Origin: Histidinibacterium aquaticum
GTDB lineage: Bacteria; Pseudomonadota; Alphaproteobacteria; Rhodobacterales; Rhodobacteraceae
Length of the DNA: 64,000 bases
Direction of reading: 5' to 3'
Assembly (NCBI RefSeq): GCF_008710275.1
Contig: NZ_VYQE01000002.1
Coordinates: 669,522-733,521, forward strand
The notes below the pieces were generated by a model that saw only the letters and a program-made list of their open reading frames with translations, had not been told where the DNA came from and did no database searches. This document shows positions 1-64,000 of this stretch, piece by piece (the first letter of the stretch is position 1; each line of letters opens with the position of its first letter). A program made the position numbers and the translations under genes.

Positions 1-36
1 CATGAGCTTGGGATCGTCGAGGGTCGGCGTCGTCAT
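1..36 (-). CDS. 5' end of an unidentified gene leaving the window
   Basis: An ATG on the minus strand at 36-34 is preceded by a good ribosome binding site (CCGGAGGT, about 6 bases upstream) and opens a reading frame of 12 codons (MTTPTLDDPKLM) before the left edge. It reads in the same direction as the desaturase gene to its right. The product cannot be recognised from 12 residues. Confidence 0.4.
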   Translation of the reverse strand, partial: MTTPTLDDPKLM

Positions 37-116
37 GGGCACCTCCGGAAGAAATCGGTATGTCGGGTTGAGCGGACCCTACCCGGCCCCGCGCCGGATT
101 CCGAGCCCCCGCCCGC

Positions 117-1022
117 TCAGGCCCGCCGCAGACCCTTGGCATAGCGCCGGTGAAAGCCGGCGTAGCCCGCTTCGGTCTCCGCGAGGTGCGGTCGCGCGAG
201 CCTGTGCAGGTCCGGCAGACGGTGGAAGGGCACTGACGGATAGGCGTGATGCTCCGCGTGGTAGGGCATGTTCCAGGCCAGGAACCGCACGGCCCGGTTG
301 GTGAATGTGGTCCGCGAGTTCTCCAGCATGTTCGCCACGAAAGCGCATCGCCCGTGCTCCGCCAGCAGGTAGAGCCGCAGCACCGGCTGACCGAGCATGA
401 GCGGGAAGAGCCAGCCCCAGATCAGCACCGCACTTCCCGCCACAACGCTCCCCAGGAACAGGACGCCGTATAGCCCGAGCATCCACCGCGCCTCGCGCCT
501 CACCTCCGCGACCCGGGCCTTCGGCACGAAGTCCCCGGGATCGCCGCCCGTCGCCGTCCGCCACAGCGTCCGCGACTGCCCGGCCCAGACAGGCAGACCG
601 GAGAGGTGCCGGAGGTACTCCCACGGCGTCTCCGGCTTGGGTTCGGCCAGCTCGGGATCCTTCCCGGGGATCTGCGTGTAGCGGTGATGCGCGAAGTGGA
701 AGTACCGGAACCATGTCGCTGGCAGGAAGAGCACCGCCCCGCAGATCCGTCCCACCCAGAGGTTCAGCGCCTCGGACCGGAACGGTGTCCTGTGGCTCGT
801 CTCGTGCAGCAGCGTGAAGAGGAAGACCAGCAAGACCCCCTGCACCGGGACCAGGGCCCACCAAAGCGGGACGGGCAGGAGGATCCCGGCGGTGACAAGC
901 CCGATGGCGCCCCAGTGCCCGGCGAGATGCCAAAGGCCCGCCGCGTCCGAGGTCCGGGTCAGCTCGGTCCGGGTCTCGGCCGGGAGAGCGGCCACGAAAT
1001 CCTTGTGATCCATGTCTTCCAC
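117..1022 (-). CDS. fatty acid desaturase family membrane protein
   Basis: The 301-residue protein has the three histidine clusters of membrane di-iron desaturases and hydroxylases: HETSH at residues 73-77, HFAHH at 109-113, and HAEHH near residue 265 followed by YPSVPFHRLP. Hydrophobic segments lie around residues 38-70 and 90-105, with a further pair at about 180-215. Enzymes of this family introduce double bonds or hydroxyl groups into acyl chains or carotenoids in the membrane, using oxygen and an electron donor. The substrate cannot be told from the motifs alone. The start is the ATG at 1022; an ATG three codons later is also possible. It runs in the same direction as the phosphatase, 7 bases downstream of that gene's stop. 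Confidence 0.85.
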   Translation of the reverse strand: MEDMDHKDFVAALPAETRTELTRTSDAAGLWHLAGHWGAIGLVTAGILLPVPLWWALVPVQGVLLVFLFTLLHETSHRTPFRSEALNLWVGRICGAVLFLPATWFRYFHFAHHRYTQIPGKDPELAEPKPETPWEYLRHLSGLPVWAGQSRTLWRTATGGDPGDFVPKARVAEVRREARWMLGLYGVLFLGSVVAGSAVLIWGWLFPLMLGQPVLRLYLLAEHGRCAFVANMLENSRTTFTNRAVRFLAWNMPYHAEHHAYPSVPFHRLPDLHRLARPHLAETEAGYAGFHRRYAKGLRRA

Positions 1023-1029
1023 CCCTTCC

Positions 1030-1758
1030 TCAGGTCGAGACGAAGTGCACCTCGCCGCGTTCGATCACCGCCGCGGTCAGCCGGTCCGTGGCATAGGCCC
1101 CGGTGTCGACCGCCACGCGCCCGGGGACGGAATGGGCCCCGTCCACGATCACATGCCCGTGCACGACCCAGAGCCCGTCCACCCTGTGCCGCCGCCCGAA
1201 ATCGGGATGCCCCCAGAGCAGATCACTGTCGACCTGTGCCTCCGGCGATGTCTTGGGGTCCAGCCCCGCGTGCGCCACGACGACATTGCCGCTCCGATGC
1301 CAGAGTGGCCTCTCCCGAAGCCAGGCCTCCGTCTCCCCCAGCGCCTCGCGCAGCTCCCGCGCCATCTTCGTCCGACCCTCCGTGCCGCCACCGAGGACGC
1401 CTGCTCCCAGCCCGAAGCTCGCCAGCGTCTCCAGCCCGCCATTGCGCAACCAGAGCCGGGCCGCCTCCGGATCGTCCAGAGCCGCGAGCATCATGTCCTC
1501 GTGATTGCCCGTCAGGCAGGTCACCGTCCCGCGCCGGTCGAGCTCTCGCAGCCGCCGCAGGACGCCGGCGGAGTCCGGCCCCCGGTCGACGTAGTCGCCC
1601 ACGAAAACCAGCGGCGCTTCGAGGTCCAGCCTGGCCAGGAGACTATCGAGAAGGTCCGTCCGCCCGTGGATGTCGCCCACGACCTGCAACCGGCCCTCGG
1701 GCTCCGGGGGCGGAAACACGGGCGCTTCGCGCCCCAGCAGGCGGTTCAAGAGCCTCAT
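1030..1758 (-). CDS. calcineurin-like serine/threonine protein phosphatase
   Basis: The 242-residue protein carries the metallophosphoesterase motifs in order: GDIHGR (about residues 28-33), GDYVDRGPDS, GNHEDM, a conserved HAG and a final HGH. This is the layout of small PPP-type bacterial phosphatases that bind two metal ions and act on phosphoproteins or small phosphate esters (ApaH/PrpE-like). The start chosen is the ATG at 1758 (MRLLNRLLGR), which fits the usual family N-terminus; the open frame continues further upstream but that part is arginine-rich shadow sequence. It lies 40 bases after the small conserved gene at 1799-2128 and probably belongs to the same transcript. The physiological substrate is unknown. 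Confidence 0.85.
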   Translation of the reverse strand: MRLLNRLLGREAPVFPPPEPEGRLQVVGDIHGRTDLLDSLLARLDLEAPLVFVGDYVDRGPDSAGVLRRLRELDRRGTVTCLTGNHEDMMLAALDDPEAARLWLRNGGLETLASFGLGAGVLGGGTEGRTKMARELREALGETEAWLRERPLWHRSGNVVVAHAGLDPKTSPEAQVDSDLLWGHPDFGRRHRVDGLWVVHGHVIVDGAHSVPGRVAVDTGAYATDRLTAAVIERGEVHFVST

Positions 1759-1798
1759 CGGACCGCCGCGCCGCGGACTGCCGCAGGATAATCGCCGG

Positions 1799-2128
1799 TC
1801 ATTCCGCCGTCTCCCGCTCGTCCGCGTCGAGATCCGCCCACCACGCGGCGTAGGAGCTGTTTCGCGGATGCCGACCGCCCTCGTCCGGCGCGCCGTCCGA
1901 CCACCAGACCGGCCCGCGCTCTCCCAGCCGGCGCTTGGCGGCGTCCACGCGCTCGCGCGCCGCGCGGGTCTCCGCCTCGCCCTCAGCCGCGCCGACCGCG
2001 CGCCGGGCCGACATGAGCTCGCGAACCGCCGCCTGCCGCTCTTCCTCCGGGAGCCCCGGGTCGCTCTTCCGCCAGAGCCTCGCACGAGCCACGAAATAGC
2101 GGCCATCCGGCGTCTCGGGATATCTCAC
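1799..2128 (-). CDS. conserved hypothetical protein, 109 residues
   Basis: A small hydrophilic, charged protein with no signal peptide or membrane segment. It opens with MRYPETPDGRYFVARARLWR and has a Trp-rich C-terminal half (VWWSDGAP, AAWWADLDADE). From memory this N-terminus resembles a small uncharacterised family found widely in alphaproteobacteria; no function is known to me. Its ATG overlaps the last codon and stop of the ABC exporter gene by 4 bases (ATGA at 2125-2128), so the two are probably translationally coupled. The calling frame is supported by this coupling and by codon use. Confidence 0.7.
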   Translation of the reverse strand: MRYPETPDGRYFVARARLWRKSDPGLPEEERQAAVRELMSARRAVGAAEGEAETRAARERVDAAKRRLGERGPVWWSDGAPDEGGRHPRNSSYAAWWADLDADERETAE

Positions 2129-3948
2129 GCCGCCTCCCCGGTCTCCGAGGCCTGGCGGGTCCAGAGCTGCGCATAGCGTCCGCCGCGCGCGAGCAGCGCC
2201 TCGTGGGTCCCTTCCTCGACTACCTGCCCGTCCTCCAGGACGACGATCCGGTCGGCATCGGCCACCGTCGACAGCCGGTGCGCGATCGTGATGACCGTCC
2301 GCCCGCGCGCCATTGCCCGGAGCTCGGCCTGGATCTCGCGCTCGGTCTCGGTGTCGAGCGCGCTCGTCGCCTCGTCGAGCAGCAGAATCGGCGGATCCTT
2401 GAGCAGCGTCCGGGCGATACCCACGCGCTGCTTCTCGCCGCCCGAGAGCTTCAGCCCCCGCTCGCCGACCTGCGTGTCGTAGCCGCGTGGCAGGCTCTCG
2501 ATGAAATCGTGCACCCGCGCCGCCTTGGCCGCCGCCTCGACCTCGGCGCGGCTCGCGTCATCCCGGCCGTAGGCGATGTTGTAGTAGATCGTGTCGTTGA
2601 AGAGCACGGTGTCCTGGGGGACCACGCCGACCTGCGCATGCAGGCTCTCCTGCGTGACGTCGCGCAGGTCCTGTCCGTCGATGGTCAGCCGACCGCCGGT
2701 CACGTCGTAGAAGCGGAAGAGCAGCCGCCCGATGGTCGACTTGCCAGACCCGGTGGAGCCCACCAGGGCCACGGTCTGCCCGCCCGGCACGTCGATGTCG
2801 ATGCCCTTGAGGATCGGCCGCTCCGGCTCGTAGCCGAACTCCACGCCCTCCAGCCGCAGGTGTCCTTCCGTGACCCGCAGCGGACGCGCGCCCGGTTTGT
2901 CCTGCACCTCGGGCGGCTGCTCGAGCAGGTCGAACATGTCGCCCATGTCGATCAGCGCCTGCCGGATCTCGCGGTAGACGGTGCCGAGGAAATTCAGCGG
3001 CATGGTGATCTGGATCATGTAGGCGTTGACCATGACGAAATCGCCCACCGTCATCGCGCCGGAGCTCACTCCCACGGCGGCCATGACCATGACGATCACC
3101 AGCCCGGCGGTGATGATCAGCGACTGCCCGAAGTTCAGGAAAGCCAGCGAGTAGGAAGTGGTGAGCGCCGCCTCCACGTATTGCCGCAGGGCGCCGTCGT
3201 AGCGGTCGGTCTCGCGTTGTTCGGCGCCGAAATACTTCACCGTCTCGAAGTTGAGCAGGCTGTCGATGGCCTTCTGGTTGGCGTCGGTGTCCTGGTCGTT
3301 CATCCGCTTGCGGATCCGCACGCGCCACTCGGTCACCTTGAAGGTGAAGAGGATGTAGAGCGCGATGACCCCCGCGACCGTCACCAGGTACCAGATGTCG
3401 AAAAGGAAGAAGAGCACCACCGCGATCATCAGCAGCTCCAGCAGGAGCGGACCGATGGAAAAGAGCAGGAAGCGCAGCAGGAACTCCACGCCCTTCACGC
3501 CGCGCTCGATGACCCGGGAGAGACCGCCGGTCTTGCGCGTGAGGTGATAGCGCAGGCTCATGCGATGGATATGGGCGAAGGTCTCGAGCGCCAGCTGGCG
3601 CAGGGCGCGCTGGCCGACGCGGGCGAAGATCACGTCGCGCAGCTGCTGGAAGCCCACGTTGAGAAGGCGCGCGCCGCCGTAGGCCACCGTCAGCCCGACC
3701 GCCCCCGCGGCGAGGTACCAGACGCTGCCCTCCCCCGCGAGGGAGTCCACCGCGCCCTTGTAGAGAAGAGGCGTGCCGACCGCGATGAGCTTGGCGAGGA
3801 CCAGCACCGAGAGGGCCAGGACCACCCGCCGCTTCACCCAGGTCTCCCCCGGCGGCCAGAGGTAGGGCGCGACCTTGCGGATCACCCGCAGCCCGCTCAC
3901 GCGGTGACTGGCATCGAGATTGCGGGCGGTCTTGGGCAGGCGGCGCAT
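2125..3948 (-). CDS. Atm1/HMT-type ABC transporter, fused permease and ATPase
   Basis: The 607-residue half-transporter has an N-terminal six-helix exporter domain (about residues 40-330) followed by a nucleotide-binding domain. That domain shows Walker A (GSTGSGKST), the ABC signature (LSGGEKQR), Walker B (ILLLDEATSALD) and the H-loop (TIAHRLSTVADADRI). Length and the N-terminal motif with APYLWPPGE match the Atm1/ABCB7 family, which exports glutathione-linked sulfur or metal compounds and supports iron-sulfur and heavy metal homeostasis. A homodimer in the inner membrane is expected. It is the first gene of a minus-strand group with the 109-residue protein and the phosphatase. Confidence 0.9.
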   Translation of the reverse strand: MRRLPKTARNLDASHRVSGLRVIRKVAPYLWPPGETWVKRRVVLALSVLVLAKLIAVGTPLLYKGAVDSLAGEGSVWYLAAGAVGLTVAYGGARLLNVGFQQLRDVIFARVGQRALRQLALETFAHIHRMSLRYHLTRKTGGLSRVIERGVKGVEFLLRFLLFSIGPLLLELLMIAVVLFFLFDIWYLVTVAGVIALYILFTFKVTEWRVRIRKRMNDQDTDANQKAIDSLLNFETVKYFGAEQRETDRYDGALRQYVEAALTTSYSLAFLNFGQSLIITAGLVIVMVMAAVGVSSGAMTVGDFVMVNAYMIQITMPLNFLGTVYREIRQALIDMGDMFDLLEQPPEVQDKPGARPLRVTEGHLRLEGVEFGYEPERPILKGIDIDVPGGQTVALVGSTGSGKSTIGRLLFRFYDVTGGRLTIDGQDLRDVTQESLHAQVGVVPQDTVLFNDTIYYNIAYGRDDASRAEVEAAAKAARVHDFIESLPRGYDTQVGERGLKLSGGEKQRVGIARTLLKDPPILLLDEATSALDTETEREIQAELRAMARGRTVITIAHRLSTVADADRIVVLEDGQVVEEGTHEALLARGGRYAQLWTRQASETGEAA

Positions 3949-4264
3949 GGCTCCGACATAATCCCCGCCGCAGCCGATTGGAACGCCTTCCGCGCGGCGC
4001 GCCTAGTCGCCGTCCGACCGGTACCGCCCCGGACCCGGCGGATCCCGATCAGCCAACAGGGCTCCGGCTCCGTCCCCCCCTCCCCTTCATCTAGCTCCAA
4101 ATACCTCATACCCGGCCCGACGCATCCGGACCGTCAGCGCAGGAGCATGCCGCCCAACCTCCCGCGCCCCCGCGACGCGCGCCAGCGCGGCGCAACCAGC
4201 CCAAGATTAATCTCGAATTGACCTTATTTTCCCACGACTTACCGCACCGTCCAAATTTGGACGG
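3949..4264. other. 316-base gene-free stretch between ABC exporter and LysM gene
   Basis: No credible gene is seen. The stretch holds the presumed promoter of the ABC exporter at its left end, a remnant of the dispersed intergenic repeat (4085-4107), a short AT-rich patch around 4205-4232 that stands out from the GC-rich surroundings, and a perfect 20-base palindrome at its right end (4246-4265). Confidence 0.6.
4085..4107 (+). repeat. degenerate copy of dispersed intergenic repeat
   Basis: Contains CTTCATCTAGCTCCAAATAC, nearly the same as CTTCATCTAGCCCCAAGTAC at 42219-42238. It appears to be a truncated copy of the mosaic repeat seen at 42217, 45746, 62845 and 63045; the hairpin modules that follow the core in the other copies are not recognisable here. 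Confidence 0.5.
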
Positions 4265-4265
4265 T
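4246..4265. promoter_or_regulatory. perfect 20-base palindrome at the LysM gene stop codon
   Basis: ACCGTCCAAATTTGGACGGT is a perfect inverted repeat whose last base is also the last base of the LysM gene's stop codon (minus strand). A 16-base version with the same core (GTCCAAATTTGGAC) recurs at 61177-61192. There is no T tract, so a simple terminator is unlikely. A protein-binding site is possible; nothing in the sequence names the protein. Confidence 0.5.
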
Positions 4266-6271
4266 CAGCCGTCCTCGCCCTCCGGCAGCCGGAAGACCTG
4301 GCCGGGATAGATGAGGTCGGGGTCGCGGATCAGGTCCCGGTTCGCCTCGAAGACGCGGACATAGGAGAAGCCCGAGCCGTAGCGCTCCTCGGCGATGGCC
4401 CAGAGCGTGTTGCCGGGCTGGACAGTCCGGACGGCGACCGAGAAATCGGCCCGGGAGGTCTCGTCGGCCATGACCTGCGCCAGGGTCTCCGGCGCCTCGC
4501 GAAGGAAGGGCGTCTCGATCCGGCTGACCACCTCGCCCCCGGCGCTGACCTCGTCCACGCGGAGCGTGTAGACCCCGGTGTCGATCTCGGGCAGGTCCGA
4601 GCGCCAGCGGCCATCCTCGGTGATCCGGGAGGTCGTGACGGGGCGGTTGTCGATGTAGATCCGGACGTATCCGCCGTCCTCGTCGCGATCTCCGCCCCGG
4701 CCGGAGAGGACCACCTCGCCCTCCGGATCGTAGGCGATGCTATCGAGCGAGACGTTGGTCGCGACCTCGGGCGGCGCGTCGGGCGCGCCCGACTGCAGCA
4801 CCCTCACCCCCTCGCTGTCGGCCATGAGCACCGAGGGTGCCCGGGGACTGTCGGAGCCGGTCGCCGGCCCCGCGGCTCCGCCCGGCATCTCGGGCGCCTC
4901 CGCCACGCTGCCGGGGCTTCCGATCTCGCCGGCGCGCGCCGTCACGTCGGGAGCGGGGGCCGGGTCCGCGGGCCCGGGCGCCGGCTCGGCCGCCTCCGCG
5001 GAGGCCAGCTCGGTCGCCTCGCCGGCAGTCGGCTCGTCACCACTCTCCGGCAGGCCGGGTGCATCTCCCGCATCCGGGCCCGAGGCGAGCGCCGGGGCGG
5101 ACGATCCGGTGTCGGGGGCGCTGTCGGTCCCTTCGAAAGGGTCCAGGTCAGACGCTTCGGCCGTCTCCGGCGGACGCGGATCGGAGGGAACCTCGGGCGC
5201 GGCGCCCGGATCGGGTCCTTCCGCGACCTCAGGAGCATCGGCTTCGGTCGACGGGGCCGAGGCATTTGCGGTTCCTGCTGACGATGAAGTCGGTCCGGAG
5301 GTTTCCCCCGTCCCGGTTTCGGCACCGGCGAGCCCCGCGGTGACCGATGCCTGTTCGGAGGACGCCGCGCCAATCTCGGCCGTCATGGCGGAGGACGGGG
5401 CCGACGATCCCGCGGCGGCGGCTGTATCGTCTGTCGCGGTTGCACCACTCGAGGGCGCAGCTGAGGCGGTCGGGTCCTGCGCTGCGCTCGAAGTCGGAAC
5501 GGAGGTTTCCTGCTCCGCATCGGGTGCGAGCGCCGCCATCTCGCGGCCCGGTTCGGTCTCTGGCGCGTCGGCCATTTCGGCGACATCGCCAAAGGGCGAG
5601 ACGATGACCGTCTCCTCCGAGCGGCTGTTCCGGCCCTCGGGATCGGCCACGAGCGAAAGGCTCCGCGGCTGCGAGGAGGCAGGGATATCGACGAAGGCCA
5701 CGAAACGGCCGGAAGCATCGGCCTCGGTCCGGACCGTTTCACCGCCGTCGAGAATGACCGCGACGGGTTCGGAGGGTTCGGCGATCCCGGCGACGATGCC
5801 TGTCCCGTCCGGCTCGATCCGGACCACGTCGAAACGCGGGGCGCGGCGGGCGACGGGGTCCGTCTCGTTCCCGGCCCCGGTCGCAGGCGGTTCGGCCGCC
5901 GCCGCCATCTCGCGGGGTTCGCTCTCCGCAGTGGTCTCCGTTTCAGGGGACGGCCCGGTCGTGGCCGGCACCTCGGGGGCCGTCGCTACCTCTGGCTCCT
6001 GCGGGGTCTCGGAGCCACCGGCGGCCTCCGCGACATCCGGCTCGGACCCGCTCTCCGGCTGGATCTCCGCCACGTCCTCGGCAGTCCCCTCGGAGGCTTG
6101 GATGTCGTCCGACGGCACCGCCGCTATCTGCGACGAGCCGGTCTCAGGGGCGTCGGCCGGGTCCGGAGCGTCGTCGGTCAGGAGTCCGCGATCGTACGCG
6201 ATCAGGATCGCGCCGAAAACGACAGCGCCGCCGAATGCGACGCGGAGCAATGTCCCCACAGACGTGGCCAT
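4265..6271 (-). CDS. membrane-anchored LysM domain protein with long acidic linker
   Basis: The 668-residue protein starts with a single membrane segment (about residues 7-25). It continues with a disordered Ala/Pro/Glu/Ser-rich stretch, an Ig-like region near residues 145-230, a second very long acidic low-complexity stretch (about 230-490), another Ig-like region (about 500-600) and a C-terminal LysM domain (TVQPGNTLWAIAEERYG through YPGQVFRLP). LysM domains bind peptidoglycan, so the protein probably spans from inner membrane to cell wall. This organisation is common in a Rhodobacterales protein of unknown function. The start at 6271 is an ATG just before the membrane segment. It is transcribed away from the LOG-family gene; the 124 bases between them must hold both promoters. 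Confidence 0.85.
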   Translation of the reverse strand: MATSVGTLLRVAFGGAVVFGAILIAYDRGLLTDDAPDPADAPETGSSQIAAVPSDDIQASEGTAEDVAEIQPESGSEPDVAEAAGGSETPQEPEVATAPEVPATTGPSPETETTAESEPREMAAAAEPPATGAGNETDPVARRAPRFDVVRIEPDGTGIVAGIAEPSEPVAVILDGGETVRTEADASGRFVAFVDIPASSQPRSLSLVADPEGRNSRSEETVIVSPFGDVAEMADAPETEPGREMAALAPDAEQETSVPTSSAAQDPTASAAPSSGATATDDTAAAAGSSAPSSAMTAEIGAASSEQASVTAGLAGAETGTGETSGPTSSSAGTANASAPSTEADAPEVAEGPDPGAAPEVPSDPRPPETAEASDLDPFEGTDSAPDTGSSAPALASGPDAGDAPGLPESGDEPTAGEATELASAEAAEPAPGPADPAPAPDVTARAGEIGSPGSVAEAPEMPGGAAGPATGSDSPRAPSVLMADSEGVRVLQSGAPDAPPEVATNVSLDSIAYDPEGEVVLSGRGGDRDEDGGYVRIYIDNRPVTTSRITEDGRWRSDLPEIDTGVYTLRVDEVSAGGEVVSRIETPFLREAPETLAQVMADETSRADFSVAVRTVQPGNTLWAIAEERYGSGFSYVRVFEANRDLIRDPDLIYPGQVFRLPEGEDG

Positions 6272-6395
6272 TGGCAGCGGCAGCCTTATCCCCGTTTACT
6301 CCGGAGCGGAGTAGCCGCGCGGGAGTTGAGCGACAATAGCAGGACCGATATGGACGGTCAAAAGACACATCGACTGACGCAGAAGGAGCACGCCG

Positions 6396-6953
6396 ATGCC
6401 CGACCTCTCGCAATCGGTCTGCATCTATTGCGGCTCACGGATGGGCGGACGCCCCGCCTACGCCGAGGCCGCCCGCGCCACCGGCGAGATGCTGGCCCGG
6501 AACGGCTGGCAGCTGGTCTACGGCGCCGGGGACGTGGGCCTCATGGGCGAGGTCGCCCGCGCGGCGGCCGACGGCGGCGGGCGCACCTTCGGCGTGATCC
6601 CCGCTCACCTTTTGGCCCGCGAGATCGGCCGCCGGGGCCTCGACCGTTTCGTGGTCACCGAGACCATGCACGAACGCAAGAAGGTCATGTTCATGAACGC
6701 CGACGCCATTGCCCTGCTGCCGGGCGGCGCCGGCTCGCTCGACGAACTCTTCGAGGTGCTCACCTGGCGCCAGCTCGGGCTGCACGGCAAGTCGATCTAC
6801 CTCGTGGACATCGAGGGCTACTGGCAGCCGGTCCTCGACCTTCTGGACCACGTCATCTCGGAGGGTTTCGCGGGCCAGGAGCTTCGCGATTACGTGACGC
6901 TCGTGCCCGGAGTGGAGGCCCTGGAGGCGGCCCTGCGCGCCGACCTGTCCTGA
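6396..6953 (+). CDS. LOG family protein (TIGR00730), nucleotide 5'-monophosphate phosphoribohydrolase
   Basis: The 185-residue protein has the LOG/lysine-decarboxylase-like Rossmann fold signatures: an N-terminal VCIYCGSR, VYGAGDVGLMG at about 41-51, MHERK at 91-95 and PGGAGSLDE at 109-117, which corresponds to the PGGxGTxxE motif. Family members release the base from cytokinin riboside monophosphates or purine monophosphates; the older label lysine decarboxylase is incorrect for this family. The start is the ATG at 6396 with the ribosome binding site GAAGGAG. Its last 64 bases overlap, in antisense, the 3' end of the convergent RarD-type gene. Confidence 0.9.
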   Translation: MPDLSQSVCIYCGSRMGGRPAYAEAARATGEMLARNGWQLVYGAGDVGLMGEVARAAADGGGRTFGVIPAHLLAREIGRRGLDRFVVTETMHERKKVMFMNADAIALLPGGAGSLDELFEVLTWRQLGLHGKSIYLVDIEGYWQPVLDLLDHVISEGFAGQELRDYVTLVPGVEALEAALRADLS

Positions 6954-7792
6954 GCGAGCGCCGAGGCGGAGTAGACCGCCAGCGCCAGCCAGACGCCCGG
7001 AAAGGCGATGGCGTGCCAGCGGGTCACCGGCTCCAGGAAGACCAGCGTGGCGCAGGCGAACTGTAGCGTCGGGTTGAGGTACTGCACGAGACCCACGGTC
7101 GAGAGCCGCGCCCGCTTGGCGGCGTAGCTGAACAGGATCAGCGGCGTCGCGGTCAGCGGCCCGGAGGCGGCGAGCCAGAGGTGGGTCACCGCATCCGGCG
7201 AGGTGCCGGCCCAGACGATCCAGGCGATCCCGATGGGGGACAGCAGCAGGACCTCCGCCGTCACCGAAACCACGGGCCCGGCGGGGAGCTGCTTCTTGAG
7301 GATACCGTAGACGGCGAACGTCCCGGCCAGCGCCAGCGAGATCCAGGGCGGCACGCCAAGTCCCGCCGTCAGCGTCGCAACCGCCGCCGCGGCCAGGGCG
7401 ACCGCGGCCCATTGTGCGCCGCTCAGGCGCTCGCCGAAGATGAGCCGGCCGAAGAGCACGGCGGTCAGCGGGAAGATGTAGTAGCCGAGCGAGGCTTCGA
7501 GGGCCCGGTCGGAGTGAACGGCGAAGATGAAGCCGAACCAGTTGCAGCCGATGGCGAAGCCCGAGGCGAAGATCAGGAGCGCTCGCCGTGGCGTCGAGAG
7601 GGCCTCACCCAGCACGCGGAGGCGGCCCTGCAAGGCGAGGACGCCGGCGAAAAAGACGAAAGACCAGAGAGTGCGATAGGCCAGCACCTCGCCCGGGGGG
7701 ATGTGGTCGAGCTGCTTGTAGAAGAGCGGGGACAGGCCCCAGATGGTGCAGGCGGCGATCATCGCCGCGATGCCGCGCTTGGCTTCGGTCAT
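6890..7792 (-). CDS. rarD: RarD-type EamA family transporter
   Basis: The 300-residue protein has about ten hydrophobic segments in two EamA repeats and the RarD-family opening (CTIWGLSPLFYKQLDHIPPGEVLAYRTLWSFVF). RarD proteins are inner-membrane drug/metabolite superfamily permeases; the name came from chloramphenicol sensitivity in Pseudomonas, but the natural substrate is unknown. I start it at the ATG at 7792, which has AAGG just upstream; a GTG at 7807 would add five residues. It converges with the LOG gene and the two coding regions overlap by 64 bases. Confidence 0.85.
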   Translation of the reverse strand: MTEAKRGIAAMIAACTIWGLSPLFYKQLDHIPPGEVLAYRTLWSFVFFAGVLALQGRLRVLGEALSTPRRALLIFASGFAIGCNWFGFIFAVHSDRALEASLGYYIFPLTAVLFGRLIFGERLSGAQWAAVALAAAAVATLTAGLGVPPWISLALAGTFAVYGILKKQLPAGPVVSVTAEVLLLSPIGIAWIVWAGTSPDAVTHLWLAASGPLTATPLILFSYAAKRARLSTVGLVQYLNPTLQFACATLVFLEPVTRWHAIAFPGVWLALAVYSASALAQDRSARRAASRASTPGTSVT

Positions 7793-7838
7793 GCCGCCTT
7801 GAGACACGGCCGCGCGGCCGGCGCAAGGCCCGCCAGGC

Positions 7839-7863
7839 GAAAAGACGCCCCCGAGCGGGGGCG
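7839..7863 (-). terminator. rho-independent terminator after the host-attachment gene
   Basis: On the minus strand a GC hairpin (CGCCCC / GGGGCG arms, loop in CGCTCG) is followed by TCTTTT. It lies 24 bases beyond the stop codon of the gene at 7887-8339. Confidence 0.75.
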
Positions 7864-7886
7864 CCTCCGTGAAACCGGGCCTGCAG

Positions 7887-8339
7887 TCAGGCCGCCAGTT
7901 CTTCCTTCACGATGCGCTCGATCTCGTCCACCGGATGGTTGGTGAGGGTCTTGGGCACCTCGCCCACGACCTTCGAAGAGACCTCCTTGTGGAGCTTGTC
8001 GCGCATCTCGCCGAGAATCTTCGGCGCGGCCACGAGCACGATGCGCTTGTAGGCCCCCTTGTGCGCGAGGCTGTAGAGCATGTCCGCCATGTCGTCGGCG
8101 AAGCGCTCCTTGGCGAGCTCATGCCAGTCCGTGTCGTCCAGCGCCGAGAGCTGCTGAACGCCGGTATCCTGCATCCGGCCGGGCTTGTTCGCCGACTGGT
8201 CGTAGTCCTTCGGGTTCTCCTGCTCCTCCTTCGTGACGAGCTCGAAGTTGGGGTCCTCGCCGTCCGTCAGGTTCTTGAGGAACAGCGCCTTCTCGCCGTC
8301 GGCCACGAGGATCCAGGTGTCCTTGGTCAGTTTCGTCAT
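7887..8339 (-). CDS. host attachment family protein (PF10116-like)
   Basis: The 150-residue soluble protein begins MTKLTKDTWILVADGEKALFLKNL and contains LVAAPKILGEMRDKLHKEV, the pattern of the family named for Agrobacterium proteins required for attachment to host cells. It has an archaeal eRF1-like (baeRF) fold, and the true biochemical role is not settled. It follows the 79-residue gene at 8343-8582 by only 3 bases, and its ribosome binding site (GGGAGCT) lies within that gap and the preceding stop codon, so the two form an operon closed by a terminator at 7839-7863. Confidence 0.85.
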   Translation of the reverse strand: MTKLTKDTWILVADGEKALFLKNLTDGEDPNFELVTKEEQENPKDYDQSANKPGRMQDTGVQQLSALDDTDWHELAKERFADDMADMLYSLAHKGAYKRIVLVAAPKILGEMRDKLHKEVSSKVVGEVPKTLTNHPVDEIERIVKEELAA

Positions 8340-8342
8340 GGC

Positions 8343-8582
8343 TCAGCTCCCGTCCTCGGAACCGGTGCCGTGATGGCCGCCGAGATTGCCGTCTCCGGCT
8401 TCGTCGCCCTTGGTCACGCGGCTGGCGCCGGCGCCTTTCTCTGCCTGCTTCTTCTCGTCGCGGGTGGCGACGTCGCGTTCGAGATCGCCCTGGGCGCGGC
8501 CGGAATGCTCGGGTGCGGGGGTGCCTTCGGTGAACTCCTCGGTCTCCTTGCGACCGTCGTTGGAGCGATAGCGCTCTGCCAT
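8343..8582 (-). CDS. small hydrophilic conserved hypothetical protein
   Basis: A 79-residue, very charged, probably disordered protein (many Glu, Lys, Gly, Arg; no hydrophobic segment) with a tail of Gly-His and Gly-Ser-Glu. The start is well supported by AAGGAGG just upstream of the ATG at 8582. It sits directly ahead of the host-attachment family gene with a 3-base gap and is probably co-transcribed. No family is recognised; the composition resembles small stress-related hydrophilic proteins, but this is only a resemblance. Confidence 0.65.
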   Translation of the reverse strand: MAERYRSNDGRKETEEFTEGTPAPEHSGRAQGDLERDVATRDEKKQAEKGAGASRVTKGDEAGDGNLGGHHGTGSEDGS

Positions 8583-8689
8583 GCTCGGCCTCCTTCCATC
8601 AGTGTTCGAAGAAGAAACCGTCGCGGACGGGGCGCGGTTCCGGCGCTCGCCGGGTCAGGCATGGACACCGGCAGACGGATCAGTCCGGC

Positions 8690-8734
8690 GTGAAAATGAA
8701 AGCGGCCCGGAACAGCGACGCCTGTTCCGGGCCG
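8690..8734 (-). terminator. rho-independent terminator after the Thr/Asp-repeat gene
   Basis: On the minus strand a 13-base stem (CGGCCCGGAACAG paired with CTGTTCCGGGCCG, positions 8722-8734 and 8703-8715) with a 6-base loop is followed by CTTTCATTTTC. It ends the transcript of the gene at 8773-9561. Confidence 0.8.
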
Positions 8735-8772
8735 GACATGGTCGGTGCGATTATCGCTGTGCCGGACGGCGC

Positions 8773-9561
8773 TCAGCCGGCCTCGGTGCCGGTCTCGGGC
8801 TCCGCCTCGCTGCCATCCTCCGCGGGCACCCGCAGGACGCGGATATCGTCGATCAGCAGCGAATTCGGGGAGGCATCGTCGAAGTAGGTGCCCTGGTCGG
8901 TGGTGCGCGCCCGGGTCCGCAGTTGGATCGCGTCGAAGCCGCCCGGCGCCCGGAAAGTCATGGCCGTGGGCTCCGGGGTGGTCTCGAAGGACCCTTCTCC
9001 GAGAATGCCGCCGTTCGACATGAGCCGGAACTCCCCGTCGCGCGGACCGGTATTGCCGTTTCCGACGAGCAGGCTGACCGCCTTCATGGCGCCGCCATCC
9101 TCGAGCCGGATTACCGTGTAGCCGTTGTCGGACCCGTTCGGGTACCAGCTATAGAGGCCGTCGATGCCACCCGGGTTGAACTCGGTCGCGATCAGACCCT
9201 TGGTCTCGCCCGCCTGCTCCACCACGATCCCGGCCTCGGTATAGATCCCTGCGTCCAGCACCATGTCGAGGGGCGGCGGCAGTGTCGTCGTGCTGTCCGT
9301 GGTGGTGGTGTCGGTGGTCGTGGTGTCGGTTGTCGTGCTGTCGGTCGTCGTCGTGTCCGTCGTGGAGGTCGCGGCAAGAAGCGCCAGCGCCGCCTCGTGT
9401 TCCTCCTCGAGCACGGGGAGGATCTCTTCGAAGCTGTTCCGGGCGGAGGCCGTTTCGCCGATCGTGTCGCCGGGTGCGACGCTCTGCGAGACCGCGACAC
9501 CGGGCAGCGCGACGGCGGTCGTGGCAAGGAAAAGGGCCAGGGGGCCGATGGGTCGTTTCAT
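8773..9561 (-). CDS. secreted protein with Thr-Thr-Thr-Asp tandem repeat
   Basis: The 262-residue protein has a clear signal peptide (MKRPIGPLALFLATTAVALPGVAVSQS, cleavage near residue 26). A short acidic helical region follows (about 43-63), then five imperfect TTTD[ST]-type pentapeptides (about 66-93) and a PPP hinge. The C-terminal globular region (about 100-245) is rich in Gly, Asn and aromatic residues and looks like a beta-sandwich of the LamG/CBM kind, ending in an acidic tail. The start is the ATG at 9561 at the head of the signal peptide; the open frame upstream is not coding. No family is recognised. It probably sits in the periplasm or outside the cell. A strong terminator follows. 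Confidence 0.75.
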   Translation of the reverse strand: MKRPIGPLALFLATTAVALPGVAVSQSVAPGDTIGETASARNSFEEILPVLEEEHEAALALLAATSTTDTTTTDSTTTDTTTTDTTTTDSTTTLPPPLDMVLDAGIYTEAGIVVEQAGETKGLIATEFNPGGIDGLYSWYPNGSDNGYTVIRLEDGGAMKAVSLLVGNGNTGPRDGEFRLMSNGGILGEGSFETTPEPTAMTFRAPGGFDAIQLRTRARTTDQGTYFDDASPNSLLIDDIRVLRVPAEDGSEAEPETGTEAG

Positions 9562-9657
9562 CTCGTCCGCTCCGTCTGTTCGGATCCTTTGGCGCAGCCT
9601 AGAGCGGCAAGGTGGCGGCATCGCGGTGGATTTGTGGCGATCGCGGGCCCGCCGGAC

Positions 9658-9684
9658 ACGAAAAAGGCCCCGCCAGGCGGGGCC
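9658..9684 (-). terminator. rho-independent terminator after sodB
   Basis: On the minus strand GGCCCCGCC, a one-base loop, and GGCGGGGCC (9666-9684) are followed by TTTTTCG. It lies 26 bases past the sodB stop codon. Confidence 0.9.
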
Positions 9685-9710
9685 CCTTCCGGATCGGATT
9701 TCGCGAAAGC

Positions 9711-10310
9711 TTACATGCGGCTCGCGACGTTTTCCCAGTTGACCAGGTTCTCGAGGAAGTTGTCGAGATAGGCCGGGCGCTTGTTGCGGAAGTCGATGTA
9801 GTAGGAGTGCTCCCACACGTCGACGCCGAGCAGCGCGGTCTGGTCGAAGCAGAGCGGGTTCACGCCGTTCTCGGTCTTGGTGACCTTGAGCGAACCGTCG
9901 GTGTCCTTCACCAGCCAGGCCCAGCCCGAGCCGAACTGACCGGCGCCCGCCGCCTTGAACTCGTCCTTGAACTTGTCGACCGAGCCGAAGGCCTCGGTCA
10001 GCGCGCTTTCCAGCTCGCCGGGCATCTTGCTCTGGCCGGGGCCCATCATTTCCCAGAACTGGTTGTGGTTCCAGTACTGCGAGGCGTTGTTGAAGATGCC
10101 GTTCTGGGCCACGGCCTTCGGGTCGTATGTGCCCTTGATGATCTCTTCGACGGACTTGCCTTCCCACTCGGTGCCGGCGATGGCCTTGTTACCGTTGTCC
10201 ACGTAGGCCTTGTGGTGAATGTCGTGGTGGAACTCGAGCGTCTCCTTGCTCATCCCCTGCCCGGCGAGCGCATCGTGGGCGTAGGGAAGGTCGGGAAGTT
10301 CGAAAGCCAT
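9711..10310 (-). CDS. sodB: superoxide dismutase, iron type
   Basis: The 199-residue enzyme converts superoxide to oxygen and hydrogen peroxide in the cytoplasm. The metal ligands are visible: His28 (in LEFHHDIHHKAYV), His82 (NHNQFW), Asp164 and His168 (DVWEHSYYIDFRN). Gln78 in FNNASQYW is the position that marks Fe-type rather than Mn-type enzymes, although many alphaproteobacterial members accept either metal. The start is the ATG at 10310, matching the family's MAFELPDLPY opening. It is a single-gene unit with its own terminator, divergent from the glycosyltransferase operon across 269 bases with no other recognisable feature. Confidence 0.97.
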   Translation of the reverse strand: MAFELPDLPYAHDALAGQGMSKETLEFHHDIHHKAYVDNGNKAIAGTEWEGKSVEEIIKGTYDPKAVAQNGIFNNASQYWNHNQFWEMMGPGQSKMPGELESALTEAFGSVDKFKDEFKAAGAGQFGSGWAWLVKDTDGSLKVTKTENGVNPLCFDQTALLGVDVWEHSYYIDFRNKRPAYLDNFLENLVNWENVASRM

Positions 10311-10579
10311 TGGGTGTCCCCCTTGTCGATTGAGTGAAAGTCGGCGTCCCCGGACAGAAAGCACGCCGGGGGCCGGGGTCAAGCACGTTTGTCAAACGAC
10401 ATGGCGGAGGTCGAGGTTCCATGACGCACAGGGGGCTGTGCGGCCGCCTTGGCGTTCCGCCCTCCCGTCTCTATTGTGCCGCAAGCGCGCGCCGGGGCGC
10501 CCAATTGACGTCAGAATGGCGCAATAGGGCCTTTCCGGACAGAAGAACCGGGGACAGGCCGAACGGCCGGGGAGCAGGA

Positions 10580-12049
10580 ATGAGCCCGAGGCACCGCTAC
10601 ACGATCCTGTCGATGATGAAGGACGAGGGGCACAGTCTCGTCGAGTGGGTCGCCTACCACCGGCACATCGGCTTCGACAACATCGTCGTCTATACCAACG
10701 ACTGCTCGGACGGCACGGACGCCATGCTCGAGCGGCTGCAGGAGATGGGCTGGGTCCAACACTTCCGCAACGAGGTGCCCGAGGGCAAGAAGCCCCAGCC
10801 CAATGCGTTGACGCTCGCGGGCGACAACCCCGAGGTCACCGACAGCGAGTGGATCCTCGTCATGGACGCGGACGAGTTCCTCTCGATCAAATGCGGCCGC
10901 GGCTGGATCACCGATCTCGTGGAGAGGATCCCGCCAGAGGCGCAGGCCATGGCGATCACCTGGCGCTTCTTCGGCTCTTCCGGCCTGACCGAGTGGAATC
11001 CGGGCCTCGTGATCGAGAACTACACGAAAGGCGCGCCGGACAAGTTCAAGAAGGGCTGGGGCGTCAAGACGCTCTTCAGGCCCTACCGGGACATGAAGTT
11101 CGGCATCCACCGCCCGAGCATCCGCAAGGCCAAGCAGGACCCGGCGAACGCGAAGTTCCTCTTCGAGCAGCTCTGGGTGAACGGCTCGGGCGAGCCGATG
11201 CCCGACGAGTTCTCGCTCTCGGGATGGCGGTCGACCAAGCCAACGTTGGGCTACAAGCTGGCGGAGATGAACCACTACGCGGTCAAGAGCTACGAGTCCT
11301 ACTTGTTGCGGCGGCTCCGCGGCAACGTGAACAACAAGGAGGACAAGTACAACGCGGCCTATTTCGCCCTCTTCGACCGCAACGAGCTCGAGGCGACGAA
11401 TGCCCTGCGCCACGCCAAACCGGTCAAGAAGAAGATGGCCAAGATCCTCTCGGACCCGGTGATGCGCAAGCTGCAGGACGAGGCGCTGGCCTACCATGCG
11501 GCGCGGGTCGAACGGCTGCGCGCGACGGGCGAGTACGATCGGTGGCTGGCCGAGTTGAAGGACGCCTCGGAGACCTCCATCGACGAGCTCGACGAGGTCC
11601 TCTTCATCCAGCACCTGCCGAAGAAATGGCAGGAGAAGGTGAAGGAACTCCAGGCCCAGGGCGTGCCGGACAAGACCATCGCCCGGATGATCGCCTCGAC
11701 CCAGACGGCGAAGAAGGGAGAGACACGCTCGGCCCTTCTGGAGACCGCGGGCGTCAAGGCGCGGGAGCCCGCCGAGAAGGACCGGCCGGAAGAGCGCGAG
11801 GCGGCCTCGGAGGCGGCCCTGACGCTGGACAATCCCTTCGAGGGCACGCCGGAGGCGAAGGCGCTCGGTGTCCCGTCCCTCAGGCCCGGCGCCCCGAAGC
11901 CGCCCGCGGCGGAGACACCAAAGACGGCAGAGGTCTCTCTGGACGCGCCTGCACCACCCCTAGGGCGCATCCTCGACGAGGTGACCGTCTCCAGCAACCG
12001 CGACCCGCGCGACCCGCTCAAGCGCGCCGGGACGGAGGACGCGGAATGA
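10580..12049 (+). CDS. family 2 glycosyltransferase with long C-terminal extension
   Basis: The 489-residue protein begins with a GT-A domain of the Glyco_tranf_2_4 type: YTILSMMKDEGHSLVEWVAYHRHIGFDNIVVYTNDCSDGTD, then the metal-binding DxD in VMDADEFLS. A conserved HYAVKSYESYLLRRLRG block follows. Residues from about 330 on are charged, helical and then Pro/Ala-rich, probably a disordered tail not needed for catalysis. The start is the ATG at 10580 with GGAGCAGGA upstream. It overlaps the next glycosyltransferase by 4 bases (ATGA). Sugar donor and acceptor cannot be deduced; a role in a cell-surface glycan is likely because the third gene encodes a sulfotransferase. Confidence 0.88.
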   Translation: MSPRHRYTILSMMKDEGHSLVEWVAYHRHIGFDNIVVYTNDCSDGTDAMLERLQEMGWVQHFRNEVPEGKKPQPNALTLAGDNPEVTDSEWILVMDADEFLSIKCGRGWITDLVERIPPEAQAMAITWRFFGSSGLTEWNPGLVIENYTKGAPDKFKKGWGVKTLFRPYRDMKFGIHRPSIRKAKQDPANAKFLFEQLWVNGSGEPMPDEFSLSGWRSTKPTLGYKLAEMNHYAVKSYESYLLRRLRGNVNNKEDKYNAAYFALFDRNELEATNALRHAKPVKKKMAKILSDPVMRKLQDEALAYHAARVERLRATGEYDRWLAELKDASETSIDELDEVLFIQHLPKKWQEKVKELQAQGVPDKTIARMIASTQTAKKGETRSALLETAGVKAREPAEKDRPEEREAASEAALTLDNPFEGTPEAKALGVPSLRPGAPKPPAAETPKTAEVSLDAPAPPLGRILDEVTVSSNRDPRDPLKRAGTEDAE

Positions 12050-13038
12050 GAAAGATCGTCGTCGCCACGATGAAGAACGAAGGGCCGTACCTGCTGGAGT
12101 GGCTGGCCTACCACCGGTCGATCGGCTTCGACGGTTTCGTCATCTTCTCCAACGACTGTACCGACGGGACGAACCTGATCCTCAACCGGCTCGACCAGAT
12201 GGGCGTCGTCCGGCACTTCGACAATCCGCTCGGCCCCCGCATGGACCCGCAGCGGGCCGCCTACTCGCGGGCAGGCAAGATGACCTGGGTCCGCGAGAGC
12301 GACTGGGTGCTTGTGGCCGACGCCGACGAGTTCCTGAACGTGCATGTCGGAGAGCGGCGCGTCGACGACCTCATCGCCGCCACGCCGGGGGCCGACGCGA
12401 TCTCCGTCAACTGGCGGCTCATGGGCTCCGACGGCCAGGCGCATGCCGATTTCGACGCGCTCGTCACCGAGCGGTACCGCAAGGGGTCGAGCTTCGAGAA
12501 GCCGGAGAACGGTCTGGTCTGGGGCTTCAAGACTCTGTTCCGGCCGCAGAAGTTCGACTTCTTCGGGGTGCACCGCCCCAAGTGGCAGAAGGACAAGGAG
12601 CTGACGCCCGGCATGGTCCGCTGGGTCAACGGCGACGGCGCCGAGCTGGGCGAGCACATCCTGCACAAGGGCTGGCGGTCCAACGCCGAGACGGTGGGCT
12701 ACTCGCTGGCGCAGATGAACCACTACGCGATCAAGAGCCGCGAAGATTTCCTGCTCAAGCGCCTGCGCGGCACGGCCAACAGCAAGAACAAGGACCGGAT
12801 CGATATGGAGTACTGGGACAAGTACGACATCAACACGGTCCCCGACGCCTCGATCCCCACCGAGGGGATCCGTCCCGTCCTCGACGAGTGGATGAAGGAC
12901 AGCGACCTCGCCGCACTGGTCCGCGCCTGCCACGACTGCGCGCGGCGCGTACTCGATTACCAGCTGAAGGTCGCGGACTTCCGGACCTTCATCGACACCG
13001 GCGTCTTCCCCCGAGACCAGAAGGAGCCCGCGGCGTGA
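12046..13038 (+). CDS. family 2 glycosyltransferase
   Basis: The 330-residue protein is a paralogue of its upstream neighbour. It shares the opening (IVVATMKNEGPYLLEWLAYHRSIGFDGFVIFSNDCTDGTN), the DxD motif in VADADEFLN, a GFKTLFRP block, and HYAIKSREDFLLKRLRG. It lacks the long tail of the first enzyme. The ATG overlaps the previous stop, and its own stop overlaps the GTG of the sulfotransferase gene, so all three are translationally coupled. It is probably a cytoplasmic or membrane-associated enzyme transferring a nucleotide sugar to a surface polymer or lipid carrier; the product is unknown. Confidence 0.88.
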   Translation: MRKIVVATMKNEGPYLLEWLAYHRSIGFDGFVIFSNDCTDGTNLILNRLDQMGVVRHFDNPLGPRMDPQRAAYSRAGKMTWVRESDWVLVADADEFLNVHVGERRVDDLIAATPGADAISVNWRLMGSDGQAHADFDALVTERYRKGSSFEKPENGLVWGFKTLFRPQKFDFFGVHRPKWQKDKELTPGMVRWVNGDGAELGEHILHKGWRSNAETVGYSLAQMNHYAIKSREDFLLKRLRGTANSKNKDRIDMEYWDKYDINTVPDASIPTEGIRPVLDEWMKDSDLAALVRACHDCARRVLDYQLKVADFRTFIDTGVFPRDQKEPAA

Positions 13039-13838
13039 GCAGTGGCGCGCGCTTTCTGGGGATCGGGACGCACCACAAGACGGGGACGGTCTGGATGCGC
13101 CGGACCTTCCGCCGCTACGCGGATGCCGCCGGCATTCCGGTCGTCCGGCTGAACGGGCCGGACAAGCTGTCCGAGCTTCCGACAAAGGGGCCGGCGCTCT
13201 GCGTCAACTGGTCCTCGGAGTTCCCCCGGGCCTTCTTCGACCACCCCGGGGCCCGCGCGATCCACGTCATCCGAGACCCTCGCGACGTGCTGCTCTCGGG
13301 CCAGCGCTACCACCTCACGGCGAAAACCGGGAACGAGAAGTGGCTCGGCAAACCACTCAAGGAGTTGCAGGGCCGGACCTACCAGGAGGCCATCCGCGCC
13401 CTGCCCGACCGGGTCTCGCAGCTGCTTTTCGAGATGCGCGGCAAGCATGCGCGGACAGTGACCGAGATGCTGTCATGGCCCTACGGCCACCCGCACGCGG
13501 TGGACCTCCGCTACGAGGACCTGATCGAGGATACGGACTGCGCCGTCTTCCGCGCGGCAATTGAGCGTGCCGCAGTCGTCGGGTTCGACACCGACGGGTT
13601 GGTCGAGGAGTACTGGCGGCACGCCCTCTTCGGCGGCCAGTCGGACGCAGGTGCGCGCCGGGGCCTCGTGGCCGCGCACGTCAAGTCGGGCCGTGCCGGT
13701 CAGTGGCGCGACGCCCTGCCCCGCGAGGTCGCGGAGATCTATGCCGAGGACTACGGTCCCGCCCTGGTTCAACTGGGCTACGCCGAGGACGACAGCTGGG
13801 TCGACCTCTGCCGCCCCGAAGCGGAAATCGCCGCCTGA
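13035..13838 (+). CDS. sulfotransferase family protein
   Basis: The 267-residue protein has the two sites that bind the sulfate donor PAPS: a 5'-phosphosulfate loop, THHKTGTVWM (residues 12-21), and a 3'-phosphate site, RDPRDVLLSGQRYH (80-93). It therefore probably transfers sulfate from PAPS to a hydroxyl group. It starts with GTG overlapping the stop of the second glycosyltransferase (GTGA). The context suggests that the acceptor is a glycan built by the two upstream enzymes, which is an inference. It ends 2 bases from the convergent soxG gene, leaving no room for a separate terminator. Confidence 0.85.
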   Translation: MSSGARFLGIGTHHKTGTVWMRRTFRRYADAAGIPVVRLNGPDKLSELPTKGPALCVNWSSEFPRAFFDHPGARAIHVIRDPRDVLLSGQRYHLTAKTGNEKWLGKPLKELQGRTYQEAIRALPDRVSQLLFEMRGKHARTVTEMLSWPYGHPHAVDLRYEDLIEDTDCAVFRAAIERAAVVGFDTDGLVEEYWRHALFGGQSDAGARRGLVAAHVKSGRAGQWRDALPREVAEIYAEDYGPALVQLGYAEDDSWVDLCRPEAEIAA

Positions 13839-13840
13839 CG

Positions 13841-14371
13841 TCAGGCCGGGTGGAAGCCGACCGGCCCGCCCTCCGCTGCGACCTCCAGCAGCCGTTGCAC
13901 GTAGTCGGCGACGGACCGGAAGCACACCAGGTCGACCTGCCCCTCTCCCGGCATCCAAAGCGCCGCGGCAACCTGCGCGAGCCGGGTCCGGCGGATACGT
14001 CCGGGCCCGAAGGTTGCGGGCGAAAGGTCTGCCGGGGTCAATTTCTGCAGCGTATCGCGCAGCCCGGAGCCCTCGAGGCGGAAGAGCGCCCGCGCGTCCG
14101 AGACATCGACCGCGAGGTGGTGGGAGCCCGCGAGCGCCGATCCCAGCGTCTCGAGCGCCTGGCCGACCTCTTCCTGCGGCAGGAGGATCAGCACCTCGTC
14201 GGGCGACATCCAGAGCAGGCCCTTGTCGCCGGAGACGATGGCGTGCCCCGCCTCGGGAAAATCCCCGCCGGAGAGACCGGTGCAGGCGGAGCGAAGCGCA
14301 TCGTCCGAAAGGTCGCCCCGGAGCGAGATCATGCCCCGGTCGGTCAGGCGGGTGACGGTCAGCTCAGACAT
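13841..14371 (-). CDS. soxG: sarcosine oxidase gamma subunit
   Basis: The 176-residue subunit belongs to heterotetrameric sarcosine oxidase, which demethylates sarcosine to glycine, passing the methyl group to tetrahydrofolate as 5,10-methylene-THF and producing peroxide. It shows the SoxG pattern SDARALFRLEGSGLRDTLQKLTPADLSP and, near the C-terminus, CFRSVADYVQRLLEVAAEGG. The ATG lies inside the end of soxA (8-base overlap) with GGGGAG upstream. It is the last gene of the sox cluster. Confidence 0.93.
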   Translation of the reverse strand: MSELTVTRLTDRGMISLRGDLSDDALRSACTGLSGGDFPEAGHAIVSGDKGLLWMSPDEVLILLPQEEVGQALETLGSALAGSHHLAVDVSDARALFRLEGSGLRDTLQKLTPADLSPATFGPGRIRRTRLAQVAAALWMPGEGQVDLVCFRSVADYVQRLLEVAAEGGPVGFHPA

Positions 14372-17357
14372 TCTGTTTCTCCCCGTCGGGATCGAAGAAG
14401 ACCGGGCTCACGATCTTCGCGGCGACGGTGGTGCCGTCGACCTTGTTGAACTCGATCACCTCACCCATGCGATCCGGCCCGTGAAGGACGAGGCCCATGG
14501 CGATCCCGCGGTCGAGGGTCGGCGAGTGGTAGGTCGAGGTGACGCGGCCCTGCGTGTTGCGCTGTCCGTTGGCGTTCGTGCCCTCTGCCACGGCGTAGCT
14601 TCCGTCCGGGATCACCGAGCCGTCGGTCGTCTCGAGCCCCACCAGCTTCCAGCGGCCGGGATCGGTCATGTGCGACCGGTCCTGCGCCCGCTTGCCGATG
14701 TAGTCGTCCTTCTTCTTCGAGATCGCCCAGTCGAGGCCGAGGTCCTGCGGGATCACCGTGCCGTCGGTTTCGTCCCCGATCATGATGAAGCCCTTCTCTG
14801 CGCGCATGATGTGCAACGCCTCGGTGCCGTAGGGCATGACCCCGAATTCTGCGCCGGCCTCCAGCAGCGCGTCCCAGAGCGCCCGGCCCTGGCCCGCGGG
14901 CGTCGCCACCTCGAAGGAAAGCTCGCCGGAAAAAGAGATGCGGAAGACGCGGACGGGGAAGCCGCCGAGGGTTCCGTCCTGCCAATCCATGAACTTGAAG
15001 GTATCGGCGGAAAGGTCCATGCCGCCGAGCTTTTCCAGGACGGCGCGCGATTTCGGCCCCACGACGCCGATCTGGGCCCACTGCTCGGTGACGTTGGCGG
15101 TGTAGACCTTCCAATCCCACCACTCGGTCTGGAGGAACTCCTCCATGTGCGCATGGATCCGGTCGGCGCCGCCCGTCGTCGTGTGGCAGAGCCAGGTCTC
15201 CTCGTCGATCCGGGCCACGACGCCATCGTCGGAGAGGAAGCCGTTCTCGGAGCACATCAGACCGTAGCGGCAGCGGCCCGGCTTCAGGGTGCTCATCATG
15301 TTGGTGTAGAGCATGTCCATGAACCGGCCCGCGTCCGGACCCTTCACGATGATCTTCCCGAGCGTCGAAGCATCAAGCAGACCAAGCCCTTGGCGCGTGT
15401 TCTTCACCTCCCGCGCGACCGCTTCCTCGTGGCTTTCGCCCTGCCGCGGGAAGCAGTAGGGCCGCCGCCAGTGACCCACCGGTTCCCAGTAGGCGCCCTG
15501 GGCTTCGTGCCAGTCGTGGATCGGTGTCTTCCGGATCGGCTGGAACAGCTCGCCCCGCGCCTCGCCCGCGATGGAGCCCATGGAGATCGGCGTGTAGGGC
15601 GGGCGGAAGGTCGTTGTCCCGACCTGGGGAATATCTTCACCCAATGCCTGAGCAAGGGTCGCGAGGCCGTTGATGTTGCTGAGCTTTCCCTGGTCGGTCG
15701 CCATCCCGAGCGTGGTGTAGCGCTTGGTATGCTCGACGCTCTCGTAGCCCTCCTGCGCGGCGAGCTGGACGTCGGTCACCTTCACGTCGTTCTGGTAGTC
15801 GAGCCACATCTTGCGACGCAGTTCCAGCTTGGCGCCCTGCGGCATCATCCAGACCGGGAGCATCGCGCCCTCGTCCGGGTCCTCGGCCGCCGGTACCGCG
15901 CCCGCCTCACCCGACAAACGCTCGAGCGCCGCCTGGGCATCGGACAGGATCTCGCCAGTGCGGAGGTGGCCGTTGGCCGCGCCGATGCAGGTCACCGCCG
16001 CCCCGCCGTCCGCGCCGAGCGGAGGTCGGTCCGGGTCGGGCCGGAAGAAGGCCCGTTCGGCGTCCCAGATGAGCTTGCCACCGGTGTGCGACCAGAGGTG
16101 GACCACCGGGGACCAGCCGCCGGACATGGCGACGCAGTCGCAGGGGATTTCTTGAAGAACCGAGCCCTCACCGGCCTGCGCGCAGATGGCCACGCCCTCG
16201 ACCTGCTTGCCGCCCTTCACCTTGGCGATGCCCTTGCCTGTAAGGACCGGCAGCCCGAGCTCCCGGGCCCGGGTGACCAGCGCTCCCTCGGGCGCGGGCC
16301 GCGCATCGACGATGGCGGCAACCTGAAGCCCCGCCTCGTGGATTGCGAGGGCGGTACGGTAGGCGTCGTCGTTGTTGGTCACGACGACGGTGCGGTCGCC
16401 GGGGGAGACCGCCCAGTCGGTGATGTAGTCGCGCACCGCCGAGGCGAGCATCACGCCGGGGATGTCGTTGCCAGCGAAGGAGAGCGGGCGTTCCAGCGCG
16501 CCGGTGGCGACCACGGTGTGTTCGGTGCGGATGCGCCAGAGCCGGTGACGGGGACCCTCGGTTTCGGAGAGGTGGTCGGTGAGCCGCTCGTAGGCGGTGA
16601 CATAGCCGTGGTCGTAGACGCCCGCGCCCATGCAGCGGGTGCGCAGCGTAACGTTCTCCATGTGTTCAAGGGCTTGGACCGCAGACTTCACCCACTCATC
16701 CGCAGATGTGCCGTCAATTCGCGCCCCGTCGGTCACGGCACGCCCGCCCCAGTGGGCGGTCTGCTCGACCAGCAGAACGCGCTTGCCGGCGCGGCCCGCC
16801 TGTAGAGCCGCCTGGAGACCGGCGATCCCGCCGCCGACGACCAGCAGATCGACGTGGGCGTAGAAGTGCTCGTAGGTATCCGGGTCCGCGTCTTTCGGCG
16901 CCTTCCCGAGACCGGCGGACTGGCGAATGAACGGCTCGTAGACATGCTTCCAGAACGAGCGCGGATGCATGAACATCTTGTAGTAGAAGCCCGCGGGCAG
17001 GAAACGCGAAAGTGCCGCGTTGATCGCGCCGACGTCGAAGTCGAGGCTGGGCCAGTGGTTCTGCGAGGTGGCCGAGAGCCCGGCGTAGAGCTCCTGCGTC
17101 GTGGCGCGCTGGTTGGGCTCAAACCGCGGCCCCTTGCCGAGGTTGACCAGGGCGTTCGGCTCTTCCGCGCCGGAGGCGACGATCCCGCGAGGGCGGTGAT
17201 ACTTGAAGGACCGCCCCACGAGGCTCTGCCCCGCGCCGAGGAGCGCGGAGGCCAGTGTGTCGCCGGCAAAGCCGCGCATCCGCCTGCCGTTGAACGTGAA
17301 CTCCACCGGGCGCTTGCGGTCGATCAGGCGCCCGCCGGTGGCCAGTCTCGTGCTCAT
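14364..17357 (-). CDS. soxA: sarcosine oxidase alpha subunit
   Basis: The 997-residue subunit carries the tetrahydrofolate and NAD-binding parts of the complex. The N-terminal region begins RLATGGRLIDRKRPVEFTFNGRRMRGFAGDTLASAL (a ferredoxin-like segment), followed by a dinucleotide-binding loop DLLVVGGGIAGLQ at about residue 170. The C-terminal half is a GcvT/aminomethyltransferase-type domain (for example TLGKIIVKGPDAGRFMDMLYTNMMST and GDETDGTVIPQDLGLDWAISKKKDDYIGKRA). Length is normal for the family. The ATG at 17357 is chosen because it matches the family N-terminus; an upstream ATG would add 19 unlikely residues. soxD lies 61 bases upstream. Confidence 0.96.
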   Translation of the reverse strand: MSTRLATGGRLIDRKRPVEFTFNGRRMRGFAGDTLASALLGAGQSLVGRSFKYHRPRGIVASGAEEPNALVNLGKGPRFEPNQRATTQELYAGLSATSQNHWPSLDFDVGAINAALSRFLPAGFYYKMFMHPRSFWKHVYEPFIRQSAGLGKAPKDADPDTYEHFYAHVDLLVVGGGIAGLQAALQAGRAGKRVLLVEQTAHWGGRAVTDGARIDGTSADEWVKSAVQALEHMENVTLRTRCMGAGVYDHGYVTAYERLTDHLSETEGPRHRLWRIRTEHTVVATGALERPLSFAGNDIPGVMLASAVRDYITDWAVSPGDRTVVVTNNDDAYRTALAIHEAGLQVAAIVDARPAPEGALVTRARELGLPVLTGKGIAKVKGGKQVEGVAICAQAGEGSVLQEIPCDCVAMSGGWSPVVHLWSHTGGKLIWDAERAFFRPDPDRPPLGADGGAAVTCIGAANGHLRTGEILSDAQAALERLSGEAGAVPAAEDPDEGAMLPVWMMPQGAKLELRRKMWLDYQNDVKVTDVQLAAQEGYESVEHTKRYTTLGMATDQGKLSNINGLATLAQALGEDIPQVGTTTFRPPYTPISMGSIAGEARGELFQPIRKTPIHDWHEAQGAYWEPVGHWRRPYCFPRQGESHEEAVAREVKNTRQGLGLLDASTLGKIIVKGPDAGRFMDMLYTNMMSTLKPGRCRYGLMCSENGFLSDDGVVARIDEETWLCHTTTGGADRIHAHMEEFLQTEWWDWKVYTANVTEQWAQIGVVGPKSRAVLEKLGGMDLSADTFKFMDWQDGTLGGFPVRVFRISFSGELSFEVATPAGQGRALWDALLEAGAEFGVMPYGTEALHIMRAEKGFIMIGDETDGTVIPQDLGLDWAISKKKDDYIGKRAQDRSHMTDPGRWKLVGLETTDGSVIPDGSYAVAEGTNANGQRNTQGRVTSTYHSPTLDRGIAMGLVLHGPDRMGEVIEFNKVDGTTVAAKIVSPVFFDPDGEKQNV

Positions 17358-17418
17358 CCCCTGCCCTCGCCGTTCTGAATAAGGCCGTGTTTCCGGGTGG
17401 CTCTGCCGCGACAAACGC

Positions 17419-17748
17419 TCATGCCAGGTCTCTCCAGGTCCAGCCCGGACGGCGCTGGGAAATGTGATCGAGAAGGTCCTGCGGCGGCCGCATCGTCTGC
17501 GCCGGATAGGTCCCGAAGACCTCCAGCGTCACCGTGCAGCGCGCGGCGTTGAACCACTTTCCGCAGCCGTAGGCGTGACGCCAGCGCTCGAAGTGGACGC
17601 CGCGAGGGTTCTCGCGGATGAAGAGGTAGCCCTCGAAGGCCTCGTCGGAACTCTCGACGCTCTGCCGCTCGATATGGGCCTCTCCGCCGGGCGAGAGCTC
17701 GGTTTCGTCGGCCCGCTCCCCGCAGCAGGGACAGGTGAAGATCAGCAT
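17419..17748 (-). CDS. soxD: sarcosine oxidase delta subunit, zinc-binding
   Basis: The 109-residue subunit has the SoxD zinc site: Cys6 and Cys9 in CPCC near the N-terminus, and His58 and Cys62 in RHAYGCGKWFN. The start ATG is preceded by GGAGG. It is separated from soxB by three small membrane-protein genes, which is not the usual soxB-soxD-soxA order without interruption. Confidence 0.95.
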   Translation of the reverse strand: MLIFTCPCCGERADETELSPGGEAHIERQSVESSDEAFEGYLFIRENPRGVHFERWRHAYGCGKWFNAARCTVTLEVFGTYPAQTMRPPQDLLDHISQRRPGWTWRDLA

Positions 17749-17841
17749 GGGGAGAGGCCTCCGCGCGCAAAGGCACCGCCCACGCGCTGGAACGCGGGGA
17801 CGGTGCCGGTGGGACCGGGTGCGCGAGTCGAGGCGCGCAGG

Positions 17842-18240
17842 CTAGTTCTGGGGATCGCCCTCGGGAGCGGTCGGGTCGTCTTCGGGGGCAGCGATGTCGG
17901 AGTCGTCGACCGGGTCGATGCTGTCCTCCATGGCCTCCTCGACAGGCTCGGCGCTGGACTCGGCAGCCTCGTCGATGGCCGTGCCGGGCTCGGTTGCGGC
18001 GTCCTCGATGCGGTTGTCGAAGCTTTCGCCGGTGGGCGCATCCTCGACCTCGTCCGCGGTCTCGGCCAGAGCGGAGTCACTGTCGGTCGCCTCGGGCTCG
18101 TCGATCTCGACCTCCTCGACGGGCTCCGGTCCGCCGCCGAGAAGGACCCAGAGAAGAACTGCGATGACGGCGACGATGATGGCGCCGATGACGATGCGGC
18201 CGGTGCTATTCCCGCCGCTGCGATTGGGATCTTGGGACAT
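17842..18240 (-). CDS. single-pass membrane protein with acidic tail (first of three in the sox cluster)
   Basis: The 132-residue protein has a short polar N-terminus, one membrane helix (about residues 15-35, GRIVIGAIIVAVIAVLLWVLL) and a long acidic tail very rich in Glu, Asp and Ala. The tail contains ESFDNRIEDAATEPGTAIDEA, which resembles the tail of the 61-residue protein at 18301-18486 (VDNRLSEPAEGPIEDL). The start is the ATG at 18240 with AGGGGA upstream. It lies between soxB and soxD in the same direction. Function unknown; it could be anchored in the inner membrane with the acidic tail in the periplasm. Confidence 0.7.
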   Translation of the reverse strand: MSQDPNRSGGNSTGRIVIGAIIVAVIAVLLWVLLGGGPEPVEEVEIDEPEATDSDSALAETADEVEDAPTGESFDNRIEDAATEPGTAIDEAAESSAEPVEEAMEDSIDPVDDSDIAAPEDDPTAPEGDPQN

Positions 18241-18300
18241 GTGGCGTTCCCCTGGTCAATGTGAATTGCCAAGGGAACGAGCCGATCGCAGGCCCGGTTC

Positions 18301-18486
18301 CTAGTCGGTGAGGTCTTCGATCGGGCCTTCCGCGGGTTCGCTGAGACGGTTGTCGACGTCTGGCGAAGCGTCGCCTTCACCGGCCTCTGCCGGTCCGGGA
18401 TCTCCGTCGGTCGTGTCCGCGTCGATGAAAAACCAAGCCACCGCGCCGAGCGCGACGACCAGGACCAGAATGTAAATCTGTCGCAC
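18301..18486 (-). CDS. single-pass membrane mini-protein with acidic tail (second of three)
   Basis: A 61-residue protein made of one membrane helix (residues 3-20, QIYILVLVVALGAVAWFF) and an acidic tail ending DNRLSEPAEGPIEDLTD. It starts with GTG at 18486, preceded by the strong ribosome binding site AGGAGGG. Its architecture and the shared DNR[IL] segment suggest common ancestry with its 132-residue neighbour. Function unknown. Confidence 0.65.
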   Translation of the reverse strand: MRQIYILVLVVALGAVAWFFIDADTTDGDPGPAEAGEGDASPDVDNRLSEPAEGPIEDLTD

Positions 18487-18543
18487 GAGGCCCTCCTGCT
18501 TGCCTGGACCCGCTGAAACGGGCCCAGGCTGCAGAGGTTCCTG

Positions 18544-18750
18544 TTAGTCCTCGACTTCTTCGGCGACTTCGCCGTCAGCCTCTTCGGCGACCTCGCCGTC
18601 AGAGACGCCCTCGACCTCTCCGGCCTCGATCTCGGTGTCGGTGGTGGTCGCCTCGACGGCTTCTTCGCCGAGTTCGATGACGCCGATGAGGATGAGGACG
18701 ATGATGATGACGATGATGCCGACGACGGCGAGGATGATATTACGAAGCAC
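18544..18750 (-). CDS. single-pass membrane mini-protein with acidic tail (third of three)
   Basis: A 68-residue protein with a very hydrophobic helix rich in Ile and Val (residues 4-24) and a strongly acidic tail with an internal repeat, DGEVAEEADGEVAEEVED. I start it at the GTG at 18750 because GGAGGG precedes it at the right distance; a longer frame to 18849 has no such site and an Arg-rich, non-conserved N-terminus. It is the first gene after soxB (88 bases downstream). Function unknown. Confidence 0.6.
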   Translation of the reverse strand: MLRNIILAVVGIIVIIIVLILIGVIELGEEAVEATTTDTEIEAGEVEGVSDGEVAEEADGEVAEEVED

Positions 18751-18838
18751 GGGATTCCCTCCATGTGAAATGACACCATCACAACACCGCGAGGCGCGCC
18801 CGCGTTCCCTGCCGGGCTCAAGACGGGCTGAACCGCGC

Positions 18839-20083
18839 TCAATGTGCAACTCCCGCGGCCACGCTTTCGTCGATGAACCGGCCTTCGCGGAAGCGGTCGA
18901 GTGAGAAGGAATCGGCCAGCGAAGAGGTCCCCTTCGCCATGAGTTCGGCCATGGCCCAGCCGGATCCCGGGATGGCCTTGAAGCCGCCCGTACCCCAACC
19001 GCAGTTGATGAAAACGTTCTCGACCGGTGTCTTCGAGATGATCGGCGATCGGTCCCCGGTCATGTCGACGATGCCGCCCCACCAGCGCAGCATCTTGAGC
19101 CGCGAAATTACCGGGAAGGTCTCCACCAGCGCGCGCACCGTCTCCTCGGCGTGGTGGAACGAGCCGCGTTGGGTGTAGTTGTTGTAGCCGTCCGCGCCGC
19201 CGCCGATGACCATTTCGCCCTTGTCGGACTGGCTCATGTAGCCGTGGACGGTATTCGCCATGACGACCACGTCCATGCACGGCTTGATCGGCTCCGAGAC
19301 GAGCGCCTGCAGGGCGACGCTCTCGATCGGCAGGCGGAAGCCCGCCATGTCGGCGAGGTGGCCCGAGTGTCCTGCGACGACGATGCCGAGCTTATCGCAG
19401 TCGATGGGACCCTTGGTCGTGTCGACGCCCGCGACCTTGCCGCCCTCACGGCGGATCCCGGTGACTTCACACTTCTGGATGATGTCCATGCCCATGTCGG
19501 AACATGCCCGGGCATAGCCCCAGGCCACCGCGTCGTGCCGTGCCGTGCCGGCACGAGGCTGCCAAAGCGCCCCCAGCACCGGGTAGCGCGGACCGTCGAT
19601 GCGGATGATCGGGCAGAGCTCCTTCACCCGCTCCGGCCCGATGAACTCCGTGTCCACGCCCTGCAGGGCGTTTGCATGGGCCGTGCGCTGGTAGCCGCGG
19701 ATCTCGTGCTGGGTCTGGGCCAGCATCATCACGCCGCGCGGGCTGAACATGACGTTCATGTTCAGGTCCTGGCTCATGGTCTCGTAGAGGCTGCGCGACT
19801 TCTCGTAGATCGCGGCGGAAGGATCCTGGAGGTAGTTCGAGCGGATGATCGTGGTGTTGCGGCCTGTGTTGCCGCCGCCGAGCCAGCCCTTTTCGATCAC
19901 CGCGACGTTGGTGATGCCGTGGTTCTTGCCGAGCCAGTAAGCGGTCGCGAGACCGTGCCCGCCCGCGCCGACGATGACCACGTCGTATTTCCGCTTCGGC
20001 TCGGGTGAGCGCCAGGCCCGCTCCCAACCGGAGTGAAAGCGCATGGCCTCCCGGGCGAGTGCGAAGGCGGAATAGCGTTGCAT
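18839..20083 (-). CDS. soxB: sarcosine oxidase beta subunit
   Basis: The 414-residue flavoprotein is the catalytic subunit that oxidises sarcosine. It has an FAD-binding loop, KYDVVIVGAGGHGLATAYWLG (residues 32-52), the GRNTTIIRSNY motif, and His183 in TARHDAVAWGYA, which fits the position of the histidine that covalently holds FMN in characterised SoxB proteins. The start is the ATG at 20083 (MQRYSAFALAREAMRFH), the usual SoxB opening; the long open frame upstream is antisense to ccmI and is not part of it. It is the first gene of the minus-strand sox cluster and diverges from ccmI across 192 bases. Confidence 0.97.
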   Translation of the reverse strand: MQRYSAFALAREAMRFHSGWERAWRSPEPKRKYDVVIVGAGGHGLATAYWLGKNHGITNVAVIEKGWLGGGNTGRNTTIIRSNYLQDPSAAIYEKSRSLYETMSQDLNMNVMFSPRGVMMLAQTQHEIRGYQRTAHANALQGVDTEFIGPERVKELCPIIRIDGPRYPVLGALWQPRAGTARHDAVAWGYARACSDMGMDIIQKCEVTGIRREGGKVAGVDTTKGPIDCDKLGIVVAGHSGHLADMAGFRLPIESVALQALVSEPIKPCMDVVVMANTVHGYMSQSDKGEMVIGGGADGYNNYTQRGSFHHAEETVRALVETFPVISRLKMLRWWGGIVDMTGDRSPIISKTPVENVFINCGWGTGGFKAIPGSGWAMAELMAKGTSSLADSFSLDRFREGRFIDESVAAGVAH

Positions 20084-20275
20084 CTGGCCGAATCCCCCGT
20101 GTCCTGCCGCCGAACGGCTTCCCGTGGGGATGAACCCTTGGCGGCCGATCCGGTGGACTGTCAACGGCACAAGTCCGCGAGAATGCGACATGCGCCGGAG
20201 ACGCGCGGTCGCAGGGGCTTTTCGCTGTGGACCGGGGCCTTTATGTCGGTTCCGGAACGGAGCACCGGGACCCTC

Positions 20276-21505
20276 ATGATCTTCTTCCTCATCTGCGCCG
20301 CCGCGGCCCTTCTCGTGGCCGGATCGCTCGTCCTGCCACTCCTGCGGGGCGGGGCCGAGGGCGACACCCGGTCCGAGGTCGCGATCTACCGCGCGCAGCT
20401 CGAGGAGATCGACCGCGATATCGCGCGCGGTGTGCTCGACGGCGAAGAGGCCGAGCGCACCCGGACGGAGATCGCCCGTCGGCTGCTCGCCGCGGACCGG
20501 GCGCAGGCCGAGGCCGGCGGCGACGCGCCCCGTCGCGCGACGCGCGTGGCGGCCGGGCTGACAGGCCTTGCCATCGTGGCCGTCGCGGGCGGGCTCTACG
20601 CCTGGCTCGGGGCGGCCGACCTCTCGGGCCCCTACCCCGACATTCCCCGCGCCGCCCGAATTGCCCAAGCCGAGGAAATGCGCGAGTCCCGCCCCAGCCA
20701 GGCCGCACTGGAAGCCGCCGCGCCGGAGATAGCCGCCGACACCAGCGACGCCCCGGAAGACTACCTCGAAATGGTCGCGCAACTGCGCGAGATCGTCCCG
20801 ACGCGGCCCGACGACCTGCAGGGCTGGGAGCTCCTGGCCCGGCACGAGGCCGCTCTCGGCAATTACGCCGCCGCAGCCAGGGCGCAGGAGCGAGTCATAG
20901 CGCTCATGGGAGAGGAAGCCACCGTCGAGGACCAAGTTCGCCTGCTCGACCTCATGGTCGCCGCGACCGCCGGCGTGGTCTCTCCCGAGGCCGAGGCCCT
21001 GACCGATGTCATTCTCGCCTCCGACGACGAGAACCTGGCCGCGCGCTACTACGTTGGCCTCCTCTACGCCCAGACGGACCGGCCCGACGTCGCCTTCCGC
21101 ATCTGGCGCGACGTCATCACCGAGGGACCGACCGAGAACCCCTACGTCCGGCTCTCTCGCGGCCAGATCGAGGAGGCCGCCTTCCGCGCCGGGGAGGAAT
21201 TCCAGCTGCCGCCCGAGGTCGAGAGCGTGCCCGGCCCGAGCCAGGAGGACATGGAGGCGGCCGCCGAGATGGACCCCGAGGCGCGGCAGGAGATGATCGA
21301 GGGTATGGTCGCCCGTCTCGAGGGGCGCCTCGCCAGCCAGGGCGGCACCGCCGAGGACTGGGCCCGGCTGATCTCCGCCAAGGGCGTCCTCGGCGAAACC
21401 GAGCAGGCTCAGGCCATCCTCGACGAGGCGCGCGGCGTCTTCGAAGAGAGCGAAGAGGCCCTCGCGCTCATCGAACGAGCGGCCGAAGGCGCGGGGCTCG
21501 AATGA
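20276..21505 (+). CDS. ccmI: cytochrome c biogenesis protein CcmI
   Basis: The 409-residue protein has two N-terminal membrane helices (residues 1-22 and about 88-110) enclosing a cytoplasmic loop with [20 protein letters not shown]-rich periplasmic region follows, with [28 protein letters not shown]. CcmI presents apocytochrome c to the haem-ligation complex. The start at 20276 is chosen to begin at the first membrane helix; an ATG 33 bases upstream is possible. Its stop overlaps the ruvX start (ATGA). It stands apart from the other ccm genes, which are not in this window. Confidence 0.9.
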
Positions 21506-21978
21506 TCTGCGAAAGCGCGGAGGATTTCGCCGCCGCCCTGCCCCCACTCGGCGCGGTCATGGGCCTCGACCTGGGCACGAAGACCATCGGTGTCGCCGTC
21601 TCGGACGGTATGCGCTCTGTCGCCACCCCGCTGGAAACCGTGAAGCGGAAGAAATTCACGGCCGATGCCGCCCGCCTGCTGGAAATCGCCACCGGCCGGC
21701 AGGTGACCGGCTTCGTCCTCGGCCTGCCGCGCAACATGGACGGGAGCGAGGGACCGCGATGCCAGTCGACACGCGCCTTCGCCCGCAACCTGTCCGGCCT
21801 CACGGACCTCCCCATCGGCTTCTGGGACGAGCGCCTTTCGACCGTTGCCGCCGAGCGGGCCCTGCTTGAGGCGGATACGTCGCGAAAACGTCGCGCCGAG
21901 GTCATCGATCATGTCGCCGCCTCTGTAATATTGCAGGGACTGCTCGACCGTCTCGGGCACCTGAGGAACGCAACGTGA
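21502..21978 (+). CDS. ruvX: RuvX/YqgF-type putative Holliday junction resolvase
   Basis: The 158-residue protein has the RNase H-like motifs of the family: [15 protein letters not shown] near the N-terminus, [23 protein letters not shown] in the middle, [15 protein letters not shown], and [20 protein letters not shown] at the end. YqgF proteins act in pre-16S rRNA maturation and may cut branched DNA. It is translationally coupled to ccmI upstream and to the DUF1289 gene downstream (4-base overlaps at both ends). Confidence 0.93.
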
Positions 21979-22220
21979 GCAAACCCGACACCTCGGACAA
22001 GGTCTGGTCCCGCGCGGAGATCGAGAGCCCCTGCATCAAGGTCTGCGTCGTCCACCCGGAGGCGCGGCTCTGCACCGGGTGCCTGCGCACGCTCGACGAG
22101 ATCGCGGAATGGTCGCGCATGACCTCCGACCAGCGTCAGGCGGTGATGGAAGAGCTCCCCTCCCGCGCCGGCCGGCTGAAGGTGCGGCGCGGCGGTCGCG
22201 CCGCGCGGCTCAAGCGCTAG
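21975..22220 (+). CDS. DUF1289 domain protein, small cysteine-rich
   Basis: The 81-residue protein has four cysteines at positions 20, 24, 33 and 36 ([29 protein letters not shown]), the DUF1289 signature, which probably binds a metal or Fe-S cluster. It starts with GTG overlapping the ruvX stop (GTGA). Its C-terminus is Arg-rich. The end overlaps the stop of the convergent TauE/SafE gene by 4 bases. Function unknown. Confidence 0.85.
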
Positions 22221-23041
22221 CCGGCCAGCGCGCTCCGGATCATGTTGAGCGCGACGAGGATCAGAAACACCCCGAAGACCCGCTTGAGCCGCTGCGCATC
22301 GGTCCGATGCGCGAGCGCCGCGCCCATTGGCGCCGTGATCAGCGTCATCGCGATGACGAGACCGAAAGCGACGAGATTGACCGAGCCGACGGTGAGCGGC
22401 GGCCGCACGGCCTCCGGCATCGGCACCACGAGAAAGCCCAGAACCGACGGGACGGCGATCAGCACGCCGAAGCCCGCCGCCGTCGCCACCGCGCGGTGGA
22501 TCGGGACGCCGTAGAGGCTCATGACCGGCACGCCGAAACTGCCGCCACCGATCCCCATCAGGACGGAGAGAAAACCGATGACCGGCGACATCACGGCGCG
22601 CAGCACGCCGACGGGCATGACCGGTCCGAGCCGCCAGGTGGACTTGCCCAAGGTCATGTAGAGGCCCACGACAACCGCAAGCGTCCCGAAAATGGCCTGA
22701 AGCCAGTCCGAACGCAGGCTGGAGGCGACGAGAACGCCGACCACCGCGCCAATGGCGATTCCCGGTGCCCAGCCCTTGAGGATGGACCAGTCGACGGCAC
22801 CCTTCCGGTTGTGCGCCGCGACGGAGCGCAGCGAGGTCACGATGATCGTCGCGAGCGAGGTCGCCAGGCACATCCGCATGAGTTCGGGACTGTCGTAGCC
22901 GAGCACGGCGAAGGCGTAGAAGAACGCGGGCACGAGGACGATGCCCCCGCCCACGCCCAGCAGGCCCGCGAGCACACCGGCGAATGCGCCGATCACCAGC
23001 AGCATCGCTCCCATCGCGATCAACAGTCCCATGTCAGGCAT
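22217..23041 (-). CDS. TauE/SafE family anion permease
   Basis: The 274-residue inner-membrane protein has about eight hydrophobic segments and the two repeated GVGGG[IS]-type motifs of the TSUP family (AGLLGVGGGIVLVPAFFY near the N-terminus, LMGIGGGSFGVPVMSLYG in the middle). The family exports sulfite, sulfoacetate and related organosulfur anions, or imports sulfur compounds. The start is the ATG at 23041. Substrate unknown; with a possible sulfite-producing pathway 25 kb away a sulfite role is conceivable but not supported by linkage. Confidence 0.85.
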   Translation of the reverse strand: MPDMGLLIAMGAMLLVIGAFAGVLAGLLGVGGGIVLVPAFFYAFAVLGYDSPELMRMCLATSLATIIVTSLRSVAAHNRKGAVDWSILKGWAPGIAIGAVVGVLVASSLRSDWLQAIFGTLAVVVGLYMTLGKSTWRLGPVMPVGVLRAVMSPVIGFLSVLMGIGGGSFGVPVMSLYGVPIHRAVATAAGFGVLIAVPSVLGFLVVPMPEAVRPPLTVGSVNLVAFGLVIAMTLITAPMGAALAHRTDAQRLKRVFGVFLILVALNMIRSALAG

Positions 23042-23104
23042 CTCTTCCCTCCCCGTTCGTCCCGCCCCTCTTTGCCCAGCGGCGCGGCGGCTGCAATGGC
23101 TCGC

Positions 23105-23135
23105 AAAAAAGGCGGCGCCCGCAAGGAGCGCCGCC
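23105..23135 (-). terminator. rho-independent terminator after katG
   Basis: On the minus strand GGCGGCGC pairs with GCGCCGCC (23128-23135 and 23111-23118), followed by TTTTTT (23105-23110). It lies 28 bases past the katG stop. The A tract on the other side makes it partly symmetric, but no plus-strand gene ends here. Confidence 0.9.
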
Positions 23136-23163
23136 GAAAAATGGTTCGTCGGTGCGACCCGGC

Positions 23164-26454
<3,291 letters not shown>

Positions 26455-26470
26455 TTAACGGGAGGATACC

Positions 26471-27292
26471 ATGAAGAGTTCGCTGGAGATCTTCGATCTC
26501 GAAACCGGCGCCTGCAGCGTCGTGCTCACCACCGACCGGCTGATCGAGGCGCCGAACTGGGCGCCTTCCGGCGACCACCTGGTCGTCAACGGAGACGGAC
26601 GGCTCTTCCGCGTGCCTCTCTCACGGCCGGAGCTGCAGGAGATCGACACCGGCTTCGCCGACCGCTGCAACAACGACCATGGGCTCTCGCCGGACGGGGG
26701 CACCCTCGTCATCTCGCACCATGTCGAGGACGGCAGCTGCATCTTCACCCTCCCGGCCGAGGGCGGGGAGCCGACACGGATCACCGAGAAGACCCCCTCC
26801 TACTGGCACGGCTGGTCGCCGGATGGCCGCACCCTCGCCTACTGCGCGAAACGGGACGGGACCTTCGCCATTCACACGATACCAGTCGGAGGCGGCGAAG
26901 AAACGCGCCTGACCGACGAAGAAGGCCACGCCGACGGGCCCGACTATACGCCCGAAGGCGACTGGATCTGGTTCAACTCGACCCGCGGCGGGACCATGCA
27001 GCTCTGGCGGATGCGGCCCGACGGCAGCGAGCAGGAGCAGATGACCGACGACGAACGGATCAACTGGTTCCCGCACCCGCGGCCGACCGGGCCTGAGGTC
27101 CTCTACGTCTCCTACGAGGGCGGGACCGAGGGCCATCCGCGCGACCATGAAGTCGAGCTGCGCCTCCTCGATCCGCGCGACGGCACCATCCGAACTCTGG
27201 AGCCGGTCTTCGGGGGACAGGGCACGATCAACGTACCCTGCTGGGAGCCCGGCGGACGCCGCTTCGCCTTCGTGCGCTACGCGCGGCCCTGA
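26471..27292 (+). CDS. TolB-like beta-propeller protein
   Basis: The 273-residue protein is built from PD40/WD40-like repeats, each with the pattern W[SA]PDG or similar: APNWAPSGDHLVVN, GLSPDGGTLVIS, HGWSPDGRTLAYC, PDYTPEGDWIWFNSTRGG, CWEPGGRRFAFVRY. There is no signal peptide, so unlike TolB it should be cytoplasmic. Similar stand-alone propellers are usually labelled biopolymer transporter TolB-like; the function is unknown. The start is the ATG at 26471 with CGGGAGG upstream. It ends 6 bases from the convergent hydrolase gene. Confidence 0.8.
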   Translation: MKSSLEIFDLETGACSVVLTTDRLIEAPNWAPSGDHLVVNGDGRLFRVPLSRPELQEIDTGFADRCNNDHGLSPDGGTLVISHHVEDGSCIFTLPAEGGEPTRITEKTPSYWHGWSPDGRTLAYCAKRDGTFAIHTIPVGGGEETRLTDEEGHADGPDYTPEGDWIWFNSTRGGTMQLWRMRPDGSEQEQMTDDERINWFPHPRPTGPEVLYVSYEGGTEGHPRDHEVELRLLDPRDGTIRTLEPVFGGQGTINVPCWEPGGRRFAFVRYARP

Positions 27293-27298
27293 GGCCGC

Positions 27299-29314
27299 TC
27301 AGACGAGGTTGCGCGGCACGGCGACGGCCCAGTCGGTGTCGCGCACCAGTTCCTCCCCGGCCCAGGCCTGCATCCGCGCCTCGATCCGGAAAGAACCCGC
27401 GTCACCCTGCAGGCGCGTGGTCGTGATGGTCTTCACCGACCAGTCGCCGCGGCTCATCTCGTGCTCCCAAATCACCTCGCCCTCGGCCGAGGCCGGATCG
27501 TCAGGCAGAACCGAGTAGCGCTCGTAGCCTTCCGAGGAGTGGTAGAAGTCCTGGCGGTTGATGCGGATGCCGCCTTCGTGCACGCGCACCTCGGTCGTGA
27601 CGCGGCCGGTGTCACGGTCCTCGCTCAGCTGCCACTCGGCTCCGGGCGGCACGGCAACGGCAATTTCGAGCGGCTCCGCTGCGCGGGGCGGCTGGAACTC
27701 CGGCACGGCAAGGCCGTCATCCGACCTGACCGGCAGATCGAGCACTGTCTGCCCCGGCAGCACGGTCAGCGTCACCGGTTCCGGCGTCGGCCAGGCGATG
27801 GGGAAATAGCTGGACGACAGCGAGAGCCGAAGGCGGTGCCCGGCCCGGAAAGTCTGGGCGACGTGCTTGAAGGGCACCTCGATCGTGTAGTCCCGGCCGG
27901 GTTCGAGCGGCTGCGGATCGGCGTGGCCGTCGCGGTGCGTGAGATTGAGAAGCCCGTAGCTGACGCGCGTTCCCGCCCCATCCGGCGCCACGTCGACCAG
28001 CCGCGCGGCGATCTGGGCGACCGGCTTGTCCGCCCGCAGGGTGACCCTGAGCTTCGCGTCTCCCGCGATCTCGAGCGGTGTTTCGAGCGGGGCGGTCTCG
28101 AAGACCAGGCTCCCGGCGTCGTCGCGCCTCTGGTCCGTGGGCTGGTCGCCGGGCAGCGCGTAGGAGCACCATTTGCCGCCATGCCCCCCGACCCAAAGGG
28201 GCGAGTTGAGCGTCATGGGCGCGTCCGGCGCACCCGCCTCCTCGGAGAGCGAACCGTCGGATCCCAGGCGGTACTCCGTCCGCGTGATGTTCGGCGACGG
28301 CCAGGCGAGCTCGGTGATCCAGCGCCCGTCCCGGTGCTCGTAATGGCTGCGCGGCGGAGCATGGTCCTGCATGTAGAGCCGTAGCGGCGGCTCGTCGGCA
28401 ATCCCGGTGTCCTCGCCCTTCAGCCACTGGTCCCACCAGCGCGTCTCCTCGGTGAGCCAGTCGATCGCGGGCCCCGGCTCGCCCAGGTGCGGGTAGCGAT
28501 GCGACCACGGTCCGACGATGCCCTTCGCGGGTCCCTTGAGGTTCTCGACCAGCCGGAAGACCGACCGGCAGTAGCCGTCGGCCCAGCCGCTCACGGCATA
28601 GACCGGTACTTCGATGTCGGAGAAGTCCTCGCAGACCGAGCCGTGCTGCCAGAACTCGTCGCGCGTCTGGTGGCTCATCCAGGTTTCGAGCCAGAGGCCG
28701 GACTCGTCGAGCCGCTTCTCCCAGAGCTCGCGCCAGCGGTTGCCGACATGGGCCGGGTCCGGCGGAAGGGTGTTGATGCCGAACATGACCGAGGCCCAGG
28801 ACAGCTGATCGCAGAGCAGCGTGCCGCCCATGTAATGGATGTCGTCGGCGTAGCGGTCGTCGGTCGAGCAGATGGTGACGACCGCCTTCAGGGCCGGCGG
28901 CCGGAGTGCGGCGATCTGCAACCCGTTGAAGCCGCCCCAGGAGATCCCGACGATGCCGACGCCCCCGTCGCACCAGGACTGGTCCGCGATCCAGGCGATC
29001 GTGTCGCAGCCGTCCTGCAGCTCGATCTCCGTGTACTCGTCGGTCATGACGCCTTCGGACTCGCCCGTCCCGCGCAGATCGACGCGCACGTAGGCGTAAC
29101 CGCGGGCCGCGAGCCAGGGGGCGCGGGCATGGTCACGCTCCAGCGTCTTGTCGTTCTTCCGGTAGGGAATGTACTCGAAGATCGCCGGGACCGGGTGGTC
29201 CTCGGCGTCGACCGGCATCCAGATGCGGGCGGCGAGCCGCGTGCCGTCCGGCATCGCGATCTCGACATGTTCGAGTTCCCGCACCGGGCGGGGAAGATCC
29301 GTATCGATGATCAT
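27299..29314 (-). CDS. CocE/NonD family serine hydrolase (X-Pro dipeptidyl-peptidase type)
   Basis: The 671-residue enzyme has an N-terminal alpha/beta-hydrolase domain with the nucleophile Ser125 in GIVGISWGGFNG, an oxyanion-type PYRKND segment near residue 50, RVDLRGTGESEG at 77-88, and a histidine candidate in VGPWSHRYPHLG. The C-terminal half is a jelly-roll domain (RVTLRADKPVAQIAARLVDVAPDG), as in CocE and X-Pro dipeptidyl peptidases. Enzymes of this group cleave esters or amides, including peptides and cephalosporin or cocaine esters. No signal peptide is seen. It lies 87 bases downstream of the ATP-grasp gene in the same direction; whether it belongs to the cyanophycin group is open. 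Confidence 0.88.
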   Translation of the reverse strand: MIIDTDLPRPVRELEHVEIAMPDGTRLAARIWMPVDAEDHPVPAIFEYIPYRKNDKTLERDHARAPWLAARGYAYVRVDLRGTGESEGVMTDEYTEIELQDGCDTIAWIADQSWCDGGVGIVGISWGGFNGLQIAALRPPALKAVVTICSTDDRYADDIHYMGGTLLCDQLSWASVMFGINTLPPDPAHVGNRWRELWEKRLDESGLWLETWMSHQTRDEFWQHGSVCEDFSDIEVPVYAVSGWADGYCRSVFRLVENLKGPAKGIVGPWSHRYPHLGEPGPAIDWLTEETRWWDQWLKGEDTGIADEPPLRLYMQDHAPPRSHYEHRDGRWITELAWPSPNITRTEYRLGSDGSLSEEAGAPDAPMTLNSPLWVGGHGGKWCSYALPGDQPTDQRRDDAGSLVFETAPLETPLEIAGDAKLRVTLRADKPVAQIAARLVDVAPDGAGTRVSYGLLNLTHRDGHADPQPLEPGRDYTIEVPFKHVAQTFRAGHRLRLSLSSSYFPIAWPTPEPVTLTVLPGQTVLDLPVRSDDGLAVPEFQPPRAAEPLEIAVAVPPGAEWQLSEDRDTGRVTTEVRVHEGGIRINRQDFYHSSEGYERYSVLPDDPASAEGEVIWEHEMSRGDWSVKTITTTRLQGDAGSFRIEARMQAWAGEELVRDTDWAVAVPRNLV

Positions 29315-29401
29315 GGGGCGCTCGACAGTTTCAGGCGGGGACAGAACCGTCAGGGCTTATCGCGGGCGAACGCCGGGAAGTCCAGCGCGTCGCCCCCCGC
29401 C

Positions 29402-30700
29402 CTACTCCACGATGTCGGTAAACTCGTAGTTGAGCCGCTTCATGACCTGCTCGTAGTTCCAGAGCAGCTTGGACTGCTTGCTCGCGCCCATCCAGACGGA
29501 GGCCACGGCATAGCTGTAGGCGTCCTGCTCCGGCAGTTCGGACAGCGTCATGCCGCGCGTCACGTAGGAGCTGATCCTCGTGCCCTCGACCTGCTCCGCC
29601 GCAACCTCGATCTCGGCCCGGGACGGCGCGCGCGAGACGGTCGCGTCGTTGAAGAACACCCGGTAGAAGAACTCCGCCGCCACCGTCTCCGGCCCCTCGC
29701 CCTTCGGCATGTCGGGCTTGCGACCGAGCCCGAGGTCAATCGTGACCTGCTGGTGGCTGCAGCCGTCGACCATCTCGAAGAGGTCGCAGTGGGACTGGGC
29801 GATGCGGGTGTTGATCTCCAGCAGCCAGATCTTGTTCTGAACCTCGTCCCAGTAATACTCGATGTTGAAGCCCGCGTTGTCGTAGCCGATGTGGCTCATG
29901 ATCGTGCGGGTGATCTCGTTCATCTTGTCCTGGATCTGCCGCGGCAGAGTCGAGGGATAGAGGTAGTAGAAGAAGCTCAGAACCTGCGGGTAGCGGATCG
30001 AGTCGACGGTGCCGTAGGGCACGACCTCGCCATTGTGGACATAGCCCTCGACGGTGCATTGCCGGCCGCCGATGACCTGCTCGGCCATGCAGTAGTGCCC
30101 CTCCACCTGCTTCACGTCCTCCGGCAGATCGGCCTGGTTCAGAACGTGATCGAAGGGCTCGCCGATGGAGCGGATCTCGGCCCGCAGCTTCTCGGTGGCG
30201 TAGTCGAAGTCCTCGGGGGAATCGATGCGGAAGCCCAGCCGGGACCCGGAGGACTTGATCGGCTTGACGAAGAAGGGAAAGCGCAGGTCGGCCTCGCCGA
30301 TCTTGGAAAGCGCCTCGTCGTCGAAGGGATCGAAGGCGGTGAACTTCGGAATGTGCTCCGGGATCGACTCGGCCATCACCTTGCGCGACCAGTACTTGTG
30401 CTCGCACTTCAGAAGCGCCTCCAGCGAGGCCTGCGGCGTACCATACTTCTTGCAGAGGATCGGCAGCATGGTCGAGACGGGGAAGTCGATGTAGCCGACG
30501 ATCGCGTCGATGGAGCCGTCGAAGGCATCGAGCTTGGCTTCGGCCTCGGCCAGCATCGCGGGAATGTCGAAGTCCTGCGTCTCGGACACCTGGGCCGGCG
30601 TCAGCAGCTGGTGAAACTCGACGTCCTCGACGCCCCGCAGCCGCTTCAGTCGCGCGGCATTCAGGTCGTTCAGGCCGACGACGAACACGTTCTTGGTCAT
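29402..30700 (-). CDS. ATP-grasp domain protein next to cyanophycin synthetase
   Basis: The 432-residue protein has the elements of a stand-alone ATP-grasp ligase: a Rossmann-like N-terminus (NVFVVGLNDLNAARL), RFPFFVKPIKSSGSRLGFRI for the first ATP-binding lysine and loop, YCMAEQVIGGRQCTVEGY in the central strand, and IWLLEINTRIAQSHCDLFEMVDG with the metal-binding Glu and Asn. Such enzymes join a carboxylate to an amine or thiol through an acyl phosphate. Its place 79 bases after cphA, with an intercistronic hairpin, suggests a ligase working on Asp, Arg or related amino acids or dipeptides, but the reaction is not known. The start ATG at 30700 has AGGGAGAT upstream. Confidence 0.85.
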   Translation of the reverse strand: MTKNVFVVGLNDLNAARLKRLRGVEDVEFHQLLTPAQVSETQDFDIPAMLAEAEAKLDAFDGSIDAIVGYIDFPVSTMLPILCKKYGTPQASLEALLKCEHKYWSRKVMAESIPEHIPKFTAFDPFDDEALSKIGEADLRFPFFVKPIKSSGSRLGFRIDSPEDFDYATEKLRAEIRSIGEPFDHVLNQADLPEDVKQVEGHYCMAEQVIGGRQCTVEGYVHNGEVVPYGTVDSIRYPQVLSFFYYLYPSTLPRQIQDKMNEITRTIMSHIGYDNAGFNIEYYWDEVQNKIWLLEINTRIAQSHCDLFEMVDGCSHQQVTIDLGLGRKPDMPKGEGPETVAAEFFYRVFFNDATVSRAPSRAEIEVAAEQVEGTRISSYVTRGMTLSELPEQDAYSYAVASVWMGASKQSKLLWNYEQVMKRLNYEFTDIVE

Positions 30701-30736
30701 TTTGTCTTATCTCCCTGTTTCTACGCGGAACGCGCA

Positions 30737-30762
30737 GCCCGGCCGGTCGGATCCGGCCGGGC
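30737..30762. other. intercistronic hairpin between cphA and ATP-grasp gene
   Basis: GCCCGGCCGG and CCGGCCGGGC form a perfect 10-base stem around a 6-base loop. No T tract follows, so it may stabilise or partly attenuate the transcript rather than end it. Confidence 0.6.
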
Positions 30763-30779
30763 GCTCCGATGGTCGCGTC

Positions 30780-33428
30780 TCAGGCCCGCGCGATGTCGGC
30801 CTGGGTGGGGAAGCTGCGGCCCTTGAGCCGCTCGGTCGTGCCCTCGATGTCGTCCACGAGCAGCAGGAGGAAGTCGCCGGCGACAGCCTCGCCGATGGCC
30901 CGGTCGACCGCATCACGCTCCGCCATGATCGTCTCGACCCGGGCATCCGTCCCGGCGGACTGGGCCCCCCGGTGGATCAGGCCCGCCGTCTCGCCGGTCT
31001 CACGGCCCCGCGCGTCGGTCTCGTAGACGTAGACGGTATCGCACATCCGGGCGAGCTGGGCGCCGAGCGCCTCGAGGTCCTCGTCGCGCCGGTTGCCCGG
31101 CGCCGTCGCCACGGCGATCTTGCGCTGCCGCGCGAGTCCGTCGACCAGCGGCTTCAGCGCCTCCAGCGCGGGCACGTTGTGGCCGTAGTCGATCAGGCAC
31201 TTCACCCCGTCCGCCTCGAAATAGTTCGTGCGGCCCGGCATCTGCGCCGGCGTGGGGTGGAAGGTCAGCAGACCCGCACGGATGTCGTCGATCTCGACGC
31301 CATGGGCCAGCGCCGCCGCGGCGGCCGCCATGGCGTTCTGCACATTGAACGGCGCGTGTCCCTCGAAGGCGATGGGCACGTCGTTCACCTCGACGATCTC
31401 CACCGTGACCTTGCCACGCAGCAGGACGATCCAGCCGTTCCGAACGGTCAGGACCATGCCCATGCTGGCAAGGTGTTCGGCGATGTCGGGATTGTCAGGG
31501 TTCATCGTGAAGTAGATGATCTCGCCCCGCGCCCAGTAGGTGCCGTGCTCCATGACCATGGGATCGTCGGCGTTAAGGACGCAGTAGCCCCCCTCGCCCT
31601 TCCGCTTGGTCGAATCGACGACCACCGTCTTGCACCGCGCGAGTTCTTCCAGCGTGTGGATGTCACGCTCGCCCAGGTGGTCGGAGGCGATGTTGAGCAG
31701 AACGCCCACGTCGCACTCGTCGAAACCGAGGCCCCGGCGCATGATCCCTCCCCGCGCGACCTCGAGCACGGCGTGCTCGACCGTCGGCTCGCGGAGGACC
31801 GCCTGCGCGGCGGCCGGACCGGAGTAGTCGCCCCGGAGGATGACGTTGTTGTCGATCTCGACCGTCCCAGTGCAGCCCATGCCGACCGAGTTGCCGGCCT
31901 GCCGCAGGATATGCGTGGTCAGGCGGGTCGTCGTGGTTTTCCCGTTGGTGCCGGTGATCGCGGTGATCGGGATCCGGCCGTCGTCCGTCGGATCGGGGAA
32001 GAGCATGTCGACCACATGCTGTCCGACAGGACGCGGCGTGCCGTGGGTCGGCGACATGTGCATGCGGAAGCCCGGGCCCGCGTTCACCTCGACGACGCCG
32101 GCCGACTGCTCGTCGAGCGGCACCGAGAGCGTCTCGGCGAGAAGGTCGATGCCGATCACGTCGAGCCCCACGAGGCGACCGATCCGCTCCATGGCGAACT
32201 TGACCTCGGGGTGAACCTCGTCCGTCAGGTCCGTAGCCGTGCCGCCGGTGGAGATGTTCGCCGTCGACTTGAGAAAGGCGATCTCGCCCTCGGGCAGCAC
32301 GGTCTCGGTGGTGTACCCCGCCTGTTCGAGCATCCGGTGCGTCTGCTCGTCCACCACGATCTGGGTCAGCAGGTTCTCGTGGCCCACGCCGCGGCGCGGG
32401 TCCTCGTTCTCGATGTCGATCAGCTGCTGGATCGTCTTCTCGCCGTCCCCGGTCACATGGGCCGGCCGGCGTCGGGCGGCGGCGACGAGCTTGCCGCCGA
32501 TCACCAGCATCCGGTGATCCTCGCCCTTAATGTAGGTCTCCACGATGACGCCGGCATAGTCGTCCCGCGCACGAGCCACGGCGGCTTCGTAGCCGGACTT
32601 CAGGTCCTCCTCCGAGGCGATGTCGGTGGTCACGCCCCGGCCGTGGTTGCCCGAAAGCGGCTTGGTCACGACCGGCCAGCCGATCCACTGGGCGGCCTCC
32701 AGCGCCTCGTCGTAGGAATAGCAGACCGCGCCCCGCGGGACGGGCACGCCCGCATCCTCGAGGATCTGCTTAGTCCATTCCTTATCGTCGGCGATGGAGT
32801 GGCCGATAATGCCGGAGGCATCCGTCACCGTGGCCTGGAAGCGGCGCTGCTTGATCCCGTGGCCGAGCTGCGTGTAGCTCGTGCCCTCGGTCAGGTTGTA
32901 GGCGGGAATGTTGCGCGTCTTCGCGGCATTGACGATCGATCCGGTCGATGGGCCGAGCGCATTGGCGTCGCGCACTTCCTTCAAGCGATCGATGATCGGC
33001 TCGAGCTCGACCGTCTCGCCGTCATAGAGCTTCTGGACGATTTCCACGGCCGCCTCGCCCGCGGCGAGGCCCGTCGCCTCGTCCCGGTACCGGTAGACGA
33101 CGTTGTAGATGCCCTTGTCGTAGCTATCGACCGTCTTGCCGTAACCGACCGAGAACCCGATCAGGTTCTGCAGTTCGATAGCCACATGTTCGACCATGTG
33201 GCCGGCATAAGTGCCGTTGCGAACCCGCTGAAGGAACCCGCCGGGCTCCCCCACCGAGCAGCGGTGATCGTGTATCGTCGGGATCAGGTCTTCGAGATTT
33301 TCAGCGATGCCCGGCACCTGATCGCTTGGCCGGTCTTCCAGTTCCTCGATAGCGAGCCGCATGTAGATCGCTTGGTAGCGGCTGTAGTAGTTCGGCCCAC
33401 GCAGCGCGCGGTGTTCAAGTATATTCAA
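30780..33428 (-). CDS. cphA: cyanophycin synthetase
   Basis: The 882-residue enzyme polymerises aspartate and arginine into cyanophycin, a nitrogen reserve, using two ATP per dipeptide unit. The domains are: an N-terminal domain (1-160) opening NILEHRALRGPNYYS and holding HMVEH at 77-81, the metal-site-like motif of the primer-trimming domain; an ATP-grasp domain (about 210-475; KPLSGNHGRGV at 256-266), which adds Asp; and a Mur-ligase domain (from about 485; P-loop GTNGKTTT at 493-500), which adds Arg. Length and order match CphA1. It starts with TTG at 33428, inside the end of cphB (14-base overlap), with GGAG 7 bases upstream. Confidence 0.96.
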   Translation of the reverse strand: MNILEHRALRGPNYYSRYQAIYMRLAIEELEDRPSDQVPGIAENLEDLIPTIHDHRCSVGEPGGFLQRVRNGTYAGHMVEHVAIELQNLIGFSVGYGKTVDSYDKGIYNVVYRYRDEATGLAAGEAAVEIVQKLYDGETVELEPIIDRLKEVRDANALGPSTGSIVNAAKTRNIPAYNLTEGTSYTQLGHGIKQRRFQATVTDASGIIGHSIADDKEWTKQILEDAGVPVPRGAVCYSYDEALEAAQWIGWPVVTKPLSGNHGRGVTTDIASEEDLKSGYEAAVARARDDYAGVIVETYIKGEDHRMLVIGGKLVAAARRRPAHVTGDGEKTIQQLIDIENEDPRRGVGHENLLTQIVVDEQTHRMLEQAGYTTETVLPEGEIAFLKSTANISTGGTATDLTDEVHPEVKFAMERIGRLVGLDVIGIDLLAETLSVPLDEQSAGVVEVNAGPGFRMHMSPTHGTPRPVGQHVVDMLFPDPTDDGRIPITAITGTNGKTTTTRLTTHILRQAGNSVGMGCTGTVEIDNNVILRGDYSGPAAAQAVLREPTVEHAVLEVARGGIMRRGLGFDECDVGVLLNIASDHLGERDIHTLEELARCKTVVVDSTKRKGEGGYCVLNADDPMVMEHGTYWARGEIIYFTMNPDNPDIAEHLASMGMVLTVRNGWIVLLRGKVTVEIVEVNDVPIAFEGHAPFNVQNAMAAAAAALAHGVEIDDIRAGLLTFHPTPAQMPGRTNYFEADGVKCLIDYGHNVPALEALKPLVDGLARQRKIAVATAPGNRRDEDLEALGAQLARMCDTVYVYETDARGRETGETAGLIHRGAQSAGTDARVETIMAERDAVDRAIGEAVAGDFLLLLVDDIEGTTERLKGRSFPTQADIARA

Positions 33429-34275
33429 TCCTCTGCTCCAGGCTTTTGGCCCTGAGCTCTTCGGGTCCCAGGACCCGCCGGTCCGTCAGGCTGTATCCGT
33501 ACCCGTGGACCAGCGCGTGCATTATGACGTTGTGGACGCTGACCGCCTCACCGTCTGCGAGATCAAAGACATTCGATCCGGTTATCTGCGAACTGTCAAC
33601 GAGGATGACGTGTCCCGGTCCGAAGGCACGGATGAGATCGCCTTCGAACTGGACCGCGGCGTCCTCTCCGAGGCCGACGCCCAGGTATTCGGGATTGGTC
33701 GCGCCCACTTCCATCAGGCGCGAGAACCGGCCGCGTTCGAGGAAGTGGGTGTCGATGATCACGCCGTCGACGAACCCGAAGCCCGCACTCATCTTGACGG
33801 CGCCCTTGCGCAGGCTGTCATCGGCCGGGCCGCCGTAGACCATCGTGCCCGACTGGCAGGCCGCGCCCGCGCTCGTCCCGGCGATCGTGGCGCCCTCCTC
33901 ATGTCTGCGGCGCATCATCTCGAGTGCCGGCGAGGCGCCCAGGATGTTCGTCAGCCGCATCTGGTCGCCGCCGGAGATGAAGATTACGTCGGACCGCTCG
34001 ATCATCTCGATGTACTTGGACGCGTTGGCGTCCTTCCGTTCGCGGATCCGGATATCCAGGACCTCCCCCGCGCCGATGCCGTCGAAGGCCTCCTTGTAGC
34101 CCCCGAAGACGTCATCCGGGATGCTGCTTGCCGTGGTGATCACCCCCACGACCGGCTGGTCGGCGGGCGAGAGCGAGAGAACGTTGCGCAGAATGCTCGC
34201 GCGTGAGGTCTTGTCCTCCGCGCCGCCGATCGCGATCAGCGGGCCCGTGGTGTCGACCTTTCTGGACATGTTCAT
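33415..34275 (-). CDS. cphB: cyanophycinase
   Basis: The 286-residue serine hydrolase splits cyanophycin into beta-Asp-Arg dipeptides. The nucleophile elbow GTSAGAA (Ser135 with the start used here) and the preceding ISGGDQMRL motif are those of the S51 peptidase family to which CphB belongs. No signal peptide is seen, so it is an intracellular enzyme for mobilising the reserve. I start at the ATG at 34275, 8 bases after CGGAG; a GTG three codons earlier is possible. It overlaps cphA by 14 bases. Confidence 0.95.
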   Translation of the reverse strand: MNMSRKVDTTGPLIAIGGAEDKTSRASILRNVLSLSPADQPVVGVITTASSIPDDVFGGYKEAFDGIGAGEVLDIRIRERKDANASKYIEMIERSDVIFISGGDQMRLTNILGASPALEMMRRRHEEGATIAGTSAGAACQSGTMVYGGPADDSLRKGAVKMSAGFGFVDGVIIDTHFLERGRFSRLMEVGATNPEYLGVGLGEDAAVQFEGDLIRAFGPGHVILVDSSQITGSNVFDLADGEAVSVHNVIMHALVHGYGYSLTDRRVLGPEELRAKSLEQRIEYT

Positions 34276-34470
34276 CGATTGCACTCCGTTCCCCCGTCGA
34301 GGGCTACATATTGTGGTCTACCTTAGCACCTCCCCAGCTTTAGGACAGCGCGTATCGCAGGGAATTGACGGCAAGATGCCGGGACGTCACAGCAAGTGCC
34401 GCGCTGGCAGGCAGAAATCAGGACCGATGCCGCCAAAGACAACCGAAGAGACCTTCAGGATTGGTGAACG

Positions 34471-35397
34471 ATGACCGAGACATACAGCCTCGCGATCCAC
34501 GGCGGCGCCGGGGTGCTGCCGCGGGAGAGCATGACGCCCGAGCGGGAGGCGGCCTGCCACGCCGCCCTCGCCCGCGTTCTGGAAGCCGGCGAAGCCGTCC
34601 TGCGCGAGGGCGGAACGGCTCTGGACGCGGTGACCGTGGCCGTGCAGGCGCTCGAAGACGAACCGCTGTTCAACGCGGGCCACGGCGCCGTCTTCACGCG
34701 TGACGGCCACCACGAGATGGACGCCGCGATCATGGACGGCCGCGACCGCTCTGCCGGAGCCGTGGCGGGGATCATGGGCCCCCGGCACCCCATCCTCGCC
34801 GCTCGCGCGGTCATGGAGACGACCGACCATGTCCTCATGTCGGGCGAAGGCGCGCTCTCGGTTGCCCGGGAGGCCGGCCTGGCCTTCGAGGAGGAGAGCT
34901 ATTTCTTCACGCAGGAGCGCTGGGACGCCCTCCAGCGGACGCTCGAGATGGAGCGCGCGGGCGTGCTGGACGACGACCCGTCTCGCCGTCACGGCACGGT
35001 GGGCGCAGTGGCGCGGGACAGGAACGGGCACGTCGCGGCCGCGACGTCGACGGGCGGCATGACCGCCAAACGGACCGGCCGCGTGGGCGACAGCCCCGTG
35101 ATCGGCGCCGGGACCTTCGCCCGGGACGAAACCTGCGCGATCTCGGCCACCGGCGATGGTGAGGCCTTCCTGAGGCTCTCGGTCGCGCACGAGATCGATG
35201 CCCGGATGCGGCTTGCCGGAGAGACGCTCGCGCAGGCCGCTGAGCGCGTCGTCATGACCGACCTCACGGAAATCGGCGGCTCCGGCGGCCTCGTGGCGGT
35301 CGGCCGCGACGGCACGGTCTCCCTGCCCTTCAACTGCGAGGGGATGTACCGCGGCTGGGCGGTCGAGGGCTCCGGGCGCGAGACGGCGATCTACTGA
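34471..35397 (+). CDS. iaaA: isoaspartyl peptidase/L-asparaginase
   Basis: The 308-residue enzyme is an Ntn-hydrolase that cleaves itself before the nucleophile Thr176 (in RRHGTVGAVARD). Other family marks are AIHGGAG at the N-terminus, FNAGHGAVFT, TSTGGMTAKRTGRVGDSPVIGAGTFA and GSGGLVAVGRDG. It hydrolyses beta-aspartyl dipeptides, and so completes cyanophycin use by releasing Asp and Arg from the beta-Asp-Arg made by cyanophycinase. It is divergent from cphB-cphA across about 195 bases; no operator was recognised there. It converges with the TAXI-TRAP permease gene 16 bases away. Confidence 0.93.
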   Translation: MTETYSLAIHGGAGVLPRESMTPEREAACHAALARVLEAGEAVLREGGTALDAVTVAVQALEDEPLFNAGHGAVFTRDGHHEMDAAIMDGRDRSAGAVAGIMGPRHPILAARAVMETTDHVLMSGEGALSVAREAGLAFEEESYFFTQERWDALQRTLEMERAGVLDDDPSRRHGTVGAVARDRNGHVAAATSTGGMTAKRTGRVGDSPVIGAGTFARDETCAISATGDGEAFLRLSVAHEIDARMRLAGETLAQAAERVVMTDLTEIGGSGGLVAVGRDGTVSLPFNCEGMYRGWAVEGSGRETAIY

Positions 35398-35413
35398 CCG
35401 CCGTCCCGGACAA

Positions 35414-37666
35414 TCAGTCCGCGCCCTTCACCTCGAGCCGGGCATCCGGGTCGGGGTGGAAGACCCGCTGCAGAAGATAGGCCGCGACCGCCAGCCCGAT
35501 GCCGATCAGGTCAGTGAGCCAACCGCCCTCGATCATGAAGAGCGCCGCCGCGATGAGCGCCGCCCGGTTGAACCAGGCTGCCCGCGCGCCGAGGAACCAG
35601 CCCTGCACGCCCGAGGATAGCAGGAACACCCCCAGCGTCGCCGTCAGGCCGGCGCGGAGGATCTCCAGCGCGCCTCCCTGCATCAGGATCGCCGAGTTGT
35701 AGAAGAACATGAAGGGCACGATGAAGGCCGCGATGCCGATCTTGAAGGAGGCGACCGAGGTCTCCATCGGGTTCGCCCCCGAGATGCCTGCCGCCGCGTA
35801 GGAGGCCAGCGCCACCGGCGGCGTGATGGCTGACAGCACCGCGAAGTAGAAGACGAAGAAGTGCGCTGTGAGCGTCGGAATTCCCAACTCCACGAGACCC
35901 GGCGCCACGACCGAGGCGGCGACGGCATAGGCCGCCGTTGTCGGCATCCCCATCCCCAGCAGGATCGCGATGCACATGGCGAAGAAGAGCGCGAGCAGCT
36001 GGCTGACGCCCGCGAGGCCCAGCAGCAGGTTGGAGAACCGTGCGCCGACCCCCGTGAGGGAGATCACGCCCACGATGATGCCAGCACAGGCGCAGACCGC
36101 GATGATCTGGATCGACATGATCCCCGCGAGCTCGAAGGCCTTCACGATCGAGGGCAGCCCCATCCGGTAGGGCGTGAGCCAGCTCACCACGGCTGCCGAA
36201 ACCGTCGCCAGCGTGCCGGCGCGGATCACCGAGTAGCCCATGAAGAGCGCCGCGATCAGGATGATGATCGGCAGGAAGAGGAAGGCCCGTTTGGCCATGG
36301 CCTTCACTGCCGGAAGCTCGTCGTCGCGCATCCCGCGCATGCCGAGCTTGGCCGCCTCGAAGTCCACCATGAAGTAGACCGAGACGAAGTAGAGCACCGC
36401 CGGGATGATCGCCGCGATGGCGATCTCGGTGTAGGGAATGCCCGTGATCTCGGCCATGATGAAGGCGCCGGCGCCCATGATCGGCGGCATGATCTGACCG
36501 CCGGTGGAGGCGGCGGCCTCGACCGCGCCGGAGGTCTGCTTCTTGTAGCCGACCTTCTTCATCAGCGGGATGGTGAGAGAGCCCGTGGCGACCACGTTGC
36601 CCGCCGAGGTCCCGTTGATCATACCCATGAGGCCCGAGGCGAAGATCGCCACCTTGGCCGGGCCCCCGCGCGCGCGCCCGGCGACGGCGAAGGCGAAGTT
36701 GACGAAGTAGTCGCCCACCTTCGAGGCCTGCAGGAAGGCCGCGAAGATGATGAAGAGGATGATGTAGGTCGAGGAGACGGCCGTCGTCGGGCCGAGGATC
36801 CCCGCGTCTGTGTAGACCTGGCTGAAGAACCGCTTCCAGCTGATCGCTGGCGAGTTCAGGAAGCCCGGCAGATACTGCCCGAGGAAGACGTAGGCGAGGA
36901 AGATCGTCGCGATGATGACCAGCGCGAGACCGGCCACGCGCCGCGTCAGCTCCATGATGAGCAGCGTGCCGGCCGTGGCCGCGATCGAGATACCGACGGG
37001 CGCGAAGGGCGTCCCGGTCGAGTTGCGCATCAGCGTGCCGTAGATCGTGATGAGATAGGTCGCGACCGCGATGCCGCAGACGCCGAGCAGGATGTCGACC
37101 GAGGCCACCCGGTCGCGTCTGCGCTTCTGCACCCAGGACAGCAGGATGCCCCCGACCGTCGCCACCATGAGCGGGACGCCGTAGAGCCAGACTTCCCGGA
37201 AACGGATGGTCTCGTCGATACCGGTCCAGGTCATGCCCCCGGCGATCTGGAAGGCGAACCAGATCGAGACGCCCAGCGAGAAGAGCGCGGGCACCATGAG
37301 GGCGACACCGATCCAACCGAACATCGGCGTGTCGCGCGTCTCCTGCTCCTCGTCGAAGCTGTGCGCGGCGAAGAGGATGAAACCAAGGAACAGCGCGCCC
37401 GCCACGTGGACGATGCGGAAGTTCCAGGTTTCCATCGGGAAGGTCGGCAGGAAGGGAAGCTCGATGCCCGTCCAGTCTTCGATGGAAACGCCGTTGAGCG
37501 CCGCCATGTGGAAGGCCGCGTAGATCGCGGCGAGCCCGCTCACGGCGTAGAAGCGCCAGCCCTCGTAGAGCCTGCGGTTGGACTCGATGGCCTCGTCGTC
37601 GACACCGTCGGCGATGGCGAGATCCATCGGATCGGCCGTCTTCGGATCCTTGTCCTCGGCGGTCAT
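35414..37666 (-). CDS. TRAP transporter fused permease, TAXI type
   Basis: The 750-residue membrane protein fuses the small (4-helix) and large (12-helix) TRAP permease domains, as is usual for TAXI systems. A charged cytoplasmic N-terminus precedes the first helix at about residue 40. The DctM-like part has GLMGMINGTSAGNVVATGSLTIPLMKKVGY and EAAASTGGQIMPPIMGAGAFIMAEITG. With the binding protein at 37777-38766 it forms a Na+ or H+ driven importer, probably for a dicarboxylate, glutamate or similar acid. The start ATG at 37666 has GGGAGGG upstream. It is separated from the binding-protein gene by a strong hairpin. Confidence 0.92.
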   Translation of the reverse strand: MTAEDKDPKTADPMDLAIADGVDDEAIESNRRLYEGWRFYAVSGLAAIYAAFHMAALNGVSIEDWTGIELPFLPTFPMETWNFRIVHVAGALFLGFILFAAHSFDEEQETRDTPMFGWIGVALMVPALFSLGVSIWFAFQIAGGMTWTGIDETIRFREVWLYGVPLMVATVGGILLSWVQKRRRDRVASVDILLGVCGIAVATYLITIYGTLMRNSTGTPFAPVGISIAATAGTLLIMELTRRVAGLALVIIATIFLAYVFLGQYLPGFLNSPAISWKRFFSQVYTDAGILGPTTAVSSTYIILFIIFAAFLQASKVGDYFVNFAFAVAGRARGGPAKVAIFASGLMGMINGTSAGNVVATGSLTIPLMKKVGYKKQTSGAVEAAASTGGQIMPPIMGAGAFIMAEITGIPYTEIAIAAIIPAVLYFVSVYFMVDFEAAKLGMRGMRDDELPAVKAMAKRAFLFLPIIILIAALFMGYSVIRAGTLATVSAAVVSWLTPYRMGLPSIVKAFELAGIMSIQIIAVCACAGIIVGVISLTGVGARFSNLLLGLAGVSQLLALFFAMCIAILLGMGMPTTAAYAVAASVVAPGLVELGIPTLTAHFFVFYFAVLSAITPPVALASYAAAGISGANPMETSVASFKIGIAAFIVPFMFFYNSAILMQGGALEILRAGLTATLGVFLLSSGVQGWFLGARAAWFNRAALIAAALFMIEGGWLTDLIGIGLAVAAYLLQRVFHPDPDARLEVKGAD

Positions 37667-37728
37667 GGCGCCCCCTCCCTTTTTGTCCCGGCGGGCGGTA
37701 TAGCCGCAGCCCCTCTTGCGGCATAGGC

Positions 37729-37750
37729 CGCGCCCCTCTCCGGGGGCGCG
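37729..37750. other. intercistronic hairpin between TAXI binding protein and permease genes
   Basis: CGCGCCCC and GGGGCGCG form an 8-base stem with a 6-base loop in the gap downstream of the binding-protein gene. No T tract follows. Such hairpins often protect the upstream message and leave less permease mRNA. Confidence 0.6.
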
Positions 37751-37776
37751 ACCCTTTGTCCATCAGGACGACCCGA

Positions 37777-38766
37777 TTACGAGTCGCTGCTGTAGATCAT
37801 GTCGTCGGAAATGTCCGCGCCGGCATTCTCCTCGAACCAGGCGGCGGCACCGGGGTGCCAGGGCAGAACTTGGTTCTTGTCCCAGTTCTCGGGAATGGTG
37901 GACTCGGCGGCACGGTGGATGTTCACCATCCGCTCGTTGTCCGACATGACCACGTCCACGACGGCGTTGACGAAGCTGTCGGGCAGGCTGCAGTCCGCGA
38001 TGGCGAAGTTCCACATGGAGACCGAGCGCGCGCCCTCTTCCAGCGTGGAATAGGTGTCGGCCGAGATCTCGAACTCGGAGACCGGGAACTCCTCGAGCAG
38101 CTGGGCCTGCTCCTCCTCGGTGAACTCGATGATGTTCACGTCGGTCTGCACTTCAAGCTGGCTGACCGCCGGCACCGGCACGCCGGCCGCGAAGGCGATC
38201 ACGTCGAGAAGGCCGTCCTGCAGCTGGCCGCCGAGGTCGGACCAACCGCCGTTGCGGCGCTCGTAGTTCACGCCGAGCGTGTCCATCATCCGCGGGAAGT
38301 AGGTGTCCGAGGTGGAGCCCGCCGGGCCGAAGCCGATGCGTGCGCCGTCGGGGATGTCGGAGATCGACTCGATGCCCGAGGAGCTCAGCGCCGTCACGGA
38401 GAAGGGCGTCTGGTACATCGGGAAGATCGCGCAGGCGTTGGTCATCTCGAGGCCCGGAGCGATCGGGTTCTCGCCGGCCAGCGACTCCGCCGCGGGACCC
38501 ATGGTGGTCATGCCGAAGGCGGCATCGCCGGTGTGCACCAGCGCCATGTTCTGCATCGGGCCGCCGGTGACTTCGCCGCCGCCGGAGAGACCCAGCTCGT
38601 CGGCGACCAGGTTCGCCCAGCCGGAGCCGTAGGCGAAGTAGGTGCCGCCCTGGCTCGCGGTACCGACGGTGAAGCTCTCGGGCCAACCCTCGCGGTCGCC
38701 GTCCTGGGCGAAGGCCGGGGTCGCGCCGGCCGCGACGAGCGCGGCGGTCTTGATCAGCGTCTTCAT
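37777..38766 (-). CDS. TAXI family TRAP transporter solute-binding protein
   Basis: The 329-residue periplasmic protein has a signal peptide (MKTLIKTAALVAAGATPAFAQD, cleavage near residue 21) and then the TAXI pattern FTVGTASQGGTYFAYGSGWANLVADE, GGPMQNMALVHTGDAAFGMTTMGPA and IGFGPAGSTSDTYFPRMMDTLGV. It captures the substrate for the fused permease encoded next. The start ATG at 38766 opens the signal peptide. The substrate is not predictable from sequence; closeness to nitrogen-storage and aminotransferase genes hints at an amino acid or keto acid. Confidence 0.9.
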   Translation of the reverse strand: MKTLIKTAALVAAGATPAFAQDGDREGWPESFTVGTASQGGTYFAYGSGWANLVADELGLSGGGEVTGGPMQNMALVHTGDAAFGMTTMGPAAESLAGENPIAPGLEMTNACAIFPMYQTPFSVTALSSSGIESISDIPDGARIGFGPAGSTSDTYFPRMMDTLGVNYERRNGGWSDLGGQLQDGLLDVIAFAAGVPVPAVSQLEVQTDVNIIEFTEEEQAQLLEEFPVSEFEISADTYSTLEEGARSVSMWNFAIADCSLPDSFVNAVVDVVMSDNERMVNIHRAAESTIPENWDKNQVLPWHPGAAAWFEENAGADISDDMIYSSDS

Positions 38767-39013
38767 GTGGATAGTCCTCCCATAACGCGTGTCTTGGTGC
38801 AGGACCGATAGGAGAGGTCGGGAAAGCCGACTGTCAACCGCAAAGGCCCTGTGCCCTGCCGCAGATCCCGGCCACGGCGCTCCCGTTTCTCGACCTGCCC
38901 ACCGTGCGCGAGTTCTGCCGGACGTCTCTGCCCGCCTGCCGATGGCCCTCCACTGGACAGAGGGAACTCGGCCGATATATCCGCTTTCGGAACGACGCCC
39001 GGAGGACAGCCTC

Positions 39014-39319
39014 ATGGAAGACGTCAAGACCCGCCCGAAGACGACCACCCGCACGAAGCCGGAACGTCCGCCGCTCTGGAAGGTCATCCTGCTCAACGAC
39101 GACTTCACGCCGCGCGACTTCGTGGTGGCCGTGCTGCGCGCGGTGTTCCGCATGTCCGAGAGCGAGGCGATGGGCGTCATGCTGACCGCCCACCGCAAGG
39201 GCTCCTGCGTCATCGCCGTCTACACGCAGGAGGTCGCGGAGACGAAGTGCGAGCAGGCCAACGACTGGGGCCGCCGCACAGGCTACCCGCTCGCCTTCAC
39301 GACCGAGAAGGACGCCTGA
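39014..39319 (+). CDS. clpS: ATP-dependent Clp protease adaptor ClpS (ClpS2 type)
   Basis: The 101-residue adaptor delivers N-degron substrates to ClpAP. It has the binding-pocket residues Asn28-Asp29-Asp30 (VILLNDDFTPRDFVV), His60 in TAHRKGSC, and VYTQEVAETKCEQANDWGRRTGYPL. The variant TPRDF and AHRKGSC patterns are closer to the second alphaproteobacterial paralogue ClpS2 than to ClpS1. A disordered Lys/Thr-rich N-terminus of about 19 residues precedes the fold. The start ATG at 39014 has GGAGGACA upstream. clpA is not adjacent. Confidence 0.93.
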   Translation: MEDVKTRPKTTTRTKPERPPLWKVILLNDDFTPRDFVVAVLRAVFRMSESEAMGVMLTAHRKGSCVIAVYTQEVAETKCEQANDWGRRTGYPLAFTTEKDA

Positions 39320-39321
39320 CC

Positions 39322-40635
<1,314 letters not shown>

Positions 40636-40701
40636 CGGGCATCTCCGGGTCAGGGTCTGGGACCGAAGCTATACGCGGTCGGGGGCGCTCCGCAATCGCG
40701 C

Positions 40702-41529
40702 TCAGCCGCCGAAGTAGACCGCGGCGACCTCGCCCCGCAGCGCCTCTCCGGTCGCGGCGATCATGTGCCCCTCGCGGAGCCGCGGCACATAGGCCGTCCC
40801 GTCCGTCAGGGCGGCGACGCCGCCCGCCTCGGCGAGGGCCAGCGCACCTGCCGCATGATCCCAGGGCTTGAGCATCGCCGCGAGGGCGAAGTCTCCGCCC
40901 CCCAGCACGAGCTGCCGGTACTCGTGGCAGGAGCACCGCAGGCTCCCCGCCCGGCCCGTCCGGACCATGCCCCCGGCGATCCGGTCCCTGTCCGCTTCTC
41001 CGAACAGGAAGAGCGGCACGAACCCCTGCGCCTCGCCGAGGCCCGGAGCGGGCCCGACCTGCAACCGCACCGGCGCCTCCCCGGCGCGGCACATCCACGT
41101 TCCACCGCCCCGCCGCGTCAGGACCCAGTCGTCGAAGACCGGGTCGTAGAGCAGGCCGAAGACGGTCTCCCCGTCCTCCACCACCGCGAGGATCACGCCG
41201 AAGGTCGCGAGCCCGTGGGCGAAGTTCCAGGTCCCGTCGATCGGATCGACCACGACGACGCGCCCCGGCGCATCGAGCCTGTCGAGAACCGAAGGGTCGG
41301 AAGCCACCGCCTCCTCGCCCACGACGGCCGCGCCCGGCATCACCCGCCCGATCCCATCGGCCAGTGCCGCCTCCGATGCGAGATCGGCGGCGGTCACCAG
41401 GTCGTCCGGGCGCCCCTTGGCCCGGATCTCCGTCGCGTCGAGCCGCCGGAACCGCGGAAGGATCTCCCGCGACGCCACCTCCCGCACGAGCCCGACGAGA
41501 CCCTCCTCCTCGGCCCGCGACAGGCTCAC
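40702..41529 (-). CDS. inositol monophosphatase family protein
   Basis: The 275-residue enzyme carries the metal and phosphate motifs of the IMPase family: the GEEAVASD glutamates near residue 72, VVVDPIDGTWNFAHG at 92-106 and LKPWDHAAGALALAEAGG near 215-230. Members dephosphorylate inositol phosphate, histidinol phosphate, fructose-1,6-bisphosphate or PAP; the substrate is not decided here. It starts with GTG overlapping the stop of the FAH-family gene (GTGA), so the two are translationally coupled. Confidence 0.9.
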   Translation of the reverse strand: MSLSRAEEEGLVGLVREVASREILPRFRRLDATEIRAKGRPDDLVTAADLASEAALADGIGRVMPGAAVVGEEAVASDPSVLDRLDAPGRVVVVDPIDGTWNFAHGLATFGVILAVVEDGETVFGLLYDPVFDDWVLTRRGGGTWMCRAGEAPVRLQVGPAPGLGEAQGFVPLFLFGEADRDRIAGGMVRTGRAGSLRCSCHEYRQLVLGGGDFALAAMLKPWDHAAGALALAEAGGVAALTDGTAYVPRLREGHMIAATGEALRGEVAAVYFGG

Positions 41530-42182
41530 GCCCGGAGTTCCAGTTCCACCGGCGCAAGCCCCTCGATCCGCCCCAGGAGGCGGTCGCCCGGCCCGACCGC
41601 CCCGACACCGGAGGGCGTGCCGGTCATCACCAGGTCCCCCGGCCCCAGGTCGTAGAGCCCGGCCAGGTGCGCGAGGCAGCGGTCCACCGGATGGATCATC
41701 TCCGAGACCCGGCCCCTTTGCCGCCGCTCGCCGCCCACCTCGAGCGTGATCTCCTGCTCGGCCGGCGCCCAGTCCGTGGCGGGCGTCAGCGGCCCGATCA
41801 CCGCGCCGCCCTCCACGTCCTTCGCGGCGTCCCAGGGCAGCCGCCCCTCCTTGGCCTGCGCCTGCAGGTCCCGTCGGGTCATGTCGAGCCCGGTGGCCCA
41901 GCCCCAGACCGCGCCTCCCTCTCCCAGCGCCGCGACCAGTTCCACCTCGTGGTGGTAGTCGGCCGTGCCCTTCGGATAGGCCAGCACGGCGCCGCTCCGC
42001 GCGAGGGCCTTGACCGACTTGGTGAAGAACCACGGCGCCTCGGTCACTCGGTTGCCCATCTCGGCCGCGTGGGCCGCGTAGTTCCGCCCGATGCAGAAGA
42101 TGCGCCGCACCGCGTAGAGCGCCCCGATCCGCAGGACGGGAAGCGCCGCGGGCGGCTCCGGCTCGAAGATGTATTCGGTCAT
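41526..42182 (-). CDS. fumarylacetoacetate hydrolase family protein
   Basis: The 218-residue protein has the C-terminal FAH fold motifs: IFCIGRNYAAHAAEMGN, PWFFTKSVKALA, the metal-binding DYHHEVELVAALG, and LGPGDLVMTGTPSGVGAVGPGD. Short members of this family act as acylpyruvases, oxaloacetate decarboxylases or hydratases in aromatic acid breakdown. The specific reaction is not known. It is the first gene of a two-gene unit with the IMPase-family gene; a copy of the dispersed repeat lies just upstream. Confidence 0.88.
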   Translation of the reverse strand: MTEYIFEPEPPAALPVLRIGALYAVRRIFCIGRNYAAHAAEMGNRVTEAPWFFTKSVKALARSGAVLAYPKGTADYHHEVELVAALGEGGAVWGWATGLDMTRRDLQAQAKEGRLPWDAAKDVEGGAVIGPLTPATDWAPAEQEITLEVGGERRQRGRVSEMIHPVDRCLAHLAGLYDLGPGDLVMTGTPSGVGAVGPGDRLLGRIEGLAPVELELRA

Positions 42183-42216
42183 TCTCGCTCCCTGCAGGCC
42201 GGCCTCCCGGCCCTTC

Positions 42217-42350
42217 CTTCATCTAGCCCCAAGTACCCTCGGGGGAGACCGCGGCCTCGCCGCGGACGGGGGCAGCGCCCCCTGGCCGCCCGGCAACCGC
42301 CGCAGGCGGTTCCGGGCAAGACCAGCGCGGCCCGCAGGGCCGCACCACAA
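42217..42350 (+). repeat. mosaic hairpin repeat, copy between FAH and allE genes
   Basis: The core CTTCATCTAGCCCCAAGTAC and CCTCGGGGGAG is followed by a chain of GC hairpins: GCGGCCTCGCCGC, GGGGGCAGCGCCCCC, ACCGCCGCAGGCGGT and GCGGCCCGCAGGGCCGC. The order of core plus hairpins recurs at 45746-45877, and in shorter form at 62845-62927 (reverse) and 63045-63153. No coding capacity. Confidence 0.75.
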
Positions 42351-42360
42351 GGTCACGCTC

Positions 42361-43194
42361 TCACCGATCGCCGAGCCCGAGCGGCGCGTGCCGGTTCACG
42401 TCCTTGTAGAGCAGGTAGCGGAACGGGCCCGGCCCGCCGGCGTAGCAGGCCTGCGGGCAGAAGGCGCGCAGCCACATGTAATCGCCGGCCTCGACCTCGA
42501 CCCAGTCCCGGTTCAGCCGGTAGACCGCCTTGCCCTGCAGCACGTAGAGCCCGTGCTCCATCACGTGCGTCTCCATGAAGGGGATGACCGCGCCCGGCTC
42601 CAGCGTGACGATCGTGACATGCATGTCGTGGCGCAGGTCGTCGGGATCGACGAAGCGCGTCGTCACCCAGCGCCCGTCCGTCCCCGGCATCGGGACCTGC
42701 TCGGCCTCCGCGTCCGAGGAGATCACCGGCTCCGGCGCGCCCAGCCCCTCGGCAGGCACGTAGCGCTTGCGGATCCAGTGAAAGCCCAGTTTCGCCTGGC
42801 TCGCCCGGTTCCGCAGGCTCCAGCGGGTCCCCGCCGGCAGGTAGGCGTAGCCGCCCGGTCCCAGGACATGGACCGCCCGGCCGATCTTCAGCTCGGCCTC
42901 GCCCGTGGTGACGAAGAGCACCGCCTCGGCCCCGCCGTCCGCCTCCGGCTTCTCCGAGCCTCCGCCGGGCGCCACGTCCATGACGTAGTGGGAGAAGGTC
43001 TCCGAAAATCCCGACATCGGCCGGGCGATCACCCAGAGCCGGGTGCCCTCCCAGTGCGGCAGGCGGCTCGCCGTTATGTCGCGCATCGTCCCGCGCGGCA
43101 GGACGGCATAGGCCTCGGTGAAGACCGCCCGGTCGGTCAGGAGCTGCTCCTGCGGGGGATGCCCGCCGAGATGGGAGTAGTAGCTGCGTGTCAT
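42361..43194 (-). CDS. allE: (S)-ureidoglycine aminohydrolase
   Basis: The 277-residue bicupin protein releases ammonia from (S)-ureidoglycine to form (S)-ureidoglycolate in purine (allantoin) breakdown. It has the family opening RSYYSHLGGHPPQEQLLTDRAVFTEAYAVLP and, in the C-terminal cupin, TIVTLEPGAVIPFMETHVMEHGLYVLQGKAVYRLNRDW, with the manganese-binding His and Glu residues and Gln. The start ATG at 43194 matches that opening. No other purine-degradation gene is recognised nearby. It is divergent from the GH3 gene across 106 bases. Confidence 0.9.
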   Translation of the reverse strand: MTRSYYSHLGGHPPQEQLLTDRAVFTEAYAVLPRGTMRDITASRLPHWEGTRLWVIARPMSGFSETFSHYVMDVAPGGGSEKPEADGGAEAVLFVTTGEAELKIGRAVHVLGPGGYAYLPAGTRWSLRNRASQAKLGFHWIRKRYVPAEGLGAPEPVISSDAEAEQVPMPGTDGRWVTTRFVDPDDLRHDMHVTIVTLEPGAVIPFMETHVMEHGLYVLQGKAVYRLNRDWVEVEAGDYMWLRAFCPQACYAGGPGPFRYLLYKDVNRHAPLGLGDR

Positions 43195-43300
43195 GCCGGA
43201 TCTCATGGCCCATCGCGCGGCGAAGGGCAACGCGCCACTGCCCTTTCGCCCGCCGCCCCATGGTCTATAGGCTCTGGCACGGAAGAACGGGAGGACCACC

Positions 43301-45742
43301 ATGACCGCGACGGCCGATCAGCTCATCGACCAGCTCACCCTCGAAGAGCAGGTCTCCCTGCTCTCGGGCGAGGATTTCTGGTCGCTCCCGGCCGTCCCCC
43401 GGCTCGGCATCGGCAAGCTCCGCGTGACCGACGGCCCCAACGGCGCGCGCGGCTCAGGCTCGCTCATCGGCGGCGTCACCGCGGCGGCCTTCCCCGTGGG
43501 CATCGCCATCGGCGCGACCTGGGACCCGGCCCTCGCCCGCGAGATCGGCTCGGCCATTGCCGAGGAGGTCCGCTCCAAGGGGGCGCATGTCTCGCTGGCG
43601 CCCACCGTCAACATCCATCGCTCCGTCACCAATGGCCGCAACTTCGAGTGCTATTCCGAGGATCCCGCGCTCGCGTCGGCCCTCGCGGTGGGCTACATCC
43701 GCGGCCTGCAATCGCAAGGCGTTGCCGCCACCATCAAGCACTTCGCCGGCAACGAGAGCGAGATCGAGCGGACGACCATCGACTCGGTCATCCCCGAGCG
43801 CGCCCTGCGCGAGATCTACCTCCGCCCCTTCGAGGCCGCCGTGAAGGAGGCCGGGACCTGGGCGGTCATGTCCTCCTACAACAAGCTCAACGGCACCTAT
43901 GCCGCCGAGAACCGCTGGCTGCTGACCACGGTGCTGCGCGGAGACTGGGGCTTCGACGGCGTCGTCATGTCCGACTGGTTCGGCTCCCGCACCACCGCGC
44001 CCACCGTCAACGCCGGGCTCGATCTCGAGATGCCCGGCCCCACACGCGACCGGGGGGCGAAGCTGCTTGCCGCGGTGGAGACCGGCGAGGTCGCCCGCGC
44101 GACCGTCCGGCAGAGGGCCCTCAACGTCCTCCGGCTGATGGAGCGCACCGGGGCCCTAGAGGATAGGGGCTCCTTCGAGGAGCGCGCCGAGGACCGCCCC
44201 GCGCATCGCGCCCTCATCCGCCGGGCCGGGGCGGCAGGATGCGTCCTGCTGAAGAACGAGGGCCTCCTGCCTCTGCCCGCCGAGCCCGGCCGCCTCGCGG
44301 TCATCGGGCCCAACGCACGCACGGCCCGGATCATGGGTGGCGGCTCGGCCCAGCTCAATCCGCACTACAGCGTCTCCCCCTGGGAGGGGCTGGCGGCCCG
44401 GCTCGGGGAGGCGCGCCTCGACTACGCTCCCGGTTGCGACAACCACCGCTGGGAGCCGCTTCTTCGGACCGCCCTCACCGCCGAATACTTCGACAACACC
44501 GAGCTCTCCGGCGCGCCCGTCCACGAGGAAGAGCTGGACGAGGCCCAGGCCTTCTGGGTGCCGCCCATCGCCGGGGGCAAGGTCACGCCCGGCGCCTTCT
44601 CCGCCCGTCTGACCGGCACCTTCACCGCGGAGAGTTCCGGCCTGCACCGCTTCGGGCTTCATTCCGCCGGCTACAGCCGCCTCTACGCCGACGGTGCGCT
44701 CGTCGTCGACGCCTGGTCCAACTGGCAGAAGGGACGCACCTTCTTCGAGGAGGGCTGCGACGAGGTCACCGGGGACCTCGAGCTGGAGCGCGGGCAGACC
44801 GTCGAGATCACCATCGAGTTCGCCGCCCGCCCCGGCGACAACCTCCACCTCTCGGCCTTCCGCGCGGGCATCGGCCGCCCCCTGGGCGACGCCGAGATCT
44901 CCGCCGCCGCCGAGGCCGCCCGCGCTGCCGACACGGCGCTCGTCTTCGTCGGCCGCTCCGGCGAATGGGATACCGAGGGCTCCGACCTCGAGGACATTGC
45001 CCTGCCCGGCCGCCAGGACGAGCTCGTCGCCGCCGTCGCCCGGGCCAACCCGCGCACCGTCGTCGTCCTGCAGACCGGCGGCCCGGTGGAAATGCCCTGG
45101 GCAGGCGACGTCGCCGCGATCCTGCAGGCCTGGTACCCCGGCCAGGAGGCAGGCAGCGCGATCGCCGACGTGCTCTTCGGCGACGCCGAGCCCGGGGGCC
45201 GCCTGCCCCAGAGCTTCCCGGTCCGCTGGTCCGACAATCCGACCGCAAGCGACGACCCCGAGGTCTACCCCGGCAAGGACGGCCAGGTGCGTTACGCCGA
45301 GGGCCTCTTCATCGGCTACCGCCACTACGAGGCAAAGGGCATCGCCCCCCTCTACCCCTTCGGCCACGGCCTCTCCTACAGCACCTTCGCGCTCTCCGGC
45401 CTGACCGCCGAAACCGCGACCGGCGGCGCCATGGCCCGCATCACCGTGGAGAACACCGGCCCGCGGCACGGCACGACCGTGGTTCAGCTCTACGTCGCCC
45501 CGCCGGAGATGGCGGAGCGTCCGCTCAAGACCCTCGAAGCCTTCGCGAAGCTCGACCTCGCCCCCGGCGAGCGCCGTGAGATCCACCTGACACTCCCGCC
45601 CCGCGCCTTCGCCCGCTTCGACGGGGACGCACAGGGCTGGATCATCGACCCGGGCCGATACCGCCTGATGGCGGGCCTTTCCGCCACCGACATCCACGAA
45701 ACCATGGAAATCGAGATGCAGGCGGCGACCCTCCCTCTCTGA
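43301..45742 (+). CDS. family 3 glycoside hydrolase (beta-glucosidase type) with PA14 insert
   Basis: The 813-residue enzyme has an N-terminal TIM barrel (1-300) with KHFAGNE (146-152) and the nucleophile Asp225 in VVMSDWFGSR. A second sandwich domain follows and is interrupted at about 390-530 by a PA14-like carbohydrate-binding insert (TAEYFDNTELSG through YSRLYADGALVVDAW). The acid/base Glu is probably in the GRSGEWDTEGSDLE segment (about 547-560), and a fibronectin-III-like C-terminal domain ends the protein. There is no signal peptide, so it acts on imported glycosides. This layout fits beta-glucosidases of the KlBglI type. It sits beside, but is not co-transcribed with, the putative sulfoquinovose genes. 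Confidence 0.92.
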   Translation: MTATADQLIDQLTLEEQVSLLSGEDFWSLPAVPRLGIGKLRVTDGPNGARGSGSLIGGVTAAAFPVGIAIGATWDPALAREIGSAIAEEVRSKGAHVSLAPTVNIHRSVTNGRNFECYSEDPALASALAVGYIRGLQSQGVAATIKHFAGNESEIERTTIDSVIPERALREIYLRPFEAAVKEAGTWAVMSSYNKLNGTYAAENRWLLTTVLRGDWGFDGVVMSDWFGSRTTAPTVNAGLDLEMPGPTRDRGAKLLAAVETGEVARATVRQRALNVLRLMERTGALEDRGSFEERAEDRPAHRALIRRAGAAGCVLLKNEGLLPLPAEPGRLAVIGPNARTARIMGGGSAQLNPHYSVSPWEGLAARLGEARLDYAPGCDNHRWEPLLRTALTAEYFDNTELSGAPVHEEELDEAQAFWVPPIAGGKVTPGAFSARLTGTFTAESSGLHRFGLHSAGYSRLYADGALVVDAWSNWQKGRTFFEEGCDEVTGDLELERGQTVEITIEFAARPGDNLHLSAFRAGIGRPLGDAEISAAAEAARAADTALVFVGRSGEWDTEGSDLEDIALPGRQDELVAAVARANPRTVVVLQTGGPVEMPWAGDVAAILQAWYPGQEAGSAIADVLFGDAEPGGRLPQSFPVRWSDNPTASDDPEVYPGKDGQVRYAEGLFIGYRHYEAKGIAPLYPFGHGLSYSTFALSGLTAETATGGAMARITVENTGPRHGTTVVQLYVAPPEMAERPLKTLEAFAKLDLAPGERREIHLTLPPRAFARFDGDAQGWIIDPGRYRLMAGLSATDIHETMEIEMQAATLPL

Positions 45743-45745
45743 TGC

Positions 45746-45877
45746 CCTCTTCTGGGCGGAAATATCCCGGGGGAGATCGCGGCCCCGGGCCGCGATCGGG
45801 GGCGGAGCCCCCGCACCGCCCGGCCTCGCCGCAGGCGGGGCCGGGCTGATATAGCGCGGCCGCCAGGCCGCACCGCA
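45746..45877 (+). repeat. mosaic hairpin repeat, copy after the GH3 gene
   Basis: Core CTCTTCTGGGCGGAAATATC and CCGGGGGAG, then hairpins GCGGCCCCGGGCCGC, GGGGGCGGAGCCCCC, GCCTCGCCGCAGGCGGGGC and GCGGCCGCCAGGCCGC. It fills nearly the whole gap between the GH3 stop and the stop of the convergent oxidoreductase gene, and may double as a bidirectional terminator. Confidence 0.8.
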
Positions 45878-45880
45878 TCC

Positions 45881-46969
45881 TCAGAGAGTGACGGCCTGCC
45901 CGGTCTCCGCGCTCGTCTGTGCCGCGAGGCCGATTTCCACGGCGCGCGCACCGTCCTGCCAGGTGACGTCCACTTCGCCCTGCCCGCGCACCACCGCGAG
46001 GAAGCGCTGGTGCTGGAAGAAGGTCGAGCCGTTGTGGTCACCGGCCTCGAGCAGCGCCGGATCGACGGGGATCTGGCTCTCGATGGGGCCCTTCGGCGCC
46101 CGCGGACTCTGGATCAGGCGCGGCACCGGGGCGGGTCCCAGCTTGGACGGCCAGAACCGGCCGGGCCCCGGCACATGGCATTCGATCTTGCCGCGCGGCC
46201 CCACGGCGCTGATCTCCTCCTGGTAGCGCGAGCCCTCGGCGAACATGCAGAGCTCCAGCATCGCCCGCGCGCCGCCGGCGAAGTCGAGAATGACGTAGCC
46301 GTTGTCCCAGACGTCGGGCACCCGGCCCGAATAGAGCTCGTCGCGGTGGTTCAGCGTCTGCCCGGCGCTCGCCATGACACGCACCGGCTCGTCCTTCAGG
46401 ATCAGGCGCATGAGGTCGAAGAAGTGACAGCACTTCTCAACCAGCGTCCCGCCGGTATTGGCGTTGAACCGGTTCCAGTTGCCGATCTTGGGCAGGAAGG
46501 GAAAGCGGTGCTCGCGGATGCTGAGCATCGAGATCCCGCCCGTTGCGTGGTCGGCCTGGTCCACGAGCGCGGCGATGGGCGGCATGTAGCGGTACTCCAT
46601 CGCGACCCAGAGCGCGGGCAGCGCGGCAGCGATCTCGGGCAGAGCGGCGCGATCCTCGGGATCGGTGAAGAGCGGCTTCTCGCAGAGCACGGGCAGTGGC
46701 CGGCGCGCGGCGATGGCGCGGAGCTGGTCGACGTGCAGGTGGTTGGGGCTGACGATCACCAGCGCATCGAGCCCCTCGAAGGCCAGCAGCGCGTCGAAGC
46801 TGTCGCAGACCGCCGTCTCCTCCCGGGTCAGCGCCGCCGCGCTTTCGGCCAGCTCCCGGACCGGATCGTAGACCGCGGCCACCCGGGCGCCCTGCAGCAG
46901 CATGATATTCTGGATATGCTCGCGGCCCATCATGCCGCATCCGATGATCCCGTAGTTGACGACGTCCAT
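45881..46969 (-). CDS. Gfo/Idh/MocA family oxidoreductase, candidate NAD-dependent sulfoquinovosidase (GH188-like)
   Basis: The 362-residue protein has an N-terminal dinucleotide fold (YGIIGCGMMGREH, residues 6-18), CEKP at 96-99 and a central EKCCHFFDLMR (178-188), the usual position of the catalytic histidine region in Gfo/Idh/MocA enzymes. Most members are sugar dehydrogenases. Established knowledge: NAD-dependent sulfoquinovosidases of GH188 belong to this superfamily and occur beside sulfoquinovose genes. Here the gene is 2 bases downstream of a GntR regulator and faces the monooxygenase operon, so a role in releasing or processing sulfoquinovose from its glycosides is a reasonable inference. 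A plain inositol or sugar dehydrogenase is the alternative. Confidence 0.8.
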   Translation of the reverse strand: MDVVNYGIIGCGMMGREHIQNIMLLQGARVAAVYDPVRELAESAAALTREETAVCDSFDALLAFEGLDALVIVSPNHLHVDQLRAIAARRPLPVLCEKPLFTDPEDRAALPEIAAALPALWVAMEYRYMPPIAALVDQADHATGGISMLSIREHRFPFLPKIGNWNRFNANTGGTLVEKCCHFFDLMRLILKDEPVRVMASAGQTLNHRDELYSGRVPDVWDNGYVILDFAGGARAMLELCMFAEGSRYQEEISAVGPRGKIECHVPGPGRFWPSKLGPAPVPRLIQSPRAPKGPIESQIPVDPALLEAGDHNGSTFFQHQRFLAVVRGQGEVDVTWQDGARAVEIGLAAQTSAETGQAVTL

Positions 46970-46971
46970 CC

Positions 46972-47676
46972 CTATGCCTTTCCCATGCGCGACACGTAGC
47001 GGCAGCGGGCCGCGTCGTACCAGGTGCGCGAGGCCTCGACCCGGGCGCCGTCCTGCGCCCGGCTCAGCCGCTCCACGTAGCCGCAAGTCTCTCCGGGCCT
47101 CAGCCCGGACCGTTCCGGCGCCCAGTCCGGGGCGGGCGCGAGGCCCACCTCGTCCGCGACCGCCGTGATCGTGATCCCCAGTGCCCTGCGGTAATGCAGG
47201 TAGAGCGATTCCGACAGGTCCCCGGCCTCGAGCCGCGGGGCCCGCGAGGCGCAGAGCCAGATTTCCTCGAGAGCCACCGGCGTCCCGTCCAGCGAGCGCA
47301 GTCGCCGGATCCGGTGCGCCTCTGGCCCTTCGCCGAACTCCGGCAGGTCCGAGGGCTTCGCGAGCCGGGTGACGTCCAGAACCGCCGCCGTGGGCAGGCC
47401 GCCGCCGCCCGGCCGCTCCAGCCGGAAGAATCCGTAGACCGAGGCCGGCGCGTCCTGCGCGCGGATGTAGTTGCCGGACCCCTGGATGCGCCGCAGGAGC
47501 CCCGCCTCCGCCAGCCGGTCCAGCGCCTTGCGCAGGGTGCCCACCGAGACCCCGAGCTCGGCCGCGTACTCCCGCTCCGGCGGCAGCCGCGTCCCGTCCG
47601 CGAGGCGTCCGGCGGCGATGTCGCGGATCAGCATTTCCGCGATCTGGACATATCTGGGAAGCGAGGGGCCATCCAT
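46972..47676 (-). CDS. GntR/HutC family transcriptional regulator
   Basis: The 234-residue regulator has an N-terminal winged helix (RYVQIAEMLIRDIAAGRLADGTRLPPEREYAAELGVSVGTLRKALDRLAEAGLL, residues 8-62) and a C-terminal UTRA ligand-binding domain with TPVALEEIWL and PGETCGYVERLSRAQDG. UTRA domains bind sugars or related metabolites and relieve repression. It is divergent from the monooxygenase operon, with a repeated motif in the shared gap (47699-47723), and overlaps no neighbour; the oxidoreductase follows 2 bases downstream. It probably controls both directions. Confidence 0.9.
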   Translation of the reverse strand: MDGPSLPRYVQIAEMLIRDIAAGRLADGTRLPPEREYAAELGVSVGTLRKALDRLAEAGLLRRIQGSGNYIRAQDAPASVYGFFRLERPGGGGLPTAAVLDVTRLAKPSDLPEFGEGPEAHRIRRLRSLDGTPVALEEIWLCASRAPRLEAGDLSESLYLHYRRALGITITAVADEVGLAPAPDWAPERSGLRPGETCGYVERLSRAQDGARVEASRTWYDAARCRYVSRMGKA

Positions 47677-47698
47677 GGCGCTGCCGTCCGATTCAGAA

Positions 47699-47723
47699 TT
47701 GATACATCATTGATGCATGTCAA
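47699..47723. promoter_or_regulatory. candidate operator of the GntR-family regulator
   Basis: TTGATACAT (47699-47707) and TTGATGCAT (47710-47718) form a direct repeat with an 11-base step, one turn of the helix. The outer bases TTGA and TCAA also give an imperfect inverted repeat over the 25 bases. It lies in the 95-base gap between the regulator and the divergent monooxygenase gene and is AT-rich compared with its surroundings. Confidence 0.5.
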
Positions 47724-47771
47724 ACCCCGTGCTACGCAACCTTTGTGGTTAGCGCAAGCAAGAGGGAATCG

Positions 47772-48929
47772 ATGACCGTCGTACCCGTGACATCCGCCGA
47801 TCTCGATGCAGCCGAGGTCTCGTGGTTCGCCGCCCTGTGTTCCGACGACTACCGGAAGCTCGGCGTGCCGGAGGGCGACCTGCGCTCGTCCTTCGAACAT
47901 TGCCGCGACATCACCCTGACGGCGGAGAAGCAGGGCTTCCGCAACATTCTCTGCCCCTCCTCGTACCAGGTCGGCCAGGACACGCTCTCATTCGTCGCCG
48001 GCATGGCGCCCCTGACCGAGAGCATCAACATGCTGGGCGCGATCCGCTGCGGCGAGATGCAGCCGATCATGCTGGCGCGCACCGTCGCCACGCTGGACCA
48101 CATGCTCAAGGGTCGGCTGACTCTCAACGTCATTTCCTCTGACTTCCCCGGCGAGAAGGCCGACAGCGCCTACCGCTACCAGCGCTCGCGCGAAGTGGTG
48201 GAGATCCTCAAGCAGGCCTGGACGCAGGACGAGATCAACTACACCGGCGAAATCTATGATTTCAAAGGTCTTTGGACCGATCCCGCCAAGCCCTACCAGC
48301 AGAACGGCGGCCCGCTGCTCTACTTCGGCGGCTACAGCCCCCACGCGCTGGAGCTTTGCGGCCAGCACTGCGACGTCTACCTGATGTGGCCCGAGCCCGA
48401 GGAACAGCTCGCGCAGCGCATGAAGGACGTCCATCAGGTTGCTGAAAAGTATGGAAGAACGCTGGACTACGGCCTGCGCGTTCATACCATTGTCCGCGAC
48501 ACCGAGGCCGAGGCCAAGGAATATGCCGAGTACCTGGTGAGCGAACTCGACGACGAGCTGGGCACGCTGATCCGCGAGCGCGCGCACGACGCCTCCTCGC
48601 TCGGTGTCAGCCACCAGGCCCGTGCCCGCGAACTCGCCGACCAGTACGGCTATGTCGAGCCGCACCTCTGGACCGGCGTCGGCCGCGCCCGCTCGGGCTG
48701 CGGGGCGGCGCTCGTGGGCTCGACCGACCAGGTCCTCAGCAAGATCGAAAACTACAAGAAGATGGGCATCCGCGCCTTCATCTTCTCGGGCTATCCCCAT
48801 ATCGACGAGGCCGAGCATTTCGGGAGCCGCGTGCTTCCGGAGTTGAAAACCTGCTCGCTGCCCCATGTCTACGACCGGGTGCCCTCGGGCACGCCCGTCA
48901 CCCCTCTCGGTAACGGAGAACGCAAGTAA
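47772..48929 (+). CDS. LLM-class FMN-dependent monooxygenase, candidate sulfoquinovose monooxygenase (SmoC-like)
   Basis: The 385-residue protein is a bacterial luciferase-like monooxygenase of the SsuD type: LTAEKQGFRNILCPSSYQVGQDTLSF, ARTVATLDHMLKGRLTLNVISSDFPGE, and YRYQRSREVVEILKQAWTQDEINYTGEIYDFKG. Such enzymes use reduced FMN and oxygen, and SsuD and SmoC cleave carbon-sulfur bonds of sulfonates. The next two genes encode an aldo-keto reductase and a flavin reductase, the same trio as the Agrobacterium smo genes, in which SmoC turns sulfoquinovose into 6-oxo-glucose and sulfite. The family is seen in sequence; the substrate is inferred from context. The start ATG at 47772 has AGAGGGA upstream. 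Other sulfonates remain possible. Confidence 0.82.
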   Translation: MTVVPVTSADLDAAEVSWFAALCSDDYRKLGVPEGDLRSSFEHCRDITLTAEKQGFRNILCPSSYQVGQDTLSFVAGMAPLTESINMLGAIRCGEMQPIMLARTVATLDHMLKGRLTLNVISSDFPGEKADSAYRYQRSREVVEILKQAWTQDEINYTGEIYDFKGLWTDPAKPYQQNGGPLLYFGGYSPHALELCGQHCDVYLMWPEPEEQLAQRMKDVHQVAEKYGRTLDYGLRVHTIVRDTEAEAKEYAEYLVSELDDELGTLIRERAHDASSLGVSHQARARELADQYGYVEPHLWTGVGRARSGCGAALVGSTDQVLSKIENYKKMGIRAFIFSGYPHIDEAEHFGSRVLPELKTCSLPHVYDRVPSGTPVTPLGNGERK

Positions 48930-49814
48930 ATGAACCGCGTGCGGATCACCGACGACCTCGACTTTTCCCGCATCGTCTACGGCATGTGGCGGCTGGGCGA
49001 CGACAGTGACACCAGCCCCGAGACCGTGCGCGACAAGATCGCGGGCTGTCTCGACCAGGGCATCACCACCATGGACCAGGCCGACATCTACGGCGGTTAC
49101 ATGGCGGAGGAGATTCTCGGCAACGCGCTCACGCCCGAGCTGCGCAACCGGATCGAGGTCGTGACCAAGTGCGACATCGTGATCGACGCGGGCCGCCACG
49201 CCGGTGCCCGGGTCAAGCACTACGACACCTCGCGGGCCCATATCGAAGGCTCGGTCGACGCCTCGCTGAGGCTCATGGGCCTCGATGCCATCGACCTGCT
49301 GCTGATCCACCGGCCCGACCCTCTGATGGACCACCACGAGACCGGGCGCGCGCTCGACGATCTGGTCCGTGCCGGCAAGGTCCGCGCCGTGGGCGTGTCG
49401 AACTTCCGGCCCTGGGACTGGGAGCTGCTGCAGTCGGCGATGGAGACCTCTCTGGTGACCAACCAGATCGAGCTGAGCCTCGCCGCGCACGAGCCCTTCA
49501 CCAACGGCGACCTGGCCTTCCACCAGCGCCACGGTCACCCGATCATGGCCTGGTCGCCCCTCGGCGGCGGCAGCCTGATGACCGGTGACGGGCCCGTCGC
49601 CACCATTCTCGACCGCGTGGCGGGAGAGCAAGGCGTCGACCGTGCCGCGGTCGCGACGGCCTGGCTGCTCGCTCATCCCGCCGGCATCCTGCCCGTCATG
49701 GGCACCAACAACATCAACCGCATCAAGAGCTTGTCGGACGCCCTGAAGGTGGACATGGACCGCCAGACCTGGTTCCAGCTCTACGAAGCTGCACTGGGGC
49801 GCGAGGTCGCCTGA
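48930..49814 (+). CDS. aldo/keto reductase, candidate 6-oxo-glucose reductase (SmoB-like)
   Basis: The 294-residue barrel enzyme has the AKR marks: RIVYGMWRLGDDSDTSPETV, MDQADIYGGYMAEEILG with the catalytic Asp and Tyr, the lysine in VVTKCDI, LLLIHRPDPLMD with the active-site His, and VGVSNFRPWDWELL. A cofactor-binding C-terminus ends MGTNNINRIKSLSDALKVDMDRQTWF. It starts immediately after the monooxygenase stop and is followed by the flavin reductase. In the SMO pathway the AKR SmoB reduces 6-oxo-glucose to glucose with NADPH, and several segments here (GMWR.GDD, ARVKHYDT, SNFRPWD) resemble that protein as I remember it. General AKR is certain; the specific substrate is inferred. Confidence 0.85.
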   Translation: MNRVRITDDLDFSRIVYGMWRLGDDSDTSPETVRDKIAGCLDQGITTMDQADIYGGYMAEEILGNALTPELRNRIEVVTKCDIVIDAGRHAGARVKHYDTSRAHIEGSVDASLRLMGLDAIDLLLIHRPDPLMDHHETGRALDDLVRAGKVRAVGVSNFRPWDWELLQSAMETSLVTNQIELSLAAHEPFTNGDLAFHQRHGHPIMAWSPLGGGSLMTGDGPVATILDRVAGEQGVDRAAVATAWLLAHPAGILPVMGTNNINRIKSLSDALKVDMDRQTWFQLYEAALGREVA

Positions 49815-49834
49815 TGGACGGAGGGCTGCACGCG

Positions 49835-50320
49835 ATGGCCGATATCGACCCAACCGTGGATGCCCGCGCCTTTCGCGATGCCCTCGGCTCCTTCGCGACC
49901 GGGGTGACCGTCGTGACCGCCCGGGGCGAGGAGGGCCCCGTCGGGATCACGGCCAACAGCTTCGCCAGCGTCAGCCTCGATCCGCCGCTCGTGCTCTGGT
50001 CGCCGGCCAAGCAGTCAAGCCGCTTCCCCGCCTTCCGGGCGGCGGAACACTACGCGATCCATGTTCTTGGCGCCCACCAGCAGGGCATCTGCGACGGCTT
50101 CGTCCGCGCGCGCGATGCCTTCGAGGGTACCGACTGGACCGAGAGCCCGGAGGGCGTTCCGCTCCTGCCCGGCTGCCTCGCGCGCTTCGAGTGCCGATTG
50201 GAGGCGGCACACGACGCGGGCGATCACGTCATACTCGTGGGGCGCGTCCTGCGCGCGGCCCACGGGACCGGCGAGCCGCTCCTGTTCCAGGGCGGCCGCT
50301 TCGCACAGTTCGGGGGTTGA
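49835..50320 (+). CDS. flavin reductase family protein, candidate SmoA-like partner of the monooxygenase
   Basis: The 161-residue protein has the flavin reductase-like FMN-binding fold: FRDALGSFATGVTVVTARGEEGPVGITANSFASVSLDPPLVLWSPAKQSSRF, HYAIHVLGAHQQGICDGF, and a C-terminal GDHVILVGRVLRAAHGTGEPLLFQGGRFAQFGG. It supplies reduced FMN to a two-component monooxygenase, most likely the one two genes upstream. An ATG at 49814 overlaps the previous stop, but the strong site GGAGGG at 49820-49825 lies inside that version and is placed 9 bases before the ATG at 49835, which I take as the start. Confidence 0.88.
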   Translation: MADIDPTVDARAFRDALGSFATGVTVVTARGEEGPVGITANSFASVSLDPPLVLWSPAKQSSRFPAFRAAEHYAIHVLGAHQQGICDGFVRARDAFEGTDWTESPEGVPLLPGCLARFECRLEAAHDAGDHVILVGRVLRAAHGTGEPLLFQGGRFAQFGG

Positions 50321-50398
50321 TCCCGCCCCCACGGCGATAAACGCTGAAGTTTCACGGGACGACGCCGGCACGCCGGCGCGGGATCAGGGAGGAGGCCC

Positions 50399-50995
50399 AT
50401 GCGGGCGTTGTTGGGAGTGCTGTGGCCGCTCGAGCGGCTGAACAGCGGCCTCTTGGCCGTCGGGCGGATCATTGCCGTGATCGCCCTCGCGGTCATGGTC
50501 TGCCTGATCCTGGGTCAGGTCTTCTTCCGTTACGTGCTGAACGACGCGCCCAACTGGACCGAGGAGGGCGCGCGCTTCGGGATGATCTGGCTCGTCGGCC
50601 TCATGGCCCCGCTTGCCTATCGCCAGGGGGGCTTCGTCGCCATCGACATGCTGGAACGCGCCCTGCCCGGCCGCGCCGCCGGTCTGCTGACCCTGGTGCT
50701 TCTTGCGATCTCGGCCTGGGTGCTGCTGATCCTCTGGGACAAGGGTCTCAACAACCACGTCGACAGCCTGTCGGGCCGAGGATGCTCGTCCAGCCTGCGC
50801 TGGCCCTTCGGGATCGAGATAGGCAAATGCGGCAACCGGTTTCAGAACAGCTACCAGTACGCGGGGCTCTGGGTCGGGGTGAACCTGCTGATCCTTGTGA
50901 ACGTCGAGCTCATCCTGCGCCAGATCGTGACGCTGCTGGGCGGCGGCGACAAGCTGCGCGACCTCACAACCACCGACATGGCCGGAGCCGAGTGA
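50399..50995 (+). CDS. TRAP transporter small permease (DctQ type)
   Basis: The 198-residue protein has four membrane helices (about 20-45, 58-78, 92-115 and 150-175) and the DctQ pattern VFFRYVLNDAPNWTEEGARFGMIWLVGLMAPLAYRQGGFVAIDML. Between helices 3 and 4 it has an unusually long polar loop with two cysteines (SLSGRGCSSSLRWPFGIEIGKCGNRFQNS). A weak hairpin (50363-50378) lies in the 78-base gap after the flavin reductase, followed by GGGAGGAGG before the ATG. It works with the next two genes as a three-part importer. Confidence 0.9.
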   Translation: MRALLGVLWPLERLNSGLLAVGRIIAVIALAVMVCLILGQVFFRYVLNDAPNWTEEGARFGMIWLVGLMAPLAYRQGGFVAIDMLERALPGRAAGLLTLVLLAISAWVLLILWDKGLNNHVDSLSGRGCSSSLRWPFGIEIGKCGNRFQNSYQYAGLWVGVNLLILVNVELILRQIVTLLGGGDKLRDLTTTDMAGAE

Positions 50996-50996
50996 G

Positions 50997-52469
50997 ATGC
51001 TGATCTGGTTCCTGCCCCTCTTCCTGGTGCTGATCCTGGTGGGCCTGCCCGTCGTCTTCGCCCTTCTGGCGGCGCCCTTCGCGCTGCTCGTGGCCGACGA
51101 CCAGGCGCGCCAGCTCTCGGTGCTCTACCGCAACCTCTACACCGGCATGGACAGCTTCCCGCTGATGGCGCTGCCCTTCTTCATGCTGGCCGGCGAGATC
51201 ATGAACCGGGGCGGCATCACGACCCGGCTCGTGGAGTTCAGCCAGGCCTTCATGGGCCACCTCCGCGGCGGCCTCGCCCACGTCAACATCCTGAGCTCCA
51301 TGCTCTTCGCCGGTCTCTCGGGTTCGGCGGTGGCGGATACCTCCGCACTCGGCTCGACACTGATCCCGGCGATGGAGAAGAACGGCTACACCCGCCGCTT
51401 CGCCGCCGCGGTGACGGCGGCCTCCTCGGTCATCGGGCCGATCATCCCGCCCTCGGGCATCATGATCATCTACGCCTACGTCATGGGCGAGAGCGTCGCC
51501 GCGCTCTTCCTCGCGGGCATCGTGCCGGGCGTCATGGTCGGTGCGGGACTGATGGTCATGGTCCGGCTGCTCGCAGACCGATACGACCTGCCGAAGGCCG
51601 AGCGCATCGTCCACGCGAACCAGCAGATCAGCGGCCTAGAGTACTGGGTGAGCTTCGTGCTGCTGCGGCTCAATCTCGGCGGCCTGCTGACGGTGATCCT
51701 GAACGCCGCCCTGCCCGACAGCATCAACCCCTGGATCAACTTCGCCGTGGCGCTGCTGGTCGCGCACATGCTGCTGCTGGCCTATCGCAAGCGGGTGAGC
51801 CACGACTTCCGCGTCATCTGCAAGAAGGCGGTCGCCCCCCTGCAGACACCGATCATCATCCTCGGCGGCATCCTGATCGGCGTCTTCACCCCGACCGAGG
51901 CCTCCGCCATCGCCGTCGCCTACGCGCTCATCGTGAGCTTCTTCGTCCTGCGCTCCATGCGCCTGCGCGACCTGACGGGCGTTCTCAGCCGCTCGGCGCT
52001 TGCGACTTCCGCCGTGCTGCTGCTCGTGGGCGCGGCGGTGAGCTTCAAGACGGTCGTCTCGCTGTCCTACGCGCCGCAGATCCTCACGGACGCGATCCTC
52101 GGCCTTTCCGAGAACCCGCTGATCCTGCTCTTCCTGATCAACGTGCTGCTCTTCGTCGTCGGCATGTTCCTCGACGCGGGACCCGCGATCATCATTCTCG
52201 GCCCGATCCTCGGTCCCATCTTCACCGAGCTCGGCGTGCACCCGGTCCACTTCGCCATCATCATGTCGGTGAACCTGACTGTCGGTCTCGCGACGCCGCC
52301 CATGGGGCTGGTACTCTTCGTGGCCTCGACGGTCAGTCGCGAGAAGGTGGAGACCATCGCCAAGGCGATCCTGCCCTTCCTCGCGGTGGAGATCTTCGTG
52401 ATCTTCCTCGTCACCTACTTCCCCGCCTTTTCCATGACGATCCCGCGTCTCACCGGGTTCGTCCAATGA
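50997..52469 (+). CDS. TRAP transporter large permease (DctM type)
   Basis: The 490-residue, 12-helix-type protein is the ion-driven translocator of the TRAP system. Characteristic parts are GMDSFPLMALPFFMLAGEIMNRGGI, LFAGLSGSAVADTSALGSTLIPAM, AASSVIGPIIPPSGIMIIYAYVMGESV and a C-terminal NLTVGLATPPMGLVLFVASTVSREKVE. It is somewhat longer than typical DctM (about 425-430) owing to a polar segment near residues 195-260. It begins 1 base after the dctQ-like stop. Confidence 0.93.
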   Translation: MLIWFLPLFLVLILVGLPVVFALLAAPFALLVADDQARQLSVLYRNLYTGMDSFPLMALPFFMLAGEIMNRGGITTRLVEFSQAFMGHLRGGLAHVNILSSMLFAGLSGSAVADTSALGSTLIPAMEKNGYTRRFAAAVTAASSVIGPIIPPSGIMIIYAYVMGESVAALFLAGIVPGVMVGAGLMVMVRLLADRYDLPKAERIVHANQQISGLEYWVSFVLLRLNLGGLLTVILNAALPDSINPWINFAVALLVAHMLLLAYRKRVSHDFRVICKKAVAPLQTPIIILGGILIGVFTPTEASAIAVAYALIVSFFVLRSMRLRDLTGVLSRSALATSAVLLLVGAAVSFKTVVSLSYAPQILTDAILGLSENPLILLFLINVLLFVVGMFLDAGPAIIILGPILGPIFTELGVHPVHFAIIMSVNLTVGLATPPMGLVLFVASTVSREKVETIAKAILPFLAVEIFVIFLVTYFPAFSMTIPRLTGFVQ

Positions 52470-52492
52470 CCACCAGCAACAGGGAGAGAAAC

Positions 52493-53548
52493 ATGCTGAA
52501 CGGTCTCAAGACGGCGGCGCTCGCCGCGCTCGTCGCGGGCAGCGCGAGCCTCGCCACCGCGCAGGAATACACGCTGCGCGCCACCGCCAACTCCAACGAG
52601 AACGACGAGGACTACGACGGTCTCGTGGTCTTCAAGAACTACGTCGAACAGGCCTCCAACGGCGCCATCGAGGTCGAACTCTTCATCGGCACCCAGCTCT
52701 GCTCCACCGGCGCGGAGTGCCTCGAGGGCGTCTCCGAAGGCTCGATCGACATCTACATCTCCACCTCCGGCGGCGCGGCGGGGATCTTCCCCTACGTGCA
52801 GGTTCTCGACCTGCCCTACGTCATGACCTCCGACCGCGTGGCCGAGGCCGTGCTCTCCGGTGACTTCGTCCGCACCATGCGCGACATGGCGCTTGAGGAC
52901 TCCGGCGACACCGTGCGGCTCATGACCATCGGCAACACTGGCGGCTGGCGCAACTTCGCCAACACCCAGGGCACGGTGGAAGTCCCCTCCGACCTCGAAG
53001 GCATGAAGATCCGCACCGTGGTCGCCGACCTGCCGCAGGAGCTGGTCTCGACCCTGGGCGCCTCGCCCACGCCGATCCCGTGGCCCGAGCTCTTCACCTC
53101 GCTGCAGACCGGCGTGGTCGAAGGCTCGAAGAACGGCATCACCGACATCATGGGCATGAAGTTCCCCGATGCGGGCCTGCAGTACCTCACGCTCGACGGC
53201 CACGCCTACATGGGCGCCCTGTGGTGGATGAACAACGAGACGTTCATGTCCATGCCCGAGGACCTGCGCCGCGTCGTCGTGGACGGCTTCTACCAGCTCC
53301 AGCAGGCCACTTTCGCCTCGCCGAAGCGCAAGTCGATCCAGGCCTACCAGGACTTTGCCGAGGCCGGCGGTGAGATCTACGTGCCCACGCCAGAGCAGAT
53401 GCAGACCTGGGCCGAGGCCGCAGCTCCCGTTCAGGACTGGTTCCGCGAGAACGTCGACGGCGGCCCGGAGATTCTCGACGCCATGCTCGCCGCGGTCGAA
53501 GAGGCCGAGGCCGACATGGAAAGCGACTACGAGGCCGACCTCAACTGA
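52493..53548 (+). CDS. TRAP transporter solute-binding protein (DctP type)
   Basis: The 351-residue periplasmic protein has a signal peptide (MLNGLKTAALAALVAGSASLATAQE) and DctP-family features: LEGVSEGSIDIYISTSGGAAGIFPYVQVLDLPYVM, a conserved arginine segment GMKIRTVVADLPQELVSTLGASPTPIPWPELFTSLQTGVVEGSKNGI, and LQYLTLDGHAYMGALWWMNNETF. Charged and aromatic residues in the cleft would suit an acidic sugar. The start is the ATG at 52493 with AGGGAGAG; an ATG overlapping the dctM-like stop at 52466 lacks a ribosome site and would bury the signal peptide. Its position in the putative sulfoquinovose operon makes sulfoquinovose or its glycerol glycoside a candidate ligand, which is inference. Confidence 0.92.
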   Translation: MLNGLKTAALAALVAGSASLATAQEYTLRATANSNENDEDYDGLVVFKNYVEQASNGAIEVELFIGTQLCSTGAECLEGVSEGSIDIYISTSGGAAGIFPYVQVLDLPYVMTSDRVAEAVLSGDFVRTMRDMALEDSGDTVRLMTIGNTGGWRNFANTQGTVEVPSDLEGMKIRTVVADLPQELVSTLGASPTPIPWPELFTSLQTGVVEGSKNGITDIMGMKFPDAGLQYLTLDGHAYMGALWWMNNETFMSMPEDLRRVVVDGFYQLQQATFASPKRKSIQAYQDFAEAGGEIYVPTPEQMQTWAEAAAPVQDWFRENVDGGPEILDAMLAAVEEAEADMESDYEADLN

Positions 53549-53569
53549 TCCCCGGCTCCGGCCGGATCG

Positions 53570-53600
53570 CGGGCGCCCCTCGGGGCGCCCGTTCTCGTTT
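53570..53600 (+). terminator. rho-independent terminator after the TRAP operon
   Basis: GGGCGCCCC, a two-base loop and GGGGCGCCC (53571-53590, extended by one C-G pair) are followed by TTCTCGTTT. It closes the monooxygenase/TRAP operon 21 bases past the last stop. Confidence 0.88.
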
Positions 53601-53675
53601 CCGGGAAATGACGGCCCCGGGATTTGCCTTCCGCCGCCCTCATGACGCCACGAAGTCGCGGCAGGCTCCCGTGCC

Positions 53676-54014
53676 ATGACCCCACTGCGTCCCCTCGCCC
53701 TGCTCTTGGCCGCCGGCCTCGCCACCTCGGCGCCGGCCGCCGCGCAGGACCTGCGCAGCGCCTTCTATTCCCTGCCCCGTGCGGACCGCATCGCCCTGCA
53801 GGAAGCCCTGGGGGAAACCGACCTATACGCGGCGACGATCGACGGGCTCTGGGGGCCGTCCACCGCCGAGGCCGTGGAGGCGGCGCAGGACAGCCTCGCC
53901 TGGCCCGGTTACCTGCGCCGCGCCCGGGACGAGGGCGAGACCAACGAGATCGCGATCCTGCTCGACTACGCGCGCTCGCGACGCCTCGCCGCGAGCCTGC
54001 CGACACTCCGCTGA
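53676..54014 (+). CDS. small exported protein with peptidoglycan-binding-like motif
   Basis: The 112-residue protein has a signal peptide (MTPLRPLALLLAAGLATSAPAAAQD, cleavage near residue 24) and a short helical domain containing LQEALGETDLYAATIDGLWGPSTAEAVEAAQ. That pattern resembles the PG_binding_1 repeat, in which IDGxxGPxTxxA is typical. It is probably periplasmic. It converges with the Sel1-repeat gene, 6 bases away. Function otherwise unknown. Confidence 0.75.
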   Translation: MTPLRPLALLLAAGLATSAPAAAQDLRSAFYSLPRADRIALQEALGETDLYAATIDGLWGPSTAEAVEAAQDSLAWPGYLRRARDEGETNEIAILLDYARSRRLAASLPTLR

Positions 54015-54020
54015 TCGCTC

Positions 54021-54536
54021 CTAGCGGAAGGGATACATCCAGACGCGGTAGTCCTCGACCAGCCGCTCCGCCCGCGCCCGTTCCTCGTCGGTGAGCCGCG
54101 GCGTGATCTGCTCCAGCGAGTCCAGCGCGTCCTCGTCCCCGCCGATGGCAGAGAGGGCGTACCAGAGGTAGGCCCGCACCATGTCCGGCGCGGGGATGCC
54201 CCGGCCCACCTCGTAGTACCAGCCCAGGCCGGACTGCGCCCCTGGATGGCCCTTCATCGAGGAGCGCAGGTACCAGTCGAAGGCCCGCTCGTCGTCGCGC
54301 TCCACGCCGAGGCCCATGGCATACATCACGCCGATCAATTCCTCGGCGTCGGCGTTGCCCGACCGGGCGAGCGGCCGAAAGACCTCCATCGCCGCGTCGA
54401 AGTCGCCCGCCTCCATCAGGTCCCGCCCCTCCTCGACCGTCGGAGTCTGCGCCATCGAAGGGGTTGAGCCCAGGGCCCAAACTGCCACAATCGCCGAAAG
54501 GCCCAGGGGGAGGAGGTGCCGGAATGAAGCTGTCAT
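54021..54536 (-). CDS. exported Sel1/TPR repeat protein
   Basis: The 171-residue protein has a signal peptide (MTASFRHLLPLGLSAIVAVWALGSTPSMAQ) and Sel1-like repeats: GRDLMEAGDFDAAMEVFRPLARSGNADAEELIGVMYAMGLGVERDDERAFDWYLRSSMKGHPGAQSGLGWYYEVGRGI. Such repeats mediate protein contacts. I use the ATG at 54536, preceded by AAGGAGA; an ATG six codons earlier is possible. The 5' end overlaps, head to head, the first codons of the cytochrome c peroxidase gene at 54524. Confidence 0.82.
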   Translation of the reverse strand: MTASFRHLLPLGLSAIVAVWALGSTPSMAQTPTVEEGRDLMEAGDFDAAMEVFRPLARSGNADAEELIGVMYAMGLGVERDDERAFDWYLRSSMKGHPGAQSGLGWYYEVGRGIPAPDMVRAYLWYALSAIGGDEDALDSLEQITPRLTDEERARAERLVEDYRVWMYPFR

Positions 54537-55834
54537 GGGCGGTCTCCTTGGCAATCGTCTTCGCGGCGCCGCTTTCCGCCGACCCGCTCGGGCCGGAGGA
54601 TTTCATCGCGGTCGACCCGGCGCAAGCGGAGCTCGGGCAGCTGCTCTTCTACGACAAGATTCTCTCGGGCAACCGCAACATCTCCTGCGGGACCTGCCAC
54701 CACCACGAGTTCGGCGGCAGCGACGGCCTGTCCCTCGGGATCGGCGAAGGTGGCGAGGGTCTCGGCCCCGCGCGCAGGCCCGGCACCGGCGACGCGGCGA
54801 TCCCGAAGCGCATCCCGCGCAATGCCTCGGCGCTCTGGAACCTCGGCCACGCCTCCGTCGACACCCTCTTTCACGATGGCCGCCTCTCGGTCTCCGACCG
54901 CTTCGGGAACGGCTTCGACAGCCCGGCAGAGGAATGGCTGCCCGAGGGCCTCGACCACGTTCTCGCGGCTCAGGCGCTCTTCCCCATGACCTCGCAGTTC
55001 GAGATGGCGGGCAACCCCGGCGAGAACGAGATTGCCGTGCTGATCCATGACCGGATCGACCGGGCCTGGCCGGTGCTGGCGAAGCGGGTGCGGACGATCC
55101 CCGAATACGGAGAAATGTTCGTCAAGGCCTTCGACCATATCGACCGCGCCGACGAAGTGACCATCGTCGAGATCGGCAACGCCCTGGGCGCCTTCATCGC
55201 CTCCGAGTGGCAGAGCTACGACAGCCCCTACGACGCCTGGTTAGCGGAGGGCACGGCCCTGCCCGAGGCCGCGGAGCGCGGACGGCAGCTCTTCTTCGGC
55301 TCCGCCCGCTGCGCGACCTGTCACTCCGGCCCGCTCTTCACCGACCAGGACTTCCATGCGCTCGGCCTCCCCGCCTTCGGCCCCGGCCGGACCCGGCGCT
55401 TCGATCCCATGCCCCGCGACGTGGGCCGCATGGGGGAGACCGACCGGCTGGAGGATGCCTATGCCTTCCGCACGCCTTCGCTCCGCAACGTCGCGCTGAC
55501 CGCGCCCTACGGGCACAACGGGGCCTATCCGACGCTCGAGGAGATGATCCGTCACCACAGCGACCCGGAAACGGGCCGGGACCGGTGGCGCCCCGAGATG
55601 GCGAAACTGCCCGAAGTGCCTTGGCTCGCCGCCGGAGACTTCGCGATCCGCGAGGACCGGTTCGAGATGGCCCGACAGGCACGCGCCGTGGAGCTGCGGG
55701 GCCTCGCCCTCAGCGCGACCGAGATCTCCGACCTAGTCGCTTTTCTCGAAGCCCTGACCGGTGAAACGGCGCAGGACCGCCCCCTCGGCGTCCCCGACCG
55801 CGTCCCGAGCGGCCTCCCCGTCGACCGCCCGTAG
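54524..55834 (+). CDS. di-haem cytochrome c peroxidase/MauG family protein
   Basis: The 436-residue periplasmic protein has a signal peptide (MKLSWAVSLAIVFAAPLSADP) and two haem c attachment motifs, CGTCH at 55-59 and CATCH at 263-267, in the contexts ISCGTCHHHEFGGSDGLSLGIG and ARCATCHSGPLFTDQDFHALGLP. The C-terminal RTPSLRNVALTAPYGHNGAYPTLEEMIRHH is typical of the CCP/MauG family. It reduces peroxide with electrons from cytochromes, or modifies a partner protein as MauG does. The start ATG at 54524 has GGGGGAGGAGG upstream. Its TAG stop is the second to fourth base of a palindromic repeat. Confidence 0.92.
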   Translation: MKLSWAVSLAIVFAAPLSADPLGPEDFIAVDPAQAELGQLLFYDKILSGNRNISCGTCHHHEFGGSDGLSLGIGEGGEGLGPARRPGTGDAAIPKRIPRNASALWNLGHASVDTLFHDGRLSVSDRFGNGFDSPAEEWLPEGLDHVLAAQALFPMTSQFEMAGNPGENEIAVLIHDRIDRAWPVLAKRVRTIPEYGEMFVKAFDHIDRADEVTIVEIGNALGAFIASEWQSYDSPYDAWLAEGTALPEAAERGRQLFFGSARCATCHSGPLFTDQDFHALGLPAFGPGRTRRFDPMPRDVGRMGETDRLEDAYAFRTPSLRNVALTAPYGHNGAYPTLEEMIRHHSDPETGRDRWRPEMAKLPEVPWLAAGDFAIREDRFEMARQARAVELRGLALSATEISDLVAFLEALTGETAQDRPLGVPDRVPSGLPVDRP

Positions 55835-55901
55835 GGTGGGTTTCCAACCCACCGCCTCCCAACCGAAGCCGCCGCCCCGTAGGGTGGGTTTCCAACCCAC
55901 C
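55831..55901. repeat. pair of REP-like palindromes, 48-base period
   Basis: Two copies of a 23-base unit (55831-55853 and 55879-55901) each contain the hairpin GGTGGGTTTCCAACCCACC with an 8-base stem and 3-base loop, preceded by GTAG. The start-to-start distance is 48 bases, the same as in the pair at 60912-60982. The first unit supplies the stop codon of the cytochrome gene. The pair fills the gap to the convergent glycerate kinase and may act as a terminator. Confidence 0.9.
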
Positions 55902-55921
55902 ACCGTCACCAAAGCTGCCGC

Positions 55922-57127
55922 CTACGGCCGCCAGAGCAGCCCGAGATCGGCCACGTTGGTCCCGGTCGGCCCGGTGATCAGCAGATCGCCCGAGGCCTTC
56001 AGCGCGTGGTAGCTGTCGTTGCGTGCGAGCGCCTCCTCCGGATCCACGCCTGCCGCGCGCATCCGGTCGAGCGATCCGGCATCGACGATGCCACCGGCGG
56101 CATCCGTGGGCCCGTCGATCCCGTCACTGCCGCCGCAGAGACAGACCCAGCCCTCGGGCCAACGCCGTGCCTCGGCAAGCAGCGCGATCCGCAGGGCAAG
56201 CTCCTGGCTGCGTCCGCCGAGACCGTCGCCCTTGCCCAGTTTGACCGTGGGCTCCCCGCCCCAGAGCAGCAGGCCGCGCCCCGACCGGGCGACGATGCGC
56301 CCCGCCACATCGGCAACGTCGCCCAGCAGAGGCGCCCCGAAGGTCTGAGAGCCGGGGGCGGCCGTCTGCATCCGTTCGAGGCTCATGGCATTCGAACCGA
56401 TGAGCCGGTTCTCGACCTCGATCGGCCCGGGGGCCGGATGGTCGGCGGTCAGATGCGCCCGCACCGTCTCCGGCATGTCGTCCCAGATGCCGAGCCGTTC
56501 CAGCAGCCGCTTCGCTTCGCCGGCGGTGCCGAGCGCCGGCGCCGTGGGACCGGAGCCGATGGCCGAGATATCGTCGCCGATGACATCCGAAAGAATGAGC
56601 GCGGTGACCTCCGCTGGCATCGCCCGCCGCACCAACCCGCCGCCCTTCAGACGCGACAGGTTCTGGCGAACGAGGTTCAGCCCCTCGATGGAGGCGCCCG
56701 ATCCCAGCAGCGCAACCGTCGCCGCGCGCTTGTCCTCGAGGCTCACGCCTTCGACCGGCCGCGTGACCAGCGCCGAGGCACCGCCCGAGAGCAGGACCAG
56801 CAGCCGCTCGCCCGCGCCGAGCGCACCCAGCCGCTCCCAGATGCGCTCACCGGCCGCGAGGCTCCGCGCGCCCGGAACGGGGTGGTCGGCCCGCAGGATC
56901 TCCGCGCCCCCGGGCGCCGGGGCCCCGTCGGTCGTCACGACCAGCGTCTCGGTTCCGGGAAACTGCTCGAGCGCCGCTTCGGCCATGCGGCCCGCGGCCT
57001 TGCCGAGCGCCAGCACGAGGTCGGGCGCGCTCTTGGGCAGGGCGGCCGTGACGGCGGCCCTAGGATCCGCCGCCGCCACGCCGAGTTCATAAAGCGCGGT
57101 CACCCCCGCGCGGGGATCGGGCCACAT
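55922..57127 (-). CDS. glycerate 2-kinase (MOFRL/DUF4147 family)
   Basis: The 401-residue enzyme phosphorylates D-glycerate to 2-phosphoglycerate. It shows the family marks LALGKAAGRMAEAAL, VTTDGAP and LLVLLSGGASALVTRPVEGVSLEDKRAATVALLGSGASIEGLN-type segments, ILSDVIGDDISAIGSGPT, and a C-terminal MOFRL domain with LLWGGEPTVKLGKGDGLGGRSQELAL and CGGSDGIDGPTDAAGG. The start ATG at 57127 has GGGGGGC upstream; a longer frame is unlikely. It follows xylA by 60 bases containing a strong hairpin, so it may be read at reduced level from the xyl promoter. Confidence 0.9.
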   Translation of the reverse strand: MWPDPRAGVTALYELGVAAADPRAAVTAALPKSAPDLVLALGKAAGRMAEAALEQFPGTETLVVTTDGAPAPGGAEILRADHPVPGARSLAAGERIWERLGALGAGERLLVLLSGGASALVTRPVEGVSLEDKRAATVALLGSGASIEGLNLVRQNLSRLKGGGLVRRAMPAEVTALILSDVIGDDISAIGSGPTAPALGTAGEAKRLLERLGIWDDMPETVRAHLTADHPAPGPIEVENRLIGSNAMSLERMQTAAPGSQTFGAPLLGDVADVAGRIVARSGRGLLLWGGEPTVKLGKGDGLGGRSQELALRIALLAEARRWPEGWVCLCGGSDGIDGPTDAAGGIVDAGSLDRMRAAGVDPEEALARNDSYHALKASGDLLITGPTGTNVADLGLLWRP

Positions 57128-57150
57128 GGCGCCCCCCTTGCTCGAATTCT

Positions 57151-57176
57151 GCCCCGGCGCGAAGTCGCACCGGGGC
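57151..57176. other. intercistronic hairpin between xylA and glycerate kinase genes
   Basis: GCCCCGG and CCGGGGC pair as the outer stem, continued by GCGA/TCGC after one mismatch. No T tract follows on the minus strand, so partial attenuation or mRNA protection of xylA is more likely than full termination. Confidence 0.6.
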
Positions 57177-57187
57177 AAGGCCAGTCC

Positions 57188-58492
57188 TCAGAGGTAGCGG
57201 TTGACCAGGTTCTCCAGCCGCTCCTGCCGTCCCGAACGCGGCTCGGGCTCCAGCCCCTCCGCCTCGACACGCGCCGCGGCGCTCTCCAAGTCGCCGGCCA
57301 GCATTTCCTTGGCCGGACCGGTCTCCCAGCCCGCGTAGCGGTCGTTGCGGGCCTCTTCCAGCTTGCCGTCTTCCAGCATCGCCGCGGCGGCCTTGAGGCC
57401 CTGGGCGCAGACGTCCATGCCGCCCACATGCGCGAGGATGAGGTCCTCGGCGTCCAGCGACTGGCGGCGCAGCTTCGCGTCGAAGTTCGTCCCCCCGGAC
57501 GAGAAGCCGCCCGCCTTGAGGATCTCGTAGTAGGCCAGCGCCACCTCTGGCACGTTGTTCGGGAACTGGTCGGTGTCCCAGCCGGACTGGTAGTCGTTCC
57601 GGTTCATGTCGATCGACCCGAAGATCCCCAGCGCCCGCGCCAGGTGGATCTCGTGCTCGAAGCTGTGGCCGGCGAGGATCGCGTGGCCCTGCTCGATGTT
57701 CACCTTCACCTCGGTCTCGAGGCCGAAGTCCTTGAGGAAGGAATAGACTGTCGCGACGTCGAAGTCGTACTGGTGCTTCGTCGGCTCCTGCGGCTTGGGC
57801 TCGATCAGGATCTGACCCGGGAAGCCGATCTTCTTGGCGTAGTCCACGACCATCTGCAGGAAGCGTCCGGCCTGCTCGCGCTCACGGCCCATGTCGGTGT
57901 TGAGCAGCGTCTCGTAGCCCTCGCGGCCGCCCCAGAGGACGTAGTTCTGCCCGCCGAGCTTGTGGGTGGCGTCCATGCAGGCTTTCACCGAGGCCGCGGC
58001 ATAGGCGAAGACATCCGGATCGGGGTTCGTCGCGGCACCCGACATCCAGCGGCGGTGGCCGAACATGTTGGCCGTGCCCCAGAGCAGGCCCACGCCGGTC
58101 TCTTCCATCTTCTCGCCGAAGTAGTCGGTGATCTCCTCCAGTCGCTTGCGGCTCTCGGCGAAGCTGTCGCCCTCGGGCCGGACGTCGGCGTCGTGCCAGC
58201 AGAAGTAGGGCACGCCCAGGATCTCGAACATCTCGAAGGCGGCGTCGGCCTTCACCTTGGCGTTGGCGTAGTCGTCCTGCGGATGCCAGGGACGCAGGAA
58301 GGTCTGGCCGCCGAAGGGATCGCCGCCCTCCCAGGCGAAGGAGTGCCAGTAGGCCACCGCGAAGCGCAGGTGCTCCTTGAGCGTCTTGCCCATGACCACT
58401 TCGTCGGGGTTGTAGTGGCGGAAGGCGAACTCGTTGTCGGTCTCGGGACCCTCGTAGCGGATCGGTTCGATACCCTGGAAGAAATCGGTCAT
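57188..58492 (-). CDS. xylA: xylose isomerase
   Basis: The 434-residue enzyme converts D-xylose to D-xylulose. The catalytic His100 and Asp103 are in [13 protein letters not shown], one position off E. coli XylA His101/Asp104. Metal-binding acids are in [17 protein letters not shown] and [20 protein letters not shown]. Length and termini are normal for the long (class II) isomerases. It starts 2 bases after the xylB stop, so the pair is one transcript. Confidence 0.97.
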
Positions 58493-58494
58493 TG

Positions 58495-59928
58495 TTACAG
58501 TCCTTTTACGGCCCGGTAGGCCTCCTGGTAGCGGGAGTGCGCCTCGGCGAAGTCCTCGACGAGGGCGGGATCGGGGTCGACGGTGCGGGCGATCTCGGGC
58601 GGAGTGGCGATCTCCACCCCGGCCCCTTCGGCCGCCATGAGTCCCAGGCGGGCCGCCCCGAAGGCGCCGCCGTAGTCGCCCGAGACGGGCAGTTCCACCG
58701 GCAGGCCGAGCGCGGTGGCGATGGCCTGGACCCAATAGTCCGAGCGCGAGCCGCCGCCCACGGCGATCAGCCGCTCTATCCGGGTGCCGGTGGCCGAGAG
58801 CGCGACGAAGCTGTCGCGGATCGCGAAGGTCACGCCCTCGAGCACTGCGCGGGTCAGCGCGGCGCGGTCCGAGGCATGGTCGAGATGCAGGAAATGCCCG
58901 CGCACATGCGCGTCGTTGTGCGGCGTCCGCTCGCCGCCGAGATAGGGCAGGAAGAGCGTCCGACTGGGGGCCCGGAGCGGCCCGAGGTCGCCCGTCAGGG
59001 CGGAGGAGGGCTCGCCCACGAGCTTCGAATACCAGTTCAGCGCATCCGCCGCCGCCAGGATCACCCCCATCTGGTGCCAGGTCCCCGGCAGCGCGTGGCA
59101 GAAGGTATGCACCGCCGTCGCAGGGTCGGGCTGGTAGGCGTCGGAGGCCGCGAAGAGCACGCCCGAGGTGCCGAGCGAAACGAAAGCCTCGCCCGCCCGC
59201 ACCACGCCGGTGCCGACGCCGGAGGCCGCGTTGTCGCCGCCGCCGCCCGCGACCGTAACCGAGCTCATGCCCCAGGTCGAGGCGAGATCGGCGCGCAGGT
59301 GGCCGGAAACCTCCGAGCCCTCGACGAGCCGCGGCATGGTCTCGCGTCCGAGGTCCGTGGCCGCAAGCAGCTTGTCCGACCAGTCGCGCGCCCCGGTGTC
59401 GAGCCAGGCGGTGCCCGCCGCGTCTGACATCTCCGCGACATGCTCCCCAGTGAGCCAGAGCCTGAGGTAGTCCTTCGGCAGCAGCACCTTCGCGACCTTG
59501 GCGAAGGTCTCGGGCTCGTGCCGTTTCACCCAGGCGAGCTTGGGCGCGGTGAAGCCCGGAAAGACGATGTTGCCGGTGATCTCGCGGAAGCCCTCCATCG
59601 CGTCGAGGGTCGCGGCTTCCTCCGCCGAGCGGGTGTCGTTCCACAGGATGCAGGGCCGGAGCGGCCGGTCGGAGGCGTCGAGCAGCGTGGCGCCGTGCAT
59701 CTGTCCCGAGAGGCCGATGCCGCGCACGCCGGACAGGTCCGTCTTGGCCGCGAGCGCGCCCATCGCGCTTTCGCAGGCGGCGATCCAGTCCGCCGGATCC
59801 TGCTCGGACCAGCTGTCGTGCGGGCGCGAGACCTCCAGCGGCGCGCTGGCCTCGGCCACCACGGCCTGGTCGGCGTCGATCAGGATGGCCTTGAGCCCCG
59901 AGGTGCCGAGATCGAGTCCGATATACAT
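58495..59928 (-). CDS. xylB: xylulokinase
   Basis: The 477-residue FGGY-family kinase phosphorylates D-xylulose to xylulose 5-phosphate for the pentose phosphate pathway. It has [18 protein letters not shown] at the N-terminus, [15 protein letters not shown] with the xylulokinase-type MHG motif, [20 protein letters not shown] with the catalytic Asp, and [18 protein letters not shown] near the C-terminus. The ATG at 59928 is the family start and has GGAGCGC upstream. No xylose transporter or XylR gene is in the window, so the regulator must lie elsewhere. Confidence 0.96.
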
Positions 59929-60198
59929 TAACTGCGCTCCTCCCTGCGGGGGCCGTGGCCCCCCTGCGTGCCGGGGCATTCGGCGGCTGTGCTGCGGTGC
60001 ATGGTGGTCCTCCCGGCTTCCGCCAGCGGGGCTTCCGTCCCGCCGGCCTGTCGATGCCGGCGAGACCATTGCCTCTTTGCCGGCGACTGTCAAAAGACCT
60101 TCTGCCGTTTTTCTCCCGCCTCTCCAAGGGCCTCCGTCGCTCTTTCCGTGGCCTCCCCGCCGGCCCGAAATGTTTGACGAATCCTCATCGCAGGACTA
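59929..60198. other. intergenic region between divergent xylB and imuA
   Basis: The region up to the imuA start (306 bases in total) holds the xylBA promoter on the minus strand and the SOS-controlled imuA promoter on the plus strand. Apart from the LexA box at its right end I see no gene and no clear operator for xylose control. Confidence 0.6.
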
Positions 60199-60213
60199 GA
60201 ACAGAACAAGAAC
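60199..60213 (+). promoter_or_regulatory. LexA box of the mutasome operon
   Basis: GAACAGAACAAGAAC matches the alphaproteobacterial LexA site GAAC-N7-GAAC exactly, with a third GAAC inside the spacer. It ends 21 bases before the imuA start codon, a suitable place to block transcription until DNA damage inactivates LexA. imuA-imuB-dnaE2 operons are known LexA targets in this class. Confidence 0.88.
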
Positions 60214-60234
60214 ATTCAGCAGGAAGGAGACCCG

Positions 60235-60900
60235 GTGTCGTGCGATCAGCCCCCGCTCAAAACCTCTGCCGATCTTCTGCGCGACCGGGCCGCCGACCGC
60301 CCCGTCGCCACCCTGTCGGAGGTCTTTTCCGAAACCGCCGCCGACGGGGCGGTCACCGGGTTCACCCTGGCCAATCTCGATCCCGCGCATGGACCGCTGC
60401 TCTGGATCATGGACCGGATCACGCGCAAGGAATGCGGCATCCCCTACCTCGCGGGCTTCCCGCGCGAGTGGGAGGTGATCCGCGTGGATGTCTCGCGCCC
60501 GGTGGACGTGCTCTGGTCGGCCGAACAGGGCCTGGGCACTCCCGCGCTCGGCGGCGTGATCGCCGAGGTCTGGGGCGATCCGCCCGTGCTGGACTTCACC
60601 GCCACCAAGCGGCTCGCCCTGCGGGCCGAGGCGAACGGCGTGCCCTGCTGGCTCCTGCGCCGCGCGGCGCAGCCCGCCCTCAGCGCCGCGCGGGAGCGGT
60701 GGCGCGTCTCCTCCCTGCCCTCGGGCAACCACCCTTGGGATTCCCGCGCCCCCGGCCAGCCCCACTGGAAGGTGGAGCTCTTCCGCTCCCGCTTCCGCGC
60801 GCCCGGCACCTGGGTGGCCCGCTATGACGCCGAACGTCATCACATGGATCTCGACCCGCCCGTGGCGCAGGTCCGGACTCCCGATGCCGCCGCGGTCTGA
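60235..60900 (+). CDS. imuA: SOS mutasome accessory protein ImuA
   Basis: The 221-residue protein is the short RecA-related ImuA of alphaproteobacteria, with VFSETAADGAVTGFTLANLDPAHGPLLWIMDRITRKECG, EWEVIRVDVSRPVDVLWSAEQGLG and WRVSSLPSGNHPWDSRAPGQPHWKVELFRSR. ImuA works with ImuB and DnaE2 in error-prone synthesis across DNA lesions. It starts with GTG at 60235 behind AGGAAGGAG. The LexA box lies directly upstream. A pair of palindromic repeats separates it from imuB by 138 bases. Confidence 0.93.
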   Translation: MSCDQPPLKTSADLLRDRAADRPVATLSEVFSETAADGAVTGFTLANLDPAHGPLLWIMDRITRKECGIPYLAGFPREWEVIRVDVSRPVDVLWSAEQGLGTPALGGVIAEVWGDPPVLDFTATKRLALRAEANGVPCWLLRRAAQPALSAARERWRVSSLPSGNHPWDSRAPGQPHWKVELFRSRFRAPGTWVARYDAERHHMDLDPPVAQVRTPDAAAV

Positions 60901-60911
60901 CGCCCGCCCCC

Positions 60912-60982
60912 GTAGGGTGGGTTTCCAACCCGCCGCACCCCGCACCGCGACCTCCAATCGTAGGGTGGGTTTCCAACCCACC
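60912..60982. repeat. pair of REP-like palindromes, 48-base period, between imuA and imuB
   Basis: Two 23-base units at 60912-60934 and 60960-60982, the first with one change (CCCGCC for CCCACC), carry the same GGTGGGTTTCCAACCCACC hairpin as the pair at 55831-55901, with the same 48-base period and a 25-base spacer of different sequence. They lie inside the mutasome operon. Confidence 0.9.
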
Positions 60983-61038
60983 CCGTACCGAAAACCACGG
61001 GGCCGGCCCCGACCCGCCCCCCTCACCGAAAGCTCCAA

Positions 61039-62778
61039 GTGATGCGCACAGAGGACAAGCTGCCGGTCCTCGCGTCGCACCGGCCCACCACTCCAGACCC
61101 GCGCGCCCAGGCCGGGGGGAGCGCCCCGGAGACGCCTGCCTCCGGTTTCCACAATGATTCCAGAGATTTAATCGCCCGTCCAAATTTGGACGCCTCTCCC
61201 GGGAGGCCCCTTCCCCTCCTCCCCGAGCCTTCCGGCGAGCGGGATCCCCTCGCCCGGCGGATCACCTGCCTGCACCTGCCCCGCTTCTCGATCGAACGCT
61301 GGCTGAGGATCATGGACCGGCAGGGAGAGCCGGTCTCCGACACCCTTCCCGCGGCCCTCGCGGTGGAGGGCCGGCACGGCGCGGTGATCCACGCCACCAC
61401 CCGCGCCGCCGAGGCGGCCGGTATCCGCCGCGGCGCCCGCGTGGTCGACATGCGCGCCCTCTGCCCGGACCTGCGGGTGGATTACGCCGATCTCCAGGGC
61501 GACAGGATGATGCTCCAACGCCTCATGCTCTGGGCCCGGCGCTGGTGTCCCTGGACCGCCCTCGACGGCGCTGCCGGCCTGGTCATGGACACCACCGGCT
61601 CCGATCACCTCTGCGGCGGCGAAGGGCCGATGCTGCGCGACATGGAAGAGCGGCTCTCCCACCTCGGCCTCTCCGCCGATCTCGCCACCGCCCCCACCCA
61701 CGGCGCCGCCTGGGCGCTCTCCCGGCTGGGGGGCGTGCGCGAGACCTGCCCGCCCGAGCGGCTCGCCGAGCGCATGGCGCCCCTGCCCGTCCGCGCCCTT
61801 CGCCTCGACGGCGACACGGTGCTCCTGCTCCAGCGGCTGGGCCTCAAGACGGTGGGCGACCTGGCCGCGGTCCCCCGCCTCTCCCTCGCCCGCCGCTTCG
61901 CCCGGGCCGAGCTCGAGCGGAACCCCCTGTTGCGCCTCGACCAGATGATGGGCCGCAGGGCGGAGCCGGTGGAGGCGCCCGAGGATCCCCCCCGCTTCGC
62001 GGTGGAAAGCCGCCTGCCCGAGCCGGTCGAGGATCCCGCCCCCCACCTGCCCGCCCTGACCGCCGCGCTCTGCGCCCGGCTCGAGGCGGCGGGCTTCGGC
62101 GCCCGCCGGGTCGTTCTGACCGTCTACCGCACCGACGGCGCCGTGAGCCGGGTGGAGGTCGCCATGGCCCGCGCCAGCCGCGAGGCCGCCCATATCCTCC
62201 GCCTCTTTGAAGGCAAGCTGGAGGGCATCGACCCGGGCTTCGGCTTCGACCAGATCGCCCTCGGCGCGACCGTGGCGGAAGAACTGCCGCGCGTGCAGGC
62301 CCGGCTCGACGGGACCGGCGGCGAGGGCACCGAGATCGCCCGCCTGACCGACCGGCTCGCCGCGCGCCACGGGGGCCGCACCGTGAGCCGCCCCCGCCTG
62401 CGCGAGAGCCACAAACCCGAACGGCGCGAGCTCTGGACAGCGGCCCTGGGTCCCGCCGGCCGCCCGGCGCGGCCCGCGGCCCAACCCAGGCCCCTGCGCC
62501 TGCTGGAGCCGCCCGAGGAGGTGGCGGTCCTCTACGCCGTGCCCGAGGGACCGCCCGCCCAGTTCGTCTGGCGCCGCCGCACCCACCGGGTGATGCGCTA
62601 CGCCGGCCCCGAACGGATCGCCCCCGAATGGTGGCGCGACCGCCCCGAGACCCGCCTGCGCGACTATTACCGGGTGGAGGACCAGGGCGGCCGGCGCATC
62701 TGGCTCTACCGGGACGGGGTCCTCACCGACGGCTTCGGCCGCGATCCTAACTGGTTCATCCACGGGGTTCACGGATGA
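61039..62778 (+). CDS. imuB: Y-family polymerase-like protein ImuB
   Basis: The 579-residue protein is related to DinB polymerases but lacks the catalytic acids: the first motif reads RITCLHLPRFSIERWL without the usual D-x-D. Other ImuB features are GLVMDTTGSDHLCGGEGPMLRDMEERL, RLGLKTVGDLAAVPRLSLARRF and a C-terminal WRRRTHRVMRYAGPERIAPEWW with YYRVEDQGGRRIWLYRDG. ImuB links ImuA, DnaE2 and the sliding clamp. The GTG at 61039 and ATG at 61042 are the possible starts; they give about 72 residues of non-conserved sequence before the domain, containing the GTCCAAATTTGGAC palindrome. No internal ATG is available. Confidence 0.92.
   Translation: MMRTEDKLPVLASHRPTTPDPRAQAGGSAPETPASGFHNDSRDLIARPNLDASPGRPLPLLPEPSGERDPLARRITCLHLPRFSIERWLRIMDRQGEPVSDTLPAALAVEGRHGAVIHATTRAAEAAGIRRGARVVDMRALCPDLRVDYADLQGDRMMLQRLMLWARRWCPWTALDGAAGLVMDTTGSDHLCGGEGPMLRDMEERLSHLGLSADLATAPTHGAAWALSRLGGVRETCPPERLAERMAPLPVRALRLDGDTVLLLQRLGLKTVGDLAAVPRLSLARRFARAELERNPLLRLDQMMGRRAEPVEAPEDPPRFAVESRLPEPVEDPAPHLPALTAALCARLEAAGFGARRVVLTVYRTDGAVSRVEVAMARASREAAHILRLFEGKLEGIDPGFGFDQIALGATVAEELPRVQARLDGTGGEGTEIARLTDRLAARHGGRTVSRPRLRESHKPERRELWTAALGPAGRPARPAAQPRPLRLLEPPEEVAVLYAVPEGPPAQFVWRRRTHRVMRYAGPERIAPEWWRDRPETRLRDYYRVEDQGGRRIWLYRDGVLTDGFGRDPNWFIHGVHG
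61177..61192. promoter_or_regulatory. second copy of the GTCCAAATTTGGAC palindrome, within the imuB 5' region
   Basis: CGTCCAAATTTGGACG is a perfect 16-base palindrome sharing its core with the 20-base palindrome at 4246-4265. It lies in an AT-rich patch near codons 46-52 of imuB, before the conserved domain begins. A binding site for an unknown protein is possible. Confidence 0.45.
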
Positions 62779-62844
62779 GCAGAGCCCCCGAAAGGAGCGC
62801 CTCCGGCGCGCTGGACAAGCCCGGGCCTCTCCTCACGGAGAGTC

Positions 62845-62927
62845 CCGGGCGGCAGGGGGGCGCTGCCCCCCGTCCGCGCGGGACGCGCGGACTCCCCCCG
62901 GGATATTTCCCCCCAGAAGAGGGGCGG
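62845..62927 (-). repeat. mosaic hairpin repeat after imuB, reverse orientation
   Basis: Read on the minus strand it has the core CTCTTCTGGGGGGAAATATC and CCGGGGGGAG followed by GGACGCGCGTCC-like and GGGGGCAGCGCCCCC-like hairpins, as in the copies at 42217 and 45746. It is the first of two copies in the 387-base gap between imuB and dnaE2; the rest of that gap shows no gene. Confidence 0.75.
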
Positions 62928-63044
62928 AAACGGTCAGGCACCCCGGCCGCGCGAGGCGAACCGGGGTGCCGTCTCCTGGGGCGGTCATCGGCGTCCCCGC
63001 CTGTACCGCTCATCGAGGGTGCCCCGACAAGGTTAAGAAAGTCT

Positions 63045-63153
63045 TTCTTCTGGGCGAAAATATCCCGGGGTCCGGGGCAGCGCCCCGGCTGCGCGGGAAT
63101 CGCCGCAGGCGATCCCGGGCTGATCCTGCGTGCGCCGCAGGCGCACTCCGCAT
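63045..63153 (+). repeat. mosaic hairpin repeat before dnaE2, forward orientation
   Basis: Core CTTCTGGGCGAAAATATCCC and GGGG, then hairpins CCGGGGCAGCGCCCCGG, ATCGCCGCAGGCGAT and TGCGCCGCAGGCGCA. It ends just before the dnaE2 ribosome binding site, so the dnaE2 leader RNA would be highly structured. Confidence 0.8.
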
Positions 63154-63165
63154 GGTGAGAGGCCC

Positions 63166-64000
63166 GTGCCCGAGACCGATCATCAGCATCCCAGGCGGCG
63201 GGTGCCCGAGGAGAGCGTTTCCGGCGCCAATCCCAGGGCGCCCTTCGTGGAGCTCGGCCTCGCCTCCTGCTTTTCCTTCCTGCGGGGGGCCTCGGATGCC
63301 GTAGACTTCGCGCTGGAAGCGCGCGAGCTGGGCTACGACGCGCTGGGGATCGCCGATCTCAACACCTTCGCCGGTGTCGTGCGGCTGCATACCGAGGCCA
63401 CCACCGCGCAGATCCGTCCCGTCATCGGCACCCGGCTCGCCCTCGTCACGGGCGAGGTCTTCCTCGCCTATCCCACCGACCGCGAGGCCTACGGCCGGCT
63501 CTCGCGGCTGATCTCCAAGGGTCGTCGCGAGGATCCGCAGGGCGGCTGGCAGGAGAAGGGGCTCTGCGAGATCACCCTCGAGGACCTGGCGCGCGAGAGC
63601 GAGGGCGTCGTGCTCATCGCCGTGCCGCCCGAGGACCTTGGCGCCTTCGCCCGGGCCCTGCCCCGGCTCGCGCGGCGACTGCCCGCCCTGGGTTACCTCG
63701 CCGCGGCCCACCTCTACCGCGGCGACGACCGGGCCCGGATCAACCGGCTCGACGCCCTGGCCGGCCGGCACGGGTTGCGGATCCTCGCGACCAACGACGT
63801 GCTCTACCACGCCCCCGACCGGCGACCGCTGCAGGACATCATGACCTGCATCCGGGAGAAGACTACGGTGGCGGAGGCCGGCTTCCTCCTGGAGAAGAAC
63901 GCCGAGCGGCATCTCAAGTCGCCGCAGGAGATGGTGCGGCTCTTCGACGAGTGGCCCCATGCCATCCAGGCCGCCCGCGCCGTGGCCGATGCCTGCCGCT
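63166..64000 (+). CDS. dnaE2: error-prone DNA polymerase DnaE2 (ImuC), cut by the window end
   Basis: The first 278 codons are present. After a 25-residue variable leader the PHP domain begins FVELGLASCFSFLRGASDAVDFALEARELGYDALGIADLNTFAGVVRLHTEA, the DnaE2 pattern, and continues with RPVIGTRLALVTGEVFLAYPTD, RINRLDALAGRHGLRILATNDVLYHAPDRRPLQDIMTCIREKTTV. DnaE2 is the lesion-bypass polymerase of the ImuA-ImuB-DnaE2 mutasome. The GTG at 63166 has GAGAGG upstream; a second in-frame GTG at 63202 is an alternative. The catalytic polymerase domain lies beyond the window. Confidence 0.93.
   Translation, partial: MPETDHQHPRRRVPEESVSGANPRAPFVELGLASCFSFLRGASDAVDFALEARELGYDALGIADLNTFAGVVRLHTEATTAQIRPVIGTRLALVTGEVFLAYPTDREAYGRLSRLISKGRREDPQGGWQEKGLCEITLEDLARESEGVVLIAVPPEDLGAFARALPRLARRLPALGYLAAAHLYRGDDRARINRLDALAGRHGLRILATNDVLYHAPDRRPLQDIMTCIREKTTVAEAGFLLEKNAERHLKSPQEMVRLFDEWPHAIQAARAVADACR

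Follow-up and report, generated by a model that had tools for sequence, protein, structure and literature searches.

The sulfo-SMO pathway of Agrobacterium includes a GH31 sulfoquinovosidase. For Agrobacterium and Novosphingobium, this pathway (also sulfo-ASMO) is described as a SmoC/SmoB/SmoA system with an oxygen-dependent carbon-sulfur cleavage that yields sulfite and glucose (PMC9594981, PMC12890257), and in Agrobacterium an ABC importer is described for the glycerol glycoside of sulfoquinovose, SQGro (PMC9594981). The GH188 family of sulfoquinovosidases was reported in 2023 to occur in nearly all sulfo-SMO clusters of the marine Roseobacter clade (PMC10755693).

The window analysed here, a stretch of 64,000 nucleotides from Histidinibacterium aquaticum, very probably carries a sulfo-SMO operon of the Rhodobacteraceae/roseobacter group for the use of sulfoquinovose (SQ) and SQGro. 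This reading draws on the gene identities, catalytic residues, conserved neighbourhood and conserved operator that were observed. The first-pass annotation had proposed the same pathway, and SmoC, SmoB and GH188 all scored far higher against solved enzymes than against the next families, with the active-site residues kept. The features of the cluster were:

45881..46969, minus strand: GH188 sulfoquinovosidase (SqgA type), predicted NAD+-dependent, 362 aa (bit scores, identity, ligand residues)
46972..47676, minus strand: GntR/UTRA regulator, 234 aa (Pfam GntR and UTRA)
47698..47714, plus strand: putative tandem operator ATTGATACATCATTGAT, two ATTGAT units 11 bp apart (motif conservation)
47730..47739, plus strand: conserved TGCTACGCAA block, probably the smoC promoter's extended -10 (spacing conservation)
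47772..48929, plus strand: SmoC, predicted FMNH2-dependent sulfoquinovose monooxygenase, 385 aa (identity to 7olf/7oh2)
48930..49814, plus strand: SmoB, predicted 6-dehydroglucose reductase (aldo-keto reductase), 294 aa (identity to 7bby)
49835..50320, plus strand: SmoA, predicted flavin reductase, 161 aa (Pfam Flavin_Reduct, 142.5 bits)
50399..50995, plus strand: TRAP small permease DctQ (Pfam DctQ)
50997..52469, plus strand: TRAP large permease DctM (Pfam DctM; TIGR00786 above cut-off)
52490..53548, plus strand: TRAP solute-binding protein DctP, 352 aa, or 360 aa from 52466 (Pfam DctP)
53569..53592, plus strand: terminator-like hairpin of 10 pairs, 3' of dctP (hairpin scan)

As judged from open reading frames and Pfam, the genes named in the first-pass annotation were all present where it had placed them and belonged to the families it had named. 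The GntR/UTRA and Gfo/Idh/MocA genes, described there as facing the smoC unit, are both on the minus strand, 2 bases apart. The single terminator claimed after the TRAP genes was recovered as the hairpin at 53569-53592, but is suggestive at most, since the scan of the region gave 3 sites against a mean of 2.7 in shuffles. An alternative upstream start of SmoA is possible at 49814. A GH3/PA14 glucosidase gene (43301-45742) was rejected as a cluster member, with zero matches at 1e-8 in 80 named loci. Among the informative SmoC loci, each standing for one genus, 88 of 135 had all eight genes in the order seen here, which puts the arrangement far beyond chance. In G065, the one relative from the same genus that was searched, SmoC, SmoA, GH188 and GntR were present, and SmoB and DctP had no orthologue.

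Sequence places the Gfo/Idh/MocA protein in GH188, as a sulfoquinovosidase predicted to cleave SQGro in an NAD+-dependent manner. It scored 507 bits to 8zn9 (64% identity) and 363 and 361 bits to the SqgA chains 8qc3 and 8qc2, and was 51% identical to the characterised ArSqgA. All eight published ligand contacts are present, namely the counterparts of R166, L170 (backbone) and K172, which contact the sulfonate, and of K107, Y136, E189, H193 and H321, which contact the sugar (published numbers equal the chain index minus 13; PMC10755693). The protein thus shares family and ligand-binding residues with the SqgA enzymes, without essential difference. It starts at its own Rossmann motif, with no leader visible by eye. 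An assignment as inositol dehydrogenase was rejected, the score of 109 bits being well below the cut-off (355). No match to GH31 (PF01055) was obtained in the genome, which is 99.99% complete, while the control gave matches in 6 of 14 genomes; because GH31 is absent, GH188 is the sole sulfoquinovosidase of the two known families in this genome, where the next GH188-like protein scored 33 bits against 830 for that of the cluster. The earlier suggestion of a glycosidase class other than GH31 is thereby confirmed.

A conserved tandem ATTGAT element before smoC, a putative operator, is an addition of the present analysis. Exact ATTGAT-N5-ATTGAT was present before smoC in 128 of 143 intergenic regions, and TACGCA, TATGCA or TAGGCA followed in 124 of the 143, starting exactly 18 bp after the second ATTGAT. 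A consensus sigma-70 scan found no promoter in the region around TGCTACGCAA; from its conserved spacing, this block is probably the extended -10 of the smoC promoter. A stricter form of the operator was found in 32 of 40 SmoC-positive genomes, a count that is partly circular because the motif was derived from the same smoC upstream regions that were later used for counting. Independent support comes from the reversed control (0/80), from the SmoC-negative genomes (1/40) and from sites away from smoC. The loose form (1-2 mismatches) occurred at many loci, apparently in coding sequence and often inside smoB, and single loose matches such as that at L192 therefore prove little. The putative operator can be searched for, points to genes that may handle sulfite, and allows predictions of expression to be put to the test.

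The GntR/UTRA gene was divergent beside SmoC in 129 of 135 informative loci, and its product is proposed to bind the tandem operator. Further operator copies adjoined a relocated gntR (L131 and L229), a relocated gntR-smoBA (L331) and a relocated GH188 gene (L333), and preceded two SoeA-like oxidoreductase genes in two other genera and ribBA in one genus. The naming of the SoeA-like genes rests on a 4Fe-4S partner (L332), xsc upstream (L335) and the gene list of R. pomeroyi; no SoeA model was among their NCBIfam hits, which were weak ones to models of PhsA and DMSO reductase. In the R. pomeroyi list, soeCBA lies beside pta and near tauR (PMC4334477). Of 31 yeiH loci, just the one of this genome has the operator within 1 mismatch before its yeiH-type exporter gene, with none within 1 mismatch before the yeiH genes of other genera among these loci; L264 has 2 mismatches. 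The yeiH gene of this genome lies at G000:C4, near 374.7 kb. A YeiH homologue was present near smoC, in the fetched stretch, in 11 of 149 loci, in 10 of them on the strand of smoC. No recognised sulfur gene starts beside either L248 or L249, which are 2-mismatch sites in this genome. Two exact operator sites of other genomes (G063 C25 and G330 C11) adjoin genes without evident link.

These sites might indicate, at roughly even odds in our judgement, a roseobacter-type GntR/UTRA regulon that acts through tandem ATTGAT and ties SQ uptake (TRAP or ABC) and carbon-sulfur cleavage to sulfite disposal, by a YeiH exporter here and, in two further genera, by a dehydrogenase resembling SoeAB. In one genus the regulon might also take in riboflavin synthesis, to serve the FMN-dependent monooxygenase. 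On this reading, the TRAP system would represent a class of sulfosugar importer for which no description was found in the literature searched. It is possible, though unlikely, that the tandem element is a plain smoC promoter and not a GntR operator: TACGCA and the second TTGATG are 17 bp apart, as a -35 and a -10 element could well be, and G167 keeps the ATTGAT doublet before smoC (with ACA lost) and has no such GntR at E <= 1e-10. However, a plain promoter has no need of a doubled ATTGAT, and the copies beside the relocated gntR-smoBA, GH188 and gntR genes and before the two SoeA-like genes argue for an operator.

All three subunits of the importer, DctP, DctQ and DctM, are encoded together in the window, and the different importer class that had been proposed is borne out by this complete set beside smoCBA. 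The importer survey covered 135 informative SmoC loci, a single one for each genus of the family, within the fetched stretches only and with the 15 lowest-scoring SmoC loci left out. TRAP genes accompanied smoCBA in 90 loci and were collinear in 88. This TRAP was absent from the fetched stretch in the other 45, of which 15 had ABC importer genes instead, as identified via sequence clusters whose representatives alone were scanned; by this crude test the remaining 30 also had no ABC importer, and L131 among them has a different TRAP system. On the SmoC tree, in which 62 of 151 inner branches are weak, no fewer than 27 changes were needed to explain TRAP presence, compared with 38.8 on average over 200 shuffles; the distribution is clustered yet patchy, and the figure leans on the weak branches. 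In other genera, ABC genes occupy the TRAP position, once after a one-mismatch operator copy (L192), which suggests that the importers are interchangeable. With a TRAP importer, an ion gradient and not ATP would probably power the uptake.

DctP was 65-89% identical to 40 SMO-linked DctPs, and R154, R175, N215 and W198 were invariant in the 41 sequences. By analogy with SiaP, these residues fit an anion-binding site, and no more. The DctP model (mean pLDDT 82.9, built from 41 related sequences) had the isethionate binder IseP (8t9t, E 7.5e-25) as its best fold match, with many other TRAP binders scoring near it, 4p47 with a higher TM-score and the sugar-acid binder 7bbr also among the matches. 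Like DctP, to which it is 23% identical, IseP is a TRAP binder, and it binds a sulfonate, although a two-carbon one and not a sulfosugar. The presence of 7bbr, together with the 45 loci without this TRAP nearby and the ABC genes in 15 of them, would be compatible with sulfo-SMO enzymes whose neighbouring TRAP imports another substrate (a sugar acid or short sulfonate), or only free SQ with SQGro entering otherwise. The recurrence of the TRAP beside smoCBA across genera, mostly collinear, the DctP identity across 40 loci, the ABC genes at the same position elsewhere and the sulfonate bound by the best fold match make this decidedly improbable.

The monooxygenase, the aldo-keto reductase and the flavin reductase are, on sequence grounds, the sulfo-SMO enzyme set. 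In phmmer searches the monooxygenase scored 713.7 bits to SmoC against 196.5 for the best SsuD, and it was 79% identical to 7olf and 7oh2, solved SmoC chains, against 33% to SsuD. It retains W206, R236, H238, Y341 and H343, the SmoC active-site residues; both its grouping with SmoC and its sulfonate site, which had been named as checks, thus support the assignment. The aldo-keto reductase was 66% identical (417 bits) to 7bby, a SmoB chain, against 42% for the next PDB relative, 4r9o (201 bits for the next relative). A Flavin_Reduct-domain gene directly follows smoB, and its product is predicted to supply FMNH2. Although SsuD comes closest to the monooxygenase among the other named families, an operon mainly for SsuD-type scavenging of sulfur from alkanesulfonates is scarcely credible and was rejected, given the 33% identity and the neighbouring SmoB and GH188, which are SQ-linked families.

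In the proposed sulfo-SMO pathway, the TRAP transporter would bring SQGro and/or SQ into the cytoplasm, and NAD+-dependent GH188 would split SQGro into SQ and glycerol. SmoA would produce FMNH2, with which SmoC and O2 would break the carbon-sulfur bond to give sulfite and 6-dehydroglucose, and SmoB would turn 6-dehydroglucose into glucose. Control of the divergent gntR-GH188 and smoCBA-TRAP units may lie with the GntR/UTRA protein, acting via the tandem ATTGAT operator, which would overlap the promoter of smoC, and the sulfite may be exported by the YeiH-type exporter encoded elsewhere, or oxidised. We are less sure of the TRAP substrate, the regulator-operator binding and the sulfite fate than of the pathway.

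A link between sulfoquinovose degradation and a TRAP importer was not found among the literature matches examined, and may be described already; TRAP in the sense of the transporter is absent from PMC12890257, PMC13372026, PMC12421959 and PMC11659671. The window has the SmoC/SmoB/SmoA set in common with the sulfo-SMO systems of Agrobacterium and Novosphingobium, and differs from Agrobacterium in having a TRAP importer and GH188 in place of an ABC importer and GH31. The first-pass annotation had regarded this combination as unusual, which holds against the classical cluster; however, GH188 in roseobacter sulfo-SMO clusters was already in print (PMC10755693), and the TRAP layout is the commonest in SmoC-bearing relatives (90/135). 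Annotated records with the eight genes collinear include Ruegeria TM1040, Roseivivax THAF197b and Rhizobium SL42. In Ruegeria sp. TM1040 (TM1040_RS02205-RS02240), the eight genes, their order, their annotated orientation and the operator are those of the window; that cluster sits on a megaplasmid, and its SmoC is 78% identical to the SmoC of the window. The enzymes of the cluster are already known; the finding added here is that SmoC-bearing relatives most often have them together with a TRAP importer.

Gene calling and family scans recovered every element of the possible sulfoquinovose (SQ) cluster named in the first-pass annotation. Six genes on the forward strand are faced by two on the reverse strand:

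47772-48929, +, LLM monooxygenase (SmoC), gene call and family scan
48930-49814, +, aldo-keto reductase (SmoB), gene call and family scan
49835-50320, +, flavin reductase (SmoA), gene call and family scan
50399-50995, +, DctQ, gene call and family scan
50997-52469, +, DctM, gene call and family scan
52490-53548, +, DctP, gene call and family scan
46972-47676, -, GntR/UTRA regulator, facing the smoC-dctP genes
45881-46969, -, Gfo/Idh/MocA protein (GH188), 2 bases behind the GntR/UTRA gene

A GH3 glycosidase with a PA14 insert adjoins the cluster at 43301-45742; when the 80 named SMO loci with SmoC most similar to the window's were searched at 1e-8, none held a homologue of it. The host probably belongs to the Rhodobacteraceae (or Roseobacteraceae), judging from named relatives such as Tranquillimonas rosea, whose SmoC is 88% identical to that of the window.

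Among all PDB chains, the monooxygenase scored highest with 7olf (713.7 bits) and 7oh2 (711.3 bits), which are labelled methanesulfonate sulfonatase and alkanesulfonate monooxygenase and which we take to be SmoC structures; the best SsuD reached 196.5 bits. The placement against SmoC and SsuD proposed in the first-pass annotation thus fell on the side of 7olf and 7oh2 (79% identity to both over 384 residues) rather than SsuD (33%). W206, R236, H238, Y341 and H343, presumably the residues with a role in SmoC, were all present. The aldo-keto reductase was 66% identical to 7bby, which we assume to be SmoB, and 42% to 4r9o. The Gfo/Idh/MocA protein matched 8zn9 (507 bits) and the SqgA chains 8qc3 (363) and 8qc2 (361), the next chain scoring 71. 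The contacts of ArSqgA given in PMC10755693 (K107, Y136, R166, L170 through its backbone, K172, E189, H193 and H321) were all eight identical in the window protein. Under the offset fitting these eight residues, Glu163 of ArSqgA as printed there mismatches the chain, in which the glutamate would be 164. The PF01055 (GH31) profile gave 0 matches in the window genome, against a control that was positive in 6 of 14 genomes; the expectation of a glycosidase class other than GH31 was therefore borne out by the GH188 contacts and the absence of GH31 from the genome.

Even sampling of the family gave 394 genomes, of which 165, counting the window genome, encode SmoC (E <= 1e-100). Of the other 164 loci, 149 were fetched (the missing 15 being the lowest-scoring), and 135 of these were informative, with at least 5.4 kb downstream and at least 2 kb upstream. 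In these 135, SmoB lay next to smoC in 131, GH188 was present in 130, a divergent GntR adjoined smoC in 129, SmoA was present in 123 and the window's type of TRAP system, recognised by a DctM of >= 50% identity, in 90; all eight genes were collinear in 88. For the 80 named loci, TRAP genes were present in 49 (one of which, L039, shows only dctQ and dctM before the contig end), absent in 28, and 3 loci were too short. The three PLSDB records examined, from Ruegeria TM1040, Roseivivax THAF197b and Rhizobium SL42, are each annotated with the same layout. Plasmids of Spirosoma and Emticicia, which are Bacteroidota, carry SmoC-like proteins of 52-53% identity (PLSDB hits H22-H24).

Among the 45 loci lacking this TRAP, 11 had a gene of the cluster represented by an SBP_bac_1 binding protein, 15 had such a gene or permeases accompanied by an ATPase, and the remaining 30 showed neither; one of these 30 (L131) carried a different TRAP system. 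A genome of the same genus (G065) kept SmoC, SmoA, GH188 (85%) and GntR in place; SmoB and TRAP genes were not found at its locus, and the best genome-wide matches to SmoB and DctP (33% and 25% identical) included no close orthologue. In G040 (C37:6000-12000), gntR-GH188 faced smoB-smoA-TRAP with the operator in between and no smoC in the cluster, nor was SmoC matched in that genome at 1e-100.

Forty SMO-linked DctPs were 65-89% identical to the window DctP, and an AlphaFold model built from these 41 sequences had a mean pLDDT of 82.9. Its best PDB match was the isethionate binder IseP (8t9t; E 7.5e-25, TM 0.76), with many TRAP binders close behind; 4p47 had a TM of 0.80. These matches are compatible with an anionic sulfonate as the putative ligand. 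GH188 would act in the cytoplasm and the SQ glycerol glycoside would itself be imported, because GH188 needs NAD+ and no leader was visible at the start of the window protein.

The 95-bp gntR-smoC gap contains ATTGATACATCATTGATGCATGTC from 47698. The tandem ATTGATN5ATTGAT was exact in 128 of 143 gntR-smoC regions and within one mismatch in 142 (window included); among shuffled regions, 2 of 2860 reached 11 of 12 matches and none reached 12. TACGCA, TATGCA or TAGGCA followed at exactly 18 bp in 124 regions, and the stricter form ATTGATNCANNATTGAT was exact in 112. The motif was derived from smoC upstream regions, so its presence in them is partly circular evidence; the sites elsewhere in the genomes and the two genome-wide controls below are free of this. 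The operator also precedes smoC in the three PLSDB records. Genome-wide, the strict form occurred in 32 of 40 SmoC-positive genomes (mostly the top of the ranking rather than random, with G330 added for its known second site), in 1 of 40 SmoC-negative genomes, and in 0 of 80 for the reversed control. By coordinate comparison, 29 of 38 strict sites adjoined smoC and nine lay elsewhere. Strict sites away from smoC were:

G330 C85, between relocated gntR and smoB-smoA
G151, before a relocated GH188 gene absent from the G151 SMO locus
G040, in the SmoC-less cluster
G257 (L332), exact, before a 943-aa SoeA-like molybdopterin oxidoreductase with a 4Fe-4S partner
G372 C1 (L335), exact, before a 941-aa SoeA-like homologue in a second genus, downstream of xsc and a 249-aa gene
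G372 C2 (L330 1486-3229), exact, before two genes of riboflavin synthesis, one ribBA-like and the other ribH
G249, between a PdxR-family regulator and a 288-aa gene
G063 C25 and G330 C11, two sites, neighbouring genes without evident link

At two smoC loci (L131 and L229), an operator copy lay just ahead of the displaced gntR. A third (L192) had a one-mismatch copy ahead of an ABC binding-protein gene; taken alone this site is weak evidence, because the loose form (1-2 mismatches) also matches many likely coding places. One genome (G167) had the operator doublet without the ACA triplet, and no such GntR at E <= 1e-10.

Apart from the smoC copy, the window genome has a single site with no more than one mismatch (C4:374657-374673). 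Its end is 28 bp upstream of the ATG of a gene for a 338-aa PF03601 protein, and it agrees with the smoC site at 20 of 24 bases. With independent bases at 68.5% G+C, a random genome would be expected to hold about 0.03 one-mismatch sites; at <= 2 mismatches there were 4 forward sites in total versus 1 for the reversed control. The protein scored 140 bits against the YeiH putative sulfate exporter model, below the cut-off of 233, and its gene (L247 1501-2562; C4, ~374.7 kb) directly follows a serine acetyltransferase gene. YeiH homologues occurred within the fetched stretch at 11 of 149 smoC loci and anywhere in 28 of 60 SmoC-positive genomes; an operator within one mismatch before yeiH was found in no other genome examined (31 loci). 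In Rhizobium SL42, a putative sulfate exporter directly follows dctP. A SorA/SorT/SoxC-like protein in the window genome scored far below the cut-offs. A TauE/TSUP-type exporter domain lies at window 22241-23002 (-; PF01925, 168.6 bits), one of 8 in the genome.

In the literature searched, of partial coverage and with key papers outside it, no description was found of a TRAP importer tied to SQ breakdown. PMC13372026 states that sulfo-SMO occurs in roseobacters. The proposed pairing of a different importer class with a different glycosidase class is present but not peculiar to the window: GH188 within roseobacter sulfo-SMO clusters is already published (PMC10755693), and all eight genes are collinear in 88 of the 135 informative loci. 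The cluster is thus a strongly conserved example of an established pathway, and its fresher element, open to testing, is the proposed regulon.
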